From contig NZ_CP011308.1 in the NCBI RefSeq assembly GCF_000987835.1, forward strand, positions 1,798,001 through 1,862,000: a DNA stretch of 64,000 nt, read 5' to 3'. The position numbers and the translations under genes are program-made. Under the pieces are notes generated by a model. The model ran no database searches and was not told the origin of the DNA. It was given only the letters and a program-made list of their open reading frames with translations. Below, piece after piece: positions 1 to 64,000 of this stretch (the first letter of the stretch is position 1; every line of letters begins with the position of its first letter). This stretch comes from Sulfurovum lithotrophicum. GTDB lineage: Bacteria > Campylobacterota > Campylobacteria > Campylobacterales > Sulfurovaceae.

Positions 1-331
1 TTGTCTTCTCGTCCATTCTGAGTTCTTCAAGCCGTCTATTAACCTTCACAACTTCACCCGTCTCTACACAGTAAGCTGAAAGCTCTCCAAAACCATAGGT
101 GTTTGAGTAGCATCCTGTATCTACATTCACATAACTCTTTTCTATCTCTACTCCAAACTCCACAGGTGTATGTCCTCCCTCATGTACAAACCTCACAACA
201 TCTCTGCTTTTTGGCCCTCTGTCTATGAGGTCTCCTACAAAAACAAGTCTGGCATTTTTCGGCAGTCTGTCCACCAATGTACAAAGCGTATCGTAATGCC
301 CGTGTACGTCTCCTATGATGTATGTTCTCAC
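1..331 (-). CDS. Metallophosphatase (PPP/ApaH-like), runs off the window, central region missing
   Basis: The start is GTG at 331. It shares one base with the TAG stop of the upstream nucleotidyltransferase and has AAGGA about 9 nt upstream, so the two are translationally coupled. The first residues show the calcineurin-type GDVHGH metal motif and then GDLIDRGP. The next expected block, GNHE with its following ~80 residues, is absent: [10 protein letters not shown] runs directly into GHTPVEFG, followed by NVDTGC, the normal C-terminal motif of PPP-family phosphatases such as bis(5'-nucleosyl)-tetraphosphatase. No stop occurs before base 1, so the extreme C-terminus lies outside. Because key metal and phosphate ligands sit in the missing block, activity is doubtful. 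The family assignment is firm; the substrate is unknown. Confidence 0.75.
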
Positions 332-1353
332 TACACCATTTCCTTCATGTATATCTCTACAAGCTCTTTTTTAAAGTGTTTCATCGATTCAAGTTCCTGT
401 AAAATGTTTATATTGACCATATACTCTTTGATCAACTGTGTCACCAGACGAGCCTGCGCCTCATCTCTGTTTTTTTTGAGTATGTTTCTGTCACTAACGG
501 TTGAGAGCCAGTATTTGTAGACGGCAAACTCCAGTGGATGAATGGTAGAGAGTATGGCGCACTTACCATTATCTGCAATAACCATACTTTTGAAGATGCG
601 CGAATTTTCCAGCCATTGCATCCCCTCCATGGTCAAAGAAAGCACATTGGTAAAACCATCTGCCAGTGCTTCGCCGCCAAATGCATCTTTTTCCTGAACA
701 GGACTTAGTACTTCAAGCAGTACCCCCTCTTTGTTTCTAAACCGGTAAGGGACATCCCCATCGGGTTCAAAACTCTTATCTATAAGTTTGATCATCTCTG
801 TCAGCTTACCCTGTGGCAACACTTCATCAAATACCACCGACAATGCTTTACTATGTTTGTTTAGCAGGTCTATGTCATCGGTCGCCAAATTTTCCTCTTC
901 TATAAACACTCCACAATACGATTCATAAGCATACAATGCATTCGTTCCAATGAGTATCATCTTCTCATCCAGACCAAGTTCGTTTATTTTACGGTATATA
1001 TTTACCAGGGCATTGGGTACACGGGTGAGCTGTTCTATTTTGGAAAGTTTACGGGCTCTTTCCAGTTTGGATTCAAGCTGTGCAATTTCCTCTTTGAGCA
1101 TCGCTTTTGATCGCTTAAACTCCTCATATATTTTTATAGTCTCCGCATTTTTGGCTCCGAGTGAGACAACCTTGTTTGTAGAGGAGCGCTTTTTTGTCAA
1201 ATACTCTTTTCCCCCTACCTTCTTCCAGTACATGCTGATATGATACTCTCTAAGATAGCGCTGCCGCTTCTGGATGTAGTATTCGTAAAGCTGCTGTGTA
1301 TTGATGTAATGTTTACGCTGAGATGCGGTATATTCTGTAAAATGAAAGGACAT
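331..1353 (-). CDS. GSU2403-type nucleotidyltransferase-fold protein (NTP_transf_8-like)
   Basis: A 340-residue protein. Residues ~1-115 are charged and helical, with a probable coiled coil near 70-110. A nucleotidyltransferase-like core follows, with [12 protein letters not shown] (G136) and a DDID metal motif (D159-D162), which resembles the GSU2403/PF12281 family. This family is related to minimal nucleotidyltransferases, and its substrates are generally undefined. The gene is coupled by a one-base stop/start overlap to the truncated phosphatase downstream, which suggests a transferase/phosphatase pair. The start ATG is the first in the frame after AT-rich upstream DNA. Toxin-like or RNA-modifying function is possible but not shown. 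Confidence 0.65.
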
Positions 1354-1466
1354 TTTTACCTGCTTTTTACATATTGTACCAAAAAATATAATTTTTTTAA
1401 AATTTGGTACAATTTAAAATTCTGAAAGGCAGTAATTTATATATAAAAGTAGCCTGCTCCCTTTAA

Positions 1467-1613
1467 CCTCTTACACTGCAAGAGGCTGACGATGCACTGC
1501 AAAAGATCTCCGATGCCCTTAAAGAGAAACTGGGAAAAAAATGGAAAACCCTTCCCTCCGTCTCACTGCCTGAAGCGTATAATATCGTTACACTGCCCTA
1601 TAAAGAGATTTAA
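1467..1613 (+). pseudogene. 3' fragment of an unidentified gene
   Basis: This frame reads about 48 codons with protein-like composition, beginning PLTLQEADDALQKISDAL and ending VTLPYKEI before TAA at 1611. There is no start codon and an in-frame TAA at 1464 sits immediately upstream. The stretch looks like the C-terminus of a larger protein whose 5' part was lost. The parent family was not recognised. It lies in the 446-bp gap between the nucleotidyltransferase and the AT-rich module, just before the left island repeat, so it may be a host gene broken when the island arrived. Confidence 0.4.
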
Positions 1614-1650
1614 GTTAACGCACTCATATTATCCAAAAACATTCCTGCTC

Positions 1651-1724
1651 CAAAACCTTATAAATTTATATATTTTATAAGGTTTATCGCTGTAGTAATA
1701 TTTAGAAACTATAAATATGTAAAC
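1651..1724 (+). repeat. Left copy of diverged ~75-bp repeat flanking the accessory island
   Basis: The copy begins CAAAACCTTATAA and contains AACCTTATAA and TTATAAGGTT as a perfect 10-bp hairpin, followed by TATCGCT. A copy in the same orientation lies at 6041-6114, aligning without gaps at roughly three quarters identity by eye. The two copies bracket the ATPase module and the insertion sequence. Confidence 0.6.
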
Positions 1725-1799
1725 AAGTATATGAGCCTTTATAAAATAGGCTAAATAATATTGCAATTTCAAGTTTAAGAATAGATTATTTTTTTCATT

Positions 1800-2675
1800 T
1801 TAGAGTCCATCATCATGTTCTCCAACTCCATAAAACTTTTTCAACTTTATATAGTTATTTTCAAAAGTAAAATGAAGTCGTGTAGATGTTGGTCGTGGAG
1901 TAATACGAATCCTTACCTCTTCACCGATAGTTTCTTCTTGTAAAGCGCTTGATACGGCTTGGCTCCGTGTCATAGATAACCTTTGTTTAATTGCATTTAT
2001 CAAAGCTAATTTATAACGTAAATCGATGGTGAGAATACTTCTAATAAAAGTATCTGTAATTTTCAATATATAGGTATTTTTTTCTGAATAAGTACAAAAT
2101 ATTACAATATTTTCAAATGCTTCTTTTTCATTAATACCTTGTGGCCAAATATGGTTGATAAAATCAACATTCTTAAGCCATTTTGAAAATATGTTTTCTC
2201 CTTTTACACGTTGAGTGTTATCGGGAGAAGAACATGAATATTGATATTCTGAGTTCTCAGGTATTACTTGATTTTGGCCTAATAACATAGAAAAATTTTG
2301 ATCTTCGAAAACTAATGTTCCACATAATTCTTTAAAACTTTCATTAAATCTATCAGATTCTATTAATGCTGGTATAAATTGACAAACATCATAAGGACAA
2401 TTAGTATCAATAAAAGTTTTAGATGAATGAAACTTTTTATAAATAATTGGAACTAATACATTTCTTGCGTCTATATTAGTACGCCAAGGTGGAAGTCTTG
2501 GGTTATCCCATAAAAGAGATTCTAATTCATAACTCCAAAAAAACATAGAGTCTCTACATTCATCAATAAACTTTAAGCAATCTAAAAAATACTGCAAGTA
2601 TTTATCTTTTTGGGTTTCATCCTCCCAACTTACTTCATCAATATAAACAATATTTGGATCGATTACAAAATTCAT
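1800..2675 (-). CDS. Unknown protein coupled to the DUF3696-type ATPase; candidate effector
   Basis: A 291-residue protein not recognised as a named family. Its ATG overlaps the ATPase stop by four bases (ATGA), so the pair is one translational unit. The N-terminus MNFVIDPNIVYIDE has an early aspartate in a beta-strand/turn context, with FFWSYELESLL further on, vaguely like PIN-type nuclease folds. The last ~30 residues (TRLHFTFENNYIKLKKF, then GVGEHDDGL) are weakly reminiscent of RelE-like toxin ends. Both resemblances are too weak to assign a function. There is no signal peptide or membrane segment. The DNA is visibly AT-richer than the housekeeping genes, suggesting transfer. From context it may be the effector or substrate-specific partner of the ATPase. 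Confidence 0.55.
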   Translation of the reverse strand: MNFVIDPNIVYIDEVSWEDETQKDKYLQYFLDCLKFIDECRDSMFFWSYELESLLWDNPRLPPWRTNIDARNVLVPIIYKKFHSSKTFIDTNCPYDVCQFIPALIESDRFNESFKELCGTLVFEDQNFSMLLGQNQVIPENSEYQYSCSSPDNTQRVKGENIFSKWLKNVDFINHIWPQGINEKEAFENIVIFCTYSEKNTYILKITDTFIRSILTIDLRYKLALINAIKQRLSMTRSQAVSSALQEETIGEEVRIRITPRPTSTRLHFTFENNYIKLKKFYGVGEHDDGL

Positions 2676-4177
2676 TTTTGTATTTTCTGTCGTCTTTTAT
2701 TTAGACCTGCTAATATAATTTTTTCTTGTTCTGAAGCTGTTTGGTCAAAAAAATCTTTGGGCCAATTAACTACACCTTGTATTGGGTCAATATCAATCTC
2801 CTGAATTTTAGCTCCGTTTTCGCCTGGTTGCAGAAAATAGATTGCTATGAAATCTTGTATTCTATTATTTTCATCTTCCACTATTCTTCTTACTAATCTA
2901 TTGATAATGTGTTCGCTATGTGTCTCTACAATTACATTTTTTTGGGATAGAGCTAATGATATAAAATAATCTGCCATTTGCATTTGTAGTTTAGGATGTA
3001 GATGAATTTCTGGTTGTTCTAATAATAATGTTTGTTGTTTACTCATTCTTAAACCTTCTAAAACGATTGGGAAAATTTGACTAATCCCAAAACCAACATC
3101 TGCAATGTTTATTTTAGTTTCATCAAATTTATTCGCGTTAAGGTTTAGGTGTATCATTTCATCTTTAACATCAGAACCAAATCCTTCAATTCCCATTATA
3201 TTAAGCCATTCATCTACCGCTTTACCAACTGTTAAATCTTTCTTTTCAAAATCAGATTGGTCATTATTATAGAAATAATGGTTTTTTATCTGATTCTCAT
3301 ATTCTGTAATATATAAATATGCAGAATTTTCACCTTTTAAGCCAATTTCTGTAACTTCATCTTCATATACATATCTTCGAGACGCCTCTTCCCTTAAAGG
3401 CCCAATATATGAATATGTTGTAAATAATGCTTGTAATAGTTCTTTATATCGATAAAAGAAAAAATGTAAATTACTTATATTATTTGAATCAGTTGTAGAT
3501 GTTAATTGAATCTTTGGTATTAGATTATTAAAAGCACAGTTTGCTTTTGTATTACCAGAAATTGTTTGTGTATCTTTTGAAAAATGTGCCGATATGTTTT
3601 TCCAAGTTATTGAATATCTATTACCCTTAATCCATCTAAAGGTTATATGTTGTCGTAATATATTTGATTCATTAAATAAACCAGCTGTTTTAAGTGGTGT
3701 CTCAAAATGAATACTATAATTTAATACTCGAATAGGTCTAATAACTTTATTTTTCTTGGATGCTATAGACTTAAATGAAAGGGAAATTATTATTTTTGTT
3801 TTTTCAAATAATACTTCATCTTTAGTATTTTCTACTATTTCCTTTATCAAATATCTAAATGGGATTCCTGATACTGTTTGTAAGTTAAGATTATGAAATG
3901 TATCAAGGTTATAGATAAATTTAAATTTAACAATATTATCTTTTTTCTTTTCATAAACTAAGTTCTCAAATGAGCCAAGATGAACATACTTACCATTTGA
4001 TAAAAATGCTTGGTTATTAGCCTGAGACTCTATGGTTTGTTTAATTGATAGAATACTTTGTAATAGTGTACTTTTTCCACAGCTATTAGTACCACAGAAA
4101 ATGGTTATTGGCTTTATTCGCAAGTCATCTAATTTTTTAAAAGATTTAAAGTTTTCAATACTAATTTCATTAATCAT
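2672..4177 (-). CDS. AAA/ABC-type ATPase with DUF3696-like C-terminus
   Basis: A 501-residue SMC/OLD-like ATPase starting MINEISIENFKSFK, the usual RecF-type N-terminus. Walker A GTNSCGKST is at residues 29-37, the signature-like VGFGISQ at 361-367, Walker B TLLLEQPEIH at about 383-392, and the H-loop VIVETHSEH at 415-423. The C-terminus contains GVVNWPKDFFDQTASE, typical of the DUF3696 domain of the AAA_15/AAA_21 group. All ATPase motifs appear intact. Such ATPases often occur with a nuclease or toxin partner in phage-defence loci; here the partner is the overlapping 291-residue protein. Codon use is AT-rich and unlike the flanking core genes. ATPase identity is firm; a defence role is inference. 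Confidence 0.85.
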   Translation of the reverse strand: MINEISIENFKSFKKLDDLRIKPITIFCGTNSCGKSTLLQSILSIKQTIESQANNQAFLSNGKYVHLGSFENLVYEKKKDNIVKFKFIYNLDTFHNLNLQTVSGIPFRYLIKEIVENTKDEVLFEKTKIIISLSFKSIASKKNKVIRPIRVLNYSIHFETPLKTAGLFNESNILRQHITFRWIKGNRYSITWKNISAHFSKDTQTISGNTKANCAFNNLIPKIQLTSTTDSNNISNLHFFFYRYKELLQALFTTYSYIGPLREEASRRYVYEDEVTEIGLKGENSAYLYITEYENQIKNHYFYNNDQSDFEKKDLTVGKAVDEWLNIMGIEGFGSDVKDEMIHLNLNANKFDETKINIADVGFGISQIFPIVLEGLRMSKQQTLLLEQPEIHLHPKLQMQMADYFISLALSQKNVIVETHSEHIINRLVRRIVEDENNRIQDFIAIYFLQPGENGAKIQEIDIDPIQGVVNWPKDFFDQTASEQEKIILAGLNKRRQKIQK

Positions 4178-4455
4178 TATAATTATCTTTCATATTGGTA
4201 GTGCATAATTATTGTTAATTAATTATACAGGATATTCTAATAAATGCAATTTTTATTATCTCATTCTGTTTTCAGTTTTTAGATTCTTAATTCTGCCACA
4301 TTTTGGATAGGTTCTAGATAAAAATCTATCAATCATAACGACATAATAAAAACCTTCTAGGTTGAATATAGTTTTTATTATTGTTAACCAAGTAATCATA
4401 AATCTATTTAGACTACAACTTTTTAGTTATTCCTTGATGTAGTTTAATAAAATTT
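4178..4455. other. AT-rich spacer between ATPase gene and insertion sequence
   Basis: About 280 bp upstream of the ATPase start, very AT-rich, with no reading frame of note and no recognised repeat. It presumably holds the promoter of the ATPase/partner pair, but no clear -35/-10 pair could be chosen. Confidence 0.4.
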
Positions 4456-6018
4456 TTAATTAGTCAACCCTGAAAAACCTACTTCTCAGATAAGCCAACT
4501 ATTCTATACCATCAATTCTACCACAACCTATAAAGCATCAGATTCAGATAAAGATCAGCATATTTTCGTCTTTCCTCTGCTCTAATATGCAACATAAAGT
4601 AAGTGAAATAGGTGATTTTGACTAAAAAAAGTACCATCAAGAAGTGGTTCATCCACTTCTTGAGGTTGAATGCAGCTGCAGCCAGTAAAAGATTGATCTG
4701 ATCGCCTATGAAGCCTTTCAGATAGTTCCTTTGCATCCTGTGGTCTGATTTTACATGACCAATGATCGGTTCAATGGCAGCCCGTCTTCTAAACTTCTTG
4801 CGCTTTTGTTCTTTCTGGTATTTGGTATCCCTTTTCTTTGGGCTATCAGGGATACAGATAGCTGTACCGTTTACTTCTTTCTTCCCACGATATCCTCTGT
4901 CACATATTGCTTCTATGATTGGTTTTGTTCTGTGTTTGTTTGCGTGAGCCAGTGCAGCTTCGAGTGTTTTGGAATCATGTTCATTCTTTTGGTGTGCCGT
5001 AACACCGATAATAACGTTACTCTTCATGGTTGTGACAAGTGAAGCTTTGGTTCCATACTCATATTTCTTATGGTCTTTGCCTTTTGCTATGGCATAGATA
5101 TGACTTTCATGAAGTGAGTAAACTTTATTGCTGTCTTTTCTTTTTTGATTGATCACTTTTGTATAGAGATCAAATGCCTCTTTGTGTTTTTCAAGTTGTG
5201 CATCATTTAGGTTTCTTGAAATATCCCTGATAAGAATACCAACAATGGTTCCAAGTCTTTTCATGGCAGCTCTGGCTTTCTTGATCTTCTTTGGATGTCG
5301 GAAGAATCGAAGGGAAATCCTGTGTCCTTTAATTTCCTTGACATAGGTTCTTCTTAACTGTATCTTCTCTTCTTTGGCAATCTTGTGTAGATGATGGATC
5401 ATCTTGATAGCCAGTTTCCCATCTGTGGGGTATGTGACGTTCTTTTCTTGTACAGTGGTATCGATGATGACCTGTTTCTCCTGGGCATCTTTACCGTGCA
5501 GTGCAACACTCATTGCAAAGATCGACTCTACGCCTTCTGTTCCGATACGCTGACGGAACTTGACCAGTTCTGTTGCATCACAAGGCAGTGCCGGAACATA
5601 TTCTGTCATACCGCAGAAGTATTGGTAGTAAGGATTGCGTTTCCATTGTAGAACCACATTCTCATCAGAGAGATTCTCCAACTGTTTTAACAGCAGCAGT
5701 CCGACCATCAGGCGTATTGGCTTTGCCGGTCTTCCTTCATCACTGTAATATTTGGCAAAGGATTTATCGAAGAATTCCCAGTTTATGATATCTGCAAGGG
5801 CAATGAGAGGATCATTTGAATCCAGCATATCTCGAAGCTGAGAATGAAAAAGATTGAGTTGAGTATTTCTAGAAGACTGTGGAAGCAATTTTAACACCTG
5901 TTTCGACCAGGAAGTGACCCGTTTTAGTATGTTTATTGGTTGTTATTATACCCCTTTTATCGCTTCCAAAGTACCTGTTTTAGGGGAGTGTTTGGGTTTT
6001 TCAGGGGTGACTAATTAA
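4456..6018 (-). mobile_element. IS5-family-like insertion sequence with 25-bp terminal inverted repeats
   Basis: Terminal inverted repeats lie at 4456-4480 and 5994-6018 and match at 23 of 25 positions. The outer part reads TTAATTAGTCA on the left and TGACTAATTAA on the right. Because TAATTA is itself palindromic, the junction between target duplication (TTAA, AATT or TAATTA) and element end cannot be fixed from this sequence. The element carries one full-length transposase on the minus strand. It appears intact and possibly still mobile. It sits beside the AT-rich ATPase module and inside the pair of diverged flanking repeats. Confidence 0.85.
4518..5897 (-). CDS. IS5/IS4-superfamily DDE transposase
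   Basis: A 459-residue transposase. The N-terminal DUF772-type domain is at ~20-125 (ALADIINWEFFDKSF, GRPAKPIRLMVGLLLLK). The catalytic core has D146 in VIIDTTVQEKNV, D333 in ICDRGYRGK and E376 in RRAAIEPIIGHVKSDHRM, giving the DDE triad with the YREK-like basic helix. A Lys/Arg-rich segment (~190-215) is probably DNA-binding. The length fits the group and no frameshift is seen, so it is probably active. It fills almost the whole distance between the terminal inverted repeats. Confidence 0.93.
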   Translation of the reverse strand: MLKLLPQSSRNTQLNLFHSQLRDMLDSNDPLIALADIINWEFFDKSFAKYYSDEGRPAKPIRLMVGLLLLKQLENLSDENVVLQWKRNPYYQYFCGMTEYVPALPCDATELVKFRQRIGTEGVESIFAMSVALHGKDAQEKQVIIDTTVQEKNVTYPTDGKLAIKMIHHLHKIAKEEKIQLRRTYVKEIKGHRISLRFFRHPKKIKKARAAMKRLGTIVGILIRDISRNLNDAQLEKHKEAFDLYTKVINQKRKDSNKVYSLHESHIYAIAKGKDHKKYEYGTKASLVTTMKSNVIIGVTAHQKNEHDSKTLEAALAHANKHRTKPIIEAICDRGYRGKKEVNGTAICIPDSPKKRDTKYQKEQKRKKFRRRAAIEPIIGHVKSDHRMQRNYLKGFIGDQINLLLAAAAFNLKKWMNHFLMVLFLVKITYFTYFMLHIRAEERRKYADLYLNLMLYRLW

Positions 6019-6040
6019 GCATGAGTAAATACGGTCAATA

Positions 6041-6163
6041 CAAAACCTTATAATCTAACATATTTTATAACGTTTATCGCTATAGCGACGTTTGTAGCCC
6101 ATAAATATTTACTCTCCCATAGAAAACGTTATAAAATGTACTATATTGGCATGTTTTATAAGG
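6041..6163 (+). repeat. Right copy of island-flanking repeat, extended with nested hairpins
   Basis: The first ~74 bp repeat the sequence at 1651-1724. This copy continues into a nested inverted repeat: CCTTATAA (6046-6053) pairs with TTATAAGG (6156-6163), and inside it ATTTTATAACGTTT (6062-6075) pairs perfectly with 6124-6137. The arrangement resembles a small non-coding mobile element. It lies between the IS right end and the RND gene promoter; no gene is present from 5898 to 6264. Confidence 0.6.
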
Positions 6164-6221
6164 AAAAGTACCAAAGGGGGCACTACCCATAGTGAGCTCT
6201 TCATAACATGTCAGTATCTGC

Positions 6222-6229
6222 TATAAAAT
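6222..6229 (+). promoter_or_regulatory. Probable -10 element for the RND transporter gene
   Basis: TGC followed by TATAAAAT forms an extended -10 about 35 nt before the ATG at 6265. The -35 region is poor, as is common in Campylobacterota. A second possible -10 (TACAAT) follows within ten bases. Confidence 0.4.
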
Positions 6230-6264
6230 ATACGCTACAATGACAAAAAAAGTAATGGATACCA

Positions 6265-9200
6265 ATGTTCGAAAAACTTTTGCGTTTCTTTGTTGAGAAC
6301 AGCCGTCTCAACTACTTTCTCTTTGTCCTTGTTTTCCTTACAGGTGCGGTACTTTACACCAAAATTCCCAAAGAGATATTCCCCTCTTTTGAACTGGACA
6401 TGGTCTCGGTGAACGGACACTATGCCGGAGCCTCCATCGATATGCTCAACAAGATGGCCATCAAGGAGATAGAGCAGGAGCTCAAGAACATCGACGGTAT
6501 CGACAAGATGGCGACCGTTATCTCTGCGGGGAAATTCAACATTATTCTCGAACTTGAAAAACGCGTGGACAAATACAATACGGCAGAAAAGGTCAAAAAT
6601 GCCATTGCCCTTACCAGGCAGTACCTGCCTCCCGACATGGATGAACCCGTCGTCAACGTTCTGGAGGTCAAACGCGACCTGATGCGTGTGGCCATCTCAT
6701 CACAGAAAGCTTCTCACGCGGCGCTCATCGAAGCTGCGGACAGACTCAAAGACAAAGTCTCTGCGCTGAAGAACATTGCCGAAGTAAAGATCTACGGAGA
6801 TTCCGACAAATACTACGACATTCATCTCGACACACAGAAGATACGTGCCTACGGACTGGATGAGGACTCCGTTATTGCCGCGCTGACCGGCCTCTCCTAT
6901 ATCTTTCCCGTAGGGATGGTAGAGGAGAGCAATGCCAAGCACTTCTACCTCTCTACATTCAATGGCCCCAAAGATGCCAAGAAAATGTTACAGAGCCGGC
7001 TGAACATCGCAGGGAAAACACTCTATCTCAAAGATATCGCTACCGTTTCAAAACGCTACGAAGATGCGGCAACACTCTACTCTATCGACGGTAAACGTGC
7101 CGTGGATGTGAGCATCAAACAGAGCAATGAGGGAAATGCCCTGAAACTGGCCGAACAGATCAGGGAGATCGTCGCCCGCATGAACCAGAACAGCAAGGGG
7201 ATCTACTTTACGATCCATAACGACCGTTCCGAAAAGATCAAGGACCGCCTCAACATCGTCATTTCCAACATCCTGCTGGGACTGATACTGATCTTCCTGC
7301 TTGTCGGGGTGCTGATCAACAAACGTATGTCCTTTGTCATCACGCTGGGTATCCCAACCTCCTTTGTCATGGGGGTGATCTACCTGTATCTGGCAGGCTA
7401 TACGATCAATATGATCTCTCTGGTAGGGGTGCTCATCGCGCTGGGGATCATCGTGGACGATGCCATTGTGGTCAGCGAGAACATCCAGCAGCATATCGAA
7501 GAGGGAATGGAGCCCAAAGAGGCAGCCGTACAGGGAGCCAAAGAAATGTTCCAGCCTGTCACCATCGCCTCTTTGACAACAATGTTCGCTTTCATTCCCG
7601 CCCTGATGATGAGCGGGAACATGGGAGAGGTCATCAAGCTCATTCCCATTGCCGTTTCCGTACTCGTACTGGCCTCACTCATAGAATCTTTCCTGTTTCT
7701 TCCCATTCACGCAGCCCACCTGCTCAATAAAGAAGAGAAGACCACATCATGGGAGCGCGCCAACCGGATCTACAGCAAACTGATCCATACGATGATGCGC
7801 TACAGAAAAACCTTCCTGACACTCTTTCTCATCCTCGTACCGCTGCTGATCGTCATCGGTATCAAAATCAGTAAGTTCCAGATGTTCCCAAAGTTCGATG
7901 CCAGTACCATACGTATCACCCTCAAAGCCAATGTCAATACAACGACCGAAGAGACCATGCAGGCACTCAGGACGATTGAAAAAGACCTCTATGCACACAA
8001 AAATGAATTCTACATCGAACATGTCGGTTCGGTGGCGGGCTGGAGAAGGGACAGTGCGGGAAATTCGGAGAGTTACCCCTATGTAGGAAATATCGACATT
8101 GAACTTCAAAAACTCAAGGCGCAGAATTTCGTTGACAGGCTCATCACCCCCACACTCTCTTTCTACTACGACAGCGAAGGACGTACGAGGGAAGAAAAAT
8201 CGGCGGTCATCTCTGAAAAACTCAGGGCTTTTCTGAAAGAACAGCACTACAAAGAGCGTTTCGGCCTGAGCGACCTGGCCATTGTCGAAAAAAAGGTCGG
8301 CCCCATCAAGTCAGACCTGAAGATCGGACTGGTCTCGGATGACAGCCAAAAGATCATGTACTATGCCAAAAATATCGAAAAGAAACTCTCCTCCCTCAAG
8401 GGGATCGTCTCCGTAAACGATGCCATGCATTACGGTGTAGATGAGATCAAGATCGAGGTCAACCCTTACGGAGAATCCCTGGGGCTCAACGAGAAAAAAC
8501 TCGGTGCCCTGCTCTCGAACTTCTATCTGGAGAAACGCATCGGTTTTGCTTTTGACAGTTCCGATCTGCTGGAACTCAAAGTCCGCAGCAGCCAGAAAGA
8601 TTCGCTTGAAGCACTCAAACAGTTCCAGGTACGGCTGCCGGATGGCAGTTCGGTCTCACTGGAAGATGTCGCCGATTTTCATGTCGTTCACTCATTTGAA
8701 AAACTCATCAAAGACAACGGCCTGACCAACTTCTACATCTATGCCAATGTCAACAGCAAGATCCTGACTGCCACCGAAGCGATCGACACCATCAAGCCCA
8801 TACTCGACAAGGCAAGAAAAGACGGAGTCAAAATCATTTTCAAGGGAGAAGAGGAGAAGAAGAAAGAACTCAAACATGACATGATGCTTGCCTCTGCCAT
8901 GGCACTGCTGCTCATCATGCTCTCGCTGCTCTACCTCTTCAACTCTTTCCGGGAGACCTTCATGATGATGTCGGTGATCCCTTTTGCCTTTCTGGGCGTT
9001 CTCATAGGGCATTTCATCATGGGACTGAACCTCTCCATGCCCTCCATCATCGGTATGCTGGGACTTTCCGGAGTCGTGGTCAACGACGGGATCATCATGC
9101 TGATGAACCTCAAAAAAGCCAAAGATATCGAGGGGATATTCTACTACGCTTCCAGACGTTTCAGACCTATTATTCTTACTTCAGTCACTACACTGATAGG

Positions 9201-9357
9201 CTTGGGTTCACTCATCTTCTTTCCCACAGGCCAGGCCGCCATCTTTCAGCCCATGGCCGTAGCACTTGGCTTCGGGCTGGCATGGGGAACAGTGCTTAAC
9301 CTGTTCTACCTGCCGGCACTCTACACCATACTCAATCGGAAAAGACTGGGGTTGTAG
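6265..9357 (+). CDS. RND-family efflux transporter (AcrB/HAE-type inner membrane pump)
   Basis: A 1030-residue protein of the usual RND length. TM1 is near residues 16-33, followed by a large periplasmic loop. The second membrane bundle (about 335-500) carries GIIVDDAIVVSENIQQHIEEG, the TM4 motif with the paired aspartates used in proton relay. A second loop follows, then the last bundle (about 870-1025) with GVVVNDGIIMLMN. RND pumps export drugs, metals or lipophilic compounds using the proton gradient, with a periplasmic adaptor and outer-membrane channel. Neither partner gene is adjacent here, so partners must be elsewhere or were lost when the upstream accessory DNA was inserted. Substrate unknown. 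Confidence 0.9.
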   Translation: MFEKLLRFFVENSRLNYFLFVLVFLTGAVLYTKIPKEIFPSFELDMVSVNGHYAGASIDMLNKMAIKEIEQELKNIDGIDKMATVISAGKFNIILELEKRVDKYNTAEKVKNAIALTRQYLPPDMDEPVVNVLEVKRDLMRVAISSQKASHAALIEAADRLKDKVSALKNIAEVKIYGDSDKYYDIHLDTQKIRAYGLDEDSVIAALTGLSYIFPVGMVEESNAKHFYLSTFNGPKDAKKMLQSRLNIAGKTLYLKDIATVSKRYEDAATLYSIDGKRAVDVSIKQSNEGNALKLAEQIREIVARMNQNSKGIYFTIHNDRSEKIKDRLNIVISNILLGLILIFLLVGVLINKRMSFVITLGIPTSFVMGVIYLYLAGYTINMISLVGVLIALGIIVDDAIVVSENIQQHIEEGMEPKEAAVQGAKEMFQPVTIASLTTMFAFIPALMMSGNMGEVIKLIPIAVSVLVLASLIESFLFLPIHAAHLLNKEEKTTSWERANRIYSKLIHTMMRYRKTFLTLFLILVPLLIVIGIKISKFQMFPKFDASTIRITLKANVNTTTEETMQALRTIEKDLYAHKNEFYIEHVGSVAGWRRDSAGNSESYPYVGNIDIELQKLKAQNFVDRLITPTLSFYYDSEGRTREEKSAVISEKLRAFLKEQHYKERFGLSDLAIVEKKVGPIKSDLKIGLVSDDSQKIMYYAKNIEKKLSSLKGIVSVNDAMHYGVDEIKIEVNPYGESLGLNEKKLGALLSNFYLEKRIGFAFDSSDLLELKVRSSQKDSLEALKQFQVRLPDGSSVSLEDVADFHVVHSFEKLIKDNGLTNFYIYANVNSKILTATEAIDTIKPILDKARKDGVKIIFKGEEEKKKELKHDMMLASAMALLLIMLSLLYLFNSFRETFMMMSVIPFAFLGVLIGHFIMGLNLSMPSIIGMLGLSGVVVNDGIIMLMNLKKAKDIEGIFYYASRRFRPIILTSVTTLIGLGSLIFFPTGQAAIFQPMAVALGFGLAWGTVLNLFYLPALYTILNRKRLGL

Positions 9358-9363
9358 CAAAAA

Positions 9364-9390
9364 GTTATCACTGTATTAGATAACTGCCTT
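9364..9390 (+). terminator. Hairpin terminator after the RND gene
   Basis: AGTTATC (9364-9370) pairs with GATAACT (9380-9386) and is followed by a CCTTTT run, a few bases after the RND stop codon. Confidence 0.5.
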
Positions 9391-9466
9391 TTAATAAGCT
9401 CCGCTTCTTTTTTCCAGGGCATAACTGCTCCTTCTTTTATTCTTCAAAACCTAAAGAACCATAAGG

Positions 9467-9472
9467 TATAAT
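9467..9472 (+). promoter_or_regulatory. -10 box for the SPOR-trpE-aroE operon
   Basis: A perfect TATAAT lies 33 nt before the ATG at 9505. A GGAG ribosome site sits between it and the start codon. No other promoter is evident until after aroE. Confidence 0.5.
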
Positions 9473-9504
9473 TAGTTCAAAATTATACTTGGAGATTTCC
9501 CCCA

Positions 9505-10272
9505 ATGAATGACCACAATTTAGATGATCTTATCATCGATAATATTGAGCCAAAAAACAATAAAGCTAAAAGCTTTCTGACGATCATTGCACTTGTTATC
9601 GTCGTACTGATCGTGGCGATCGTCTTTACCAGAACCATACTCGACACACCCAAAAATACCGAGATCGCCCTTGAAGAGAATATGAGCGGACTGATCAGTC
9701 CGGAGCTGACTCTTCAGAGTACCCCTAAAGTCAAAGCACCCGGGGATGAGACCAGACTCTCGACCGTGATCGAAGAAAAGCCCAAAACACCGGCCGCTAC
9801 TGAAGAGATAAAAAAAGAAACCGTAGTGGTCAATGAAAAGGTAACAGTCTCCAAAAAAACTGTTGCGGCTGTTCCAACACCAAAGCAGGAAGTACCTGTC
9901 AAAAAGACAGCAGTGAAAAAAGAACCTGCAAAACCTGAGGAAACAGAAAAGATCGTTGTACCTAAAAAGCATTATGTGAAAGAAGAAACGTTAAAGCCGG
10001 CTGTAAAAGAAAAGGTGGTCGTTCCCAAAACGGACCATACTGCTTCAGACGTGAAGTATTATATACAGGTCGGATCGTTCTCACAGACACCAAGTACACG
10101 ATTCCTCAATACTATCAAGAAGCATGGCTTCTCCTACAAGATCACTGCACCGACCGCCAACGGCACCAAGAAGCTTCTTATCGGACCGTATCCGAGCCGC
10201 ACTGATGCAGACAACGCACTGGTAAGAGTCAAGGACCGCATCAACAAAGGTGCGTTCATCGTAAAGAAGTAA
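9505..10272 (+). CDS. Membrane-anchored SPOR-domain protein
   Basis: A 255-residue protein with an acidic cytoplasmic N-terminus, one membrane segment at ~23-44 (FLTIIALVIVVLIVAIVFT), a long Lys/Pro/Val-rich periplasmic linker (~75-180) and a C-terminal SPOR domain (~185-255) beginning YYIQVGSF and ending KGAFIVKK. SPOR domains bind denuded septal peptidoglycan, so the protein likely acts at the division site, like FtsN or DedD. It is first in a tight operon with trpE and aroE (3-nt gaps); the metabolic link to these is not obvious. The SPOR core resembles that at the end of the NlpC/P60 protein at 31.4 kb. Confidence 0.85.
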   Translation: MNDHNLDDLIIDNIEPKNNKAKSFLTIIALVIVVLIVAIVFTRTILDTPKNTEIALEENMSGLISPELTLQSTPKVKAPGDETRLSTVIEEKPKTPAATEEIKKETVVVNEKVTVSKKTVAAVPTPKQEVPVKKTAVKKEPAKPEETEKIVVPKKHYVKEETLKPAVKEKVVVPKTDHTASDVKYYIQVGSFSQTPSTRFLNTIKKHGFSYKITAPTANGTKKLLIGPYPSRTDADNALVRVKDRINKGAFIVKK

Positions 10273-10275
10273 GCT

Positions 10276-11682
10276 ATGATGAAAACAGTACTTTTCGACC
10301 AACTGACCCCTGTGGCACTCTACGGAAAGATCAAAACCCTTTTTCCTGACGAGATCACCATGCTCTTTGAGAGTGTGGTCAACACCAGTGACGGGAACTT
10401 CTCTTTCATTACCATCGGAGCACAGGAGCGTTTGCAATACAAGAACAAAACAAGTTATTATACTGATAGTTCCGGCTCCCAAAAGATGCTTGACAAAGAT
10501 CCGTTCAGTTTCATGAAATCCTACTATGCCAGTGTTGATCAGGAAAAGTACAAAGAGCGAGCGCTCGAAGCGGGTTTCTCTTTCGTAGATGGCTTCATAG
10601 GTTTCATCGCCTACGATATGGTCAGGGTTTTCGAGCCGGTACTCTCCGAGAGTATGGATGGTCTCCTTGACCCACTCGATACACCCGATCTTGATCTCGT
10701 ACGCCCCAAGATCATCATCGCCTACTCACACAAAAGTGCGAAACTGACACTGATCCTCAATGACGAGCGTATGCAAAAAGGGTTTGAACAGATCGAAGAG
10801 ATGCTGCATGAGACCTTTACCCCTATGGCACTCAAAGCGGTCGAACTTGAAGGTGAAGGTACCTTCAGCATAGACGAGGAGCGTTTCAAGGCTCTTGTTA
10901 TCGAATCCAAAGAGCATATCCGTTCAGGGGATATCTTCCAGATACTGCTTGCCAACCGCTATACGCAAAAAGGGAAGATCAATCCGCTGAGTTTCTACCG
11001 TGTGTTGCGTTCGAAAAACCCCTCTCCCTACCTCTTCCTGCTCGACTATGAAGATTTTTCCATCTGTGGTTCCAGCCCGGAAGTGATGGTACGGCTTACC
11101 GACGGAGAAATACTGCTTCGCCCCATTGCAGGTACACGCAAACGTGGTAAAACCCATGCAAGGGACAAAGAGCTTGAGCTTGAAATGCTTAATGACCCCA
11201 AAGAGTGCGCCGAGCACCTCATGCTCATTGACCTTGGCCGTAACGACGTGGGACGTGTCGCAAAGACAGGTACGGTGGAAGTGACCGACATGATGCGTGT
11301 GGAGAAGTACTCTCACGTGATGCATATGGTCTCCGATGTCGAAGCGGTCATCCGGGACGACAAGGACATGTTCGACCTTTTTGCCGCAACATTTACCGCA
11401 GGTACCATGACCGGAGCACCAAAGATCAAGGCAATGGAGCTCATTGCCAAGTTTGAGGGCCTTAAAAGAGGATTCTACTCCGGATCGGTCGGCTACTTTT
11501 CATTCAACGGCAACATGGACTCCGCCATCGCCATACGGACCTCTCTCATTAAACCGGATTCCATCACTCTGCAGGCAGGTGCCGGCGTGGTTGCAGACTC
11601 CATACCGGAACTGGAATATCTGGAAGTGAAGAACAAACTGGGTGCCCTTCTGGCTACTCTTAAAGAGATGGAAAAGCTTTAG
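10276..11682 (+). CDS. trpE: Anthranilate synthase component I
   Basis: A 468-residue chorismate-utilising enzyme. The C-terminal catalytic region carries PIAGTRKRG, LMLIDLGRNDVG, FTAGTMTGAPKIKAMELI and the closing GAGVVADSIPELEYLE. The N-terminal region contains MLFESVV, matching the LLES-type tryptophan feedback site, and IAYDMVRVFEP. It converts chorismate and glutamine-derived ammonia to anthranilate, the first step of tryptophan synthesis, with TrpG, which is not adjacent. PabB is the main alternative; the length and the LLES-like motif favour TrpE. Three nt separate it from the SPOR gene and from aroE. Confidence 0.83.
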   Translation: MMKTVLFDQLTPVALYGKIKTLFPDEITMLFESVVNTSDGNFSFITIGAQERLQYKNKTSYYTDSSGSQKMLDKDPFSFMKSYYASVDQEKYKERALEAGFSFVDGFIGFIAYDMVRVFEPVLSESMDGLLDPLDTPDLDLVRPKIIIAYSHKSAKLTLILNDERMQKGFEQIEEMLHETFTPMALKAVELEGEGTFSIDEERFKALVIESKEHIRSGDIFQILLANRYTQKGKINPLSFYRVLRSKNPSPYLFLLDYEDFSICGSSPEVMVRLTDGEILLRPIAGTRKRGKTHARDKELELEMLNDPKECAEHLMLIDLGRNDVGRVAKTGTVEVTDMMRVEKYSHVMHMVSDVEAVIRDDKDMFDLFAATFTAGTMTGAPKIKAMELIAKFEGLKRGFYSGSVGYFSFNGNMDSAIAIRTSLIKPDSITLQAGAGVVADSIPELEYLEVKNKLGALLATLKEMEKL

Positions 11683-11685
11683 AAG

Positions 11686-12483
11686 ATGACAGGACAACTC
11701 TTTGCCATCTTCGGCAACCCCGTTTCACATTCAAAATCTCCTCTCATGCACAACCTCGCTTTCAAAGGACTGGGATTTGAGGGATGCTACAACCGCTACA
11801 GACTCGAAGACGGCACAAAACTCAAAGAGACCTTTTTTGCTTTGGGGCTCAAAGGCATCAACATTACCGTGCCGCATAAGGAGCATGCCTACACCGCCTG
11901 TGACGTGCTCGACCCCTTTGCCCGGAAGGTCGGCGCGGTCAATACTATCGTCGAGAAAGAGGGAAAACTCTACGGATACAATACGGATGCGCCTGGATTT
12001 CTCAAAGCAATCTCCGAATTTTCAAATGTCAAAAAGGTCCTTTTTCTGGGTGCCGGCGGTACGGCACAGTCCACTTCTGCCATACTCAGGGATGAAGGGT
12101 ATGAAGTAACAATACTCAACCGCAGTGCAGGCCGTCTTGAAAAGTTTGAGAAAGAAGGCTTCAGTACTTTCACCTTTGAAAACTTTTCCCCCGAAGTGTA
12201 TGATCTTGTTATCAACATGACCTCCGCAGGACTGGAAGATGACGCACTTCCGGCTCCTGAAAAAATACTCGATAGTGTCATTCCTTCTTCCAAAGCCTGC
12301 GTCGATGTCATTTACGGCAAAGAGACACCGTTCCTGAAACTGGCAACACAACATGGAAAACCGACCAAGGACGGCAGTGATATGCTGCTGTATCAGGGCA
12401 TCATCGCTTTTGAATATTTTACAGATCAGCGCTACAGTTTCGATGACATAAAACTCCATATGGAAAAGGCCTTCACCCTGTAA
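11686..12483 (+). CDS. aroE: Shikimate dehydrogenase (NADP+)
   Basis: A 265-residue enzyme reducing 3-dehydroshikimate to shikimate in the chorismate pathway. Residues ~5-20 read FAIFGNPVSHSKSPLMHN, which binds shikimate. NITVPHK carries the catalytic lysine (~66), NTD.PGF follows near 102, and the NADP Rossmann glycine loop is FLGAGGTAQS (~120). The C-terminal DMLLYQGIIAFE motif is also present. Standard length. It is the last gene of the SPOR-trpE-aroE operon; grouping with trpE makes sense as both serve aromatic synthesis. Confidence 0.95.
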   Translation: MTGQLFAIFGNPVSHSKSPLMHNLAFKGLGFEGCYNRYRLEDGTKLKETFFALGLKGINITVPHKEHAYTACDVLDPFARKVGAVNTIVEKEGKLYGYNTDAPGFLKAISEFSNVKKVLFLGAGGTAQSTSAILRDEGYEVTILNRSAGRLEKFEKEGFSTFTFENFSPEVYDLVINMTSAGLEDDALPAPEKILDSVIPSSKACVDVIYGKETPFLKLATQHGKPTKDGSDMLLYQGIIAFEYFTDQRYSFDDIKLHMEKAFTL

Positions 12484-12489
12484 AACGAT

Positions 12490-12520
12490 TTGATTTCAAT
12501 TAACCTTTTCGCACTATAAT
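12490..12520 (+). promoter_or_regulatory. Promoter of the two-component operon
   Basis: TTGATT (12490-12495) and TATAAT (12515-12520) are separated by 19 nt and lie 45 nt ahead of the response-regulator ATG, which has an AAGGAG ribosome site. Confidence 0.5.
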
Positions 12521-12564
12521 AAATCTATAGTACATATAAATCATTATACGAAGGAGTCTTTTCT

Positions 12565-13218
12565 ATGATCAACATTCTCATGATCGAAGACGATCCGGAA
12601 TTTGCAGAACTGCTCAGTGAATACCTTTCGCAATTCGATATCAAGATCACCAATTACGAGGACCCGTTCCTCGGCCTGAGCGCAGGCGTGAAGAAATTCG
12701 ATCTGGTCATTCTCGACCTCACACTGCCGGGCATGGACGGGCTTGAAGTCTGTGAAGAGCTTGTCAGGAAGTATGACCTGCCTGTCATCATCTCTTCGGC
12801 AAGAAGTGATATCAGCGACAAAGTAAAGAGTTTTGAGCTGGGCGCCTACGACTACCTGCCAAAGCCCTATGACCCCAAAGAGATGTATGCGCGCATCATG
12901 TCTATTCTCAACAGAGTAGGGAAAGAGAAGGGAAGTCAGAACGCCCTTCCCAAAAGTGATTTTGAGATCAAGGGTGATACCATCTACTTCAAAGGACAGG
13001 CCCTCTCACTTACGCCTGCAGAGTTCGAAGTTCTCTCACTGCTGGTCAAACACCAGGGTATCACACAATCCAGAGAGCAGATCATCAATACTTCCGGGAC
13101 GATGAGTATCGACTCACAGGGAAAAAGTCTCGACGTCATCATCTCCAAAATCCGAAGTAAACTCGGAGACAACAAACGCATACAGGCCGTCCGCGGTGTA
13201 GGATACAAGCTTGTTTAA
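12565..13218 (+). CDS. OmpR-family response regulator, ArsR(HP0166)-like
   Basis: A 217-residue regulator. The receiver domain (~1-118) has the acidic pair EDD near residue 8, phospho-acceptor D51 in LVILDLTLPG, the conserved serine in ISSARS and K in YLPKPYD. A winged-helix DNA-binding domain (~130-217) ends VRGVGYKLV, as in OmpR/PhoB proteins. It overlaps the sensor kinase gene by 8 nt, so the two are co-expressed. Homology to the Helicobacter acid-response regulator HP0166 is inferred from the partner kinase and from gene order; the signal in this organism is unknown. Confidence 0.88.
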   Translation: MINILMIEDDPEFAELLSEYLSQFDIKITNYEDPFLGLSAGVKKFDLVILDLTLPGMDGLEVCEELVRKYDLPVIISSARSDISDKVKSFELGAYDYLPKPYDPKEMYARIMSILNRVGKEKGSQNALPKSDFEIKGDTIYFKGQALSLTPAEFEVLSLLVKHQGITQSREQIINTSGTMSIDSQGKSLDVIISKIRSKLGDNKRIQAVRGVGYKLV

Positions 13219-14401
13219 AGACTCCCTGCGAAATAAGATCAATCTTGTTTTCTCCATTACACTGGTTCTGCTCGCCTCACTTTTTATCGCATCAGTAAAA
13301 TACGACCATGCCAAGTTCGAAGAACGCAATGCCCTTCAGGAAAGAGCGATCGCCCATTATCTTTACGATTATTATCTCAAAACAGGCAAGATCGATGAAG
13401 CCTACCTCGAATCACAGAATGTCACACTGATCAAAGACAAAGGTCAGGAGATACAAATAGAGCGTTATTTCAAAGAGAAAGGCAAGTACAAAAAGTACGC
13501 GGTCGACACCTTTCATCTCCAGCGTATCATCCTGATAAACAATGACCGATTCAAGCTCTTTCTGGAGAACAGGAACAAACCAAAGTATCCGGTCAAACGT
13601 ATCATTGTCTTTTCTATCGTGCTAATGTTCATTCTTTTTCTTTATCTCTGGATCGTTAGGAGTCTCAAACCCCTCTCCGAGCTCAAGAACAAGATCAAGA
13701 CCTTCTCGGAAGGCAATCTTGACATATCCTGCGCCAGTAACAGAGACGACGAGATCGCAGAAGTTGCCAATGAGTTCGACCATGCGGTCAAGATGATACG
13801 CGAACTGCTACAGTCGAGACAACTCTTTTTACGTGCGATCATGCATGAACTCAAGACTCCTATTGCCAAAGGCCGTCTGATGAGTGAAATGCTGCCAGAT
13901 GAAAAAAGCAAAGCACGTATGCACAGTATTTTCGAGCGTCTCAACCTGCTCATCGATGAATTCGCAAAAATAGAGAAGATCACTTCAAGAAACTTCGAAC
14001 TGCACATCAAACCTTACAAAATGACCGACCTGATAGAAGCAAGTATCGATATTTTAATGACAGAGAACCCCGAACGGCTTGTCAGCATCGAAGTCAAAAA
14101 AGACTACATCGTCAAAGTAGATTTCGAACTCTTCACACTGGCTTTAAAGAATCTCATTGACAATGCCATCAAGTACAGTAGTGACAAACATGTGATAGTG
14201 ACCATAGATGAAGAACATGTAGATATCATCAACAAGGGTAAAGCGCTTGCCGAACCGCTGGAGAACTACTTCAAACCGTTTCATACCTCAAGAAGCGGAC
14301 TGGGACTGGGGATCTACATTGTGAAAAGTATTCTGGATATCCATCATATGGAACTGGTTTACAGGCATGAAGAGGGAAATAATATCTTTACGGTGAAATA
14401 G
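13211..14401 (+). CDS. ArsS-family sensor histidine kinase
   Basis: A 396-residue membrane kinase starting with TTG at 13211, inside the regulator's last codons. TM1 is about residues 10-27 and TM2 about 136-154, leaving a ~110-residue periplasmic sensor. A HAMP-like stretch follows (~156-205). The H-box is IMHELKTPIAKGRL (His about 215), the N-box NLIDNAIKYS and the G-box GLGLGIYIVKSIL. The short kinase core and H-box sequence match the Campylobacterota ArsS group, which senses acid in Helicobacter. All catalytic motifs are present. Confidence 0.88.
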   Translation: MFKDSLRNKINLVFSITLVLLASLFIASVKYDHAKFEERNALQERAIAHYLYDYYLKTGKIDEAYLESQNVTLIKDKGQEIQIERYFKEKGKYKKYAVDTFHLQRIILINNDRFKLFLENRNKPKYPVKRIIVFSIVLMFILFLYLWIVRSLKPLSELKNKIKTFSEGNLDISCASNRDDEIAEVANEFDHAVKMIRELLQSRQLFLRAIMHELKTPIAKGRLMSEMLPDEKSKARMHSIFERLNLLIDEFAKIEKITSRNFELHIKPYKMTDLIEASIDILMTENPERLVSIEVKKDYIVKVDFELFTLALKNLIDNAIKYSSDKHVIVTIDEEHVDIINKGKALAEPLENYFKPFHTSRSGLGLGIYIVKSILDIHHMELVYRHEEGNNIFTVK

Positions 14402-14407
14402 TATGGT

Positions 14408-14432
14408 GGTGCTGTGGGGCACAGCACCCTAC
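14408..14432 (+). repeat. CCCTAC-flanked hairpin repeat, copy 1
   Basis: A perfect 9-bp stem GGTGCTGTG / CACAGCACC with a GGG loop, followed by CTAC. It lies just after the histidine kinase stop and faces copy 2 in the 108-bp gap between convergent genes, where the pair could stop transcription from both sides. Confidence 0.7.
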
Positions 14433-14468
14433 AGCTTGTATATAAATCAATACATTTTTTACTTCTAT

Positions 14469-14495
14469 GTAGGGTGTCTGTCCCCTGACAGCACC
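14469..14495 (-). repeat. CCCTAC-flanked hairpin repeat, copy 2 (reverse orientation)
   Basis: It begins GTAGGGTGTCTGTC and closes TGACAGCACC, with one bulged base in the stem. It lies 15 nt past the DAHP synthase stop. It closely resembles the copy at 55687. Confidence 0.65.
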
Positions 14496-14509
14496 AAACT
14501 ATGACGATT

Positions 14510-15859
14510 CTACTGGTCTGCCCCGCTGATCGTATCGGAGAGCATGAAAGCAAGCTCAAGCGCCTGGGAAGCATTGAGTCTCGGGTCACACTGCGTGTGG
14601 TAACGGCTTGCAAGCCCTTCCGCAGTAATCGCGCAGGAGGTACTTCCCGTACACTCTGTCACATCGTTCCCCGTCATCTCCAGATGAATACCTGCTGCAA
14701 CCGTACCCATCTCTTTATGAATAGAGAAGAACTGCTTCACTTCTGAGAGAATATTGTCAAAATCCCTGGTCTTAAAACCGGTCGAAGACTTCTCGACATT
14801 TCCATGCATCGGATCTATCGTCCAGACGACATTCTTTCCTGCATCACGTACTTTTTTAAGCAGCGGGGGGAAGAACTCTGCGATCTTCTCCGCTCCCATG
14901 CGGACGATCAGGTTCAATCTTCCCTCTTCATTCTCCGGGTTGAGCGCCTCGATGAGATCAATAAGTTCATCTTCACCCATACTCGGCCCTACTTTGCAGC
15001 CAATAGGGTTTTTGATGCCTCTGAAATACTCGATGTGCGCCTCGTTCAGGTCTCTTGTTCTGTCACCGATCCAGAGCATATGGGCGGAACAGTCATACCA
15101 TTCATTCGTCTCCGTATCCAGACGCGTCAGTGCCTCTTCATAATTCAGGAGCAGTGCTTCGTGCGAAGTATAGAGCGTCGTCTGATGCAATTGAGGCATA
15201 GTCTCACTTGTCAGGCCACAGGCCGCCATGAACTTCATGGCATGATCTATCTTGTCACTCAGCTCATCATAGCGCTTACCCAGCGGATTGTCCTTGATGA
15301 AGTCGAGGTTCCACTGGTGTACTTTGTTCAGGTCAGCCAATCCGCCTCTTGAAAAAGCACGCACCAGGTTCAATGTAGCTGCCGACTGGTTGTAGGCACG
15401 GATCATATTATGCGGGTTGGGTATCCTTGCTTCTTTGGTGAACTCGATACCGTTGATGATATCTCCACGGTAACTTGGAAGTTTGACACCATCGAACTCT
15501 TCAAAATCGGATGATCTCGGTTTGGCGAACTGTCCTGCAATACGGCCTACCTTTACAACCGGCTTACCTGTGGAATACATCAGTACCATATTCATCTGAA
15601 GCATCAGTTTGAAGAGATTCTTGATGGTCTCGGCATTGAAGTCGGCAAAGCTCTCGGCACAGTCACCACCCTGTAAAAGGAAGGCCTCTCCGCGTCCGGC
15701 TGCAGCAAGCTTGCGCTTGAGATTTCTTGCTTCACCCGCAAAAATAAGCGGTGGGTAAGAGCTTAATTCCGTTTCAACTTTTTTAAGTGTTTCCTGATCT
15801 TGATAGGTTGGTTGTTGCTTAATGGGGAAATCTCTCCAACTGCCTGGTGTCCAACTCAT
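14510..15859 (-). CDS. Class II 3-deoxy-D-arabino-heptulosonate-7-phosphate synthase
   Basis: A 449-residue plant/actinobacterial-type (class II, AroA-II) enzyme joining phosphoenolpyruvate and erythrose 4-phosphate in the first step of aromatic synthesis. Hallmarks are [13 protein letters not shown] near the N-terminus, [60 protein letters not shown] and [14 protein letters not shown]. Its length is typical. Class II enzymes are the usual form in Campylobacterota. It lies opposite the histidine kinase, and a 52-bp direct repeat pair sits upstream of its start. Confidence 0.95.
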
Positions 15860-15979
15860 AATAGTTCCTTAAAAATAAATTGCAAAGATTATATCTGAAA
15901 AATGATGAAAATTATATGGATATGACTACATTGCTGAAAATATCTTAAATAATACTTTAGAATTTACAAAAAAATATAT

Positions 15980-16031
15980 TTTTCACCCGGTGAATAAGAT
16001 GTGAACAACTCATATTAATTAATGCAACGCG
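15980..16031. repeat. 52-bp direct repeat, copy 1
   Basis: It starts TTTTCACCCGGTGAATAAG and ends AATGCAACGCG. The last 43 bp are identical to copy 2, 91 bp downstream. The start contains a short palindrome, TTCACC / GGTGAA. It lies in the 289-bp gap between cmoA (ends 16149) and DAHP synthase (starts 15859). Confidence 0.85.
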
Positions 16032-16070
16032 GTGATACGGGACGTAGATAAATTATTCGACTTTTTTATC

Positions 16071-16122
16071 TTTTCACATGGTGAATAAGATGTGAACAAC
16101 TCATATTAATTAATGCAACGCG
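16071..16122. repeat. 52-bp direct repeat, copy 2
   Basis: It differs from copy 1 only at two positions in the palindrome centre (CATGG for CCCGG). The bases after each copy are also loosely similar (TACGGG and TTCAGGG), so the original unit was probably about 91 bp. Confidence 0.85.
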
Positions 16123-16148
16123 TGTTTCAGGGCCATAACACAAAAGTG

Positions 16149-16859
16149 TTACCTTTTGGCAACAAATGTAACGAAGTTCGCCCACTGAAAGACCGTATTG
16201 ATATTTTTAAATCCGGCTTCCCGGCACATACGGATATTCTCTTCAATCGTAAAGGGAATCAGTACATTTTCCAGCGCTTCACGTTTCTGCGCAATCTCGT
16301 ATTCGCTGTATCCCTGCGCTTTTTTGTAATCGTAGTAAATATCGATCATCATCTTGTCCAGACGTTTGTCCTCAAAGACCACTTTTTCCGAAAAGATGAA
16401 TATCCCGTCTTCATTCAATCCTTCATACAGGCGCTTGACCAGTTCGATACGTTGTATGGGACGGATGAACTGCAACGTATAGTTCGCCACGATGATATCT
16501 TCCTCTTCATAGCTGTATGCCATCATATCTGCCAATTCCAGGTCGATACTCGCACCGAACGCCCGGCATTTCTGCTTCGCTCTCTCCAGCATAGCGGGAG
16601 AATTGTCTATGCCTTTGAGCTGCATTCTGGCATCCATCCTACTGTGAAGATCCAGAAGAAATTTTGCTGTAGATACGCCCAGGTCGAGGACCCTCATGTC
16701 CTCTTTCTGTTCAGCCAGTATCAGCGAGATCACAAGGTGTCTGACCTCATCGTAAAAGGGGACTGATCGGCTGAGCATATCATCAAATACAGAGGCAACC
16801 GCCTGATCGAATTCAAATTTTTTCTCTATGGGTTTTGCAAATACTTTATCTTTCATCAT
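16149..16859 (-). CDS. cmoA: Carboxy-S-adenosyl-L-methionine synthase
   Basis: A 236-residue class I methyltransferase-fold protein. Characteristic CmoA segments are [16 protein letters not shown] near residue 30, the SAM-binding [12 protein letters not shown], the ANYTLQFI motif and [26 protein letters not shown]. CmoA makes carboxy-SAM from SAM and prephenate, which CmoB uses to form 5-oxyacetyl-uridine at the tRNA wobble position. In C. jejuni the homologue lies beside ribF; here a diguanylate cyclase gene lies between them on the opposite strand. Confidence 0.9.
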
Positions 16860-16979
16860 GCTATTTTAACACAAGCTCTCCTTTATCGTTCTGATATATA
16901 CAGGAAATCATTTTATATTATTTTAATAACAAATAATATAAATTTATTTATTTTTACGTTTAGACTAAGAAAAAAATCA

Positions 16980-16985
16980 TATAAT
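16980..16985 (+). promoter_or_regulatory. -10 box for the GGDEF regulator
   Basis: TATAAT lies 33 nt before the preferred ATG in a very AT-rich divergent intergenic region shared with cmoA. Confidence 0.45.
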
Positions 16986-17018
16986 GTAACCAAATATTTA
17001 TAAAATGAGTGGGTGGAG

Positions 17019-18842
17019 ATGGAAAAACTGACCGTTCTTGTTGTTGATGATGACAGAGTATCGACTGCCATACTCAGCCATATGCTCGATAACTATGCCG
17101 ACAAAGTACTCATAGCTGCAGACGGCGAAGAAGGCCTTCAACTCTTCAGGGAACACCGCCCAGAGATCGTTCTCTCCGACATCAATATGCCCCGTATGGG
17201 GGGTCTTGAAATGGTGCGAGAGATCCGTGCGATCGACGAACATGTCAAGATCGCCATTTTCACAAACTTCGAGAACCGTGATATCCTGCTCAAAGCCATA
17301 CAGTATGGAGTGAACCAGTTCTTTTCCAAACCTTTTGAAGCCAAACTCTTTGCCCAGGTACTGCAGCACCTTGTCGATGAAGTAATGGAGAAGCGGCGCA
17401 TCCAGGCAGAGTTGACACGTCAGCAGAACATACTGCACGCCATCAATCAGATGTCACACAATTTCCTGCAACAGAGCGACTGGATGAAAGCACTGTATGA
17501 AGAGATGCGTAACCTAAAAACCGCTTCTGAAACCTCAGCTATTTTCGTCTATAAGAATGAGTCGGACAACAAAGAGGATCCGCTGTATGCCACACAGATC
17601 CTTGCGATCAACGACAACAAAAAGGCACGGGCAAAGAAACGTATTCACTATAAAAAACACCATCTGATGCGCTGGAAAAAGGTACTCGAACGAGGACAGC
17701 CTGTCAACGGCAGTATCAATGTCTATGACCGTTCAAAACAGAAACTGCTCACTGCCTTCAGAATCGAATGCCTCCTCATCCTCCCAATCTTCGTTAATCA
17801 GGAGTGGTGGGGCTTTCTCGGTATAGGCAGCAATGCAAACGATCCTCTCAAAAAGACGGATGTAGAGATGCTCAGTACCGTCTCTTCCATCATTGGGTCG
17901 GCCATCAACAACAAACGCAATATCCAGTCACTCGAGATGTCTTCCATGGTCTTCAAACATACGATGGACGGGGTACTTATCACCAATGCGGACAACCGCA
18001 TTGTACATGTCAACTCCGCTTTTACAGATATTACCGGCTATCCGGCATCCGAAGTTATAGGAAAAGATCCAAAACTCCTGAAATCAGGAAACCATACCAA
18101 ACAATTCTATGATGAAATGTGGGGAAGCATCAATAATCACAGCTATTGGCAGGGAGAGATCATCAACCGTAAGAAGAATGGTGAGATCTATATCGAATGG
18201 CTCAGCATCAATACGATCAGAGATTCCGAGGGGAAAATAGAACAGCACATCGGTATCTTCTCCGATGTCACCCACCAGCGCAAAGATGCACAAGATCAGG
18301 CATATCTGGCCACACATGACCCACTGACAGGACTCTCGAACAGACTGGTACTCAATGATCGTCTTGAACATGCTATCGAACATGCCAAACGCTTTGACAA
18401 ATACTTTGCACTCATTTTCTGTGATCTGGATAACTTCAAACCCATTAACGATACCCACGGTCACTCCATTGGGGATGAAGTGCTCAAACATATTGCCGGT
18501 ATTATGAAATCGGCTTTACGCAAGAACGACACCATCTGCCGTTTCGGGGGTGATGAGTTTGTAATCCTGATAGAAGAACTTAAATCTCTTAAGAGCCTCA
18601 AAACCGTTCTTGAGAAGATCCGTACACGTGTCAATCAACATTTCACAATCAACGGTCTTGAGCTGAATGTGGGCATCAGTATCGGTGCAGCCATCTACCC
18701 CGATGATGCCCAGACTCCCGAAGAGATCCTCACTGCAGCCGACAAAGCCATGTACGAAAGCAAACAGGAGGGGAAGAACCGTATTGCATTCTATGGCAGT
18801 TATGAGAATTTTACCTGCAGCAATACCTACGCTTTAGTCTAA
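17019..18842 (+). CDS. Response regulator with GAF, PAS and GGDEF domains (diguanylate cyclase)
   Basis: About 607 residues from ATG 17019; a GTG six bases upstream is an alternative. The domains are a receiver (~1-118: acidic VVDDD, phospho-acceptor D in IVLSDINMPRMGG, T in IFTNF, K in FFSKPF), a helical linker, a GAF-like region (~150-310, LLILPIFVNQEWWGFLGIG), a PAS (~320-430, DGVLITNADNRIVHVN with the PAC end) and a GGDEF (~435-600). The active-site motif is RFGGDEFVIL, with an RKND inhibitory I-site five residues before it, so it should make cyclic di-GMP with product feedback. There is no membrane segment. It interrupts the cmoA-ribF neighbourhood. Confidence 0.92.
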   Translation: MEKLTVLVVDDDRVSTAILSHMLDNYADKVLIAADGEEGLQLFREHRPEIVLSDINMPRMGGLEMVREIRAIDEHVKIAIFTNFENRDILLKAIQYGVNQFFSKPFEAKLFAQVLQHLVDEVMEKRRIQAELTRQQNILHAINQMSHNFLQQSDWMKALYEEMRNLKTASETSAIFVYKNESDNKEDPLYATQILAINDNKKARAKKRIHYKKHHLMRWKKVLERGQPVNGSINVYDRSKQKLLTAFRIECLLILPIFVNQEWWGFLGIGSNANDPLKKTDVEMLSTVSSIIGSAINNKRNIQSLEMSSMVFKHTMDGVLITNADNRIVHVNSAFTDITGYPASEVIGKDPKLLKSGNHTKQFYDEMWGSINNHSYWQGEIINRKKNGEIYIEWLSINTIRDSEGKIEQHIGIFSDVTHQRKDAQDQAYLATHDPLTGLSNRLVLNDRLEHAIEHAKRFDKYFALIFCDLDNFKPINDTHGHSIGDEVLKHIAGIMKSALRKNDTICRFGGDEFVILIEELKSLKSLKTVLEKIRTRVNQHFTINGLELNVGISIGAAIYPDDAQTPEEILTAADKAMYESKQEGKNRIAFYGSYENFTCSNTYALV

Positions 18843-19645
18843 GCCAGGCATTTCTTTGCATTTGCAATATCTTCTTCGATCTGCACTTTAAGCTTCTCAA
18901 GGGTTTCGAACTTTCTATTCCTGCGTAACAGTGCTTTGAACTCCAGCATAACCTGCCCCTCGACACTCCCGATATCCTCACCGATAATATGTGTTTCCAC
19001 GGCAAATGAACCATCCGTACTCACCCGGTGTCCGAGGAAACTGACAGAAGGATGCCAGGACTTGCCTATCTTTGTCCGGCTCGCATAGACCCCTTCCAAA
19101 GGAAGCTGATAATGCTCCACCTTCAAATTCAGCGTAGAAACCAGAGATTCTCTGCCAAGCCCCTGGCCTGGGACCACCCTCCCCTCTATGGCGTAAGACC
19201 TTCCAAGCAGTTTATTGGCCATGAAGATATTGCCTTCACGCAGATAGGCTTTGATGGTCCTTGAATGCACCGGTACGCCTTCAAGAGATATCTCATTGAC
19301 GATGACCACCTCTTTGTCAAAAAGCTCTCCCAGTGTTTCAGCGTTGCCCGCCTTTTCTTTTCCGAAAGCAAAATCGTAACCTACTACAATACGCTCCAAG
19401 TGGGGGAAATCCTCTTTGAGTTTTGCAACGAAATCTCTCGGACTCAAAGACCTGATCTTGTCAAAAAAGTAGAAACAGCAGATTTTGTCCGTATAGCGGG
19501 AGCGTTTGTACCCCGGCGTAAGATATCCGCCGTTGCGCTCTATGATCACAATGGCATCCACATCGGCAGTCACCTGCCTGTGCGCCAGATGCATACCGTC
19601 AAAGGAGCCGATGGCAATGGATCTGATATTGTTTTGTATTTTCAA
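18839..19645 (-). CDS. ribF: Bifunctional riboflavin kinase / FAD synthetase
   Basis: The preferred start is TTG at 19645 (MKIQNNIRSIAIGSFDG, GGGAAAT upstream), giving 268 residues. A longer frame exists but runs through the hairpin repeat and into tlyA, so it is rejected. The N-terminal FAD synthetase nucleotidyl-transfer motif is GSFDGMHLAHR, followed by GYDFAFG and VHSRTIKAYLREGNI. The C-terminal flavokinase contains GQGLGRESLVSTLNL in place of the usual GR..G.PTAN, and LEGVYA. It makes FMN and FAD from riboflavin. It is last in the tlyA-ribF run; its 3' end overlaps the opposing GGDEF gene by 4 nt. Confidence 0.9.
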   Translation of the reverse strand: MKIQNNIRSIAIGSFDGMHLAHRQVTADVDAIVIIERNGGYLTPGYKRSRYTDKICCFYFFDKIRSLSPRDFVAKLKEDFPHLERIVVGYDFAFGKEKAGNAETLGELFDKEVVIVNEISLEGVPVHSRTIKAYLREGNIFMANKLLGRSYAIEGRVVPGQGLGRESLVSTLNLKVEHYQLPLEGVYASRTKIGKSWHPSVSFLGHRVSTDGSFAVETHIIGEDIGSVEGQVMLEFKALLRRNRKFETLEKLKVQIEEDIANAKKCLA

Positions 19646-19659
19646 TTTATTTCCCTTTT

Positions 19660-19677
19660 GGTGTGCAATTGCACACC

Positions 19678-19681
<4 letters not shown>
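19660..19681 (+). repeat. CCCTAC-flanked hairpin repeat, copy 3
   Basis: A perfect 18-bp palindrome (GGTGTG...CACACC) followed by CTAC. On the minus strand it reads CGTAGGGTG; the TAG is the stop codon of tlyA. It lies between tlyA and the ribF start inside an apparent operon. Confidence 0.75.
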
Positions 19682-22597
<2,916 letters not shown>

Positions 22598-22601
22598 ACG
22601 C

Positions 22602-23741
22602 TTATGCCAATGCTTCTTGAACAGCCAGGGCCTGATAATGCTCTTTGACATCGTGACATCGTACGATACTTGCACCGTTCTCCACTGCTTTAAGATGGAT
22701 AGCCAGTGTTCCGGGAAGCCTCTCCTCCGTACTGGCAGGAATAATTTTGTCTATCATCGATTTACGGCTGGCCCCTATGAGCACTTCACAGCCAAAATGC
22801 CTGAAATGACCAAGGTTCCTCAAAAGAGTCAGATTATGTTCCAGCGTTTTGCCAAAACCGATACCTACATCGAGAATGATATCTTCCCGTTTCATCCCTG
22901 CCGCTTCACACCTGGCAATGCGCTCCTGAAAAAAAGTATCGACTTCAACCATCACATCCTCATACTGCGGATCATTCTGCATGGTTTGAGGCGTTCCTTT
23001 CATATGCATGATGCAGAGTTTCGCACCGTACTGCACTGCCAGTCTGATGATCTCTTCATTGGCGGCACCTGTAATATCGTTAATGAGTATAAATCCGCTT
23101 TCAAGTGCATACTCTACCACCAAAGGCGTATAGCTGTCTATGGAAAAGATGGCTTTTTCAAAAAGTTTTTCGGCAGCTATGGCATCACAGATGGGTTTGA
23201 TACGTTCCAGTTCAACAGACGTACTTACCGGTTCTGCCCCCGGTCGGGAAGAGACCGCACCGATATCGATGAGTTCCGCCCCTTCTTCTATCATTTGTTC
23301 AATACGCTCTACTGCTTCACTCTCCTGAAACCTGCTGCCTGCAAAAAAACTGTCGTCATTGGCATTGATAACACCCATGATCTTTGTGGGATATATTTTA
23401 AGAGACAAAAACTTTTTAAGCTCAGCCGCAACGGCTTTGAGCCCGAAAGGCTGTGCCAGCTCTTTGCGGGAAAGCAGTTCCATATGTTTTCTGCTACCTA
23501 TGAGAATACAGTCATAGGCAGGTTTTTCACAGAGTATCACACCGCCGGGTACAGCAAGCTCCGCACCGATACTTAGCGCATCCTGCTTTAGAATGTTTGC
23601 CGCAGGGGTTTTGAGGTCCTTGATATAGAAATAGAAAAGCTCCATTTTCTTTGCCATAATGGCAATACCGCCGCTCTCCACACCCAGTCTTCTCAGTGCA
23701 GCTTTTTTGTCTGCAATATTTCCAAATTTATATATATACAT
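22602..23741 (-). CDS. folP: Dihydropteroate synthase (Campylobacterota type)
   Basis: A 379-residue protein. The catalytic TIM barrel occupies ~115-379: IMGVINANDDSF, ELIDIGAVSSRPGAEPVS, INDITGA, LCIMHMKGTPQTMQ, DVGIGFGKTLEHN, IGASRKSMID and RCHDV. The first ~110 residues form the extra N-terminal domain seen in this lineage. It joins pABA to dihydropterin pyrophosphate, the sulphonamide target. The second pterin loop reads SSRPGAEP, the normal form. It lies upstream of the DUF218 half-gene and ligA, a conserved neighbourhood. Confidence 0.93.
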   Translation of the reverse strand: MYIYKFGNIADKKAALRRLGVESGGIAIMAKKMELFYFYIKDLKTPAANILKQDALSIGAELAVPGGVILCEKPAYDCILIGSRKHMELLSRKELAQPFGLKAVAAELKKFLSLKIYPTKIMGVINANDDSFFAGSRFQESEAVERIEQMIEEGAELIDIGAVSSRPGAEPVSTSVELERIKPICDAIAAEKLFEKAIFSIDSYTPLVVEYALESGFILINDITGAANEEIIRLAVQYGAKLCIMHMKGTPQTMQNDPQYEDVMVEVDTFFQERIARCEAAGMKREDIILDVGIGFGKTLEHNLTLLRNLGHFRHFGCEVLIGASRKSMIDKIIPASTEERLPGTLAIHLKAVENGASIVRCHDVKEHYQALAVQEALA

Positions 23742-23967
23742 ATCAACCCTTTATCAATCACACGAAGTGTGCCTTCTGTCATGGCGAACACCCTTGCACC
23801 CCACTTACGCTTTAGCGACGGAGGGTATCGGAATTTAGCTCCAGAAAAGCGAAGCGATTCGAGAGCCATGACGATTTTTTTGCTTCGTTTTTTTCTAAAA
23901 AAAATGAAGAGAGAAACAACGCCTCAAGTCAAATAAAAGGAAATACAAAAAAACAAATATAAATATT
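23742..23967. other. Intergenic region with a stem of 8-bp arms
   Basis: This 226-bp gap between folP and holB carries no frame of note. GTCATGGC (23778-23785) can pair with GCCATGAC (23865-23872), and the enclosed segment has smaller stems (for example CGCTTTAGCG). It could act as a terminator for holB or be a repeat remnant. Confidence 0.35.
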
Positions 23968-24585
23968 TTACCGTTTTTTTCTTGCCAAAAGTTTCAACAG
24001 CAGCGTAGTCAACACAAACTGCGAAGGAGACCCCACATCAAGCGCTATAAAAGCGTTGGAAAAGAGTATCAGTGTCTTTTCATCCAGATCATACTGCTGC
24101 GACCGTATAGCCTCTTTGGAAATGCTCTCTATCAAAAGCTTCATCGCTTTGGCATCGGTACGTTTATGGGACTGAATAAATTCATAAACCGTTGCCAGAC
24201 TGAGCTGCGGCAGGTCCAGCCCCAGGTCTGCCTCGGTTCTCTCTTCATTGAGGACTACAATGGGCAGACGGGAACGAATAGTGGAGAGGATGGTTGCTTT
24301 GCTCGGTGTGACAAGAATGAATTCTTTTTTGGCCGGCGGCTCCTCTATGACCTTGAGCAGTTTGTTCTGAACGATGGGGGTGAATATCTTGGCGGCAAGA
24401 ATGATGACCGTTGTCTCTTCGCTCGCCATATAGGCTTTTTCTATGACCAGCCTGGCATCATCGACAGAGAAAGCTTTTTCACCTTCGATTATCTTGACGA
24501 TACGTTCCGTTGTCACGGCAGATTCAAGTGCCAGAATCGTACCTTCAAGATCGTTACTGATGAGTATCTGGCTGTGTAATCTCAT
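23968..24585 (-). CDS. holB: DNA polymerase III delta-prime subunit (short form)
   Basis: A 205-residue clamp-loader subunit of the size seen in Campylobacterota. IIEGEKAFSVDDARLVIEKAYMAS and QNKLLKVIEEPPAKKEFILVT match the delta-prime AAA+ fold, followed by ILSTIRSRL. As usual for delta-prime, no working Walker A is visible. It helps load the sliding clamp in replication. It sits 2 nt after hobA, in the order lysC-hobA-holB. Confidence 0.85.
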   Translation of the reverse strand: MRLHSQILISNDLEGTILALESAVTTERIVKIIEGEKAFSVDDARLVIEKAYMASEETTVIILAAKIFTPIVQNKLLKVIEEPPAKKEFILVTPSKATILSTIRSRLPIVVLNEERTEADLGLDLPQLSLATVYEFIQSHKRTDAKAMKLLIESISKEAIRSQQYDLDEKTLILFSNAFIALDVGSPSQFVLTTLLLKLLARKKR

Positions 24586-24587
24586 CT

Positions 24588-25133
24588 TCAGAGTTCCAGA
24601 TCTCCAAAGAGTGCTGCAGAAAGTGTCGCATCGAAAAGCTTATAGAGCTGCAGCAGTTTGATATCCAGAAGCGGGTCCGAGGAACGGAAAGCAAAACTGT
24701 TCTGAACCTCTTCATCCATGATCCAGAGAAAACTATCCTCATTTCTGTAGGCTATCTTCGTATAGGGGTGGTCACCTTTACCAATGTACCAGATATAGTA
24801 TCCGTTGGGGTAGGAGATCTCGAACATATCTTCAAGCAGCTGTATATTTTCTGTGGATTTCAGAGATTTGAGACTGGGAAAACACTTATTCAGACTATAG
24901 ACAGGAAGCAAAGGCCTGTTCTTGCCAAGATCGTTGACACTGTTGATGATATACTGTCCGAACCATTTATGATGCTCGTCCGTCACGACCAGTACGGTCT
25001 TGCCCTCAAGCATCTGTGAAACGGCCGATTTCACCAGAGGGGCCCACTCGTAACGATACTCTTCCATCCACGAGAAGTCAGATTTCTCGTTTCGTATCGT
25101 TTCAAGGGTCCAGGCCAGCAGTTCTTTCATCAT
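24588..25133 (-). CDS. hobA: DnaA initiator-associating factor
   Basis: A 181-residue protein with an SIS-like fold, found only in Campylobacterota. It shows the family's WTLETIRNEKSDFSWMEEYRYEW start, VLVVTDEHHKWFG and the C-terminal LLQLYKLFDATLSAALFGDLEL. HobA binds DnaA domains I-II and promotes its assembly at oriC, like DiaA in enterics. An alternative ATG one codon downstream cannot be excluded. The gene lies between lysC and holB as in C. jejuni, which supports the call. Confidence 0.9.
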   Translation of the reverse strand: MMKELLAWTLETIRNEKSDFSWMEEYRYEWAPLVKSAVSQMLEGKTVLVVTDEHHKWFGQYIINSVNDLGKNRPLLPVYSLNKCFPSLKSLKSTENIQLLEDMFEISYPNGYYIWYIGKGDHPYTKIAYRNEDSFLWIMDEEVQNSFAFRSSDPLLDIKLLQLYKLFDATLSAALFGDLEL

Positions 25134-25139
25134 CTGATA

Positions 25140-26345
25140 TTATTTATCCAGTCCGTAGGCTTCATGCAGCGCACGGATGGCCAGTTCGCCATACTTCTCA
25201 TCAATGATCATCGAGATCTTGATCTCTGAAGTGGAGATCATCTGAATGTTGATGTTGCTGTCCGCCAATACGGTAAAGGCCGTAGCCGCAACACCCGAGT
25301 GTGACTTCATACCCACACCGACCACAGAAACCTTACAGACATGCTCATCAAAGTCCACACCCTGGATCTCATGGTTAAAGGTCTCTACCAGCTTTTTGGC
25401 ATTCTCCAGTTCACTTTGGGGAACGGTAAACCCGAGGTTGGTCAAACCGTCCGTTCCGACATTCTGAATGATCATATCTACATTGATGTTCGCATCCGCC
25501 AGTGCAGAGAAGATCTCCGCCGCGATCCCCGGTCTGTCCACGACACCCCTGAGTGTTACCCTTGCCTGATTTTTATCCAGCACTACACCGCTGACCATGA
25601 CTGCTTCCATATTCTCATTCTCCTTCGTTATCAATGTACCTTTGTCATCACTGAAACTGCTTTTTGCATAGAGTTTCACATTCAACTTCTTCGCCAGTTC
25701 AACCGAACGGTTCTGCAATACTTTGGCCCCCAGCGAGGAAAGTTCAAGCATTTCGTCATAAGATATGGTATCGAGTTTTTTGGCATGGGGCTCGATACGC
25801 GGATCGGTCGTATAGATACCATCCACATCCGAATAGATCTCACACTGATCTGCCTTCAGTGCAGCAGCCAGAGCAACAGCGGAGAGGTCCGAACCTCCAC
25901 GGCCCAGCGTCGTGACCGAACCGTTCTTATTGATCCCCTGAAAGCCTGCTACGACTATTATCTTCCCCTCTTTGATGGCATTCTGCATCGCTTTGGGGTC
26001 GATCGATTCGATCCGTGCATAGGTATGGGTATCATCTGTAACAATCCCTGCCTGGCGCCCTGTCATGGCCTGGGCATCATAGCCTTTGGCCTGCAGTGCA
26101 ATGGCAAGCAGTGCTGCAGTGATCCTCTCACCGGAGCTCAACAGCATATCCATTTCTTTCTTTGCAGGACTCTTACTGAAATGTTCCGCATACTCTATCA
26201 GCTTGTTCGTCTCACCACTCATGGCTGAAACGACAATAACCAGGTCATGCCCCTCATCCCGAGCTTTGGCCACACGGTTCGCTACATTCTCAATGCGGTC
26301 CAGTCCGCCCACGCTTGTACCACCATACTTCTGTACGATCAACAT
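25140..26345 (-). CDS. lysC: Aspartate kinase
   Basis: A 401-residue protein. The kinase domain (1-~250) opens VQKYGGTSVG and carries GFQGINKNGSVTTLGRGGSDLSAVALA and EIYSDVDGIYTTDPR. Two ACT regulatory domains follow (~265-401: VTLRGVVDRPGIAAEIFSAL and VSVVGVGMKSHSGVAATAF). It phosphorylates aspartate for lysine, threonine, methionine and diaminopimelate synthesis; the ACT domains provide feedback by lysine and/or threonine. It starts a minus-strand operon with hobA and holB, 6 nt before hobA. Confidence 0.96.
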   Translation of the reverse strand: MLIVQKYGGTSVGGLDRIENVANRVAKARDEGHDLVIVVSAMSGETNKLIEYAEHFSKSPAKKEMDMLLSSGERITAALLAIALQAKGYDAQAMTGRQAGIVTDDTHTYARIESIDPKAMQNAIKEGKIIVVAGFQGINKNGSVTTLGRGGSDLSAVALAAALKADQCEIYSDVDGIYTTDPRIEPHAKKLDTISYDEMLELSSLGAKVLQNRSVELAKKLNVKLYAKSSFSDDKGTLITKENENMEAVMVSGVVLDKNQARVTLRGVVDRPGIAAEIFSALADANINVDMIIQNVGTDGLTNLGFTVPQSELENAKKLVETFNHEIQGVDFDEHVCKVSVVGVGMKSHSGVAATAFTVLADSNINIQMISTSEIKISMIIDEKYGELAIRALHEAYGLDK

Positions 26346-26399
26346 AAAAATATTTCCTTACTACAAATTTACACTGTTTTAGAACAGTACTCTACGTCT

Positions 26400-26873
26400 T
26401 TAGATTAAACCCTCTTTAATGAAGTGATCTATTACTCTGCGATACACTTTACGTTTAAAATAGGTCACCTTTTGGAACAGCTCATCATACTTGACAAACG
26501 TATACTCTTTAAACTCCGGGATCTCAAATGCCTGCAGGTTTATCTGTGCATCCTCTTTGAGGCGGACCAGAAAATATTTCTGTGTCTGGCCGTCAAAAGG
26601 GTACACTTTCCCCCTTGCTGTTTTAGGAAAATCGTATGTGATCCACTCTGGGAATTCCCCCAGTATCTCAACGTTGTTGCATCCTATTTCCTCAAGCAGC
26701 TCTCTATAGAGTGCATCTTCAGGCGTTTCCCCCTCATCGATGCCGCCCTGGGGGAACTGCCACGCATTTCTGATGTCGGTTCGATGTGCGACGAAAAACT
26801 CACACTTTTCCGGATATTTAGAAGAGAGTATGACGGCTGCAACATTGGGCCTGTAGCTCTTTTTGTTTTGCAT
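26400..26873 (-). CDS. rppH: RNA pyrophosphohydrolase (Nudix)
   Basis: A 157-residue Nudix hydrolase. The Nudix box GGIDEGETPEDALYRELLEEIG spans ~42-63 and follows WQFPQ. YRPNVAAVILSS at the N-terminus and FVKYDELFQKVTYFKRKVYRRVI near the C-terminus are RppH/NudH traits. It removes pyrophosphate from mRNA 5' ends or hydrolyses diadenosine polyphosphates. It is a single gene divergent from hemW, 54 nt upstream of lysC. Confidence 0.9.
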   Translation of the reverse strand: MQNKKSYRPNVAAVILSSKYPEKCEFFVAHRTDIRNAWQFPQGGIDEGETPEDALYRELLEEIGCNNVEILGEFPEWITYDFPKTARGKVYPFDGQTQKYFLVRLKEDAQINLQAFEIPEFKEYTFVKYDELFQKVTYFKRKVYRRVIDHFIKEGLI

Positions 26874-26910
26874 ACTAATAACTCATCTTCGATAATTTTT
26901 TAAAAATGAG

Positions 26911-26931
26911 GTCTCTTGACATGAGACCCCC
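26911..26931. other. Small hairpin in the rppH/hemW divergent region
   Basis: AGGTCTC and GAGACCC form a 6- to 7-bp stem around TTGACAT. It lies between divergent starts, so it is not a simple terminator and could be an operator. Confidence 0.3.
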
Positions 26932-27014
26932 TCCAATTTAGAGACAAACTCCAAAATTTCTGATATGATTCTATCTAAAATTCGGTTACAGCCATTTGAA
27001 AAGAGTATAAAATA

Positions 27015-28070
27015 TTGTTAGCCTATATTCACATTCCCTACTGCGACTCCAAATGCCACTACTGCAGTTTCAACTCCTATGTTGACAAGTTTGACACACG
27101 CAGCGACTATATGCAGGCACTCTACAGTCAGCTCGCATTTGAACTGGAACGTTTTGATGCAAACAAAGGGAGTATCGAAACCCTTTTTATCGGAGGAGGA
27201 ACACCTTCAACAGTCCTACCGGAACTTTACGAGCCGATCTTCGAACTGCTTAAGCCCTATTTGCGAAAAGATGCGGAGATCACTACCGAAGCCAACCCCA
27301 ATTCCTCCACAGAAGCCTGGCTTTCAGGGATGAGATCACTCGGTGTCAACCGCATCAGTTTCGGTGTACAGAGCTTCGATGCAGACAAACTCAAAGCACT
27401 CAACCGTGCCCATACTCCAAAACAGGCCAAAAAAGCCGTACTTGCTGCCAAAGAGCTTGGTTTTGAACACATATCGCTTGATCTTATCTATAACTATCAG
27501 GGAGATACAAAAGAACTGTTATCGGACGATATCCGACAGGCATTTGAACTGCCTGTCGACCATATTTCTGCCTATGAGCTGACCATTGAAGGCGGGACAA
27601 AGTTCTCTTCTACTCCCGAAGCGAGACAGGAGAATGAGACACTGGCATTCTTTGTGACTAACGAGATCAGAAAACGGGGATTTACCCCTTATGAGATCTC
27701 CAATTTTGGCACCTATCAGAGCCGTCACAACAAAGGCTACTGGAAACTGGAAAATTACCTTGGTGCCGGTGCCGGGGCTGTCGGTTTTCTCAGGGATACC
27801 CGCTATTACCCGCAAACAGATATCGACAGTTATATTAGAGATCCGTTGCAGATCACCGAAGAGCATCTCAGTCAGGAAGAGTTGTTGACCGAGAAAATAT
27901 TTTTGGGTCTGCGCAGCAATACCGGTATTGAAAGATCGATCCTGACTTCAGAGATGAAAAAAAGGGCAGACTTGCTTTATAGAGAAAAAAAACTTGAATA
28001 TGATGGAAGCCGCTACTATAATAAGAATTTTTTCCTCAGCGACGAGCTGGCGCTCTATATTTTAGAATAA
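27015..28070 (+). CDS. hemW: HemW-type radical SAM protein (heme chaperone-like)
   Basis: 351 residues from a TTG start. The radical SAM cluster motif is PYCDSKCHYCSF (CxxxCxxC). LFIGGGTPS, TTEANPNS, RISFGVQSFD and NRAHTP follow; SNFGTYQSRHNKGYWKLENYLGAGAGAVGF is typical of HemW. True HemN coproporphyrinogen dehydrogenase is longer and has a different N-terminus, so HemW is preferred. HemW binds heme and transfers it to respiratory proteins. The tat genes follow 38 nt downstream. Confidence 0.87.
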   Translation: MLAYIHIPYCDSKCHYCSFNSYVDKFDTRSDYMQALYSQLAFELERFDANKGSIETLFIGGGTPSTVLPELYEPIFELLKPYLRKDAEITTEANPNSSTEAWLSGMRSLGVNRISFGVQSFDADKLKALNRAHTPKQAKKAVLAAKELGFEHISLDLIYNYQGDTKELLSDDIRQAFELPVDHISAYELTIEGGTKFSSTPEARQENETLAFFVTNEIRKRGFTPYEISNFGTYQSRHNKGYWKLENYLGAGAGAVGFLRDTRYYPQTDIDSYIRDPLQITEEHLSQEELLTEKIFLGLRSNTGIERSILTSEMKKRADLLYREKKLEYDGSRYYNKNFFLSDELALYILE

Positions 28071-28107
28071 TTTGATAAAATACACCCAATCAATTTAAAG
28101 GCATTCG

Positions 28108-28596
28108 ATGTTTGGCATAGGTTTTACCGAAATACTTCTCATCTCTATCATTGCGATCCTCTTTTTGGGACCGGATAAACTTCCTGAAACAATGGTTCAG
28201 ATAGCAAAATTCATCAAGGGGGTCAAAAAGACCGTTGGTGATGCAAAAAGTGCACTCGACGAAGAGATGCGCATTGCCGACCTGAAAGAGGAAGCGCTCA
28301 ATTATAAACAACAGCTCGACTCTGCGACCGATGAGCTTAAAAGCTTCAAGAACATCGGCCTGGACGACATGGATGATCTTCTTCACGATACCGATACCGA
28401 CGGGACAAACAAACCTGCCAAAGGCTCTCCTCCGGCAGATGAGGCACCCGTCACTCCGGTAGAAGCCCCCAATGATACAGTGACCTTCAAGAAAAAATCC
28501 AAAAAAAAGAAAAAGACCGACAAAGAAAACGATGCCGGCAGTGAAAACAAAGCTGCAAAAAAGAACAAAAACGAGAAGAGTGAGGACAAAGCCTGA
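28108..28596 (+). CDS. tatB: Sec-independent translocase subunit TatB
   Basis: 162 residues. MFGIGFTEILLISIIAILFLGPDKLPE gives the single N-terminal membrane helix, the hinge LGPDKLP and the amphipathic helix (~20-45). A coiled acidic region and a Lys-rich tail (KKKSKKKKKTDK) follow. TatB binds twin-arginine signal peptides with TatC. Its stop overlaps the tatC ATG by one base. TatA is not adjacent and would be elsewhere. Confidence 0.9.
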   Translation: MFGIGFTEILLISIIAILFLGPDKLPETMVQIAKFIKGVKKTVGDAKSALDEEMRIADLKEEALNYKQQLDSATDELKSFKNIGLDDMDDLLHDTDTDGTNKPAKGSPPADEAPVTPVEAPNDTVTFKKKSKKKKKTDKENDAGSENKAAKKNKNEKSEDKA

Positions 28597-29639
28597 TGTT
28601 TGATGATCTCCGTCCCCACCTGGTCGAGCTGAGAAAAAGGCTCGGGCTTTCTGTCCTTTCCGTTTTTATCGCATTCATTATTGCTTTTACTTTCCATAAC
28701 CAGATACTTTCCTGGATCACACAACCGCTGAACAACGCCCTTGTTGAAGTAGGACGTATCATCGAGTCTCAGGAAAAAGCGACCTGGACCATGAAGTCTG
28801 ATGAAGTCAATGTAACGAAAACTCCGGCCGTACAGGCAGCTGAAAAACTGAAGGACAACCTCTACGAAGCAGCCAAAGCAGCCGACCCTAAACTGGCTCC
28901 CCTGCTCAAGAATGCAGCCGATGCAGCCGAATCACTCGATAAGATCATCACAAAACGTGATGTTGAATCAGCACGCCCGAACCAGCACAACTTCGAAGGA
29001 AAGATCACAACCCATCAGGTTGGTGGTGCCTTCTTCGTTGCGCTGAAAGTGTCTTTCTTTGCCGGGCTTCTGGGTGCCATGCCTTTCATTCTCTATCAAC
29101 TCTGGCTTTTTATCGCTCCGGGGCTCTACAGCAATGAGAAAAAAATGGTTATTCCCTTTGTGGTCGGCGGTTCGGTCATGTTCTTCATCGGGGTTATGTT
29201 TGCCTATTATATCGTTACACCGTTCGGTTTTCAGTTCCTGATCACCTTCGGGTCTTTCCTCTATACCCCGTTCATCAACATCGAGGATTACGTAGGCTTC
29301 TTTACCAAAATCATGCTGGGCTTCGGTGTGGCATTCGAACTGCCTGTCTTTGCCTATTTCCTTGCCCTGCTTGGCCTGGTAACGGACCGTACGCTGATAG
29401 ACTTCTTCAAGTATGCCATCGTCATCATCTTTGTGCTTGCCGCGCTCCTGACACCGCCGGATATCCTGACGCAGCTGTTGATGGCCGCACCGCTTGTCAT
29501 CCTTTACGGTATCTCCATTCTCATCGTTCGTATGGTCAATCCGGAGAAAAGCGAAGATGACGGAGAGGATGAAAAAGAAACAGAAAGCAAAGAGACAGCA
29601 TCCGAAAAGTTGCTTCCCGATGAGTTAGACAAACCGTAA
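28596..29639 (+). CDS. tatC: Sec-independent translocase subunit TatC with enlarged first periplasmic loop
   Basis: 347 residues against ~250 in E. coli. HLVELRKRL at the N-terminus and six membrane helices are recognisable, including YQLWLFIAPGLYSNEKK and FGVAFELPVFAYFLALLGLV. The first periplasmic loop is ~105 residues (about 38-143), with an insertion of roughly 70-80 residues rich in Ala, Lys and Asp (for example AAEKLKDNLYEAAKAADPKL) that looks helical. The C-terminal tail is acidic. The gene is the second of tatBC, and queA starts immediately after its stop. Confidence 0.92.
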   Translation: MFDDLRPHLVELRKRLGLSVLSVFIAFIIAFTFHNQILSWITQPLNNALVEVGRIIESQEKATWTMKSDEVNVTKTPAVQAAEKLKDNLYEAAKAADPKLAPLLKNAADAAESLDKIITKRDVESARPNQHNFEGKITTHQVGGAFFVALKVSFFAGLLGAMPFILYQLWLFIAPGLYSNEKKMVIPFVVGGSVMFFIGVMFAYYIVTPFGFQFLITFGSFLYTPFINIEDYVGFFTKIMLGFGVAFELPVFAYFLALLGLVTDRTLIDFFKYAIVIIFVLAALLTPPDILTQLLMAAPLVILYGISILIVRMVNPEKSEDDGEDEKETESKETASEKLLPDELDKP

Positions 29640-30692
29640 ATGTTCCCCAATGAACTCTCGGCAGAACTGCTGACAAAGAACTACGATTATGAACTCCCGG
29701 AGGGGTTCATAGCTACAGAACCCGTGCACCCCAGAGACGATGCCAAACTACTGGTGTATGACAGGAAGAGTGATACGGTCACTCACACTACTTTCAGACA
29801 CCTGCTTGATTTTCTCCCCGAAACATGCAGTATCTTCCTTAATGACACACGTGTCATCAAAGCACGCATCTTCGGACACAAGCTCTCCAAAGATGGTCAG
29901 GGGGGAGGCAGAGTGGAACTGCTTTTCAACAAACCTCTGGATGCCCACCGTTATCTCGTCCTGATACGTGGCAAGGTCAAAGAAGGAACGCAGCTTCTTT
30001 TTGACGACAGCCTGACAGCAACGGTCACAACCCTCAACAAAGATGGCTCGCGTATCGTTACTTTCACCCGCCACGGCAAAGAGATACGCTTCGAAGAACT
30101 GGTACAAATACTCGATGAGATCGGTCATATTCCCCTGCCTCCCTATATGCAGCGAGAGGACAATGCTGAAGATGAAAAAGATTATCAGACCCTCTTTGCC
30201 AAAAATGCCGGAGCAGTTGCCGCGCCTACCGCCTCCCTGCACTTTACCCCTGAACTCTTCGAAGCGTTACAGCAGAGGCACAAAACACACAAGGTCACAC
30301 TGCATGTCGGTGCGGGCACTTTCAAACCCGTTGAAGCGAAGAAAATACTGGACCATCCGATGCACTCAGAATACTTCGATATTCCACCGGAAGCAGCAAA
30401 AGTACTTGACAGCGACACAGAGATCCTCGCTATCGGTACCACTGTGACAAGGACCATAGAGTATTATGTCCGTACAGGCAAAAAAGAAGGAGAGTGCGAC
30501 CTTTTTCTCAACCCGCACAATCCGCCTCAAAGAGTCACCCATCTACTCACCAATTTCCATCTGCCCAAAAGTACGCTTATTATGCTCGTAAGTAGTTTCA
30601 TTGGAAGAGAAAAAACGTTACAATTATATAAAGAGGCTATCGAAAAGAACTATCGTTTTTTCTCGTACGGGGATGCGATGCTCATACTCTAA
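29640..30692 (+). CDS. queA: S-adenosylmethionine:tRNA ribosyltransferase-isomerase
   Basis: 350 residues. Family motifs in order are YDYELPEGFIATEPVHPRDDAKLLVYDR, FLNDTRVIKARIFGHK, GRVELLFNKPL, GHIPLPPYMQR, YQTLFAKNAGAVAAPTASLHFTPEL, HVGAGTFKPVE and TNFHLPKSTLIMLVSSFIG. It transfers the ribosyl of SAM to preQ1-tRNA, giving epoxyqueuosine. It begins directly after the tatC stop (TAAATG), so it is coupled to the tat genes. Confidence 0.96.
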   Translation: MFPNELSAELLTKNYDYELPEGFIATEPVHPRDDAKLLVYDRKSDTVTHTTFRHLLDFLPETCSIFLNDTRVIKARIFGHKLSKDGQGGGRVELLFNKPLDAHRYLVLIRGKVKEGTQLLFDDSLTATVTTLNKDGSRIVTFTRHGKEIRFEELVQILDEIGHIPLPPYMQREDNAEDEKDYQTLFAKNAGAVAAPTASLHFTPELFEALQQRHKTHKVTLHVGAGTFKPVEAKKILDHPMHSEYFDIPPEAAKVLDSDTEILAIGTTVTRTIEYYVRTGKKEGECDLFLNPHNPPQRVTHLLTNFHLPKSTLIMLVSSFIGREKTLQLYKEAIEKNYRFFSYGDAMLIL

Positions 30693-30702
30693 AGGAGTTT
30701 CA

Positions 30703-31344
30703 ATGAAAACAGCAGCTTACCTATATTATTTTTCTTTTCTGCTCATTTTGGCATTTCTCTTCAGCGGATGTTCACCCAAACCCTACAGCTATCCAAACTA
30801 TGATATTATCGAACCCAAAAAAGTATGTCAACCCAACAGGGAGAACATTCAGAAACTGCTTAACCAGTATTTGGGAAAACCCTATATCTGGGCAGAGGAA
30901 GGGCCTTACGCCTTCGACTGCTCTGGTCTGACCTACAATATTTACGGATCAATGGGGGTACAGTTGCCAAGAACCGCCTGTGAACAGGCAAAAGTGGGAA
31001 AGACCGTTGCATTCAAGGATCTTACATACGGCGATCTCATCTTCTTCGGCTCAACAAACAAACGGAGCAAACGCATCAACCATGTGGGTATGTACCTGGG
31101 TGGCGGATGGTTCGCACAAGCCAGCAGCAAGCACCGAAAAGTAGTGATCAGCAGCTTTGAGAAAGAACCCCGGTACAGGAAGCGTGTCAAAATCTGCAAG
31201 CGATATATGAGCAAAGATGAAAGAGCCTTTTATATGAACTGCAGTGCACCGTTGAAAAAAATGAAGATCTCGAGTACCTACGATACCACTCCATGGCAGC
31301 CGGGGATGACAATCCCAAAAAAGGCAGTACCGTCAAGAGGATAA
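30703..31344 (+). CDS. NlpC/P60 lipoprotein (cell-wall endopeptidase)
   Basis: 213 residues from ATG 30703, which has AAAGGAG 7 nt upstream; a longer frame reaches back into queA and is rejected. The signal peptide ends LFSGC (lipidated Cys23). The NlpC/P60 domain (~45-155) has catalytic Cys73 in FDCSGLTYNIYGSMG, YGDLIFF and His127 in NHVGMYLGGGWF. The conserved WAEEGP precedes the cysteine. Such enzymes cut peptidoglycan stem peptides. Residues after ~175 are a low-complexity tail ending KKAVPSRG. It is a paralogue of the next gene. Confidence 0.88.
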   Translation: MKTAAYLYYFSFLLILAFLFSGCSPKPYSYPNYDIIEPKKVCQPNRENIQKLLNQYLGKPYIWAEEGPYAFDCSGLTYNIYGSMGVQLPRTACEQAKVGKTVAFKDLTYGDLIFFGSTNKRSKRINHVGMYLGGGWFAQASSKHRKVVISSFEKEPRYRKRVKICKRYMSKDERAFYMNCSAPLKKMKISSTYDTTPWQPGMTIPKKAVPSRG

Positions 31345-31363
31345 AGGCTGTTTTAAAGCCTTT
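31343..31363 (+). terminator. Hairpin between the two NlpC/P60 genes
   Basis: AAAGGCT and AGCCTTT form the stem, right after the stop of the first gene. Confidence 0.5.
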
Positions 31364-31367
31364 ACTC

Positions 31368-31373
31368 TATAAT
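31368..31373 (+). promoter_or_regulatory. -10 box of the second NlpC/P60 gene
   Basis: TATAAT lies 35 nt before the preferred ATG at 31408. It also argues against the upstream ATG at 31372, which would lie inside this box. Confidence 0.5.
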
Positions 31374-31407
31374 GCATTTTAATAAAAATTTAGCAAAGGC
31401 AGATGGA

Positions 31408-32301
31408 ATGCTGATATCCAGGCAAATGCTCATTATTATATTATCTTCCATTTCACTTTTAGTCATCACGGCATGTAAACCCTCACCCCATCCCAAACAT
31501 CCGCACTACGAGATCGAAAAGCCCAAAGTAAAATACCCTGCCCATAAAGAAAGCCTCGAAAAAATGGTGAAAGAACTCAAAGGAAGTCCCTATGTCTGGG
31601 CAGAGGAAGGTCCGAACCAATTCGACTGTTCCGGCTACACCTACTATATGTACGGCAGTATGGGGATCAACCTGCCAAGAACCGCCAGAGAACAGGCCAA
31701 AGTCGGTAAGTACATCAAACCCTCCGAGCTCAAATACGGTGACCTGATCTTCTTCGATACCACCAAACGCCGCAACGGGAAGATCACACATGTCGGCATG
31801 TACCTTGGGGACGGCTGGTTCACACATGCCAGCACAACGAAGAATGAAGTAGTCTACTCCAACCTCCGTACCTCTCCCTATTACAAGAAACGTTTGCGTA
31901 TCTGCAGACGCTATCTGCCTCAGACAAAACAGACCAGCCTTGCCCAGACATCAAAAAAGGCAACTCCATGGAAGACCAACGACTTAAAGCAGCTTAAACA
32001 AAGTACGGGCACCAAGGTTGACCGGAAGGCAGTACCACCAAGACCGGTAATAGACAACAGCAGGGAAAAAGGTTCTTTCTATGTACAGGTGGGCTCTTTT
32101 GGCGGCTCCCCAAAAAGTGCACTGCTCTATAAGATCAGAAGACTGGGATACACCTACAAGATCATAAAATTCCCACGTAACGGTAAACAGATATCCAAAC
32201 TGCTCATAGGCCCGTACAAATACAAAACAACAGCACTGGGCATCCTGCCAAAGGTCAAACAAGAGATAGAGCCCGGCGCATTCATTGCGGAGATCCTCTA
32301 A
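31408..32301 (+). CDS. NlpC/P60 lipoprotein with C-terminal SPOR domain
   Basis: 297 residues from ATG 31408. The hydrophobic leader ends LLVITAC (lipidated Cys23). The NlpC/P60 domain is closely similar to the preceding gene, with Cys74 in FDCSGYTYYMYGSMG, YGDLIFFDTT and THVGMYLGDGWF. After a basic linker (~180-220, KAVPPRP) a SPOR domain (~225-297) starts FYVQVGSFGGSPKS and ends PGAFIAEIL. It joins a wall endopeptidase to a septal peptidoglycan binder, so it probably acts in daughter-cell separation. Tandem duplication plus SPOR fusion is the likely origin. Confidence 0.88.
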   Translation: MLISRQMLIIILSSISLLVITACKPSPHPKHPHYEIEKPKVKYPAHKESLEKMVKELKGSPYVWAEEGPNQFDCSGYTYYMYGSMGINLPRTAREQAKVGKYIKPSELKYGDLIFFDTTKRRNGKITHVGMYLGDGWFTHASTTKNEVVYSNLRTSPYYKKRLRICRRYLPQTKQTSLAQTSKKATPWKTNDLKQLKQSTGTKVDRKAVPPRPVIDNSREKGSFYVQVGSFGGSPKSALLYKIRRLGYTYKIIKFPRNGKQISKLLIGPYKYKTTALGILPKVKQEIEPGAFIAEIL

Positions 32302-32318
32302 GGTTCACCTCTAAGTTT

Positions 32319-34511
32319 TCAGGCCGCCTTTTGAGCCGAAGGAGAAAGATACTCCTCTATAGCTTTTTTCAAGACCGAAAGCTCGCGATGGTACTCTTCG
32401 ATGTAATCCGTCAGCAGTCCGAAGTTTCTGTAGAGGATCGCCTGATGTATCCTGTTCACTACTTCAAGCATATCGTAAGCACCTATGGCTCCGGTAAGTC
32501 CTCTCATATCAATACAGAGCATTTTGATCTGCTCATAGCGATACTCCTCCACCAATTTTTTAAAAAGAAGATCACTGTTCCCGTATGCTTCAAAGAATTC
32601 ATGCAATACTTCCCTGTAAAGAACATCACTTCTGTTCGCATATTCAATACCCTTTCTGATATCCAGACCTTTGAGGAGCATCTGGTCTGCTCTGGGAACT
32701 GCAGGAATGTTTGAAGCTGTATGTGTTGCACCATTCTTCGACAGGAACATCGCCAAAGCCGTATAGAGTTTCCCTATATTGAGCGGTTTGGCCAAAAAGG
32801 CATTGAGTCCGCATGCATACATTTTCTCGATCTCACTATCAAGCACCAGTGCCGTAAACGCTACGATCGGGAGTCTGTCAAAGTCATGATCCTTCCGTAT
32901 CAATTCCGTAGCAGAATATCCGTCCAGAACAGGCATATTGATATCCATCAGCACAAGATCGAATGTCACTTTCCTCTCCTTGATCATATCAACCGCCTTT
33001 TGTCCATTGTTGGCGATACTGACCTTGACTCCTGCCGGGACCAAAAGTGCGGAAAGGACTTTCTGGTTGATCACATTGTCTTCCACGATCAGAATATGCC
33101 TGCCCCTAAAGTCTGTGAAACTGCTTTGGCTGATACCTCTGCTCTCCTGTATTTCTGATTTGTATGTTTTTAGTGCCTTAACTTCCCAGGTATTTTCCTC
33201 TGCTGTATCAGGAACCGTTATATTATACATATTCACGATCATTTCAAAAATCCGTTCCTGGTTAAGCGGTGTATAAAGATCGACATCGATGATCTCGTCA
33301 GAAAAATGTGCCTCGTCTACATGCAGAAGGGAATTGACAGAGATCACCTTAAGGTCTTTATTATTTTTTATCTTGCCAAGATAATTGACCAGTTTATGTG
33401 AGAATACAGAATGGTACAGGACTACGATGTCATACGGTGCAAGGTTGGGCATTTGCTGCAAAAATACCTCTTTTGACATGACCCTGACCTCGTGTCTGAA
33501 GTAGGCAAAGGTCTTTTTGATCGCCAAGGCCGCATTGTAATTATTTTCAACGATAAACACTTTTTTAGTCGTCAATGTTTTTTCCGGAAGGCGGTACATA
33601 CGTTTATTATGCTTATCATACAACTCGAACGGCAGGGTCATTGTAAAAGAGGTCCCCTTGCCTGCATGACTCCATATGGTCAGCTCCCCACCCATCATCT
33701 TTACCAGTTCATGGGAGATAAAAAGTCCCAACCCCATGTAACTGCTGTTTTCTTCATCATAATACGGATCAAAGAGAGTAGCTATCTCTTCCCGGCTCAA
33801 TCCTTTCCCCGTATCGGTAAACTGAAACTGCAGTTCAAGATTTTCTTCATAGGTTGTGAACATTTCTATCTCAAGCCTGAGCTCTTCGGTGTTCAATCTG
33901 GACATCATATATTCAAGGACACTGTTGAGTACCTGCCCCAGGCGAAGAGAATCTCCAACCAGCAGACGCGGTACATTGTTGTTTATATCAAAAATAAGAT
34001 CAACCCTGCTTCCTTTATATTTATTACAGATATATCCGGAGACCTCATTGAGAACATTGTTTAAGTTGAACTTGGCATTCTCGATATGAACCTTGTCCGA
34101 TTTAAGCTGCAGAAATACCAGAAGATCAGTGGTAACGGCAAGCAGTTTATCTTCAATATCTTCTTTCGTATCGGCTGTCTGTACTGCCGATTCTTTTGTA
34201 TTTTCAGGTTCTTCTTCCTTCTTTTTGAGTGTTTTGGTCACCATATCATAGATATTCTCGCTTATATTACTCAAAAAAAGTGCCTGCTCCTTTTCCATTT
34301 CAAGCTGCCTGTCCAGAATATTTTCATAAACTTTTCCTATCTTTTTTCGCTGCAGGGAAGAGACAAAGAGGATCAGTACACCAACGGCAGCCATCCCAAA
34401 AAGGGCTATCCATATCCATAATGCATTTATATTGTCAGAAGGTATATCTTCCCTTCCATACGCTAATGTAAACAACATTGGCAGCCATACAATAGTCCAC
34501 TCTTTCCTCAT
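32319..34511 (-). CDS. Degenerate hybrid sensor kinase (HATPase, two REC, Hpt-like) lacking phospho-histidines
   Basis: 730 residues with a signal-like N-terminus and a membrane helix ~30-52, hardly any periplasmic part. The dimerisation region reads FLSNISENIYDMV where hybrid kinases have SHE; Glu85 replaces the histidine. The second helix LLVFLQLKSDKVHIENAKFNL is recognisable. The N-box is poor (VLNSVLEYMMSRL) but the G-boxes TDTGKGLSR and YMGLGLFISHELVKMMGG remain. REC1 (~316-435) lacks its aspartate (VVLYHSVF). REC2 (~472-595) is intact: VEDN, D523 in LVLMDINMPVLDG, AFTA, AKPL. The C-terminal Hpt-like domain has LCIDMRGLTGAIGA instead of AHxLKG. It probably works as a scaffold or non-phosphorylating sensor. 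Confidence 0.82.
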   Translation of the reverse strand: MRKEWTIVWLPMLFTLAYGREDIPSDNINALWIWIALFGMAAVGVLILFVSSLQRKKIGKVYENILDRQLEMEKEQALFLSNISENIYDMVTKTLKKKEEEPENTKESAVQTADTKEDIEDKLLAVTTDLLVFLQLKSDKVHIENAKFNLNNVLNEVSGYICNKYKGSRVDLIFDINNNVPRLLVGDSLRLGQVLNSVLEYMMSRLNTEELRLEIEMFTTYEENLELQFQFTDTGKGLSREEIATLFDPYYDEENSSYMGLGLFISHELVKMMGGELTIWSHAGKGTSFTMTLPFELYDKHNKRMYRLPEKTLTTKKVFIVENNYNAALAIKKTFAYFRHEVRVMSKEVFLQQMPNLAPYDIVVLYHSVFSHKLVNYLGKIKNNKDLKVISVNSLLHVDEAHFSDEIIDVDLYTPLNQERIFEMIVNMYNITVPDTAEENTWEVKALKTYKSEIQESRGISQSSFTDFRGRHILIVEDNVINQKVLSALLVPAGVKVSIANNGQKAVDMIKERKVTFDLVLMDINMPVLDGYSATELIRKDHDFDRLPIVAFTALVLDSEIEKMYACGLNAFLAKPLNIGKLYTALAMFLSKNGATHTASNIPAVPRADQMLLKGLDIRKGIEYANRSDVLYREVLHEFFEAYGNSDLLFKKLVEEYRYEQIKMLCIDMRGLTGAIGAYDMLEVVNRIHQAILYRNFGLLTDYIEEYHRELSVLKKAIEEYLSPSAQKAA

Positions 34512-34587
34512 TTCCCTGTCCTTTTTGATTTTTAGATATATTCTATCATAAAAAAAAACAGTATATCCTCTGTATGCATTACTATTT

Positions 34588-34596
34588 TGCTATAAT
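34588..34596 (+). promoter_or_regulatory. Extended -10 promoter of ruvX, probably leaderless
   Basis: TTGCTATAAT: a TG-extended perfect TATAAT at 34591-34596. The ATG begins only six bases later (34603), about where transcription should start, and no ribosome site fits between. Confidence 0.5.
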
Positions 34597-34602
34597 CACA
34601 CT

Positions 34603-34989
34603 ATGAAATCAGCAGCCATAGATGTAGGACTCAAACGTATCGGTACCGCGATCTGTCTGGACGGGAAGATCGTCATGCCCCAGAATGCCATTTTACGCAA
34701 GAATCGAAATCAGGCGGCACGCGATGTTGTTGCTTTTTTAAAAGAATGGGAGATAGATATGCTCGTAGTAGGTCTTCCCAAGGGTGGTGCAGGCGAAGAG
34801 GAGATGGAACGGCGTATTCGGCACTTTGTCTCTCTTCTTGAGCTGGACATTCCCGTGGTCTACCAGGATGAACAGGGCAGCAGCTTTGAAGCCAAAGAGC
34901 TGACCAAAGGCGATTTCAAACACAAAAGGGACGGACGACTCGACTCGGTAGCAGCCAAGATCATTCTGGAGCGGTATTTATCAATTTAA
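34603..34989 (+). CDS. ruvX: Putative pre-16S rRNA nuclease / Holliday junction resolvase-like YqgF
   Basis: 128 residues with the RNase H-like YqgF fold. The N-terminal AIDVGLKRIGTAI carries the first catalytic aspartate, VVGLPKGGAG is the second motif, and DGRLDSVAAKIILERYL the last acidic residue. YqgF matures 16S rRNA 5' ends in E. coli. It is a single gene between divergent and convergent neighbours, and its stop is one base from the GH3 gene's end, so no terminator separates them. Confidence 0.88.
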   Translation: MKSAAIDVGLKRIGTAICLDGKIVMPQNAILRKNRNQAARDVVAFLKEWEIDMLVVGLPKGGAGEEEMERRIRHFVSLLELDIPVVYQDEQGSSFEAKELTKGDFKHKRDGRLDSVAAKIILERYLSI

Positions 34990-34990
34990 T

Positions 34991-36076
34991 TTACAGTTTT
35001 CGCTTCAGATTATGAATGCGCCCGTACGCATAGTCAATAGTCTTTTTATTCACTTCGCCACTTTTAACCAGTGACTTAACTGTTTCTACAAGTTTTTTGG
35101 TACTCACCGTTTTGTTTGGGTCAAGCTGGTTGCCAAAAAGTAACATATCATCCCCCGCATTGATGGCCAACTTGAGCGTATTTCTCAAACCGTACTTTTT
35201 GCTGATAGCCCCCATCTGCAGATCATCGGTGATGACCACACCGTTGAAAGCGAGTTTTTTCCGCAAAAGGCCATTGACAGTTTTATTCGAAAGGCTTGCC
35301 GGGTATCTGGCATCTAGTTTTTGGTTGAAAACATGCGCGACCATGACGGTATCGGCTTTTTTGTTCAGTAGCCTATAGGGTTCCAGCTCCGCTTTTTTCC
35401 ACAGGTTCGTCACATCGACAAATCCTTTATGTGTATCACCCACGGAAGAGCCGTGTCCGGGAAAATGTTTCAGCGATGTCAGTACCCCGTAACGATGCAT
35501 CGCATCGATGAAGGTACTTGCATAAGCCGCGACTGTTTTTGGGTCTTTCCCGAAAGAGCGCCCAAGCCCGTGGATCACATGGTTTCTGGAATTGATATCC
35601 AGATCGACCACCGGAGCAAGGTCATAGTTGATCCCCACAGATTTGAGCTCCTTTGCCATTTTCCCATACGTTTTTTTGATCTGCCTTTGATCCATCTTGA
35701 TCACATCGGATGCCTTGGGAAAGTTGCCGTAAAAACCGTATCTGCTTTTGAGACGCTGTACCTTTCCCCCTTCCTGGTCCACAGCGATCAGAAGTTTTCC
35801 GTCATAAGAGCACCTTTGCAGTTGGGCAGTCAGTTTTTTCAGCTGTTGTCTGTTTGCGATATTCTTGGGTTTGCTTTTATCGACAGGATTGTAATCAAAC
35901 AGTATGACCGCACCGATATGGTATTTACGGATATCCTGACAGATCTGACTGTTTTTGGGTGCAGAGGTTCCGTGAAACCCTACCATGAGCATCTGCCCTA
36001 TCTTCTGGTCCAGGGAAAACCCGGCCCAAAGTGATGTTACAGCTATAACCGCAACCATGAAAAATATTTTTTTCAT
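34991..36076 (-). CDS. Secreted glycoside hydrolase family 3 (beta-N-acetylhexosaminidase, NagZ-like)
   Basis: 361 residues. A signal peptide (MKKIFFMVAVIAVTSLWA) precedes the GH3 barrel: IGQMLMVGFHG, VDQEGGKVQRLK, the catalytic histidine loop KHFPGHGSSVGDTHKG and the nucleophile region VVITDDLQMGAI. These are NagZ-type motifs, and NagZ cleaves GlcNAc-anhydroMurNAc during wall recycling. E. coli NagZ is cytoplasmic; the signal peptide here points to the periplasm, which is more usual in Gram-positive and Bacteroidetes relatives. A repeat copy lies about 50 nt upstream of the start. Confidence 0.85.
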   Translation of the reverse strand: MKKIFFMVAVIAVTSLWAGFSLDQKIGQMLMVGFHGTSAPKNSQICQDIRKYHIGAVILFDYNPVDKSKPKNIANRQQLKKLTAQLQRCSYDGKLLIAVDQEGGKVQRLKSRYGFYGNFPKASDVIKMDQRQIKKTYGKMAKELKSVGINYDLAPVVDLDINSRNHVIHGLGRSFGKDPKTVAAYASTFIDAMHRYGVLTSLKHFPGHGSSVGDTHKGFVDVTNLWKKAELEPYRLLNKKADTVMVAHVFNQKLDARYPASLSNKTVNGLLRKKLAFNGVVITDDLQMGAISKKYGLRNTLKLAINAGDDMLLFGNQLDPNKTVSTKKLVETVKSLVKSGEVNKKTIDYAYGRIHNLKRKL

Positions 36077-36125
36077 TATTTTCCTTAAATTTCTCGTTCT
36101 TGCTTTTCATATTCTACTATTCTCT

Positions 36126-36280
36126 TATTAGTGTTCGGTTAAACTACTTGTTTTATAATTCCTCCATAAGAGCATCAGAAGGAAGCAAATTTCATTCTCC
36201 CCTGACTTGAATTTGTGTCTCCCTTTTTTATAGATTTTTTTCCTCCTCCTTTTAAAACTTCTAGATGCTCTTTATTCATA
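36126..36280 (-). repeat. ~155-bp repeat, inverted copy 1
   Basis: Its reverse complement matches 39225-39378 at clearly more than 80% identity by eye, with a few short indels. Inside are AAGAGCATC and GATGCTCTT inverted ends ~95 bp apart and a purine-rich block (AAAAGGAGGAGGAAAAAAA). It ends AAACAAGTAGTTTAACCGAA. Read on the minus strand, it has a coding-like stretch SRSFKRRRKKIY. It may be a MITE or a terminal relic of an insertion sequence. Confidence 0.75.
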
Positions 36281-36377
36281 CAAAAATCTCACTTACCCAA
36301 GCTATTCATTCAAAAAATTTCTTTTCATTACACAATTTCTACATCTTCATTAGTGTATAATGTGTATAATTAAATAA
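36281..36377. other. AT-rich spacer between two repeat elements
   Basis: No gene or clear motif; the bases just right of copy 1 (ACTTAC at 36291-36296) still resemble the flank of copy 2. TGTATAAT occurs twice near 36355-36370. Confidence 0.3.
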
Positions 36378-36643
36378 GGGTACCTCTAATAACCCTAGAT
36401 ACTTATAATGGGTTTTGCAAATGTGAGATTTTGCAAGAGGCTTTCAAGTCCTAGCCAAAGCTAAGACGAAGTAAGCATCTTGTGAAAGATTACGTTTGCA
36501 AAGCCCACCCTACGGGCATCACTAGCTTTTGCCTATGCGTCGTTACTCTTTCTTGACTTAGCTACGGCTAGGCCTTCAAAAGAGTGCCTAGCCTAGACAA
36601 AAGCTAGAGATGTTATGAGCATCTAGGGTTATTAGAGGTACCC
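36378..36643. repeat. 266-bp nested inverted-repeat element (MITE-like or structured RNA)
   Basis: Perfect 23-bp terminal inverted repeats lie at 36378-36400 (GGGTACCTCTAATA...) and 36621-36643, flanked on both sides by ATAA, a possible target duplication. Internal stems: 36409-36423 with 36493-36507 (13 of 15, both mismatches G-U compatible), 36441-36446 with 36483-36488, 36522-36535 with 36594-36607 (13 of 14, mismatch G-U compatible), and 36545-36556 with 36576-36585. The fold would be a closing stem with two long branched arms. No protein frame is evident. It ends 25 nt before the thioredoxin-like gene. Confidence 0.85.
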
Positions 36644-36668
36644 ATAAATTAATCAAAAAAGGCTTTTC

Positions 36669-37187
36669 ATGAAAAAAATAATATTGTCCGTACTAATGCT
36701 ATTGTCACTTTCCACATTTTCTCAGGCAAGCAGCCAACCAGTAATGAAGATCACAGACATTAACGGTGTCACGCACCAGATCACAGGTACCGATCAGGGC
36801 TTGAATATCAAAGGACTGGAAGGCAAGATCGTCTTTATAGAATTCTTCGGGCACAGATGTCCTCCCTGTCTCGCTTCGATCCCACACCTGATCGACCTGC
36901 AAAAAAAGTACAAAGACAAACTGGCTATTATCTCTGTTGAAGTACAGGGATTGAACAATGCACAGCTTAAACAGTTCGCCAAAGAAAAAGGGATGAACTA
37001 TATTGTCGTTTCAGATGAAAAAGCAGGTAACTTCACAAACTATATTGGGCAAAGAGCGCAGTGGAGAGGGAGTATTCCTTTCATGGTTGCACTGGACAGA
37101 AAAGGTAATGTACAGTTCGTACAGGCAGGAATGCTTCCGGAAGCTTCTCTTGTGGAACTCATCAGACAACTTGATGCCATCAAATAA
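36669..37187 (+). CDS. Secreted thioredoxin-like (TlpA/ResA-type) protein
   Basis: 172 residues. The signal peptide MKKIILSVLMLLSLSTFSQA is followed by a thioredoxin fold with the active-site motif FFGHRCPPCLASIPHL (CPPC near residue 63) and the cis-proline loop GSIPFMVAL. The ResA-like ITGTDQGLNIKGLEGK strand comes before the redox site. It probably reduces periplasmic disulfides, for instance of apo-cytochrome c. It is a single gene, immediately downstream of the 266-bp nested element, which may carry its promoter or control its mRNA. Confidence 0.85.
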   Translation: MKKIILSVLMLLSLSTFSQASSQPVMKITDINGVTHQITGTDQGLNIKGLEGKIVFIEFFGHRCPPCLASIPHLIDLQKKYKDKLAIISVEVQGLNNAQLKQFAKEKGMNYIVVSDEKAGNFTNYIGQRAQWRGSIPFMVALDRKGNVQFVQAGMLPEASLVELIRQLDAIK

Positions 37188-37248
37188 TAAGTCAAGGTAA
37201 AACTTCTCTTCGTTCCTGCGAATTTGCAGGGACAAAAACGCAGTACAT

Positions 37249-38043
37249 TTACTGCAATCTCACGAGCCCGTTCTCTATACTTATAATCCCTGCAAGTTCC
37301 GCTTCATAGACACGCTCACCGAACTTTTCAACTGTCTGGTCAAAAGTCGGCATATTTTGACAGAAATAGAAGAACTCGTCTTTTTCCACATTGCTTTCTA
37401 CAGCTTGTCCAAAACGCGAAGCGAACACTTCTATATCCGTGATCGCCCTTGCCTTTTCCTGCTGAAGCAATGCATTTGTTCCTATGCTTTCGCCCAGTCT
37501 GTGGGGAAGGACAAATATCTCTTTTCCCATTTTCAAAGCGAACTCCACTGAGCGCATCGAACCGCTTTTCAAGTCTGCTTCAGTCACCACAAGTACATCT
37601 CCAAGCGCCACAACAAGTTCATTTCGCACGACAAAACTCCATCCTGTAGCCCTGAAACCATCGTTGAACTGACTGAGCATCAGACCCTCAGTCTCTATGG
37701 CCTCTATCATTTGTTTATGTACCACAGGGTAGCGTATATCCAGGCCGTTCCCGACAACGGCAATGGTATTTCCAAATCCTGCACCCTCATGGGCGATCCC
37801 ATCCACACCCATCGCAGCACCGCTGACAATACACACCCCTCTTTTTGCCAAAGCATTTGCCAGCATATAGGTGTACTCTCTGGTATAGTTACTTGGACGC
37901 CTGGTTCCGACAATAGAGACTTTGGGACGCTTAAGCAGGGAGAGATCTCCCTTGAAAAAAAGCTCAGGAGGGTATTTTTTCATCTTTTCAAGTTCCGGGA
38001 CAGTAAAAGGTACCAAAGCACTCATGCATTTCCTTTTTTCCAA
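37249..38043 (-). CDS. dprA: DNA-processing protein DprA
   Basis: 264 residues, shorter than many DprA proteins because the SAM-like N-terminus is reduced. The Rossmann core has VSIVGTRRPSNYTREYT, CIVSGAAMGVDGIAHEGA, IAVVGNGLDIRYP, SFVVRNELVVALGDVLVVTEADLKSGSMRSVEFAL and IGTNALLQ. A short winged-helix-like end follows (VYEAELAGIISIENGLVRLQ). DprA loads RecA on incoming single-stranded DNA in natural transformation. The neighbouring deacetylase gene is encoded on the same strand upstream. Confidence 0.93.
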   Translation of the reverse strand: MEKRKCMSALVPFTVPELEKMKKYPPELFFKGDLSLLKRPKVSIVGTRRPSNYTREYTYMLANALAKRGVCIVSGAAMGVDGIAHEGAGFGNTIAVVGNGLDIRYPVVHKQMIEAIETEGLMLSQFNDGFRATGWSFVVRNELVVALGDVLVVTEADLKSGSMRSVEFALKMGKEIFVLPHRLGESIGTNALLQQEKARAITDIEVFASRFGQAVESNVEKDEFFYFCQNMPTFDQTVEKFGERVYEAELAGIISIENGLVRLQ

Positions 38044-38096
38044 TCATAGCATCCCGGGAAAAGGAAATAGAAAAATATGTCAAATTGTCAGATAAG

Positions 38097-39167
38097 TCAT
38101 TTTTGGAAGATCTGGTCTATATAGACCGGTTCCACATCTTTGAAGATATTGCCGGCAGTGGACAGGGCCTGCATCGTTACTTTATGGGGGTGTCCTATGG
38201 CAATGGCATAACCTTTCTTTTTGGCGATCCTCACCGCTTTCTTCAACTGGCCGTGTATGTAATCAATACGCTGGGTATTATCTATGAAAATATCTCTTGC
38301 CATATAGGTATCTCCGTACTCATGTGCGATCTTTCGTACTTTCGTTGAGCCTATGGTACGGCTGTCAATGAAGACAAAGCCCTCTTTCTTCATAATGCCG
38401 TAAAGCGTATGCATCGCCTGATAATCGTCCGTAAAGACCGAACCGGTATGGTTGTTTATGTAAACAGCTGTAGGAAAAAGTCTTCGTATCTCTTTCATTC
38501 TCGCTTCCATTTGGGCTTTGGAAAATGAGGTCCTGAGTGTCTTGTACTGCTTGTTGAACTGTCGGCTTCCCGACTCCATGGGCAAATGTATCATGTAATG
38601 TTTCAGTCCCCTGGCAAGGGTATGGCTTGACATTGAAAGATGGGAGGGAGGAAAAATGGAAGGGGTTACAGGTATTTTGAGCGCCCTGATACGGTTCAAC
38701 TGTCTCTGCTTGGAAACATCATCGATGATGATCACCAGTTTCGGTTTTTTTGCACGGCAGGCCAGAGCTACTTTTTCTTTCGATTCAGAAACTGCCGACA
38801 GCTGTTCCTTTTTGACGGGAGCATCTGTTTTTGCCTTTACAGGCTTTTTTGTTTTTATGTTGGAAAAAACCCTGGATATTTTTTTATGATGCTCTGCTTT
38901 TTTATGTGAAACTTTTTGGGTACTTTTTGCGCCAGAAGAGACCTTGTCCTGCTGACCAAGGTAATACCCGAACGCTACAAGGGAGACCATAACAAAAAGT
39001 ACCAACAAAAATACAAGACCTTTTTTAAAACTGCTCTTTTTTTTCTTTTTTCGGACTGTCCGTTTTTTAGTACTTTGTTTTTTGCCTGTTGCTTTTGAGG
39101 GAGTACTTCTTTTTTTTGTCACTGAAGTTTTACTGTTCTTACCGGATCGAGGTGCCATAACATCCAC
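38097..39167 (-). CDS. Divergent polysaccharide deacetylase family protein
   Basis: 356 residues. The N-terminus is very basic (GKNSKTSVTKKRSTPSKA and more), a membrane anchor lies at ~50-70 (GLVFLLVLFVMVSLVAFGYYLG), then a Lys-rich linker. The catalytic domain (~140-356) opens KPKLVIIIDDVSKQ and contains IHLPMES, INNHTGSVFT, FIDSRTIGST, ARDIFIDN and AIAIGHPHK, typical of the divergent (YibQ-like) deacetylase group. The enzyme is probably periplasmic and acts on a glycan; its substrate is unknown. Repeat copy 2 starts ~55 bp upstream. Confidence 0.85.
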   Translation of the reverse strand: MDVMAPRSGKNSKTSVTKKRSTPSKATGKKQSTKKRTVRKKKKKSSFKKGLVFLLVLFVMVSLVAFGYYLGQQDKVSSGAKSTQKVSHKKAEHHKKISRVFSNIKTKKPVKAKTDAPVKKEQLSAVSESKEKVALACRAKKPKLVIIIDDVSKQRQLNRIRALKIPVTPSIFPPSHLSMSSHTLARGLKHYMIHLPMESGSRQFNKQYKTLRTSFSKAQMEARMKEIRRLFPTAVYINNHTGSVFTDDYQAMHTLYGIMKKEGFVFIDSRTIGSTKVRKIAHEYGDTYMARDIFIDNTQRIDYIHGQLKKAVRIAKKKGYAIAIGHPHKVTMQALSTAGNIFKDVEPVYIDQIFQK

Positions 39168-39218
39168 ATAATTTTTGTTTTGAACATTATATCAAAAGTT
39201 ACTTGCTTCGCTAATAAG

Positions 39219-39378
39219 GTCAGTGAGTATAAAGAGCATCAAGAAGTTTTAAAAGGAGGAGGAAAAAAATCTATGAAAAAGGGAGACCAAAATTTTATCA
39301 GGGGAGAATAAATCTGGTTCCTTCTGATGCTCTTATGGGGAAATTATAAAACAAGTAGTTTAACCGAAGACTAACAAG
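39219..39378 (+). repeat. ~155-bp repeat, copy 2
   Basis: The inverted partner of 36126-36280. AAGAGCATC (39232-39240) and GATGCTCTT (39326-39334) are its internal inverted ends. One frame reads SRSFKRRRKKIYEKGRPKF and continues open to TAA; copy 1 has the same start and then a shift. The right end touches the stop codon of the next small gene. Confidence 0.75.
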
Positions 39379-39618
39379 CTATTTAAAATCATACACCGTA
39401 TTTTTTTGATCTTGTATAGATGCTTCTTTTTTTACCTGTGTATCATCTGTACTGTCATAAACAAATACATCTTCGATCCGGACTTTTCCACTTGCATCCG
39501 ATGTCTTAACCTTAATTTCCAAAGCTCTTCTTTCAGCATCAAGCTTATCTACATAAAAACCAAAATCGGCAACTTTTTCTTCATAGTAATTATAATATAC
39601 TACCTGATAAATAGTCAT
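39379..39618 (-). CDS. Small hypothetical protein
   Basis: 79 residues from ATG 39618, which has GAGGGAGAGGGAGAG directly upstream; a frame extension of seven codons only covers that purine tract. The sequence begins MTIYQVVYYNYYEEKVADFGFY and contains an acidic/aromatic first half and a polar C-terminus (DSTDDTQVKKEASIQDQKN). No family was recognised and there is no signal peptide. It is AT-rich compared with ilvC and the deacetylase, and its stop lies at the edge of repeat copy 2. It may be an accessory gene brought with the repeat. Confidence 0.5.
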   Translation of the reverse strand: MTIYQVVYYNYYEEKVADFGFYVDKLDAERRALEIKVKTSDASGKVRIEDVFVYDSTDDTQVKKEASIQDQKNTVYDFK

Positions 39619-39639
39619 CTCTCCCTCTCCCTCTTGCAT

Positions 39640-39887
39640 GTTTAAACATAATATATCAAATTTTTGTATAAAAAATAATAAACCATCGTAAATTAATTCA
39701 TCAGTTTAATCTATGATAAGGTTTTTAATACGTTGAAATCAGATCAAAGAAAGGCATATAGAAATCAAAAAGAAAGCTAATATTTTTGTTGAGTTGTACG
39801 TAGATTTGAATGTTTGGGTAAGGGAGGCTACAAACTGTAGCTGACCGCACCCATCATTCAAAGATGAGTGCAAATCAACGAAAAAGA
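39640..39887. other. Intergenic region between small hypothetical gene and ilvC
   Basis: About 250 bp with no convincing gene. A weak stem GCTACA/TGTAGC near 39831-39840 lies some 50 nt after the ilvC stop and may terminate it. Confidence 0.3.
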
Positions 39888-40961
<1,074 letters not shown>

Positions 40962-41044
40962 TTATTATATTGATTTTGGCACTCCTGTCCGCATAAAAAT
41001 ATTTTATGCTATAATTTTTCTTAATACACATTCAAGGAGGCTTT

Positions 41045-41506
41045 TTGATCGAATTTTTAACACAATATATCAGCTGGTGGCACTGGGTCATCCTGGGTAT
41101 TCTTTTCATTATTATCGAGATGGGAACGGGTACTTTCATTACGCTTGGTTTCGGGGTCGCTGCGATCACAGTCGGCCTGCTTGACCTTCTGATCGGCATG
41201 AACTTTCTAGTACAGGTCACACTCTGGCTCATACTCTCCGTAGCCATCATCGCTTTTTTGTTCAAATATTTCAAAAAGCAGCCTACCGTTTCCAATACGG
41301 GCCAGTCCGACCAGGGGCTTGACACACTGGGAACTGTCACCAAAAGGATCGAGCAGCATGGAAGAGGCAAAGTAAGATTTGACGAACCCGTGCTGGGCAA
41401 TACTGTCTGGCATGCCTCAGCGAACCAGACACTGGATGTGGGCGAACGGGTAAAGATAGAAGCAGTAAACGGGCAGCTCATCAAAGTGATGCCTGTTTCA
41501 GAATAA
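41045..41506 (+). CDS. NfeD-like membrane protein (YbbJ type)
   Basis: 153 residues from TTG 41045, with AAGGAGG 7 nt upstream. Two membrane segments (~10-30 and ~35-75: WVILGILFIIIEMGTGTFITLGFG and further) are followed by a C-terminal OB-fold NfeD domain (~90-150: LGTVTKRIEQHGRGKVRFDEPVLGNTVW...). NfeD proteins partner with SPFH proteins in membrane microdomains. The SPFH gene follows 26 nt downstream, as in the E. coli ybbJ-qmcA pair. Confidence 0.88.
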   Translation: MIEFLTQYISWWHWVILGILFIIIEMGTGTFITLGFGVAAITVGLLDLLIGMNFLVQVTLWLILSVAIIAFLFKYFKKQPTVSNTGQSDQGLDTLGTVTKRIEQHGRGKVRFDEPVLGNTVWHASANQTLDVGERVKIEAVNGQLIKVMPVSE

Positions 41507-41532
41507 TCATCATCAATTAAAAAGGAAGAGAA

Positions 41533-42393
41533 ATGCAGGAAACACTTGTCATAATGTTATTGTTGGCCGCAGGGGTCATCATCACTATCTACAAAGGGAT
41601 CAACATCGTTCCACAGGGCGAAGAATGGGTCGTAGAGAGACTGGGGAAGTTCAGCCGGACACTCAAGCCGGGCCTCAACATCATCATCCCCTATCTCGAT
41701 GCGGTACGCCAGAAGGTCTCCACCAGAGATATCATTCTTGACATTCCGCAGCAGGAGGTCATTACCAGAGACAATGCCGTCATTCTGACCAATGCCGTCA
41801 CATTCATACGTGTCACACGTCCGCAGGATGCCATTTACGGTGTGGAGGATTTCTACCTGGCGATACAGCAGCTCGTGATGACCACACTGCGTTCTATTCT
41901 TGGTGAAATGACCCTCGATGAAGCCCTTTCAAACCGTGAGCACATCAAAACCAAACTCAAAGACCAGATCATCGATGATGTTGCTGACTGGGGTGTAACC
42001 GTCAAATCGGTAGAAATACAGGACATCTCCCCTTCTGCTTCCATGCAGGACTCTATGGAGAGGCAGGCAGCTGCAGAACGTGAAAGACGTGCCATCGAAA
42101 CCACGGCAGAAGGTAACAAGAACGCTGCTATTCTCGAAGCGGACGGAAAACTCGAAGCAGCCAAAAGAGAAGCGGAAGCGCAGGTCGCACTTGCCAATGC
42201 ATCCGCCGAAGCAATCCGCCTGATCTCTGACAACATCAAAGACAAAGAGCTGCCGGCCATGTTCCTTTTGGGAGACCGCTACATCAATTCGCTTGAGCAG
42301 ATCTCAAAAAGCCAGAACTCCAAATTCGTCATCTACCCTGCAGACCTGCAGGGTGCCATCAAAGGGATGCTGGGGAATGTGTTTAAACGGTAA
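41533..42393 (+). CDS. SPFH/band 7 (stomatin/QmcA-like) membrane protein
   Basis: 286 residues. An N-terminal membrane anchor (~5-22) leads into the SPFH domain: GINIVPQGEEWVVERLGKFSRTLKPGLNIIIPYLD, RDIILDIPQQEVITRDNA and TLRSILGEMTLDEALSNRE. A coiled-coil region rich in Ala and Glu follows (~165-235), then a short conserved C-terminus (PADLQGAIKGMLG). It is likely a scaffold for membrane quality control with NfeD. A decayed copy of its last ~95 bp lies at 45313-45406. Confidence 0.9.
   Translation: MQETLVIMLLLAAGVIITIYKGINIVPQGEEWVVERLGKFSRTLKPGLNIIIPYLDAVRQKVSTRDIILDIPQQEVITRDNAVILTNAVTFIRVTRPQDAIYGVEDFYLAIQQLVMTTLRSILGEMTLDEALSNREHIKTKLKDQIIDDVADWGVTVKSVEIQDISPSASMQDSMERQAAAERERRAIETTAEGNKNAAILEADGKLEAAKREAEAQVALANASAEAIRLISDNIKDKELPAMFLLGDRYINSLEQISKSQNSKFVIYPADLQGAIKGMLGNVFKR
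42270..42391 (+). repeat. SPFH 3' end, intact partner of a distant degenerate copy
   Basis: The last part of the SPFH coding sequence, from GAGACC to GTTTAAACGG, reappears in decayed form at 45313-45406 in the same orientation. The bfr-katA-rubrerythrin block lies between. Confidence 0.65.
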
Positions 42394-42400
42394 TTTTATT

Positions 42401-42421
42401 GCCGGGGGGTGAATTCCCGGC
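42401..42421. terminator. Hairpin between convergent SPFH and bfr genes
   Basis: GCCGGG (42401-42406) pairs with CCCGGC (42416-42421), preceded by a TTTTATT run on the plus side. Confidence 0.5.
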
Positions 42422-42436
42422 TCCTGTTCATCCGTG

Positions 42437-42925
42437 TTACGGCATGGCTGAACGCGTTTTGCTTCTTTCGATCGACTGAAGCGCCAGGTAGCGGTCTCCA
42501 AATCTGTCAAGATTATCGATCTCGCTATCAAACTGATCAAAGTGACGCTCTTCATCTATAACGATATCCTCAAAAAGCCGTTTGGTGACACTATCGAGGT
42601 TTTGGGCACACTGATTTGCAAAATCATTATACATCCTGATCGCATTCTCTTCTTTTCCTGCGGCAAAGGCCAGCATCTCTTTGATATCAGATATATAATG
42701 GACTTTTTGTGACGGCTCCATAACGATATCACCTTTCAAAAAGAGGATTCTGTCAGCAATACTCTCTACGTGACGCATCTCTTCGATGGCTGTTTTTTTG
42801 AAAAGTGTACCCAGAAGGTCGTATCCTTGATCATCACAGTGAAAGTGAAAATACATATACTGGTTGATTGCTGCCAGTTCATCTCCTATAGCGTTGTTGA
42901 GCAGGTCTATGCTTTTCTCTTTCAT
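42437..42925 (-). CDS. bfr: Bacterioferritin
   Basis: 162 residues of ferritin-like four-helix bundle. Di-iron ligands are visible in [22 protein letters not shown] (Glu and His), KEENAIRMY and [10 protein letters not shown]. The EMRH pattern supplies the methionine that binds inter-subunit heme in Bfr. It stores iron and limits Fenton chemistry. Its ATG overlaps the katA stop by four bases, with AGGGG upstream, so it is the third gene of rubrerythrin-katA-bfr. The tail (RSKTRSAMP) is basic. Confidence 0.87.
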
Positions 42926-44364
42926 TTGTTTCCCCTTAATTGCTTTTCTATAGTTCTGCCATATCCTAAATCAGCCTTCTTAAAATGAGATATTTGCAAG
43001 GCTTGGATCTCTGATGTAGCATTACTAAGTGACCCTACAATATTGGTAACCAGATCATTTTGCTCACTTTTACTCAACAGTCGATAAAGATTCCCCGCTT
43101 GCACAAAGTCACTGTTCTCATCACTGTCATAAGCGTAACGGTCTGCATCTCCGTTTATTTTAAATGGTGGTTCAGAAAGTTCTGGTGACTCAGTCGGTAC
43201 AGTATAATGGCTTGGCTCATAGTTTAAACTATCCCCGCCATTGTCATCAAAACGCATGGCACCATTTCTAAAGCCATTATTGACTTCTACATCCGGTTTA
43301 TTGATAGGTAAGGCATTATAATTTACACCCAATCTGTATCTTTGTGTATCTGGATATGAGAACAATCTTCCCTGAAGCATCTTATCAGGTGAAAGCCCGA
43401 TACCCGGTACTTTATTAGACGGTGAAAAGGCTGCTTGTTCTACTTCGTTAAAATAGTTTTTTGGGTTTTTGTTAAGCTCCAAAATACCTACCTCTATCAG
43501 CGGATAATCAGCATGCGGCCAGACTTTGGTCACATCAAATGGATTTATAGCATAGTTTTCAGCTTCAACTTCAGGCATGATTTGTACATGTACTTTCCAT
43601 GATGGGAACTCACCATTTTTAATTGAGACAAAAAGGTCTTCTGTCGCATAGTCAGGATTTGTTCCTGCTAATTTTGTCGCTTCGTCTGCTGAAAGGTTTT
43701 TTATACCTTGCATCGTTTTGAGATGAAACTTCACCCAGAATCGTTCATTGTTTGCATTGATGAAACTATAAGTATGCGAACTGTATCCATTCATATGACG
43801 ATAACCATCCGGTGTTCCACGATTTGAAAAGAGGGTCGTGATCTGATGCAAAGACTCTGGTGATTTTGACCAGAAATCCCACATCATATTATCTGATTTC
43901 AAGTTGCTGTCAGGCATTCTTTTTTGTGTATGGATAAAGTCAGGAAACTTTAAAGGGTCTCGTATGAAAAAAACTGGTGTGTTATTTCCTACTAAATCCC
44001 AGTTTCCCTCAGCGGTATAAAACTTCGTGGCAAAACCTCTGGGGTCTCTAGCCGTATCTGCCGAACCGCGTTCACCCCCAACTGTTGAAAATCTTGTAAA
44101 AGTTCTTGTCTGTTTTCCTACCTCAGAAAAGATAGCTGCTTTAGTGTACTGTGTAATGTCATTAGTGACCGTAAAAGTACCATGAGCACCTGCACCTTTG
44201 GCATGAACAATTCTCTCAGGAATCTCTTCTCTGTCAAAGTGTGCTAATTTTTCCTGAAGATACACATCTTGCATCAACACCGGTCCGCGAGAACCTGCTG
44301 TTAACGAATTTTGGTTGTTATCTACTTTTCTTCCATTTGCCGTTGTCAAATCTATCTTTTTCAT
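42922..44364 (-). CDS. katA: Catalase (clade 3, heme)
   Basis: 480 residues, the size of small-subunit monofunctional catalases. Landmarks are [20 protein letters not shown] (active-site histidine), [49 protein letters not shown], and the proximal heme tyrosine in [16 protein letters not shown]. It converts hydrogen peroxide to water and oxygen. The gene is AT-richer than the flanking core genes. It lies between rubrerythrin (26 nt upstream) and bfr (4-nt overlap). Confidence 0.96.
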
Positions 44365-44390
44365 TATACTTTCCTTTTAAGATATATCAT

Positions 44391-45050
44391 TTATCCTACA
44401 GTTATATCTTCAGATGCTTTTTTAAAGTATTCTTGACCTGCCTTGCATAGTGGACAAGCTTTTGGTGCTTTTTTACCTCTATGTACGTGTCCACACACTT
44501 CACAGATATACTCTTCATTGTTTTCACTGTCAAAGAAACCTTCAGCTTCTAGTGCCTCTTTTAGTGCCAAATACTCTCTCTCATGTTCCACTTCAACTTT
44601 ACCGATGGCTCTAAAAAGTCTGGCGATATCTTTAAGTCCCTCTTCTTTTGCAATAGCTTCAAAGTTAGGATACATCTCTTCATGCTCATAACGTTCACCA
44701 TCCGCTGCATAGACAAGGTTCTTTCTGGTCGTGTCTAACTCTATGTCATTTACCAGTTTATTGTAAGCCTTAAACTCAGCCATCGCATGGTATTTCTCAT
44801 TATCTGCGGCCTCTTGAAAATGTCGTGCGATTCTATGTAGTCCTTCCGCATAAGCCACATCAGCAAAAAATTCATACTTATTTCGTGCCTGTGATTCACC
44901 TGCAAAAGCCTTCATAAGATTTACCGCTGTTAAGTTCTCAGTAATACACACCATATCTTCGCCACAGCAGCTCAATGTTCCCATACCAACCTCTTGTACC
45001 TCAATTTTGTTACCACATTTGTTACATTTATATATTTCGTATTGTCTCAT
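44391..45050 (-). CDS. Desulforubrerythrin (three-domain rubrerythrin)
   Basis: 219 residues. The N-terminal desulforedoxin-like iron site reads YKCNKCGN...LSCCGEDM (residues ~8-32). The diiron four-helix bundle follows (~40-175: FAGESQARNKYEFFAD, EKYHAMAEFK, EVEHEREYLALKEA). A C-terminal rubredoxin site is ICEVCGHVH...CPLCKAG (~180-205). This layout matches the C. jejuni desulforubrerythrin (Rrc), a peroxide reductase. It heads the katA-bfr operon, and repeated AT-rich motifs lie upstream of its start. Confidence 0.9.
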   Translation of the reverse strand: MRQYEIYKCNKCGNKIEVQEVGMGTLSCCGEDMVCITENLTAVNLMKAFAGESQARNKYEFFADVAYAEGLHRIARHFQEAADNEKYHAMAEFKAYNKLVNDIELDTTRKNLVYAADGERYEHEEMYPNFEAIAKEEGLKDIARLFRAIGKVEVEHEREYLALKEALEAEGFFDSENNEEYICEVCGHVHRGKKAPKACPLCKAGQEYFKKASEDITVG

Positions 45051-45072
45051 TTCTTATTCCTTTTATAAAATT

Positions 45073-45091
45073 AAGGATAATTTTTATCCTT
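45073..45091. promoter_or_regulatory. Inverted repeat next to the rubrerythrin start
   Basis: AAGGATAA and TTATCCTT flank TTT. It lies ~25 nt before the start codon and could be a Fur/PerR operator or an mRNA hairpin over the leader. Confidence 0.4.
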
Positions 45092-45120
45092 TAGGAAGTA
45101 TAACTACTTTATACTTAGAT

Positions 45121-45154
45121 AATAATTATTTTTATTTAATAATTATTTTTATTT
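45121..45154. repeat. Two tandem copies of a 17-bp AT motif, PerR/Fur-box-like
   Basis: AATAATTATTTTTATTT is repeated exactly at 45121-45137 and 45138-45154, preceded by TTAGAT. ATAATAATTAT resembles known PerR and Fur targets. Its place ahead of rubrerythrin-katA-bfr fits peroxide or iron control, but this is inference. Confidence 0.5.
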
Positions 45155-45312
45155 AAATTTACTATCTTTTTACTGTAAAGTTTTAATAAACCTTCACTAA
45201 CTAATAAATAACTACTCTCATAATTTATAGTATTTTTGGATTGCATGCAAGAGGAGATAATTCTATCTGTTCAGATTATAATATTGGTATTGATAGCAAT
45301 TAGCCGGTAAAA

Positions 45313-45406
45313 CAGAGACCATCAACCCCACCTCACCCGAATAGATCTCAAAAAGCCAAAACTCCAGGTTCGTCATCTAAGGGATGCTGAGGGATATCTT
45401 TAAAAA
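45313..45406 (+). pseudogene. Degenerate copy of the SPFH gene 3' end
   Basis: TAGATCTCAAAAAGCCA, CTCCAGGTTCGTCATCTA and GGGATGCTGAGGGATAT correspond to 42298-42391, with an internal loss of about 26 bp and point changes; the weaker match begins at GAGACC. It is non-coding now. The rest of 45155-45414 holds nothing else recognised. Confidence 0.7.
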
Positions 45407-45414
45407 TAGTACGC

Positions 45415-46881
45415 CTAATTTATCCATTCTTTCTCTTTTCGGAGGGAAGAGAAGAATTCCATCTCATAGCGGGTCACTACACGTATGAGGTTTGTCGATC
45501 CCGGTACTCCCACCGGGTCACCGGTAATAAGAATATACGTACTGTCCATATCCAGTATGCCTCTTTCCAATCCCTGGTCCATCACTTCGACTATCATACT
45601 GCGCAGATCACTTTTGACTACAAAGAATGCCGGTACTACACCCCACACAAGGGTCAAGGACTGTGCTATCCGTTTGTCATGTGTCACGGCATAGATCGGC
45701 TGGCTCGGCCGGTAGCGCGCTGCTTTTTTGGCTGTACCTCCCGAGGAGGTCATCGCGATGATCCCGGCACAGTTCAGACTCCCGGAAAGCCGCACCGCAG
45801 CCTCATCTATCTTGTCTCCTCTGTCATGCATATCGAACTGCGAAAATTTCTGAAAGGGATAATATCGTTCTGCCGATTGAATGGTCTGCACCATGGTCTC
45901 AACAGCTTTGATCGGAAAACGTCCGATCGCACTCTCTTCGGAGAGCATCACCGCATCCGCCCCGTCAAGCACCGCATTGGCCACATCACTGATCTCGGCA
46001 CGGGATGCAGTCTCCTTGGTGGTCATGGAGAGCAGCATCTGTGTTGCCACTATCCCCGGTTTGCTCATATTGTTCGCCCGCTTGATGAGCATTTTCTGAA
46101 TCAAAGGCACATCGTAATAGGGAATTTCAATCCCAAGGTCCCCCCTGGCGACCATGATGCCATCACTCGCTTCGAGAATGGCGTCAATATTCTCGATGGC
46201 GTCGAACTTTTCTATCTTGGCGAGAAGCTGCACGCTTCCGCCGTTGGAAGTGATCACTTCTCTGGCCGCAGTCATGTCCTTCTGATGCTGGACAAAAGAG
46301 ATCGCCATGAAATCCACTTCATGCTTGATCCCCCAGAGGATATCTTTTTTATCTTTCTCCGTAAGTACATTGATACCCAGATGGGTATTGGGAAAGTTGA
46401 CCCCTTTTCTGGAAGAGAGCATCCCGTTATTCTCTATCTCGACCTTCACCACGTCCGCACTTTTCTCTTTGACCACTGCACGGATGATCCCGTCATACAT
46501 ATAGATGGATTCCCCTACTTCCAGCTGGTCAAGAATATCGGGTTCGTTGATGCAGAGACGGTAGACCCCCTCTTTGACTTTGTACCCCACGATCTCTTCT
46601 TTGACGAATTCGAGTATGTCGCCGCTTTTGAGGATGAAGTCCTCCTCCAGCATCCCTACCCTGATCTTCGGGCCGCTGATATCCTGCAGAATACCCGTGA
46701 TCAGCCCTGTCTCCTCTATTGCCTTTCTGATCCGGCCAAGCACTTCGGTATGGTATTCGTGCGTACCGTGTGAGAAATTCAGCCGAAAAAGGTTGACCCC
46801 GGCACACATCAGCGCTTTGATCTTTTCGTAGGAATCCGATGCCGGCCCGATGGTCGCTATGATCTTGGTTCTTTTTTTCAT
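45415..46881 (-). CDS. pyk: Pyruvate kinase
   Basis: 488 residues from ATG 46881 (GGGAGAG upstream); a GTG four codons earlier is less likely. Motifs are KIIATIGPASDSYEKI, NLFRLNFSHGTHEYH, LQDISGPKIRVG, FMAISFVQHQKDM, LLAKIEKFDAIENIDAIL, DGIMVARGDLGIEIP and TQMLLSM, then the C-terminal domain with MTSSGGTAKKAARYRPSQPIYAVTHD. It makes pyruvate and ATP from phosphoenolpyruvate. It is followed downstream by the decayed SPFH fragment, and the M15 peptidase gene is upstream on the same strand. Confidence 0.96.
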   Translation of the reverse strand: MKKRTKIIATIGPASDSYEKIKALMCAGVNLFRLNFSHGTHEYHTEVLGRIRKAIEETGLITGILQDISGPKIRVGMLEEDFILKSGDILEFVKEEIVGYKVKEGVYRLCINEPDILDQLEVGESIYMYDGIIRAVVKEKSADVVKVEIENNGMLSSRKGVNFPNTHLGINVLTEKDKKDILWGIKHEVDFMAISFVQHQKDMTAAREVITSNGGSVQLLAKIEKFDAIENIDAILEASDGIMVARGDLGIEIPYYDVPLIQKMLIKRANNMSKPGIVATQMLLSMTTKETASRAEISDVANAVLDGADAVMLSEESAIGRFPIKAVETMVQTIQSAERYYPFQKFSQFDMHDRGDKIDEAAVRLSGSLNCAGIIAMTSSGGTAKKAARYRPSQPIYAVTHDKRIAQSLTLVWGVVPAFFVVKSDLRSMIVEVMDQGLERGILDMDSTYILITGDPVGVPGSTNLIRVVTRYEMEFFSSLRKEKEWIN

Positions 46882-46896
46882 CTTCTCTCCCACATG

Positions 46897-47535
46897 TTAT
46901 TTTGAAAAGTGCTGGTAATCTTTCACACCCGACCAGTCACCGCCCCACTTCCAACCATAGTTTTTGAAGATCTTCACAGCTTTGTCATTTCTTAGAAGCA
47001 CTGCCCTGTCTACAGCACGGTTATTCCTGTGTACACGTTTTCTGTACTGTAGTGACGCTTTGTGGGCGATTCGTCCCGAGCGTGAAATGTACGGATTCTC
47101 AATGGAATTCAGGTCGATCGCCTTACCGTAGGAGTGTCTGGACCAGTGTTTGGAACCCGTGGCTTTGCGGCAGTTGAAGGCCGAGGTATTGTCCGCTTCG
47201 ATGGACTGCCAGTCATTGCCGTTATAGTCACTCACCAGCTTCATCTTTCTTATGGGGTAGTCCGCTTCATACAGTTCTCCGAATATCCGCGTCACTTCGG
47301 CAGCGACCGTTCTGTTCACGACCATTTCCCCCTGCCTGTCTTTACCACTGAAATCCCGATAGGTCATCCGAAGATACCGAAGATCATTCAGGGACACGGG
47401 ACAACCTTGTCGCCAGGAGTTTCCTTTAATCATCCGTGCTTTGATCTGCGGGGTGATCGTCGAGATACTGGCCCGATAATCAGCAATGGCATAACTCCCA
47501 AAAAAAAGTCCAACAACAAGTACAATATGTTTCAT
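46897..47535 (-). CDS. Secreted M15-family peptidase (D-Ala-D-Ala carboxypeptidase/extensin-like)
   Basis: 212 residues from ATG 47535; eight codons of upstream frame are excluded because the signal peptide MKHIVLVVGLFFGSYAIA and the AGGA site fit this start. The catalytic part shows SKHWSRHSYGKAIDLN (zinc-binding His and Asp) and WGGDWSGVKDYQHF (second histidine), as in peptidase M15_4. It probably trims peptidoglycan peptides. The start lies 23 nt from one arm of an inverted-repeat element at 47554-47729. Confidence 0.82.
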   Translation of the reverse strand: MKHIVLVVGLFFGSYAIADYRASISTITPQIKARMIKGNSWRQGCPVSLNDLRYLRMTYRDFSGKDRQGEMVVNRTVAAEVTRIFGELYEADYPIRKMKLVSDYNGNDWQSIEADNTSAFNCRKATGSKHWSRHSYGKAIDLNSIENPYISRSGRIAHKASLQYRKRVHRNNRAVDRAVLLRNDKAVKIFKNYGWKWGGDWSGVKDYQHFSK

Positions 47536-47553
47536 TCTAAAATCCTGTTTCAT

Positions 47554-47729
47554 TTTCAACCCGGATTATGCATTAGAATTACTTGAAATCTGCCAAACAC
47601 TTGCTCTGTGAGTATTTGTGGAAAACTTGAGGTGCACCCGTAGGTGCATCGATGGTTTCTCCGTAAGTGCCCACGGTGCAATGGTTTGCGTAACGTTCTG
47701 TAATCTCCAATGCATAATCCGGGTTCAAA
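47554..47729. repeat. Inverted-repeat element (~176 bp), MITE-like
   Basis: AACCCGGATTATGCATT at 47558-47574 is perfectly inverted at 47709-47725, with near matches extending to 47554-47577 and 47704-47729. Inside are smaller hairpins such as TGCACC/GGTGCA (~47632-47647). No coding frame. It occupies the promoter side of the M15 gene; no other gene lies in 47560-47838. Confidence 0.7.
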
Positions 47730-47838
47730 GTGTAACATAGTTTTCTGACCCCTGTGAAAAATCAACCAAAAACAATAAAATACAAAAAGAGTCTCCAACT
47801 TTGGTATACTTGGAAACACAAAATAACAGGAGAAACAG

Positions 47839-48246
47839 ATGAGAATACTCTTTTTAATGTTTATAGCCGGCAGCCTGTCTTTGGCATCCGATGTCTTTGT
47901 CGATAGCAAAACGGGGCTTATGTGGCAAGACAACAGTGACGCGAAATATATACAAAAAGATTGGAATGGGGCCATGTTGTATTGCCGCCAGTTACGATTG
48001 GCCGGGCACGATGACTGGAGGCTTCCAAGCATTAAAGAACTCAAACATATACTCAGTACAGAACCACGCGATGGAGGTATGAAAAAAGGCTTTAACTATA
48101 TGGGTGGCTCCGGATACTACTGGTCCTCTTCCGAAAATGAATCAAATGAAGAGTTCGCCTGGATGATGAATTTTAAACGGGGCTATGAATATAGTAATTA
48201 CAAGAGCTATGAACGCCATATCCGCTGTGTACGAGACATACAATGA
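47839..48246 (+). CDS. Small secreted DUF1566 protein
   Basis: 135 residues. A signal peptide (MRILFLMFIAGSLSLAS) precedes a single DUF1566/Lcl C-terminal-like module: DSKTGLMWQDN, DWNGAMLYCRQLRLAGHDDWRLPSIKELKHIL, YYWSSSEN and ERHIRCVRDIQ. The fold is related to sulfatase-modifying/C-type lectin folds; function undefined, probably extracellular. An AGGAGAAA site precedes the start. The htpX gene follows 74 nt downstream. Confidence 0.83.
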   Translation: MRILFLMFIAGSLSLASDVFVDSKTGLMWQDNSDAKYIQKDWNGAMLYCRQLRLAGHDDWRLPSIKELKHILSTEPRDGGMKKGFNYMGGSGYYWSSSENESNEEFAWMMNFKRGYEYSNYKSYERHIRCVRDIQ

Positions 48247-48320
48247 CTACCCCGAAAAAATATTTACCTTCTATTTACACTCTTGAACTAAGATATACAT
48301 TAAAAAAAGGATAAACCATT

Positions 48321-49154
48321 ATGGAACAATTCAAAACCTATGCCCTGATGACCGGGCTTACCCTGCTTTTTATCTGGTTTGGCGGGATGATCGCCGGGAA
48401 AGCCGGGATGATCATCGCCTTTGTGGCCGCAGCCGGGATGAATTTCTACGCCTATTACTACAGTGACCGGCAGGTACTGAGCCACTACCATGCCGAGCCA
48501 GTGGACAGAGCACATGCCAGCGGGCTTTACCAGATCGTTGAAAAACTGACACGAAGAGCCGGTCTGCCAATGCCCGCACTCTACATCATTCCCGAGCAGC
48601 AGCCCAATGCCTTTGCTACAGGAAGGAACTATGAACATGCTGCCGTGGCCGTGACCAAAGGTCTGCTGGACCTGATGACCGATGAAGAAGTAGAAGCGGT
48701 CATCGCCCATGAACTCAGCCATATCAAGCACTACGACATGCTCATAGGAACCGTGGCCGCGACCATAGCCGGAGCCATTGCCATGCTGGCGAACTTCGGT
48801 ATGTTCTTCGGCGGCGGGGACAGGGACAGGCCAAATCCTATCGTGATGATCGCACTGATGATCATCATGCCCCTGGTTGCCAGCATCATCCAAATGACCG
48901 TCAGCCGTAACCGTGAATTCATGGCAGATGAAGGTTCCGCCAGAATGACGGGACACCCTGAATGGCTGCAGAGCGCTTTGGCCAAACTGGACAACTATGC
49001 AAGAAGCATCACTCTGCCAGAAGCCGATCCACAGACAGCACATATGTTCATTATCAATCCCTTTAGCGGTAAAGATGTATCACTCAAACAGCTTTTCTCC
49101 ACTCACCCGAGTACCGAAGCGAGAATTGAAAGATTAGAAGCATTAAAACACTAA
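48321..49154 (+). CDS. htpX: Membrane zinc metalloprotease HtpX (M48)
   Basis: 277 residues. Membrane segments lie at ~8-25 and ~28-45, then [21 protein letters not shown], the zinc motif [13 protein letters not shown] (HExxH near 133), two further membrane segments (~150-200) and the third ligand in EFMADEGSA. The [14 protein letters not shown] end is conserved. HtpX degrades damaged inner-membrane proteins. It is followed by a hairpin repeat (49193-49214) and then rnr. Confidence 0.94.
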
Positions 49155-49192
49155 TAAGCTATAATCTTTTTATGAAATCAGAATTAACTCGA

Positions 49193-49214
49193 GGTGTGTT
49201 TAAACACACCCTAC
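49193..49214 (+). repeat. CCCTAC-flanked hairpin repeat, copy 4
   Basis: A perfect 18-bp palindrome (GGTGTGTTT / AAACACACC) followed by CTAC, 39 nt after htpX and 26 nt before rnr. Confidence 0.75.
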
Positions 49215-49239
49215 CCAAAAATTTCCGAAGGAATTTTTA

Positions 49240-51222
49240 ATGTCCGCTTTCGCCGTACAACTTACCAACGGATGTCTTCCCTCGGATATCGAGCTTGAAG
49301 ACAGGAATGCTTTTGAGGAACTGCAGCGTATCGGAGCACTCGAAGAGAAGGAAGGGCTCTGGAAGCTGGGGTCACTCTATCGTGCAGGAGAGCTCTACAT
49401 CGGCAAAGACGGAAGAGGCTATGTGGAATCGCAGTTCAAGGAGCAGAAAGACCTGCTGGTGGAACCCGACCATCTCGGAGATACAAAGAACGGCGATACG
49501 GTAGTCGTCAAACGCATCATTGCAAGACGCGGACGTGCCAGCGGGAAAGTGGTCATGGTCATTACCAAAGCCCATCTTTTTACCATTGCCTATACGCACA
49601 GGGATGAAGCAGGCAATTTTATGGTACTCAATATTAAGACCGGTGAACCAATCCATGCCGTCATGGAAGGGATGGACCTCAAAGCCTTCAAGCTGGGTAC
49701 TGTGATGAAGGTGAATGTGGACGATGACAAGGTTCTCCAGGTCTTCGGGCATCTCGACGACCCCAGGGTGGATGAGAAGATCTCGCTTGCACTCTACAAT
49801 CGTCACGACGAGTTCCCGCTACAATGCACGAAAGAAGCGCTTCAGATCGAATCCGAAGTGACAAAAGCAGAGCATACAGACCGTATCGACCTTACCCATC
49901 TTGACTTTTGCACCATCGACCCGATCACGGCAAAAGATTTTGACGATGCCGTCTATTTTGACCTCGAAGCATATACGCTTTATGTGGCCATCGCCGATGT
50001 CAGCCACTATGTGCCCTACTTCACCGAAATAGACAAAGAGGCGAAGAAGCGGGGCTTCACAACCTATCTGCCGCACAAATCCTTCCCTATGCTTCCGCGT
50101 GAGCTGAGCGAGAATATCTGCTCACTCAAGCCCAAAGTAGACAGGCTGGCTTTCGTTGCAAAGATCACGCTGGACAAAGGTTCGCTCAAACCGATCAAAG
50201 AGGAATTCTTCGAAGCCATCATCCACTCCAGACACCGATTCAACTACGAAGCGGTCGACAGGATCATCGAAACGGACGGCAAAGAAGCGACGGGAAAGGT
50301 CAAAGAGATTCTGCACTACCTTTTACCGCTTTACAGGATCACCCAGAGACTGCGCAAAGAGCGGCTCAAACACGGCTTCGATTTCAGAAGCGAAGAGATC
50401 AAGCTGACCCTCAACGAAGAGCAGCTCCTCGTCAGTACCCAGATAGAGACAGGTACCCCTTCACATTCTCTCATAGAAGAGTGTATGCTGCTGGCCAACC
50501 AGGCTTCCGCCAAACGATTTAAAGGGGACGGGGACAGTATTTTCCGTATCCATGAACCACCGCAGCTTCAAAAGATAGAAGCGCTGCTCACCGAACTGGC
50601 AGCCATCGGACTCTATGTTGAAGAGTATGAGGATTCCCCTTCACTCATCAGGGCCATACAGAAAGAAGCTGAGAAGATGGGACTCTCCGCCGAAGTGGAT
50701 GCGATGATCATCAAATCGCTCAGACAGGCAAGTTATTCATCTCATAACGTCGGCCACTTCGGTCTTGGCTTCAGTCATTACAGCCACTTCACCTCACCCA
50801 TACGACGCTATGCCGACCTCATACTGCACCGTCTCATCAAGACACAGCTCACTAACGACGAGGAAGAGGCAGAATATCTCCTGCGCAACATTGAGCCGCT
50901 CTGTGTAAGGGTATCGGACCTGGAGAGGGAAGCAACCAAGGCCGAATGGGATTTCAGGGACCGAAAATTTGCCAGATGGGCCAAAACACAGATCGGCGCC
51001 TTCTTCGAAGCCGAGGTCATCGAAGCCGAAGCCTCCGAATATGAAAAAGGTGCCAAAGCCAGACTCTTTGGAGATATTCAGGGTGTTGTCGTACATCTCA
51101 GAGGAGATAATATCATGCTCTTCGACAGAATACGCGTCATGATCACGGAAGTGAACATCCCTCAAGCCGTCATTATGGCGGAACTGGTCAATAAGCTGAG
51201 CAAAGAAGAGATGGAACTGTAA
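49240..51222 (+). CDS. rnr: RNase R/II family 3'-5' exoribonuclease
   Basis: 660 residues, typical of the shorter Campylobacterota form. An N-terminal cold-shock-like region (~60-160) precedes the RNB core: CTIDPITAKDFDDAVYFD (catalytic aspartates near 232-240), VADVSHYVPYFTEIDKEAKKRGFTTYLPHKSFPMLP and HFGLGFSHYSHFTSPIRRYADLILHR. The C-terminal S1-like domain is weak (~575-645). It degrades structured RNA. Its stop overlaps the holA start by one base. Confidence 0.93.
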   Translation: MSAFAVQLTNGCLPSDIELEDRNAFEELQRIGALEEKEGLWKLGSLYRAGELYIGKDGRGYVESQFKEQKDLLVEPDHLGDTKNGDTVVVKRIIARRGRASGKVVMVITKAHLFTIAYTHRDEAGNFMVLNIKTGEPIHAVMEGMDLKAFKLGTVMKVNVDDDKVLQVFGHLDDPRVDEKISLALYNRHDEFPLQCTKEALQIESEVTKAEHTDRIDLTHLDFCTIDPITAKDFDDAVYFDLEAYTLYVAIADVSHYVPYFTEIDKEAKKRGFTTYLPHKSFPMLPRELSENICSLKPKVDRLAFVAKITLDKGSLKPIKEEFFEAIIHSRHRFNYEAVDRIIETDGKEATGKVKEILHYLLPLYRITQRLRKERLKHGFDFRSEEIKLTLNEEQLLVSTQIETGTPSHSLIEECMLLANQASAKRFKGDGDSIFRIHEPPQLQKIEALLTELAAIGLYVEEYEDSPSLIRAIQKEAEKMGLSAEVDAMIIKSLRQASYSSHNVGHFGLGFSHYSHFTSPIRRYADLILHRLIKTQLTNDEEEAEYLLRNIEPLCVRVSDLEREATKAEWDFRDRKFARWAKTQIGAFFEAEVIEAEASEYEKGAKARLFGDIQGVVVHLRGDNIMLFDRIRVMITEVNIPQAVIMAELVNKLSKEEMEL

Positions 51223-52199
51223 TGTATCAAAGAGAATTTGACCAGCGTTTGAACCAGGGGCTCCCCAAAGCCGTACTGATTTTTGGCGAGAACGAGTATA
51301 TGATGGACCATTATGTCGAACTCTATAGAACCAAGCTCGATGCCAAAGAGAGTGCGCTGAACCTCTATTATGACGAATGGAATTTTGATCAGGCAAAGAA
51401 TTTCCTTTCGCAGACCTCTCTCTTTGGCGGTACAAACCTGGTCGTGGTCAAACACGACAAGAAGATCCCCAAAAAAGAGCTGGATACTCTGGTGGCTCTT
51501 GCAAACAGGAACAGTGACAACTATTTCCTTTATCTCTATGACGGCACGGCCAAAGATGCCAAAAGCATGCAGTCGGCATTTACCGACAAAAAGGGTGGTG
51601 TCTGGGTACGCCTTTTTGAAGCGAACATCCGTGAGGGCGTGGCCATACTGCAGCAGAAAGCTCAGCGTATCGGGTTGGATATCGACCACTATGCACTTCA
51701 GCACCTGATGCTGCTGCTCAACAACAATATCGCACTCTGCTCCAACGAACTGGATAAACTCGCCATCATCCGAACCCCTGTCACCAGCAAGGACATCGAC
51801 AGACTTGTCTACTCAACTGCACCGCTCGCCACTGAACAACTGCTCATAAACCTCTTTAACAAAAAACCTATCACAGCGACCATCACCAAACTGCTCGATC
51901 TTGGGGAAGATGAAGCATCTCTTTTAAGATCGGCACAGTTCTTCGTTAACCAGATCTTTCTTTTCCATGCCTATATCAAACTCCACGGCCATGTCGATTC
52001 GGCAGCCATCTTGGGATACAAACTCCCCAAACAGATCGAAGAGCAGAAAGCCCAGCTTGCCCTGCGTGTCAAGTCCGCTTCCCTGCTCAAGATCTTCGAA
52101 CACCTTTTGGAGAGTGAAATAGAGATGAAAAAAGCCCCTGCGACACAAAGAGAAGTGCTGCTCTACAGTATGCTCATAAAGATACAAGGGTACCTGTAA
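51222..52199 (+). CDS. holA: DNA polymerase III delta subunit
   Basis: 325 residues. The sequence VLIFGENEYMMDHYVELYRTK at the N-terminus, LVVVKHDKKIPKKELDTLV, LLLNNNIALCSNELDKLAI and a helical C-terminal domain (~220-325) match HolA. Delta opens the sliding clamp in the clamp loader. It is coupled to rnr by a TAATG overlap; the pairing with a replication gene is conserved in relatives. rpsF follows after a 210-bp gap. Confidence 0.85.
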   Translation: MYQREFDQRLNQGLPKAVLIFGENEYMMDHYVELYRTKLDAKESALNLYYDEWNFDQAKNFLSQTSLFGGTNLVVVKHDKKIPKKELDTLVALANRNSDNYFLYLYDGTAKDAKSMQSAFTDKKGGVWVRLFEANIREGVAILQQKAQRIGLDIDHYALQHLMLLLNNNIALCSNELDKLAIIRTPVTSKDIDRLVYSTAPLATEQLLINLFNKKPITATITKLLDLGEDEASLLRSAQFFVNQIFLFHAYIKLHGHVDSAAILGYKLPKQIEEQKAQLALRVKSASLLKIFEHLLESEIEMKKAPATQREVLLYSMLIKIQGYL

Positions 52200-52357
52200 T
52201 ACAAAATTGGTATTTAAGATTTTATTTTGTATTTGCTATGGTACAAAAACGTTTGACATGGTTAAACCTACGCCAAAATGTATACCCATACGTTTTCAAC
52301 AAAAACAAAGCTGAAATACTGTAATATATTGCTTCCAAAATTCTTGCTCATTTTTGG

Positions 52358-52378
52358 ACGGATAGGAAATATCCGCAT
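52358..52378 (+). promoter_or_regulatory. Leader hairpin ahead of rpsF
   Basis: CGGATA and TATCCG form a stem around GGAA, with CCG on the 3' side, about 35 nt before the rpsF start. Its place fits the known S6:S18-binding leader RNA of bacterial rpsF operons, but the detailed motif was not confirmed. Confidence 0.35.
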
Positions 52379-52409
52379 TTATATGGGCTATTAAACCAAA
52401 AGGAACAAC

Positions 52410-52793
52410 ATGAATTGTTATGAAACACTGTTCGTAGTTAAACCTACACTGACAGAAGAAGAGATCACAGCTGAGATCGCAAAAGTAAAGGATGTTCTTG
52501 CCAAAGTAGACGCAGAACTTCTTGCTACTGATGACATGGGTATGAGAAAACTTGCGTATCCTGTACAAAAAAACGACAGAGGGTACTACACTGTGCTTTT
52601 CTACAAAGCAAACGGTGACGCGATCGCAGAGATCGAAAGAAACCTCAAGATCAACGAAGAGGTCATTAAGTTTTTAACTGTAAAATATGTGAAAAACAAA
52701 GAGATCGCACAGTTTGACAAGCTTGTAGCAGCAGCAAATAAAAGCAAAGACGCTGAACCGGCTGAGCCAAAAGCAGAAACAACTGAGGCATAA
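52410..52793 (+). CDS. rpsF: 30S ribosomal protein S6
   Basis: 127 residues. MNCYETLFVVKPTLTEEE and KLAYPVQKNDRGYYTVLFYKA with EIERNLKINEEVIKFLTVK are S6 signatures; the acidic Ala/Glu tail is common. S6 pairs with S18 on the 30S platform. AAAGGAACA precedes the start. It is the first gene of the conserved rpsF-ssb-rpsR operon, with 21 nt to ssb. Confidence 0.97.
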   Translation: MNCYETLFVVKPTLTEEEITAEIAKVKDVLAKVDAELLATDDMGMRKLAYPVQKNDRGYYTVLFYKANGDAIAEIERNLKINEEVIKFLTVKYVKNKEIAQFDKLVAAANKSKDAEPAEPKAETTEA

Positions 52794-52814
52794 TCGGCCC
52801 ACAGGAGAAACCTT

Positions 52815-53312
52815 ATGTACAACAAGATAATTTTAGCAGGAAACCTTACCAGAGATGTAGAGATACGATATACGCAGGGTGGCTCGGCCATCGGAAGTAC
52901 GGCAATCGCCACTTCACGCAAATTCAAATCTCAGACGGGCGAGCAGAAAGAGGAAGTACTTTTTGTCGACTTGACATTCTTCGGGAGAACTGCTGAAATT
53001 GCCAACCAGTATTTACGTAAGGGAAGCAAAGTTTTAGTGGATGGCAGGTTAAAGCTTGACCAGTGGACAGCACAGGACGGTACAAAGAGAAGCAAGCATT
53101 CGGTCACTGTAGAGAACCTGCAGATGCTCGATACAAAAGGCCAGAGTGAACAGATGGCTGCGCAGGGCGGGTACAACGCACCCCAGCAGCAGGACACTTA
53201 CTCCCAGCCGGCGCCTTCTCAAAATGCAGCCCCTCAGCAGCCACAGCAACAGCAGGCACCTGCACAGAACATCCCGGAAATAGACATCAACGAAGATGAA
53301 ATACCGTTTTAG
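52815..53312 (+). CDS. ssb: Single-stranded DNA-binding protein
   Basis: 165 residues. The OB-fold (1-~110) reads [23 protein letters not shown] and [31 protein letters not shown], followed by a Gln/Pro-rich linker and the acidic tip DINEDEIPF that recruits replication and repair proteins. It lies between rpsF and rpsR, the standard arrangement. Confidence 0.97.
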
Positions 53313-53323
53313 GAGAAACACCC

Positions 53324-53587
53324 ATGGCAGAAAGAAGAAAATTCAAAAAGAGATTTTGTAAATATTGTGAGCAGAAAGTTGATTTTATCGACTATAAAGA
53401 TCTGAATTCACTCAAGTTCAGCTTGAGCGAAAGATTTAAGATCATGCCAAGAAGATTGACAGGTAACTGTAAACGTCACCAGGAGATGGTAACGGTAGCA
53501 ATCAAAAGAGCAAGACAAACAGCACTTATTCCATATATCGTAGATAGAAAGAATGTTGTTGAAAATCCATTTGAGCTAATTAAATAG
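53324..53587 (+). CDS. rpsR: 30S ribosomal protein S18
   Basis: 87 residues. [22 protein letters not shown] and [30 protein letters not shown] are S18 motifs. The cysteines at the N-terminus (CKYC) together with the CKRH histidine make it the zinc-binding (C+) type, usual in this phylum. AGGAGAAA precedes the start. Last gene of the operon. Confidence 0.96.
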
Positions 53588-53602
53588 ATGAGATGCGTTA
53601 AG

Positions 53603-53627
53603 CTATCGTGAACTGCTTCACGATAGT
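53603..53627 (+). terminator. Hairpin after the rpsF-ssb-rpsR operon
   Basis: CTATCGTGAA and TTCACGATAG form a 10-bp stem 15 nt after rpsR. There is no strong T run. Confidence 0.55.
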
Positions 53628-53694
53628 AGCATTGAAACCGAAGTGGTCGTAGCGTATGCGAAGCCACGTAGGCTTGAACCTTGTATATATTTTC

Positions 53695-53716
53695 GGTGCG
53701 TGAATACGCACCCTAC
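53695..53716 (+). repeat. CCCTAC-flanked hairpin repeat, copy 5
   Basis: GGTGCGT / ACGCACC with a GAAT loop, followed by CTAC. The reverse-strand methyltransferase gene ends inside it: GTGTAGGGTG supplies the TAG stop. Confidence 0.75.
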
Positions 53717-54417
53717 ACTTTTCTTAACACCACAAAATTTTTATCGGCACTATCCATATCGTATAGTACAACATCATCACAACTTACCAGTTCCAAACCA
53801 CCCAACGTAATGATCTCATCCACCGTATGATAATACTGCCGGATCGTTTCCTGAGATTTTTTAAAGCAGGTATCCTCTTTTTCGAACAGCGTGAATTCAG
53901 AAATGTACTCATCCTCTTCAAAATCACTGTCCACAGTCAAGAACCTCTCTTCATCGTCAACAATGTAGGAACCGACCGCCACATTCTCAAATCCGTAGAG
54001 TGTGTTGATGTCACAAAGGAAATATCCACCCGGATTTAGGTGTTCATTCACACACTGCAAAAAACGTTCCAGTGCTTCTTTGTCCAAGTAGTTCAGCATA
54101 TCGAACACGGCTGTGATGACATCGTAGGTGCCATTCAAGTCACACAAGTCTATGTACTCTGCGTCGCAGCCTTGTTTTACTGTTTGGGCTACCATGACAG
54201 GACTGAGGTCTATACCTTTGACTCTGGTAATATCCAACACACCCTGCATCTGACGCAAAAAATCACCCGAACCGCAGCCTACATCCAAAAGCGAATCGAA
54301 TTCAACAGTATTGAAAAAAAGAAGGTAATGTGCGTAGAGGTCCGGAGCAGCCTCTTTGACACCGAGAAGGTCCTCTACTTTCGCGTAGAGGTCAAGAGAA
54401 TCTGAAGTGTTAGGCAT
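53713..54417 (-). CDS. Class I SAM-dependent methyltransferase
   Basis: 234 residues. SAM-binding motif I is LLDVGCGSGDFLRQM (near 58), motif II VKGIDLSPVMVAQT, and VITAVFDMLNYLDKEALERFLQ follows. The rest resembles the small-molecule methyltransferase group with a beta-barrel insert (~140-200). The substrate is not identifiable. Its ATG overlaps the hisG stop by 8 nt, and its stop codon is given by a hairpin repeat. No membrane segments. Confidence 0.75.
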   Translation of the reverse strand: MPNTSDSLDLYAKVEDLLGVKEAAPDLYAHYLLFFNTVEFDSLLDVGCGSGDFLRQMQGVLDITRVKGIDLSPVMVAQTVKQGCDAEYIDLCDLNGTYDVITAVFDMLNYLDKEALERFLQCVNEHLNPGGYFLCDINTLYGFENVAVGSYIVDDEERFLTVDSDFEEDEYISEFTLFEKEDTCFKKSQETIRQYYHTVDEIITLGGLELVSCDDVVLYDMDSADKNFVVLRKV

Positions 54418-55030
54418 TTCTTTCTACAACAGCTTTGATCTTTTCATAGAGAGAGAGTATCTCCTCTTTTTTTCCGTAAAAACTGTTCTTGTTGGCAATG
54501 AGGTGTGCTGAGGAGTCCATAATGTCTTCCGCGACCTTCAAGCCGTTCTCTCTCATCGTATTGCCTGTCTCGACAATATCCACGATGGCATCTGCCAGAC
54601 CCACCAGGGGAGCCAGCTCGATGGAGCCGTAGAGTTTGACCACTTCCACACCAACAGCCTTCTGCGCGAAATAGTTTTTGGCTATGTTAACCATTTTTGT
54701 AGCTACTTTGATATTCGGGCGATTCCAGTCAAGCTCGTCTTCATTCCTGATACCGATAGCCACTTTGCATTTGCCCAGCTGCATATCGAGAAGCTGGATG
54801 ATATCGAGCTCTTTTTCGGTAATGACATCAAGACCGACCACACCTATATCTGCCGCACCGTGTTCCACATAGGTCGGTACATCCTGATTACGTACATTGA
54901 GGAATTTGAAACCCTCTTTTTCCATAATGAGCTCGCGCCCTTCGAACTTGAATTCTCCGCCAAAGATCTCTGCAAAGATCTCCAAAGTCTGCTCTGCAAT
55001 TCTTCCTTTTGGAAGTGCAACTGTTAACAT
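54410..55030 (-). CDS. hisG: ATP phosphoribosyltransferase, short (HisZ-dependent) form
   Basis: 206 residues. LTVALPKGRIAEQTLEIF, RNQDVPTYVEHGAADIGVVGLDVI, VATKMVNIAKNYF, VVKLYGSIELAPLVGLADAIVDIVETGNTMRENGL and SSAHLIANKNSF are HisG motifs. The C-terminal regulatory domain is absent, so it belongs to the short form which normally needs HisZ. It is the first step of histidine synthesis. Twenty-three nt downstream of coaX. Confidence 0.95.
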   Translation of the reverse strand: MLTVALPKGRIAEQTLEIFAEIFGGEFKFEGRELIMEKEGFKFLNVRNQDVPTYVEHGAADIGVVGLDVITEKELDIIQLLDMQLGKCKVAIGIRNEDELDWNRPNIKVATKMVNIAKNYFAQKAVGVEVVKLYGSIELAPLVGLADAIVDIVETGNTMRENGLKVAEDIMDSSAHLIANKNSFYGKKEEILSLYEKIKAVVERNA

Positions 55031-55053
55031 GGTTCACCCTCATTTTAAATTTC

Positions 55054-55674
55054 TCATTTTCCACTTGCCTGCAATGCATGCCGCATGCCTTTAAAAACAA
55101 GTGCCTCATCATAGAGTGCATCTCTGAAGAATCCGGCAAGCATTTGTCCGTCTCCACCCGTGAAGTAGAGTCTTTTTTTGTCTTTATGCTTTTCTATGAG
55201 TGCTTTTATGGTCGCGATTATACCATAGCTTATCTGCTCTTTTGTTGTAAGGGGAAGCCTGGTAACATCAATGTGTTCATCCAGGGAAACATCCAAAGCC
55301 GGAGAGATTTGCCTATAGCTTTCCAGCATTGCTTTAATGCCCGGTAAGATATACCCTCCCTTATAGATACCCCTTTCCATCACATCCACCGTAATTGCTG
55401 AGCCGGCATCGATGAAGAGACCGTTGTCATGACTCAGACACAAAGCTTTTCTGTCAACACCCATTGTTTCATATTCATTGGGCAGAGAGATCATTGCTGA
55501 AACATTCTCCCAGTTTTGTATATCACCGATCTTCTCTTCTATATCACTGTTGACAGAAATATATTTTAACGCTGAATCTGCATATTTCCTGATTGCATCC
55601 TCATAAGAAAGATGCAGCACATGGGTACCGTCATAGATATGAAAATGGGTATTGCCGATATCGGCTAACAACAT
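55054..55674 (-). CDS. coaX: Type III pantothenate kinase
   Basis: 206 residues from ATG 55674, with GAGGAGG upstream; the longer open frame runs through hairpin repeats and is rejected. The ASKHA motifs are MLLADIGNTHFHIYDG, then FIDAGSAITVDVMERGIYKGGYILPGI and LYFTGGDGQMLAGFF. It is at the short end of CoaX sizes, as in other Campylobacterota. It phosphorylates pantothenate for coenzyme A. Upstream of hisG in the minus-strand run. Confidence 0.9.
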   Translation of the reverse strand: MLLADIGNTHFHIYDGTHVLHLSYEDAIRKYADSALKYISVNSDIEEKIGDIQNWENVSAMISLPNEYETMGVDRKALCLSHDNGLFIDAGSAITVDVMERGIYKGGYILPGIKAMLESYRQISPALDVSLDEHIDVTRLPLTTKEQISYGIIATIKALIEKHKDKKRLYFTGGDGQMLAGFFRDALYDEALVFKGMRHALQASGK

Positions 55675-55686
55675 TCTTCCTCCTCG

Positions 55687-55712
55687 TGCAGGGTGCTCTC
55701 TCCTGACAGCAC
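55687..55712 (-). repeat. CCCTAC-like hairpin repeat, copy 6 (reverse)
   Basis: GCAGGGTGCTCTC...TGACAGCACC, very like the copy at 14469-14495, just upstream of the coaX ribosome site. Confidence 0.6.
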
Positions 55713-55740
55713 CACTTTTTGTTGAATGTGTAATGTGATT

Positions 55741-55766
55741 GGTGCCGTAAGGGCACAGCAACCTAC
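55741..55766 (+). repeat. CCCTAC-like hairpin repeat, copy 7 (diverged)
   Basis: GGTGCCGTAAGGGCAC then AGCAACCTAC. The following reverse-strand gene takes its TAG stop from GCGTAGG in this element. It faces copy 6, 28 bp away. Confidence 0.6.
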
Positions 55767-56095
55767 GCGGTCTGCTGCCATACATTCCATCCATGTTCTT
55801 CCAGCAAAACTTTGGCTTTGGAACAGAGCGGTGCTTTGATGATGATGTACTTTTTGCTAATCTTCGTATCGATATACTTCTCGAGCTTCTCATGAAGCTG
55901 CATCAATTCCATTGCCTCTTTTCTAAGGATACGGCTTTTTTTCTCTATCTGCATCACCAGGGCGTAATAGTCCTTCAGGTCCACACCGACATAGAGTGCT
56001 ATTTTCTTTCGACTGCCAAGCTCTTTTGGCGGGATCTCTTTCAAAGATTTAAAAACAATATTTTTATGCTGTAAAAACTCTACGATATCTTTCAT
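55763..56095 (-). CDS. Conserved-type hypothetical protein, coiled and basic
   Basis: 110 residues: MKDIVEFLQHKNIVFKSLKEIP start, KIALYVGVDLKDYYALVMQIEKKSRILRKEA, then MQLHEKLEKYIDTKISKKYIIIKAPLCSKAKVLLEEHGW. It is helical and basic, with no signal peptide. No family was recognised, though the gene sits stably between xerH and coaX, and the composition is that of a normal core gene. The stop is in a hairpin repeat. Confidence 0.65.
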   Translation of the reverse strand: MKDIVEFLQHKNIVFKSLKEIPPKELGSRKKIALYVGVDLKDYYALVMQIEKKSRILRKEAMELMQLHEKLEKYIDTKISKKYIIIKAPLCSKAKVLLEEHGWNVWQQTA

Positions 56096-56114
56096 TTTAT
56101 TATCATAACCTAAT

Positions 56115-56930
56115 TCAACTCAACGGATGGTAATGCATCATCGTATCCTGCAGGTTCTGTTTCTGTATATGCGTATAGATCTGTGTCGTCTCAAGCGAAC
56201 TGTGCCCGAGCAATTCCTGTACCACACGCAGGTCTGCCCCTCCGATAATGAGAGATGAGGCAAAGGAGTGACGCAGCACATGAGGTGAGACCCCCAGATA
56301 TTTCTTGACGATCTTGTAGGCGGAAATACGGCTTAGCTGTTCACCTCTGTAGTTGAGCCAGAGATAGGCACTGCTCATATTCTGTGCCTGTAGATAGGCT
56401 TCAAGTGCTTCTATAGCCACGGGAGCAAGCGGTACCACACGCTCCTTCTCCCCTTTGGCAAAACGGATCTTCAGCCATCCTTCCAGAATGTCGCTACGCT
56501 GCGCATTCAGTGCTTCGGAGATACGACATCCGCCAGCATAGAGAAAAAGGATCAGCGCATAATCACGCAGTCCTATAATATTGCTTCTGTCGATCATCGA
56601 CACACCTTCCATGATCTCTTCGGGAGAGAGGTATTTCGGAAGGTTCTTGGGTACCTTTGCCATAGGGATCCTGATCTTCTCATGGGTAAAGTTCTGCAGG
56701 TGGCAAAAATGAAAAAAGGTATTGATGGATGAGAGTTTTCTGTTGAGCGTGCGTTTGTTCTCGAAAGTGGAGAGGAATTTCAGTACCTCCGTCGTATCGA
56801 GCCTGGTAAGCGGTTTCTGAGTGAACGATTCAAGCTGTCTCAGGTCACTGAGATAAGAGGAGACGGTCAGGCTGTCAAGTGCCTTGGTGACACTGATATA
56901 CTCTTCAAATGCAACAAGCAGATCACTCAT
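56115..56930 (-). CDS. xerH: XerH-type tyrosine recombinase
   Basis: 271 residues. An N-terminal SAM-like core-binding domain (1-~90) precedes the catalytic domain. Arg in GGCRISEAL (~150), Lys in FAKGEKERVVPL, HVLRHSFASSL (His and Arg), LGHSSLETTQIYTH (His and nucleophile Tyr) are all present, so it should be active. XerH alone resolves chromosome dimers at dif in Campylobacterota, unlike the XerCD pair. No dif site was recognised in this window. Twenty nt upstream of the hypothetical gene and next to the BamB-like gene. Confidence 0.88.
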   Translation of the reverse strand: MSDLLVAFEEYISVTKALDSLTVSSYLSDLRQLESFTQKPLTRLDTTEVLKFLSTFENKRTLNRKLSSINTFFHFCHLQNFTHEKIRIPMAKVPKNLPKYLSPEEIMEGVSMIDRSNIIGLRDYALILFLYAGGCRISEALNAQRSDILEGWLKIRFAKGEKERVVPLAPVAIEALEAYLQAQNMSSAYLWLNYRGEQLSRISAYKIVKKYLGVSPHVLRHSFASSLIIGGADLRVVQELLGHSSLETTQIYTHIQKQNLQDTMMHYHPLS

Positions 56931-56950
56931 GACCGCTCTGCATAAAAAGA

Positions 56951-57961
56951 TTAATAGTTCAGTTTGGAAAGATCGATGATCTTCCCGTCTTTGTAGAGTC
57001 TGGTACCGCTGATAAATACAGGACTTTCCACTTTACCGATATCATAGATCCTCTGTTTTTTCAGATCAGGAGAAAGAACGATAAGCGAACCTGTCTGGTC
57101 AAGCGCAACTACCCTTCCGCCTGCAACGGTCGATGCAGCAAAGTGTGCATATTTGAACTTCTTTCTTGCCTGTTCTTCGAGTCTGCTGTTGAGCTTGATA
57201 ACCTCACCCTCTTTGGTAAATACATAGATCGTACTTCCTGACAAAGCCACATCGGAGATATTCGCACGGTAATCCATCTCACCGTCTACACCGACTGTGA
57301 TCAGCTTCTTGGGTGTCGCTGCCACCAGGGTATCACCAAACCGTGACAGGAAGATCACATTATTGAATATCTGGTCACTGCTGATATAGATGATCTTTGC
57401 ATCGACGGGATCGTTGGAATCCAATATGACCAGTTTTCCGTCAAGCATCGGCATGACGACAAGTGAATCGATGAACATCGGGCTTGCCGCTCTTGTATCG
57501 ATAGCATAGGTATCTTCCGAGCGGTTCTCTATGATCTTTTTATCACCATTGATACGATAGAGACCAAAAGCATTGTTGTTGAGAATGTAGGCAATGGTCC
57601 CGTTATGAACGGAGGCCGAAACGATCGGTACTTCAAAATCAACAATACGGAGCACTTTACCGCTTTTTTTGTTGATGATCTTCAGCTTTCCTTCCTCATT
57701 CCCTGCAAGTACATAGCCAGCACTTTCGCTCAGAAACCGGTACCCTTCCCCAAGACTGATCCTGCCAATACCTTTTTTACCGATATACTGTCCATTTTCC
57801 AGTGTCGCCCCGTCACGGGTCAGGTCAACGATCTTGCTTCCGTATGCAGTGACGGCACTGCCTGCCGAATAAGTCTGTTCCGGTTCAAAATACTGTTTGG
57901 AGCTACATCCCGAAAAAAGCAGTGCCGCTGCAGCCAGTATCGGAAGTGAAAATCCTTTCAT
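56951..57961 (-). CDS. Lipoprotein with beta-propeller (BamB-like)
   Basis: 336 residues. The signal peptide ends LLFSGC (lipidated Cys19). The remainder is built from repeated beta strands of propeller type (GYVLAGNEEGKLKIINKKSGKVLRIVDFE, DGKLVILDSN, GEVIKLNSRLEE, GRVVALDQTGSLIVLSPDLKK), like the PQQ/WD blades of BamB. The start overlaps the upstream stop by one base (TAATG). The upstream gene resembles YfgM, and yfgM-bamB are also adjacent in E. coli, which supports an outer-membrane assembly role. Sequence similarity to BamB itself is weak. Confidence 0.65.
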   Translation of the reverse strand: MKGFSLPILAAAALLFSGCSSKQYFEPEQTYSAGSAVTAYGSKIVDLTRDGATLENGQYIGKKGIGRISLGEGYRFLSESAGYVLAGNEEGKLKIINKKSGKVLRIVDFEVPIVSASVHNGTIAYILNNNAFGLYRINGDKKIIENRSEDTYAIDTRAASPMFIDSLVVMPMLDGKLVILDSNDPVDAKIIYISSDQIFNNVIFLSRFGDTLVAATPKKLITVGVDGEMDYRANISDVALSGSTIYVFTKEGEVIKLNSRLEEQARKKFKYAHFAASTVAGGRVVALDQTGSLIVLSPDLKKQRIYDIGKVESPVFISGTRLYKDGKIIDLSKLNY

Positions 57962-58539
57962 TATTTTGCCTTTAGTGTTGCATGCTTCAGAAGTGTTGCG
58001 ATCGGTGCAACAGCAGAACGTTCGTCTATCAGTTCCAGTTTCTCTTTGGCATGGGAGATATTTCCGGCTTTCAGCGCGAGATAGGCAGCATTCAGCTCAG
58101 CCATCTCTTTGTAGAGCTTGCTTTCTGTCTCTTTTTTCTCCAGCGTAGCTGTTACATACCTGCTGGAATCAGCAAGCACTTCATTCTTGCTTGATGTCAA
58201 TGCCTTCAGTGCAGCGACATTCTGTTTCTTGGCAGCCTGAGAAAAAGTAAAGAGTTCAAAAAGCTCAGGGTTTTTCTCTTTAAGTGTCTTGAGTGCGGAA
58301 GCATCATCAGGTTTTTTCTGCAGTGTCAAAAATGCATTGTTCGCATCTGCCAGCCTGGCATCACGAATGGCTTCCATCGCAGTGGTTCCGACAAAGAACA
58401 AAAGCACCGCCGCTGCAGCACCCCAGATCAGAAGTTTATATTTTTTGTAGAGTGTCTCAAGCTTGAAGGCGCTCTCCAATATCTTTTCATCACCACTCAA
58501 TTCACTCTTGACATACTTTACATCATCTTGAATACTCAC
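57961..58539 (-). CDS. YfgM-like membrane-anchored protein
   Basis: 192 residues. A short cytoplasmic part (1-36) leads to one membrane segment (~37-55: LLIWGAAAAVLLFFVGTTA), then a helical periplasmic region with tetratricopeptide-like Ala/Leu pattern (AFLTLQKKPDDASALKTLKEKN, AAYLALKAGNISHAKEKLELI). That is the layout of YfgM/Tol-Pal-related proteins which link SecYEG to periplasmic chaperones. Coupled to the BamB-like lipoprotein gene. Confidence 0.65.
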   Translation of the reverse strand: MSIQDDVKYVKSELSGDEKILESAFKLETLYKKYKLLIWGAAAAVLLFFVGTTAMEAIRDARLADANNAFLTLQKKPDDASALKTLKEKNPELFELFTFSQAAKKQNVAALKALTSSKNEVLADSSRYVTATLEKKETESKLYKEMAELNAAYLALKAGNISHAKEKLELIDERSAVAPIATLLKHATLKAK

Positions 58540-58611
58540 TGCCTTCTCCTCAGGGATAGTTATATGGTGTATATTATACCTTTTGGAGTTAAAAATAGGG
58601 TTAGAGGTGCC

Positions 58612-60828
58612 CTAAAGCTCTACAACGGTGATCCCCAGATTGCCCGGCATTCGGTAGAATTTCTGGATCTTCGGGTGTCGCTTGAGATAGTCCGTGACCA
58701 GTTTGGAGAGGACACCTCCGCCCGTACCGTGGATGATCTGTACTTCGGACAAACCGTTCACCAGTGCATCGGAAAGAAATTTGTCCACAGTATCGATGGC
58801 TTCGTCGCCGTACATCCCTATCAGTTTCACAGAGACCGAAGCACCACTTTTCTCCACGTTCACCTTTGCCTCCTTGGGTTTCTGCGGCATTTTGATCTGA
58901 GATGTATCTCCTCTTCTTTTAAGCTGGGAAAGCGGTACACGCATCTTCAGTCCGTCCACGATGATCGTGGCATCTTTCCCCCGTATGGAGAGCAGTTCTC
59001 CTTTGTGGGAACGGTACTTGACCTTGTCTCCCTCTTTGAGCGGTTCCTCCTGTACTTTCCTGATCTCTTTCTGTTTGAAATCCTTGCGCTGATGGGCAAT
59101 ATTCAGCAGTCTGCGCCCCTCAGTAGACTCCTTGGCTTTGAGCGCTTCGCGTGCTTTTTTGGTGGCAGCATTGTAACGGTTCTCCAGCGTGGCGATCGCT
59201 TTTCTGTGCGCCTCTTTGAGTTTGGCCTCTTCTTCTTCGAGTCGCTGCTTCTGTTTTTCGACCGCTTTAAGCTCTTCATCGACTTTGGCTATCTTCTGAC
59301 GCATCTCACGTTCGAGCGACGTGGAACGTTCAATGAGCTCATTGAGATTCTCCTTGTCTTCACCATAAACCTGCTTGGCACGGTTGACAATCCCTACCGG
59401 TACTCCATAACGCTGCGCCGTCTCAAAGGCATAACTCTTTCCGATGCTTCCCTGCAGAAAAGTATAGGTCGGCACCCTGCGCTCTTCGTCATAGAGTGCC
59501 GCGATGAGTTCGACCTCATCATCACTTGCCATCAGGGAAGCCAGACGCTTGTGGTGTGTGGTGACGATGAAAGTGATACCTTTTTTCCTAAGTTCATCGA
59601 GCATCACTCTGAAAAGCGAAGCCGCTTCATCCGAATCGGTTCCCAGCTCTATCTCATCCACCCCTACGATAGCATCCTCTTTGCCAAACAGCTTGGCAAA
59701 TTCCTGCATACGTCCTGCAAAGGTGGAAATGTCGTTCTTGACCGACTGCGGATCGTCGATGACCGCTTCGATGCTTTTATAGTGCCCCACTTCCGTTTTG
59801 GAGGCATCACACTTGAAAGGCAGCAGATATTTGCTCATATAAACCGCTGAGAGCATCGACTTGAGCAGCATTGTTTTACCCCCGGCATTCACTCCGGTGA
59901 TCAGCATGATCTGCCTGTCGAGGTTGATAGTAACCGGTACGGGATCTTCTATGGCAGGATGGGCAAAATCCTGCAGTTTGATACGCTTCTGTTTGCCGGG
60001 CAGTATGAACTCGTACTCTTTGGCCCTGGCGAACATTACGCGTGCCTGGTAGTGGTCAAACCTGTCATACTCTTTGTTGATGTAGGCCAGAAAACGCTCC
60101 CATTTAAAGAAAGTGGCTGAGATCGATTTACAGTAGCGGTAGATGAGCTCTTCCTTGTTGCTTAGCAATGCAGATTCTTTTTCTTTAAGATGAGAAATAC
60201 TCTGGGGGAGTATATAGAAGAATCCCCCTGAACTCCGCGCCACCACCGTTGCTTTGATGGCATTGTTGAAACCGCCGCGTACCAACAGTGTCTCTTCTCC
60301 ACCGTTAAAGTGTACCTGCGTATCGACCAAATAATCCCTGAGTTTGCTCGAATGCGCCAGCTTGTAAAGCGTCTCCTTGATATCTGTCTTGTTTTGCCTG
60401 ATGGCACGTTCCAGTTTGTAGAGTTCAGGGTCACGCTCGGGGTTGATGTCTCCCTCTTCGGTAAAATACCCCAGGATCTCTATGATCTCCTCGTGGACCT
60501 CTATCCCCTGTATCCAGGAGGCGACAGGCTCTGGAAAAGAGACGGTTTTGAGCGTATTGAAGTAAGAGATCATTGTAACGAATGCATGGATCTCTTCGAG
60601 CGAAAGTACTGCCTGTTTTTTGAGAAGGTTCAATTCCCGATCAAGGTTGGGCACAGGCGCGGGTGCAGGGAACTGTACATTGGAGAGTGCTTTGATGTAT
60701 CGAAAGTGCTGATTGATATCACCCATCATCGCCACGCTTTTATCACGGGCGAAAAACTGTTTGAACTGCTGGATGTACCCGTCAAGATCGAGTTTCTGTA
60801 TGATGGTCTTTTCGTTTGTCTGCTGCAT
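58612..60828 (-). CDS. mutS2: MutS2 family ATPase/nuclease
   Basis: 738 residues. MutS core and clamp regions come first, then Walker A ITGVNAGGKTMLLKSML (~325), Walker B AIVGVDEIELGTDSDEAA and THHKRLASLMA. A long coiled coil (~480-570), a KOW-like segment (EGDKVKYRSHKGELL) and a C-terminal Smr endonuclease domain (~660-738: EAIDTVDKFLSDAL, EVQIIHGTGGGVLSKLV) follow. No mismatch-recognition domain. MutS2 suppresses recombination or rescues collided ribosomes in other bacteria. It starts the long minus-strand run. Confidence 0.93.
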   Translation of the reverse strand: MQQTNEKTIIQKLDLDGYIQQFKQFFARDKSVAMMGDINQHFRYIKALSNVQFPAPAPVPNLDRELNLLKKQAVLSLEEIHAFVTMISYFNTLKTVSFPEPVASWIQGIEVHEEIIEILGYFTEEGDINPERDPELYKLERAIRQNKTDIKETLYKLAHSSKLRDYLVDTQVHFNGGEETLLVRGGFNNAIKATVVARSSGGFFYILPQSISHLKEKESALLSNKEELIYRYCKSISATFFKWERFLAYINKEYDRFDHYQARVMFARAKEYEFILPGKQKRIKLQDFAHPAIEDPVPVTINLDRQIMLITGVNAGGKTMLLKSMLSAVYMSKYLLPFKCDASKTEVGHYKSIEAVIDDPQSVKNDISTFAGRMQEFAKLFGKEDAIVGVDEIELGTDSDEAASLFRVMLDELRKKGITFIVTTHHKRLASLMASDDEVELIAALYDEERRVPTYTFLQGSIGKSYAFETAQRYGVPVGIVNRAKQVYGEDKENLNELIERSTSLEREMRQKIAKVDEELKAVEKQKQRLEEEEAKLKEAHRKAIATLENRYNAATKKAREALKAKESTEGRRLLNIAHQRKDFKQKEIRKVQEEPLKEGDKVKYRSHKGELLSIRGKDATIIVDGLKMRVPLSQLKRRGDTSQIKMPQKPKEAKVNVEKSGASVSVKLIGMYGDEAIDTVDKFLSDALVNGLSEVQIIHGTGGGVLSKLVTDYLKRHPKIQKFYRMPGNLGITVVEL

Positions 60829-60905
60829 ACTTCTCCGTACATATGTTTCACTGATTTTGTTAATGGGATTATACTATAATAGGAATCTATAAACAAAGGA
60901 GAGAG

Positions 60906-61265
60906 ATGAAATATGTCATTGCAGCCATACTTCTACTTCTGTTTTTCACCCTTTTTCCAGGAAGAGAGCCTAAAATGCATCCGTTAATGCAAGATGCAGC
61001 CATACTCGCAATGGGTGACAGTCTGACCTACGGTTTTGGAGCGTCCCCCAGGCAAAGTTATTCTTCTATGCTCCAAAAATTAAGCGGCCGCCATGTTGTC
61101 AATGCCGGCAGGAACGGCAACACTTCTGTAGAAGGCCTGAAACGTCTGCCTGCGCTTCTGGACGATCCCTCCCTCAAAAGTGACCAGATACACCCCAATG
61201 CCAAAGGCTACAGAGTGATGGCAGAAAAGATATATGAAGCATTGAAGAGATACGGTTGGCTCTAA
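60906..61265 (+). CDS. SGNH/GDSL hydrolase (TesA-like) with internal in-frame deletion
   Basis: 119 residues against ~190-210 for TesA-type enzymes. A signal-like N-terminus (1-~20) precedes block I AMGDSLTYGFGASP (Ser39). NAGRNGNTSVEGLKRLPALLD corresponds to the usual block II region. DPSLKSDQIHPNAKGYRVMAE (Asp93, His96) is block V. The middle ~80 residues, including block III GGND, are missing; LPALLDD joins directly to PSLKSDQ. The frame is preserved. The catalytic triad residues remain but the oxyanion Asn and much of the fold do not, so it is probably inactive. Confidence 0.75.
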   Translation: MKYVIAAILLLLFFTLFPGREPKMHPLMQDAAILAMGDSLTYGFGASPRQSYSSMLQKLSGRHVVNAGRNGNTSVEGLKRLPALLDDPSLKSDQIHPNAKGYRVMAEKIYEALKRYGWL

Positions 61266-61302
61266 GAGCATCTATGTTACAGTTATTTGATAAAGGACGG
61301 AA

Positions 61303-61692
61303 ATGATAAAAAACAAGTTCCAAAAAAACCAGAAAGACGGCTACCACCCTATCCTCAAACTCAAGGTGATCCTCTCAGGGCTGCGTTTTGCCATGGCGGA
61401 CACAGCCGTGAACTACAAGATCATTCTCTCCGTTTTCGTGATCGTTCCGAGCCTTTTTCTGCACCAGTGGATAGATACTTCCGTCATTATCCTTGCTACA
61501 GCCATGATGATTTCAGCCGAACTCTTCAACACAGCCATTGAAGCGGTCTGTGACTATATGCAAAGTGAATTTGACCCGAAAATAAAGATCATCAAAGATG
61601 TTTCTGCGGCCGCTACGACCATAATGATCGTAGCCTGGATCATTGTCCTTGCCGTAGAAGCCTACGAGCTTTTTTTCAATATTACGCTGTAA
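61303..61692 (+). CDS. dgkA: Diacylglycerol kinase
   Basis: 129 residues with three membrane segments. GLRFAMADTAVNYKIILSVFVI and the hallmark AELFNTAIEAVCDYM followed by KIKIIKDVSAAATTIMIVAWIIVLAVE identify the small prokaryotic DgkA. It phosphorylates diacylglycerol released in membrane-derived oligosaccharide or lipid turnover. Convergent with frdB, three nt apart. Confidence 0.93.
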   Translation: MIKNKFQKNQKDGYHPILKLKVILSGLRFAMADTAVNYKIILSVFVIVPSLFLHQWIDTSVIILATAMMISAELFNTAIEAVCDYMQSEFDPKIKIIKDVSAAATTIMIVAWIIVLAVEAYELFFNITL

Positions 61693-61695
61693 GTA

Positions 61696-62430
61696 CTATT
61701 TGACTTTGACCATTTTACGCCGCATATAGGCGATCTTGGTCTGGAGAGGAAGGTTCTTCGGACAGTGGTCTTCACAGCCCATCAGACTCATACAGCCAAA
61801 CACACCATTCTCATCTCCTACCAGTTCATAGAAGTCTGCATCGGTCCGCTGGTCATGCGGATCGAGCAGAAAACGTGCCGTACGGTTCAGTCCGACCGCA
61901 CCCAGGAAATCCTCTCGCATGACCTTCGTCGAACAGCTCGCCAGACAGATACCACACTCAATGCAACGGTCGAGTTCAAAGACCTCATCAGCCACTTCGG
62001 GATCGACCGGCTTCTCAATGCGTGAAAGGTCCGTCTCTTCCTGCGTATGGATCCAGCTTTCCACTTTGACGCTCATATCGTTCATCCAGTTGCCCGTATC
62101 GACCGAGAGATCCTTGATATGTTTGAAGACCGGCAACGGCAACAGGGTGATCTTTCCATCCTCAAATTCGTTCGTACGTGTCTTACATGCCAGTCTGGGC
62201 TTCCCGTTGACCACCATGGAGCAGCTTCCGCAGATCCCCGCACGGCATACAAAGTCAAAACTGAGGTCATGGTCCATCTTCGACCATATCTGTATCAGTG
62301 CGATATAGAGTGTCATACCCGGTGTTTCAGTCAATGTATAGGTCTGGTACTCCGGTTTGGAATCCTTGTCCTGAGGATTGTAACGGAAAACGGTGATCTC
62401 TATCTCTCTGTAATTTTCATTCTCAGGCAT
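61696..62430 (-). CDS. frdB: Fumarate reductase iron-sulfur subunit
   Basis: 244 residues. The N-terminal 2Fe-2S site is [21 protein letters not shown]; the C-terminal 4Fe-4S and 3Fe-4S ligands are in [14 protein letters not shown] and [39 protein letters not shown] and DPHDQRTD closely match Wolinella FrdB. It carries electrons from menaquinol via FrdC to FrdA in fumarate respiration, or the reverse. It overlaps frdA by 8 nt; FrdC would be upstream of frdA, beyond the window. Confidence 0.92.
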
Positions 62431-64000
62431 ATCCTACTCCTACTCTTTCATTTTTATGTTTCAGGTTCCCCGGCAGTTCATAGTCGAGCAGTGCTTCCTG
62501 AACGGTGAAACGGTCGACAGTATCAAGTATTTTTTTGATCGCTTCTATCTCGGCTTCTCTCTGTGCGCTCAAGGGATTTGCGATAAGAGAATCTTTCCTT
62601 CCATACCCCCTGAAAGCCGGCGGCATCTCCATCTCCATGATGTCGATCTCTTCATAGTGGATCGTCGGAAGCGTATCTTCTTCATTCGGCCAGGTAGTGA
62701 TGGTACGCTTGAGCCAGTGCATATCGTCCCGCTTGGGGAAATCTTCCCGGTAATGCGCCCCACGGCTCTCGGTTCTCTGCAGTGCCCCTTTGGCTACACA
62801 CAGTGCCAGTTTGAGCATCTTGGTGACACGGTAGACCTCGTTGAGCCCCGGGTTGTTCCCCATACTTTTGGACTCGACCGTGATCTCTTTGGTCTTTTTG
62901 AGCAGCTCTTCAAGCTGGTGCACCGCATCGAGCAGGTCGTCACCGTTCCTGAATATTCCTACTTTATCCTGCATGATGTTACGCATTTCATCCTTAATGT
63001 CAAAAATGTTCAGACCACCGTCCCTTTCCAGTATCTCTTTCAGGTAATTCACCTGTTTCTGTAAATGCTCCTCTATCACGGAAGTGTTGGTATTGAGATG
63101 GGTCTCTTCGCAATACTGTGCAAAATACTCACCTACGATCATACCCGAGACCACCGCTTCACTGACCGAGTTTCCTCCCAGTCTGTTAAAACCGTGCAGG
63201 TCCCAGCATGCTGCTTCGCCTGCACTGAAGAGGCCCTTCATCGTCGTACTCTCACCTGTTGGCTTGACCCGTATACCGCCCATGGAGTAATGCTGCATAG
63301 GCAGTACGGGCATCCAGCCCTTTTCACCTTCATCCGCAGGGTCTATGCCGTTGAAACTGATGGCGATATCCTGTACGTCTCGCAGGTTTTTCTCTATGTG
63401 TTCACGCCCCAGAATGGAAATGTCGAGCCACAGATGGTCGCCATAGGGTGATTTGACCCCTTTGCCTTTTCTGATATGCTCTATCATCCGGCGGCTCACC
63501 ACGTCTCTTGAGGCAAGCTCTTTCTTTTCGGGTTCATAGTCAGGCATAAAACGGTACCCGTCCTTGTCACGCAGCACACCACCGTCCCCGCGGCACCCTT
63601 CTGTCAGCAGTATGCCCGAAGGTACGATCGGTGTGGGGTGGAACTGTACCGCTTCCATGTTGCCCAGTTCGGCGATCCCTGTTTCAAGCGCAATGGCCGT
63701 ACCGATCCCCTTACAGATGATCGCATTGGTCGACTGTTTGTAGATACGACCGTAGCCACCGGTGGCGATCATTGTTCCACGCGCCACATAGGCGATAAGC
63801 TCTCCGTTGATCAGGTCACGCACCACAACACCGTGGCAGACTCCCTGATCATGAATAATAGAGATCGCTTCCTTTTTATCGTGGATGGTCACATCCCGCT
63901 TCAACGCTTCGTTCGCAACAGCATAGAGCATCGTATGCCCCGTAGCATCGGATGTGTAACAGGTACGCCACTTCTTCGTTCCGCCGAAATCACGCGCATT
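62423..64000 (-). CDS. frdA: Fumarate reductase flavoprotein subunit, N-terminus outside the window
   Basis: The last ~525 codons are present and the frame is open to base 64000 (it reads [26 protein letters not shown] at the edge). Catalytic and FAD motifs are [79 protein letters not shown] and [18 protein letters not shown]. The C-terminus [17 protein letters not shown] is Wolinella-like. It reduces fumarate to succinate; succinate oxidation is possible. Confidence 0.93.

Follow-up and report, generated by a model that had tools for sequence, protein, structure and literature searches.

A dispersed 266-bp element of Sulfurovum lithotrophicum with the ends of an IS5-family insertion sequence and a conserved two-hairpin core found across the Campylobacterales

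The genome of Sulfurovum lithotrophicum (2,217,891 bp, a single contig) contains an inverted-repeat element of 266 bp, and the question it raises is whether such a structure is a mobile DNA, the source of a folded RNA, or both. The element lies at 36378-36643 of the window, by which is meant the whole stretch of 64,000 nucleotides that was analysed (positions 1798001-1862000 of that genome). Its two extremities, 36378-36400 and 36621-36643, match each other perfectly as 23-bp inverted repeats, the inverted match extends to 34 nt at 91%, and there is no ORF of at least 80 aa inside it. The parts of the element and its surroundings are as follows.

36340-36373, + strand: conserved TATAAT-bearing stretch upstream of the following gene, retained at orthologous sites that lack the element
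36374-36377, no strand: left copy of the target duplication, ATAA, read from the sequence
36378-36408, + strand: left terminal inverted repeat, its initial 23 bp perfect
36409-36507, + strand: arm 1, a type B hairpin, folding better as the + strand, apical CCTAGCC-AAAGCTAAG
36508-36516, no strand: central mini-hairpin CCC-TAC-GGG, seen in the fold and conserved in 48 copies
36517-36612, - strand: arm 2, a type A hairpin in the reverse orientation to arm 1, its relatives folding better as the - strand
36526-36603, - strand: core of arm 2, apical CCTAGCCGTAGCTAAG
36613-36643, - strand: right terminal inverted repeat, its final 23 bp perfect
36644-36647, no strand: right copy of the target duplication, ATAA, read from the sequence
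36669-37187, + strand: thioredoxin/AhpC-TSA-like gene (Pfam Redoxin, AhpC-TSA)

When folded as RNA, the + strand reaches a minimum free energy of -141.5 kcal/mol against a mean of -68.6 for shuffled sequences (z -13.7), which together with the perfect 23-bp ends rules out a chance palindrome; the - strand reaches -131.8 kcal/mol (z -12.9). A sequence-only reading of this DNA had described a nested inverted-repeat element with two branched arms, which between them hold at least four internal helices, and a possible ATAA target duplication. The predicted fold and the ends agree with that description and add the 3-bp central hairpin, and ATAA is found exactly on either side. The same reading had held that every mismatch in the long stems is of the G-U kind, which it took to pair in RNA but not in DNA. 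The predicted + strand fold does have eight G-U pairs, but it also has A.C at 36401/36620, tandem G.A/A.G at 36427-36428/36488-36489, further mismatches of G.A, two C.A, A.A and T.C, and a 3x3 loop of G.A/T.T/C.C, so the argument is wrong as stated. Nor does its second half follow, because G.T wobble pairs form in DNA too. Rfam returned no match above the gathering cut-off for the window element or for 18 related loci, in keeping with the impression that it resembles no recognised RNA family; resemblances to attC sites and kink-turns were dropped after consideration by eye only.

The element is far from being alone. There are 11 near-full-length copies in its own genome (261-266 bases matched, 82-100%), plus fragments, which rules out a single-copy feature. 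It is present in 24 of 60 related genomes, many of which are draft or metagenome assemblies, and one of the genomes (G016) carries about 20 copies that are nearly identical in sequence. Sequence alone gives a match in 52 of the 299 genomes of an order-wide sample; phages gave no match to the element, and the plasmid search gave one in a single Sulfurovum plasmid. Perfect 4-bp duplications flank about half of 88 aligned copies, as the sequence-only reading had led one to look for, and many others match at 3 of 4 positions; they include TTAT, ATAA, TAAA, ATAG and TATA, the target being A+T-rich. Empty sites are also found. For example, the copy L009, flanked by ATAG on both sides, corresponds to a single ATAG in genome G024 at 96% identity, and similar uninterrupted sites, with the flanks joined, exist in relatives for three other copies of the own genome (L002, L004 and L007). 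Orthologous sites in G014, G025, G084, G033 and G023 lack the window copy, though at 66-76% identity they are too diverged to give the exact junction. The element is thus short, non-coding and bounded by terminal inverted repeats, and its many dispersed copies, with target duplications and precise empty sites, identify it as a MITE that has moved.

Reduced and variant forms were also noticed. Perfect or near-perfect hairpins of 26-54 bp consisting of the two ends alone occur in 10 of 78 Sulfurovum genomes (G000:C1:979323-979372, 1191796-1191822 and 1079029-1079054; G024:C1:500025-500074; others), some of them with 4-bp duplications (TGAA, TATA); these may be arm-deleted derivatives or minimal mobile units. 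Solo ends lacking a partner are likewise found, for example at G000:C1:904919-904944 (L026) and 1524325-1524357 (L023), and several lie just upstream of genes. A sub-family in G018, G022 and G008 (L369-L388) has the ends TGAACCCTCTGANTAACC with no clear 4-bp duplication, and is perhaps served by another transposase.

The ends of the element lead to its partner. An IS5-family insertion sequence of about 1.25 kb with the ends GGGCACCTCTAAAAACC occurs in Campylobacterota and beyond. The ORF of a complete IS, at L111:637-1890, matches NF033581 with 259 bits, where the cut-off is 140, and carries DUF772 and DDE_Tnp_1; in the Sulfurovum genome G088 the left and right parts of the IS lie on two contigs, each flanked by ATCA, and an internally deleted copy in G024 has ATAT on both flanks. 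The right end of an IS relic in G011, GGGTACCTCTAATAACCCTA, is identical to the initial 20 nt of the window element, and in Sulfurovum and Sulfurimonas the ends are common to the MITE and the autonomous IS. The ends of the element would hence be the substrate of an IS5-family DDE transposase acting in trans. A match to a known IS end had been named beforehand as a refuting observation; it applies in part, to the ends, where it points out the mobiliser and leaves the finding standing. The element is not an internal deletion derivative of the IS, as side-by-side similarity stops after about 20 nt. No such IS5-family transposase was found in the own genome, so the family there would be orphaned or historical and may no longer move. 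The window itself contains, at 4456-6018, a complete DUF772/DDE IS (459-aa ORF at 4518-5897, - strand), whose 24-nt ends bear no relation to those of the MITE; it was rejected as the mobiliser for that reason. Most other DUF772 elements of the genus are without MITE ends.

Whether the folded interior is maintained was addressed with 48 copies below 95% identity, with shuffles and slid alignments as controls. Standard pairs occupy 98.1% of the pair cells, and change on both sides is seen at 39 of 90 pairs, against 20.2 in shuffles (0 of 500 reach 39) and 12-14 in the slid controls, though the copies share ancestry and the changes counted are not independent events. Compensatory cells number 332 against 89; every helix is involved except the central 3-bp one, and 18 of the compensatory pairs are inside the arms. 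The structure of the element is thus conserved, with covariation above controls as in a structured nucleic-acid family, and the possibility of a lone copy without covariation, which the sequence-only reading had raised against itself, is set aside. Within young clusters the change is 0.017 at paired arm sites, 0.068 at unpaired sites and 0.040 in the ends; that paired arm sites vary about four times less than unpaired ones, and also less than the ends, is supporting evidence only, because the unpaired class was partly picked for variability. Adjacent pairs change jointly near the ends (columns 16-20), and palindrome correction at the level of DNA could account for some of the compensatory changes, chiefly those of the ends.

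The core is not confined to Sulfurovum. In other families of the order, some genomes match the apical part of arm 2 only, some of them as inverted pairs about 100 bp apart, and these loci are laid out as ends, arm, CCC-NNN-GGG, inverted arm, ends. In distant loci the lower stems are rewritten yet paired and most of the apical CTAGCCGTAGCTAA persists; when 23 type A arms are aligned, 22 of 27 pairs show compensatory change and the loop motifs CNAGGC and AACG are near-invariant. A covariance model (R1), whose E-values are rough, finds matches in 67 of 200 Campylobacterales genomes and 24 of 70 genera, with up to more than 20 per genome, and an inverted second match adjoins the first in 33 of 43 loci. 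The covariance model matches in the window element are at 36603-36526 (- strand, 94 bits) for arm 2 and at 36429-36487 (+ strand, 30 bits) for arm 1. Two-arm spans cluster at 266-276 bp despite differing ends, the end types being GGGCACCTCTAA.AACC, TTATCACCGCACCAA, ATTACTCCACCGAC, TAAGTAATGAGGCATAAAT, TAGACTTCTTGCRAAACC and TAAGTCCTTAGTCAAG; a one-arm element has the ends AGTACCTTGCCATAAT. The two-arm elements with TTATCACCGCACCAA ends are multi-copy with spans of 272 bp (L439-L468, in G146, G206, G238 and G227), and G146 alone has 51 matches to this end; no transposase that could represent its partner IS was recognised in the retrieved loci. The two-arm core is therefore a portable module combined with several unrelated transposon ends. 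One-arm versions of the module, 162-177 bp long, were also seen within the terminal repeats of other end types (L399:320-481, L416, L431).

The wobble pairs of the core depend on the arm in which they lie. In register-unbiased counts over the whole strand, G-U departures occupy 25 columns and A-C departures 21 when the structures of both strands are taken together, and the changes number 51 versus 63, so a whole-strand G-U bias was rejected as proof of RNA. G-U is found mainly in arm 1, and the departures of arm 2 across copies are mostly A-C on the + strand. Among diverse relatives, the type B arm in the window + orientation has 16 G-U columns and 1 A-C column and folds better in that orientation in 21 of 21 cases, whereas for the type A arm it is the opposite (-) strand that gives the better fold, in 22 of 24. 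Among young copies, G-U departures outnumber A-C departures 14:10 in arm 1 but are outnumbered 5:18 in arm 2 (Fisher p 0.017), and the ends stand at 16:19; the division into arms was introduced post hoc, prompted by the opposite leanings and the better reverse-strand folds, and the polarity p-values of 0.017-0.019 ignore shared ancestry, so they are indicative. From this division each arm seems adapted to single-strand folding in its own polarity, with the ends behaving as double-stranded DNA. The G-U argument for RNA thus falls for the strand as a whole and survives in modified form, as a wobble polarity that runs in opposite directions in the two arms.

These observations bear on two other explanations. 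An ordinary palindromic MITE might keep its stems by template-switching palindrome correction, with no selection on any folded molecule, as the joint changes of columns 16-20 and the ends without wobble bias would suggest. However, specific mismatches and loop motifs persist in subfamilies with rewritten stems, the wobble polarity is arm-dependent, and the inner arms are less variable than the ends. Pure palindrome correction accounts for some block changes near the ends and not for the conserved mismatches or loop motifs, and as a full explanation it is improbable. The strongest rival is recognition of the hairpins as single-stranded DNA or cruciforms, in which an HUH/RAYT-like enzyme, a recombinase or a nucleoid protein reads each arm on its own strand; we regard it as a tentative alternative. 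The two strands of a cruciform would account for the opposite polarity of the arms no less well than RNA would, G.T is the better-tolerated mismatch in DNA as well, and the same core occurs with several end types. A further suggestion, that this recognition aids replication-coupled spread or the exchange of ends, is held with similar reserve. Against recognition as single-stranded DNA, to our knowledge IS5-type DDE transposition has no folded single-strand substrate, and no associated gene came to light in a search that did not extend to HUH/RAYT neighbours.

The genomic location of the copies bears on transcription. All 46 copies examined in three genomes are intergenic, with some predicted ORF ends running briefly into the element, and these copies follow no rule for the orientation of flanking genes (tandem 25, divergent 13, convergent 8), nor is there a fixed gene neighbourhood across the copies examined. 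The window copy is inserted between the conserved TATAAT region and the start codon of the thioredoxin-like gene, which makes transcription across it plausible; the region at 36340-36373 may act as a promoter, judging from its sequence and its retention, and a consensus scan gave no promoter match there. Downstream of the same gene, at 37202-37232, lies a small palindrome-like sequence, CGTTCCTGCGAATTTGCAGGGACAAAAACG, reminiscent of CGTC-tagged REPs. An independent gene for a noncoding RNA of some 266 nt, spread incidentally by transposition, would agree with the strong structure on both strands, the order-wide conservation and the lack of an Rfam match. However, no sigma-70-like promoter beyond chance was found inside the element, its single terminator-like site is near chance, the neighbourhood is not fixed, and the arms favour opposite strands, so that no single 266-nt transcript suits both; such a gene is very improbable.

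The reading that we prefer, with a probability of roughly 80%, is that of a MITE mobilised in trans by an IS5-family transposase and carrying a strand-oriented two-hairpin core that would serve as a structured leader or spacer RNA. The IS5-family DDE transposase would act on the ends, and insertion duplicates 4 bp of an A+T-rich target. The two hairpins of the core are inverted, facing copies with a common apical stem-loop, each seemingly suited to one strand, arm 1 to the + strand and arm 2 to the - strand; because the arms are inverted, a read-through transcript from either side would carry one hairpin in its preferred polarity. As a leader or spacer, the core RNA might be bound or cut by a host protein, and this could render intergenic insertions tolerable or even useful, which would explain the core outliving its ends and occurring with different ones. 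The earlier proposal of a MITE encoding a structured RNA is accordingly retained as to the MITE, by its copies, duplications and empty sites, and as to the conserved structure, by covariation; we infer both what the core does and the choice of RNA over single-stranded DNA as its folded form. The odds stand about even that the core is a previously undescribed, order-wide structured module of RNA or single-stranded DNA that outlasts any single transposon and, through its inverted and strand-polarised hairpins, is usable in either orientation; such a module would exchange its terminal repeats and therefore its transposase too.

MITE interiors are normally regarded as disposable filler. The interior of this element is more constrained than the transposase-binding ends, with structure and loop motifs conserved order-wide. 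It offers a concrete example, open to experiment, of selection acting on the folded interior of a non-autonomous element, for which nature already supplies many compensatory variants. It also provides an annotation-ready family, absent from Rfam, for Campylobacterota genomes.

Several known systems may be compared. The IS5-family IS (NCBIfam NF033581; DUF772 and DDE_Tnp_1) shares with the element a 20-nt identical end in the Sulfurovum copy and a 4-bp duplication, whereas the element is 266 bp long, has no transposase gene and has an interior unrelated to that of the IS. By its logic, the closest known MITE is RUP of Streptococcus pneumoniae, a short intergenic MITE that shares its ends with IS630-Spn1 (PMC2229807); RUP differs in its length of 107 bp, its TA target, its other transposase family and in that no two-arm core is described for it. 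ERIC, NEMIS/Correia and YPAL are intergenic MITEs whose long stem-loop transcripts can affect neighbouring mRNAs (PMC2229807). The RNA-structured intergenic character of ERIC and NEMIS is like that of the element, but all three are unrelated in sequence, shorter and, by the description of that review, single end-to-end stem-loops without arms. CIR elements of Caulobacter and Brucella have two long hairpin arms and a linker (PMC2229807), a two-arm fold like that of the element; however, they lack closing terminal repeats, and the GANTC of their loop is not seen in the apical loops of the element. GTAG and CGTC REPs have been reported in Sulfurovum NBC37-1 (PMC3733652), and REP/BIME systems with a RAYT likewise place inverted hairpin pairs in intergenic DNA. 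REPs are 20-40 bp long with a tag at one end and tyrosine transposases for GTAG repeats, whereas the element carries GTAG in an apical position, has arms of about 100 nt and is partnered by a DDE transposase; a REP identity was rejected on its arm length and the position of GTAG. No description of the two-arm family was found in the literature searched, and the novelty lies in the fixed two-arm core, common to the whole order and to several end types.
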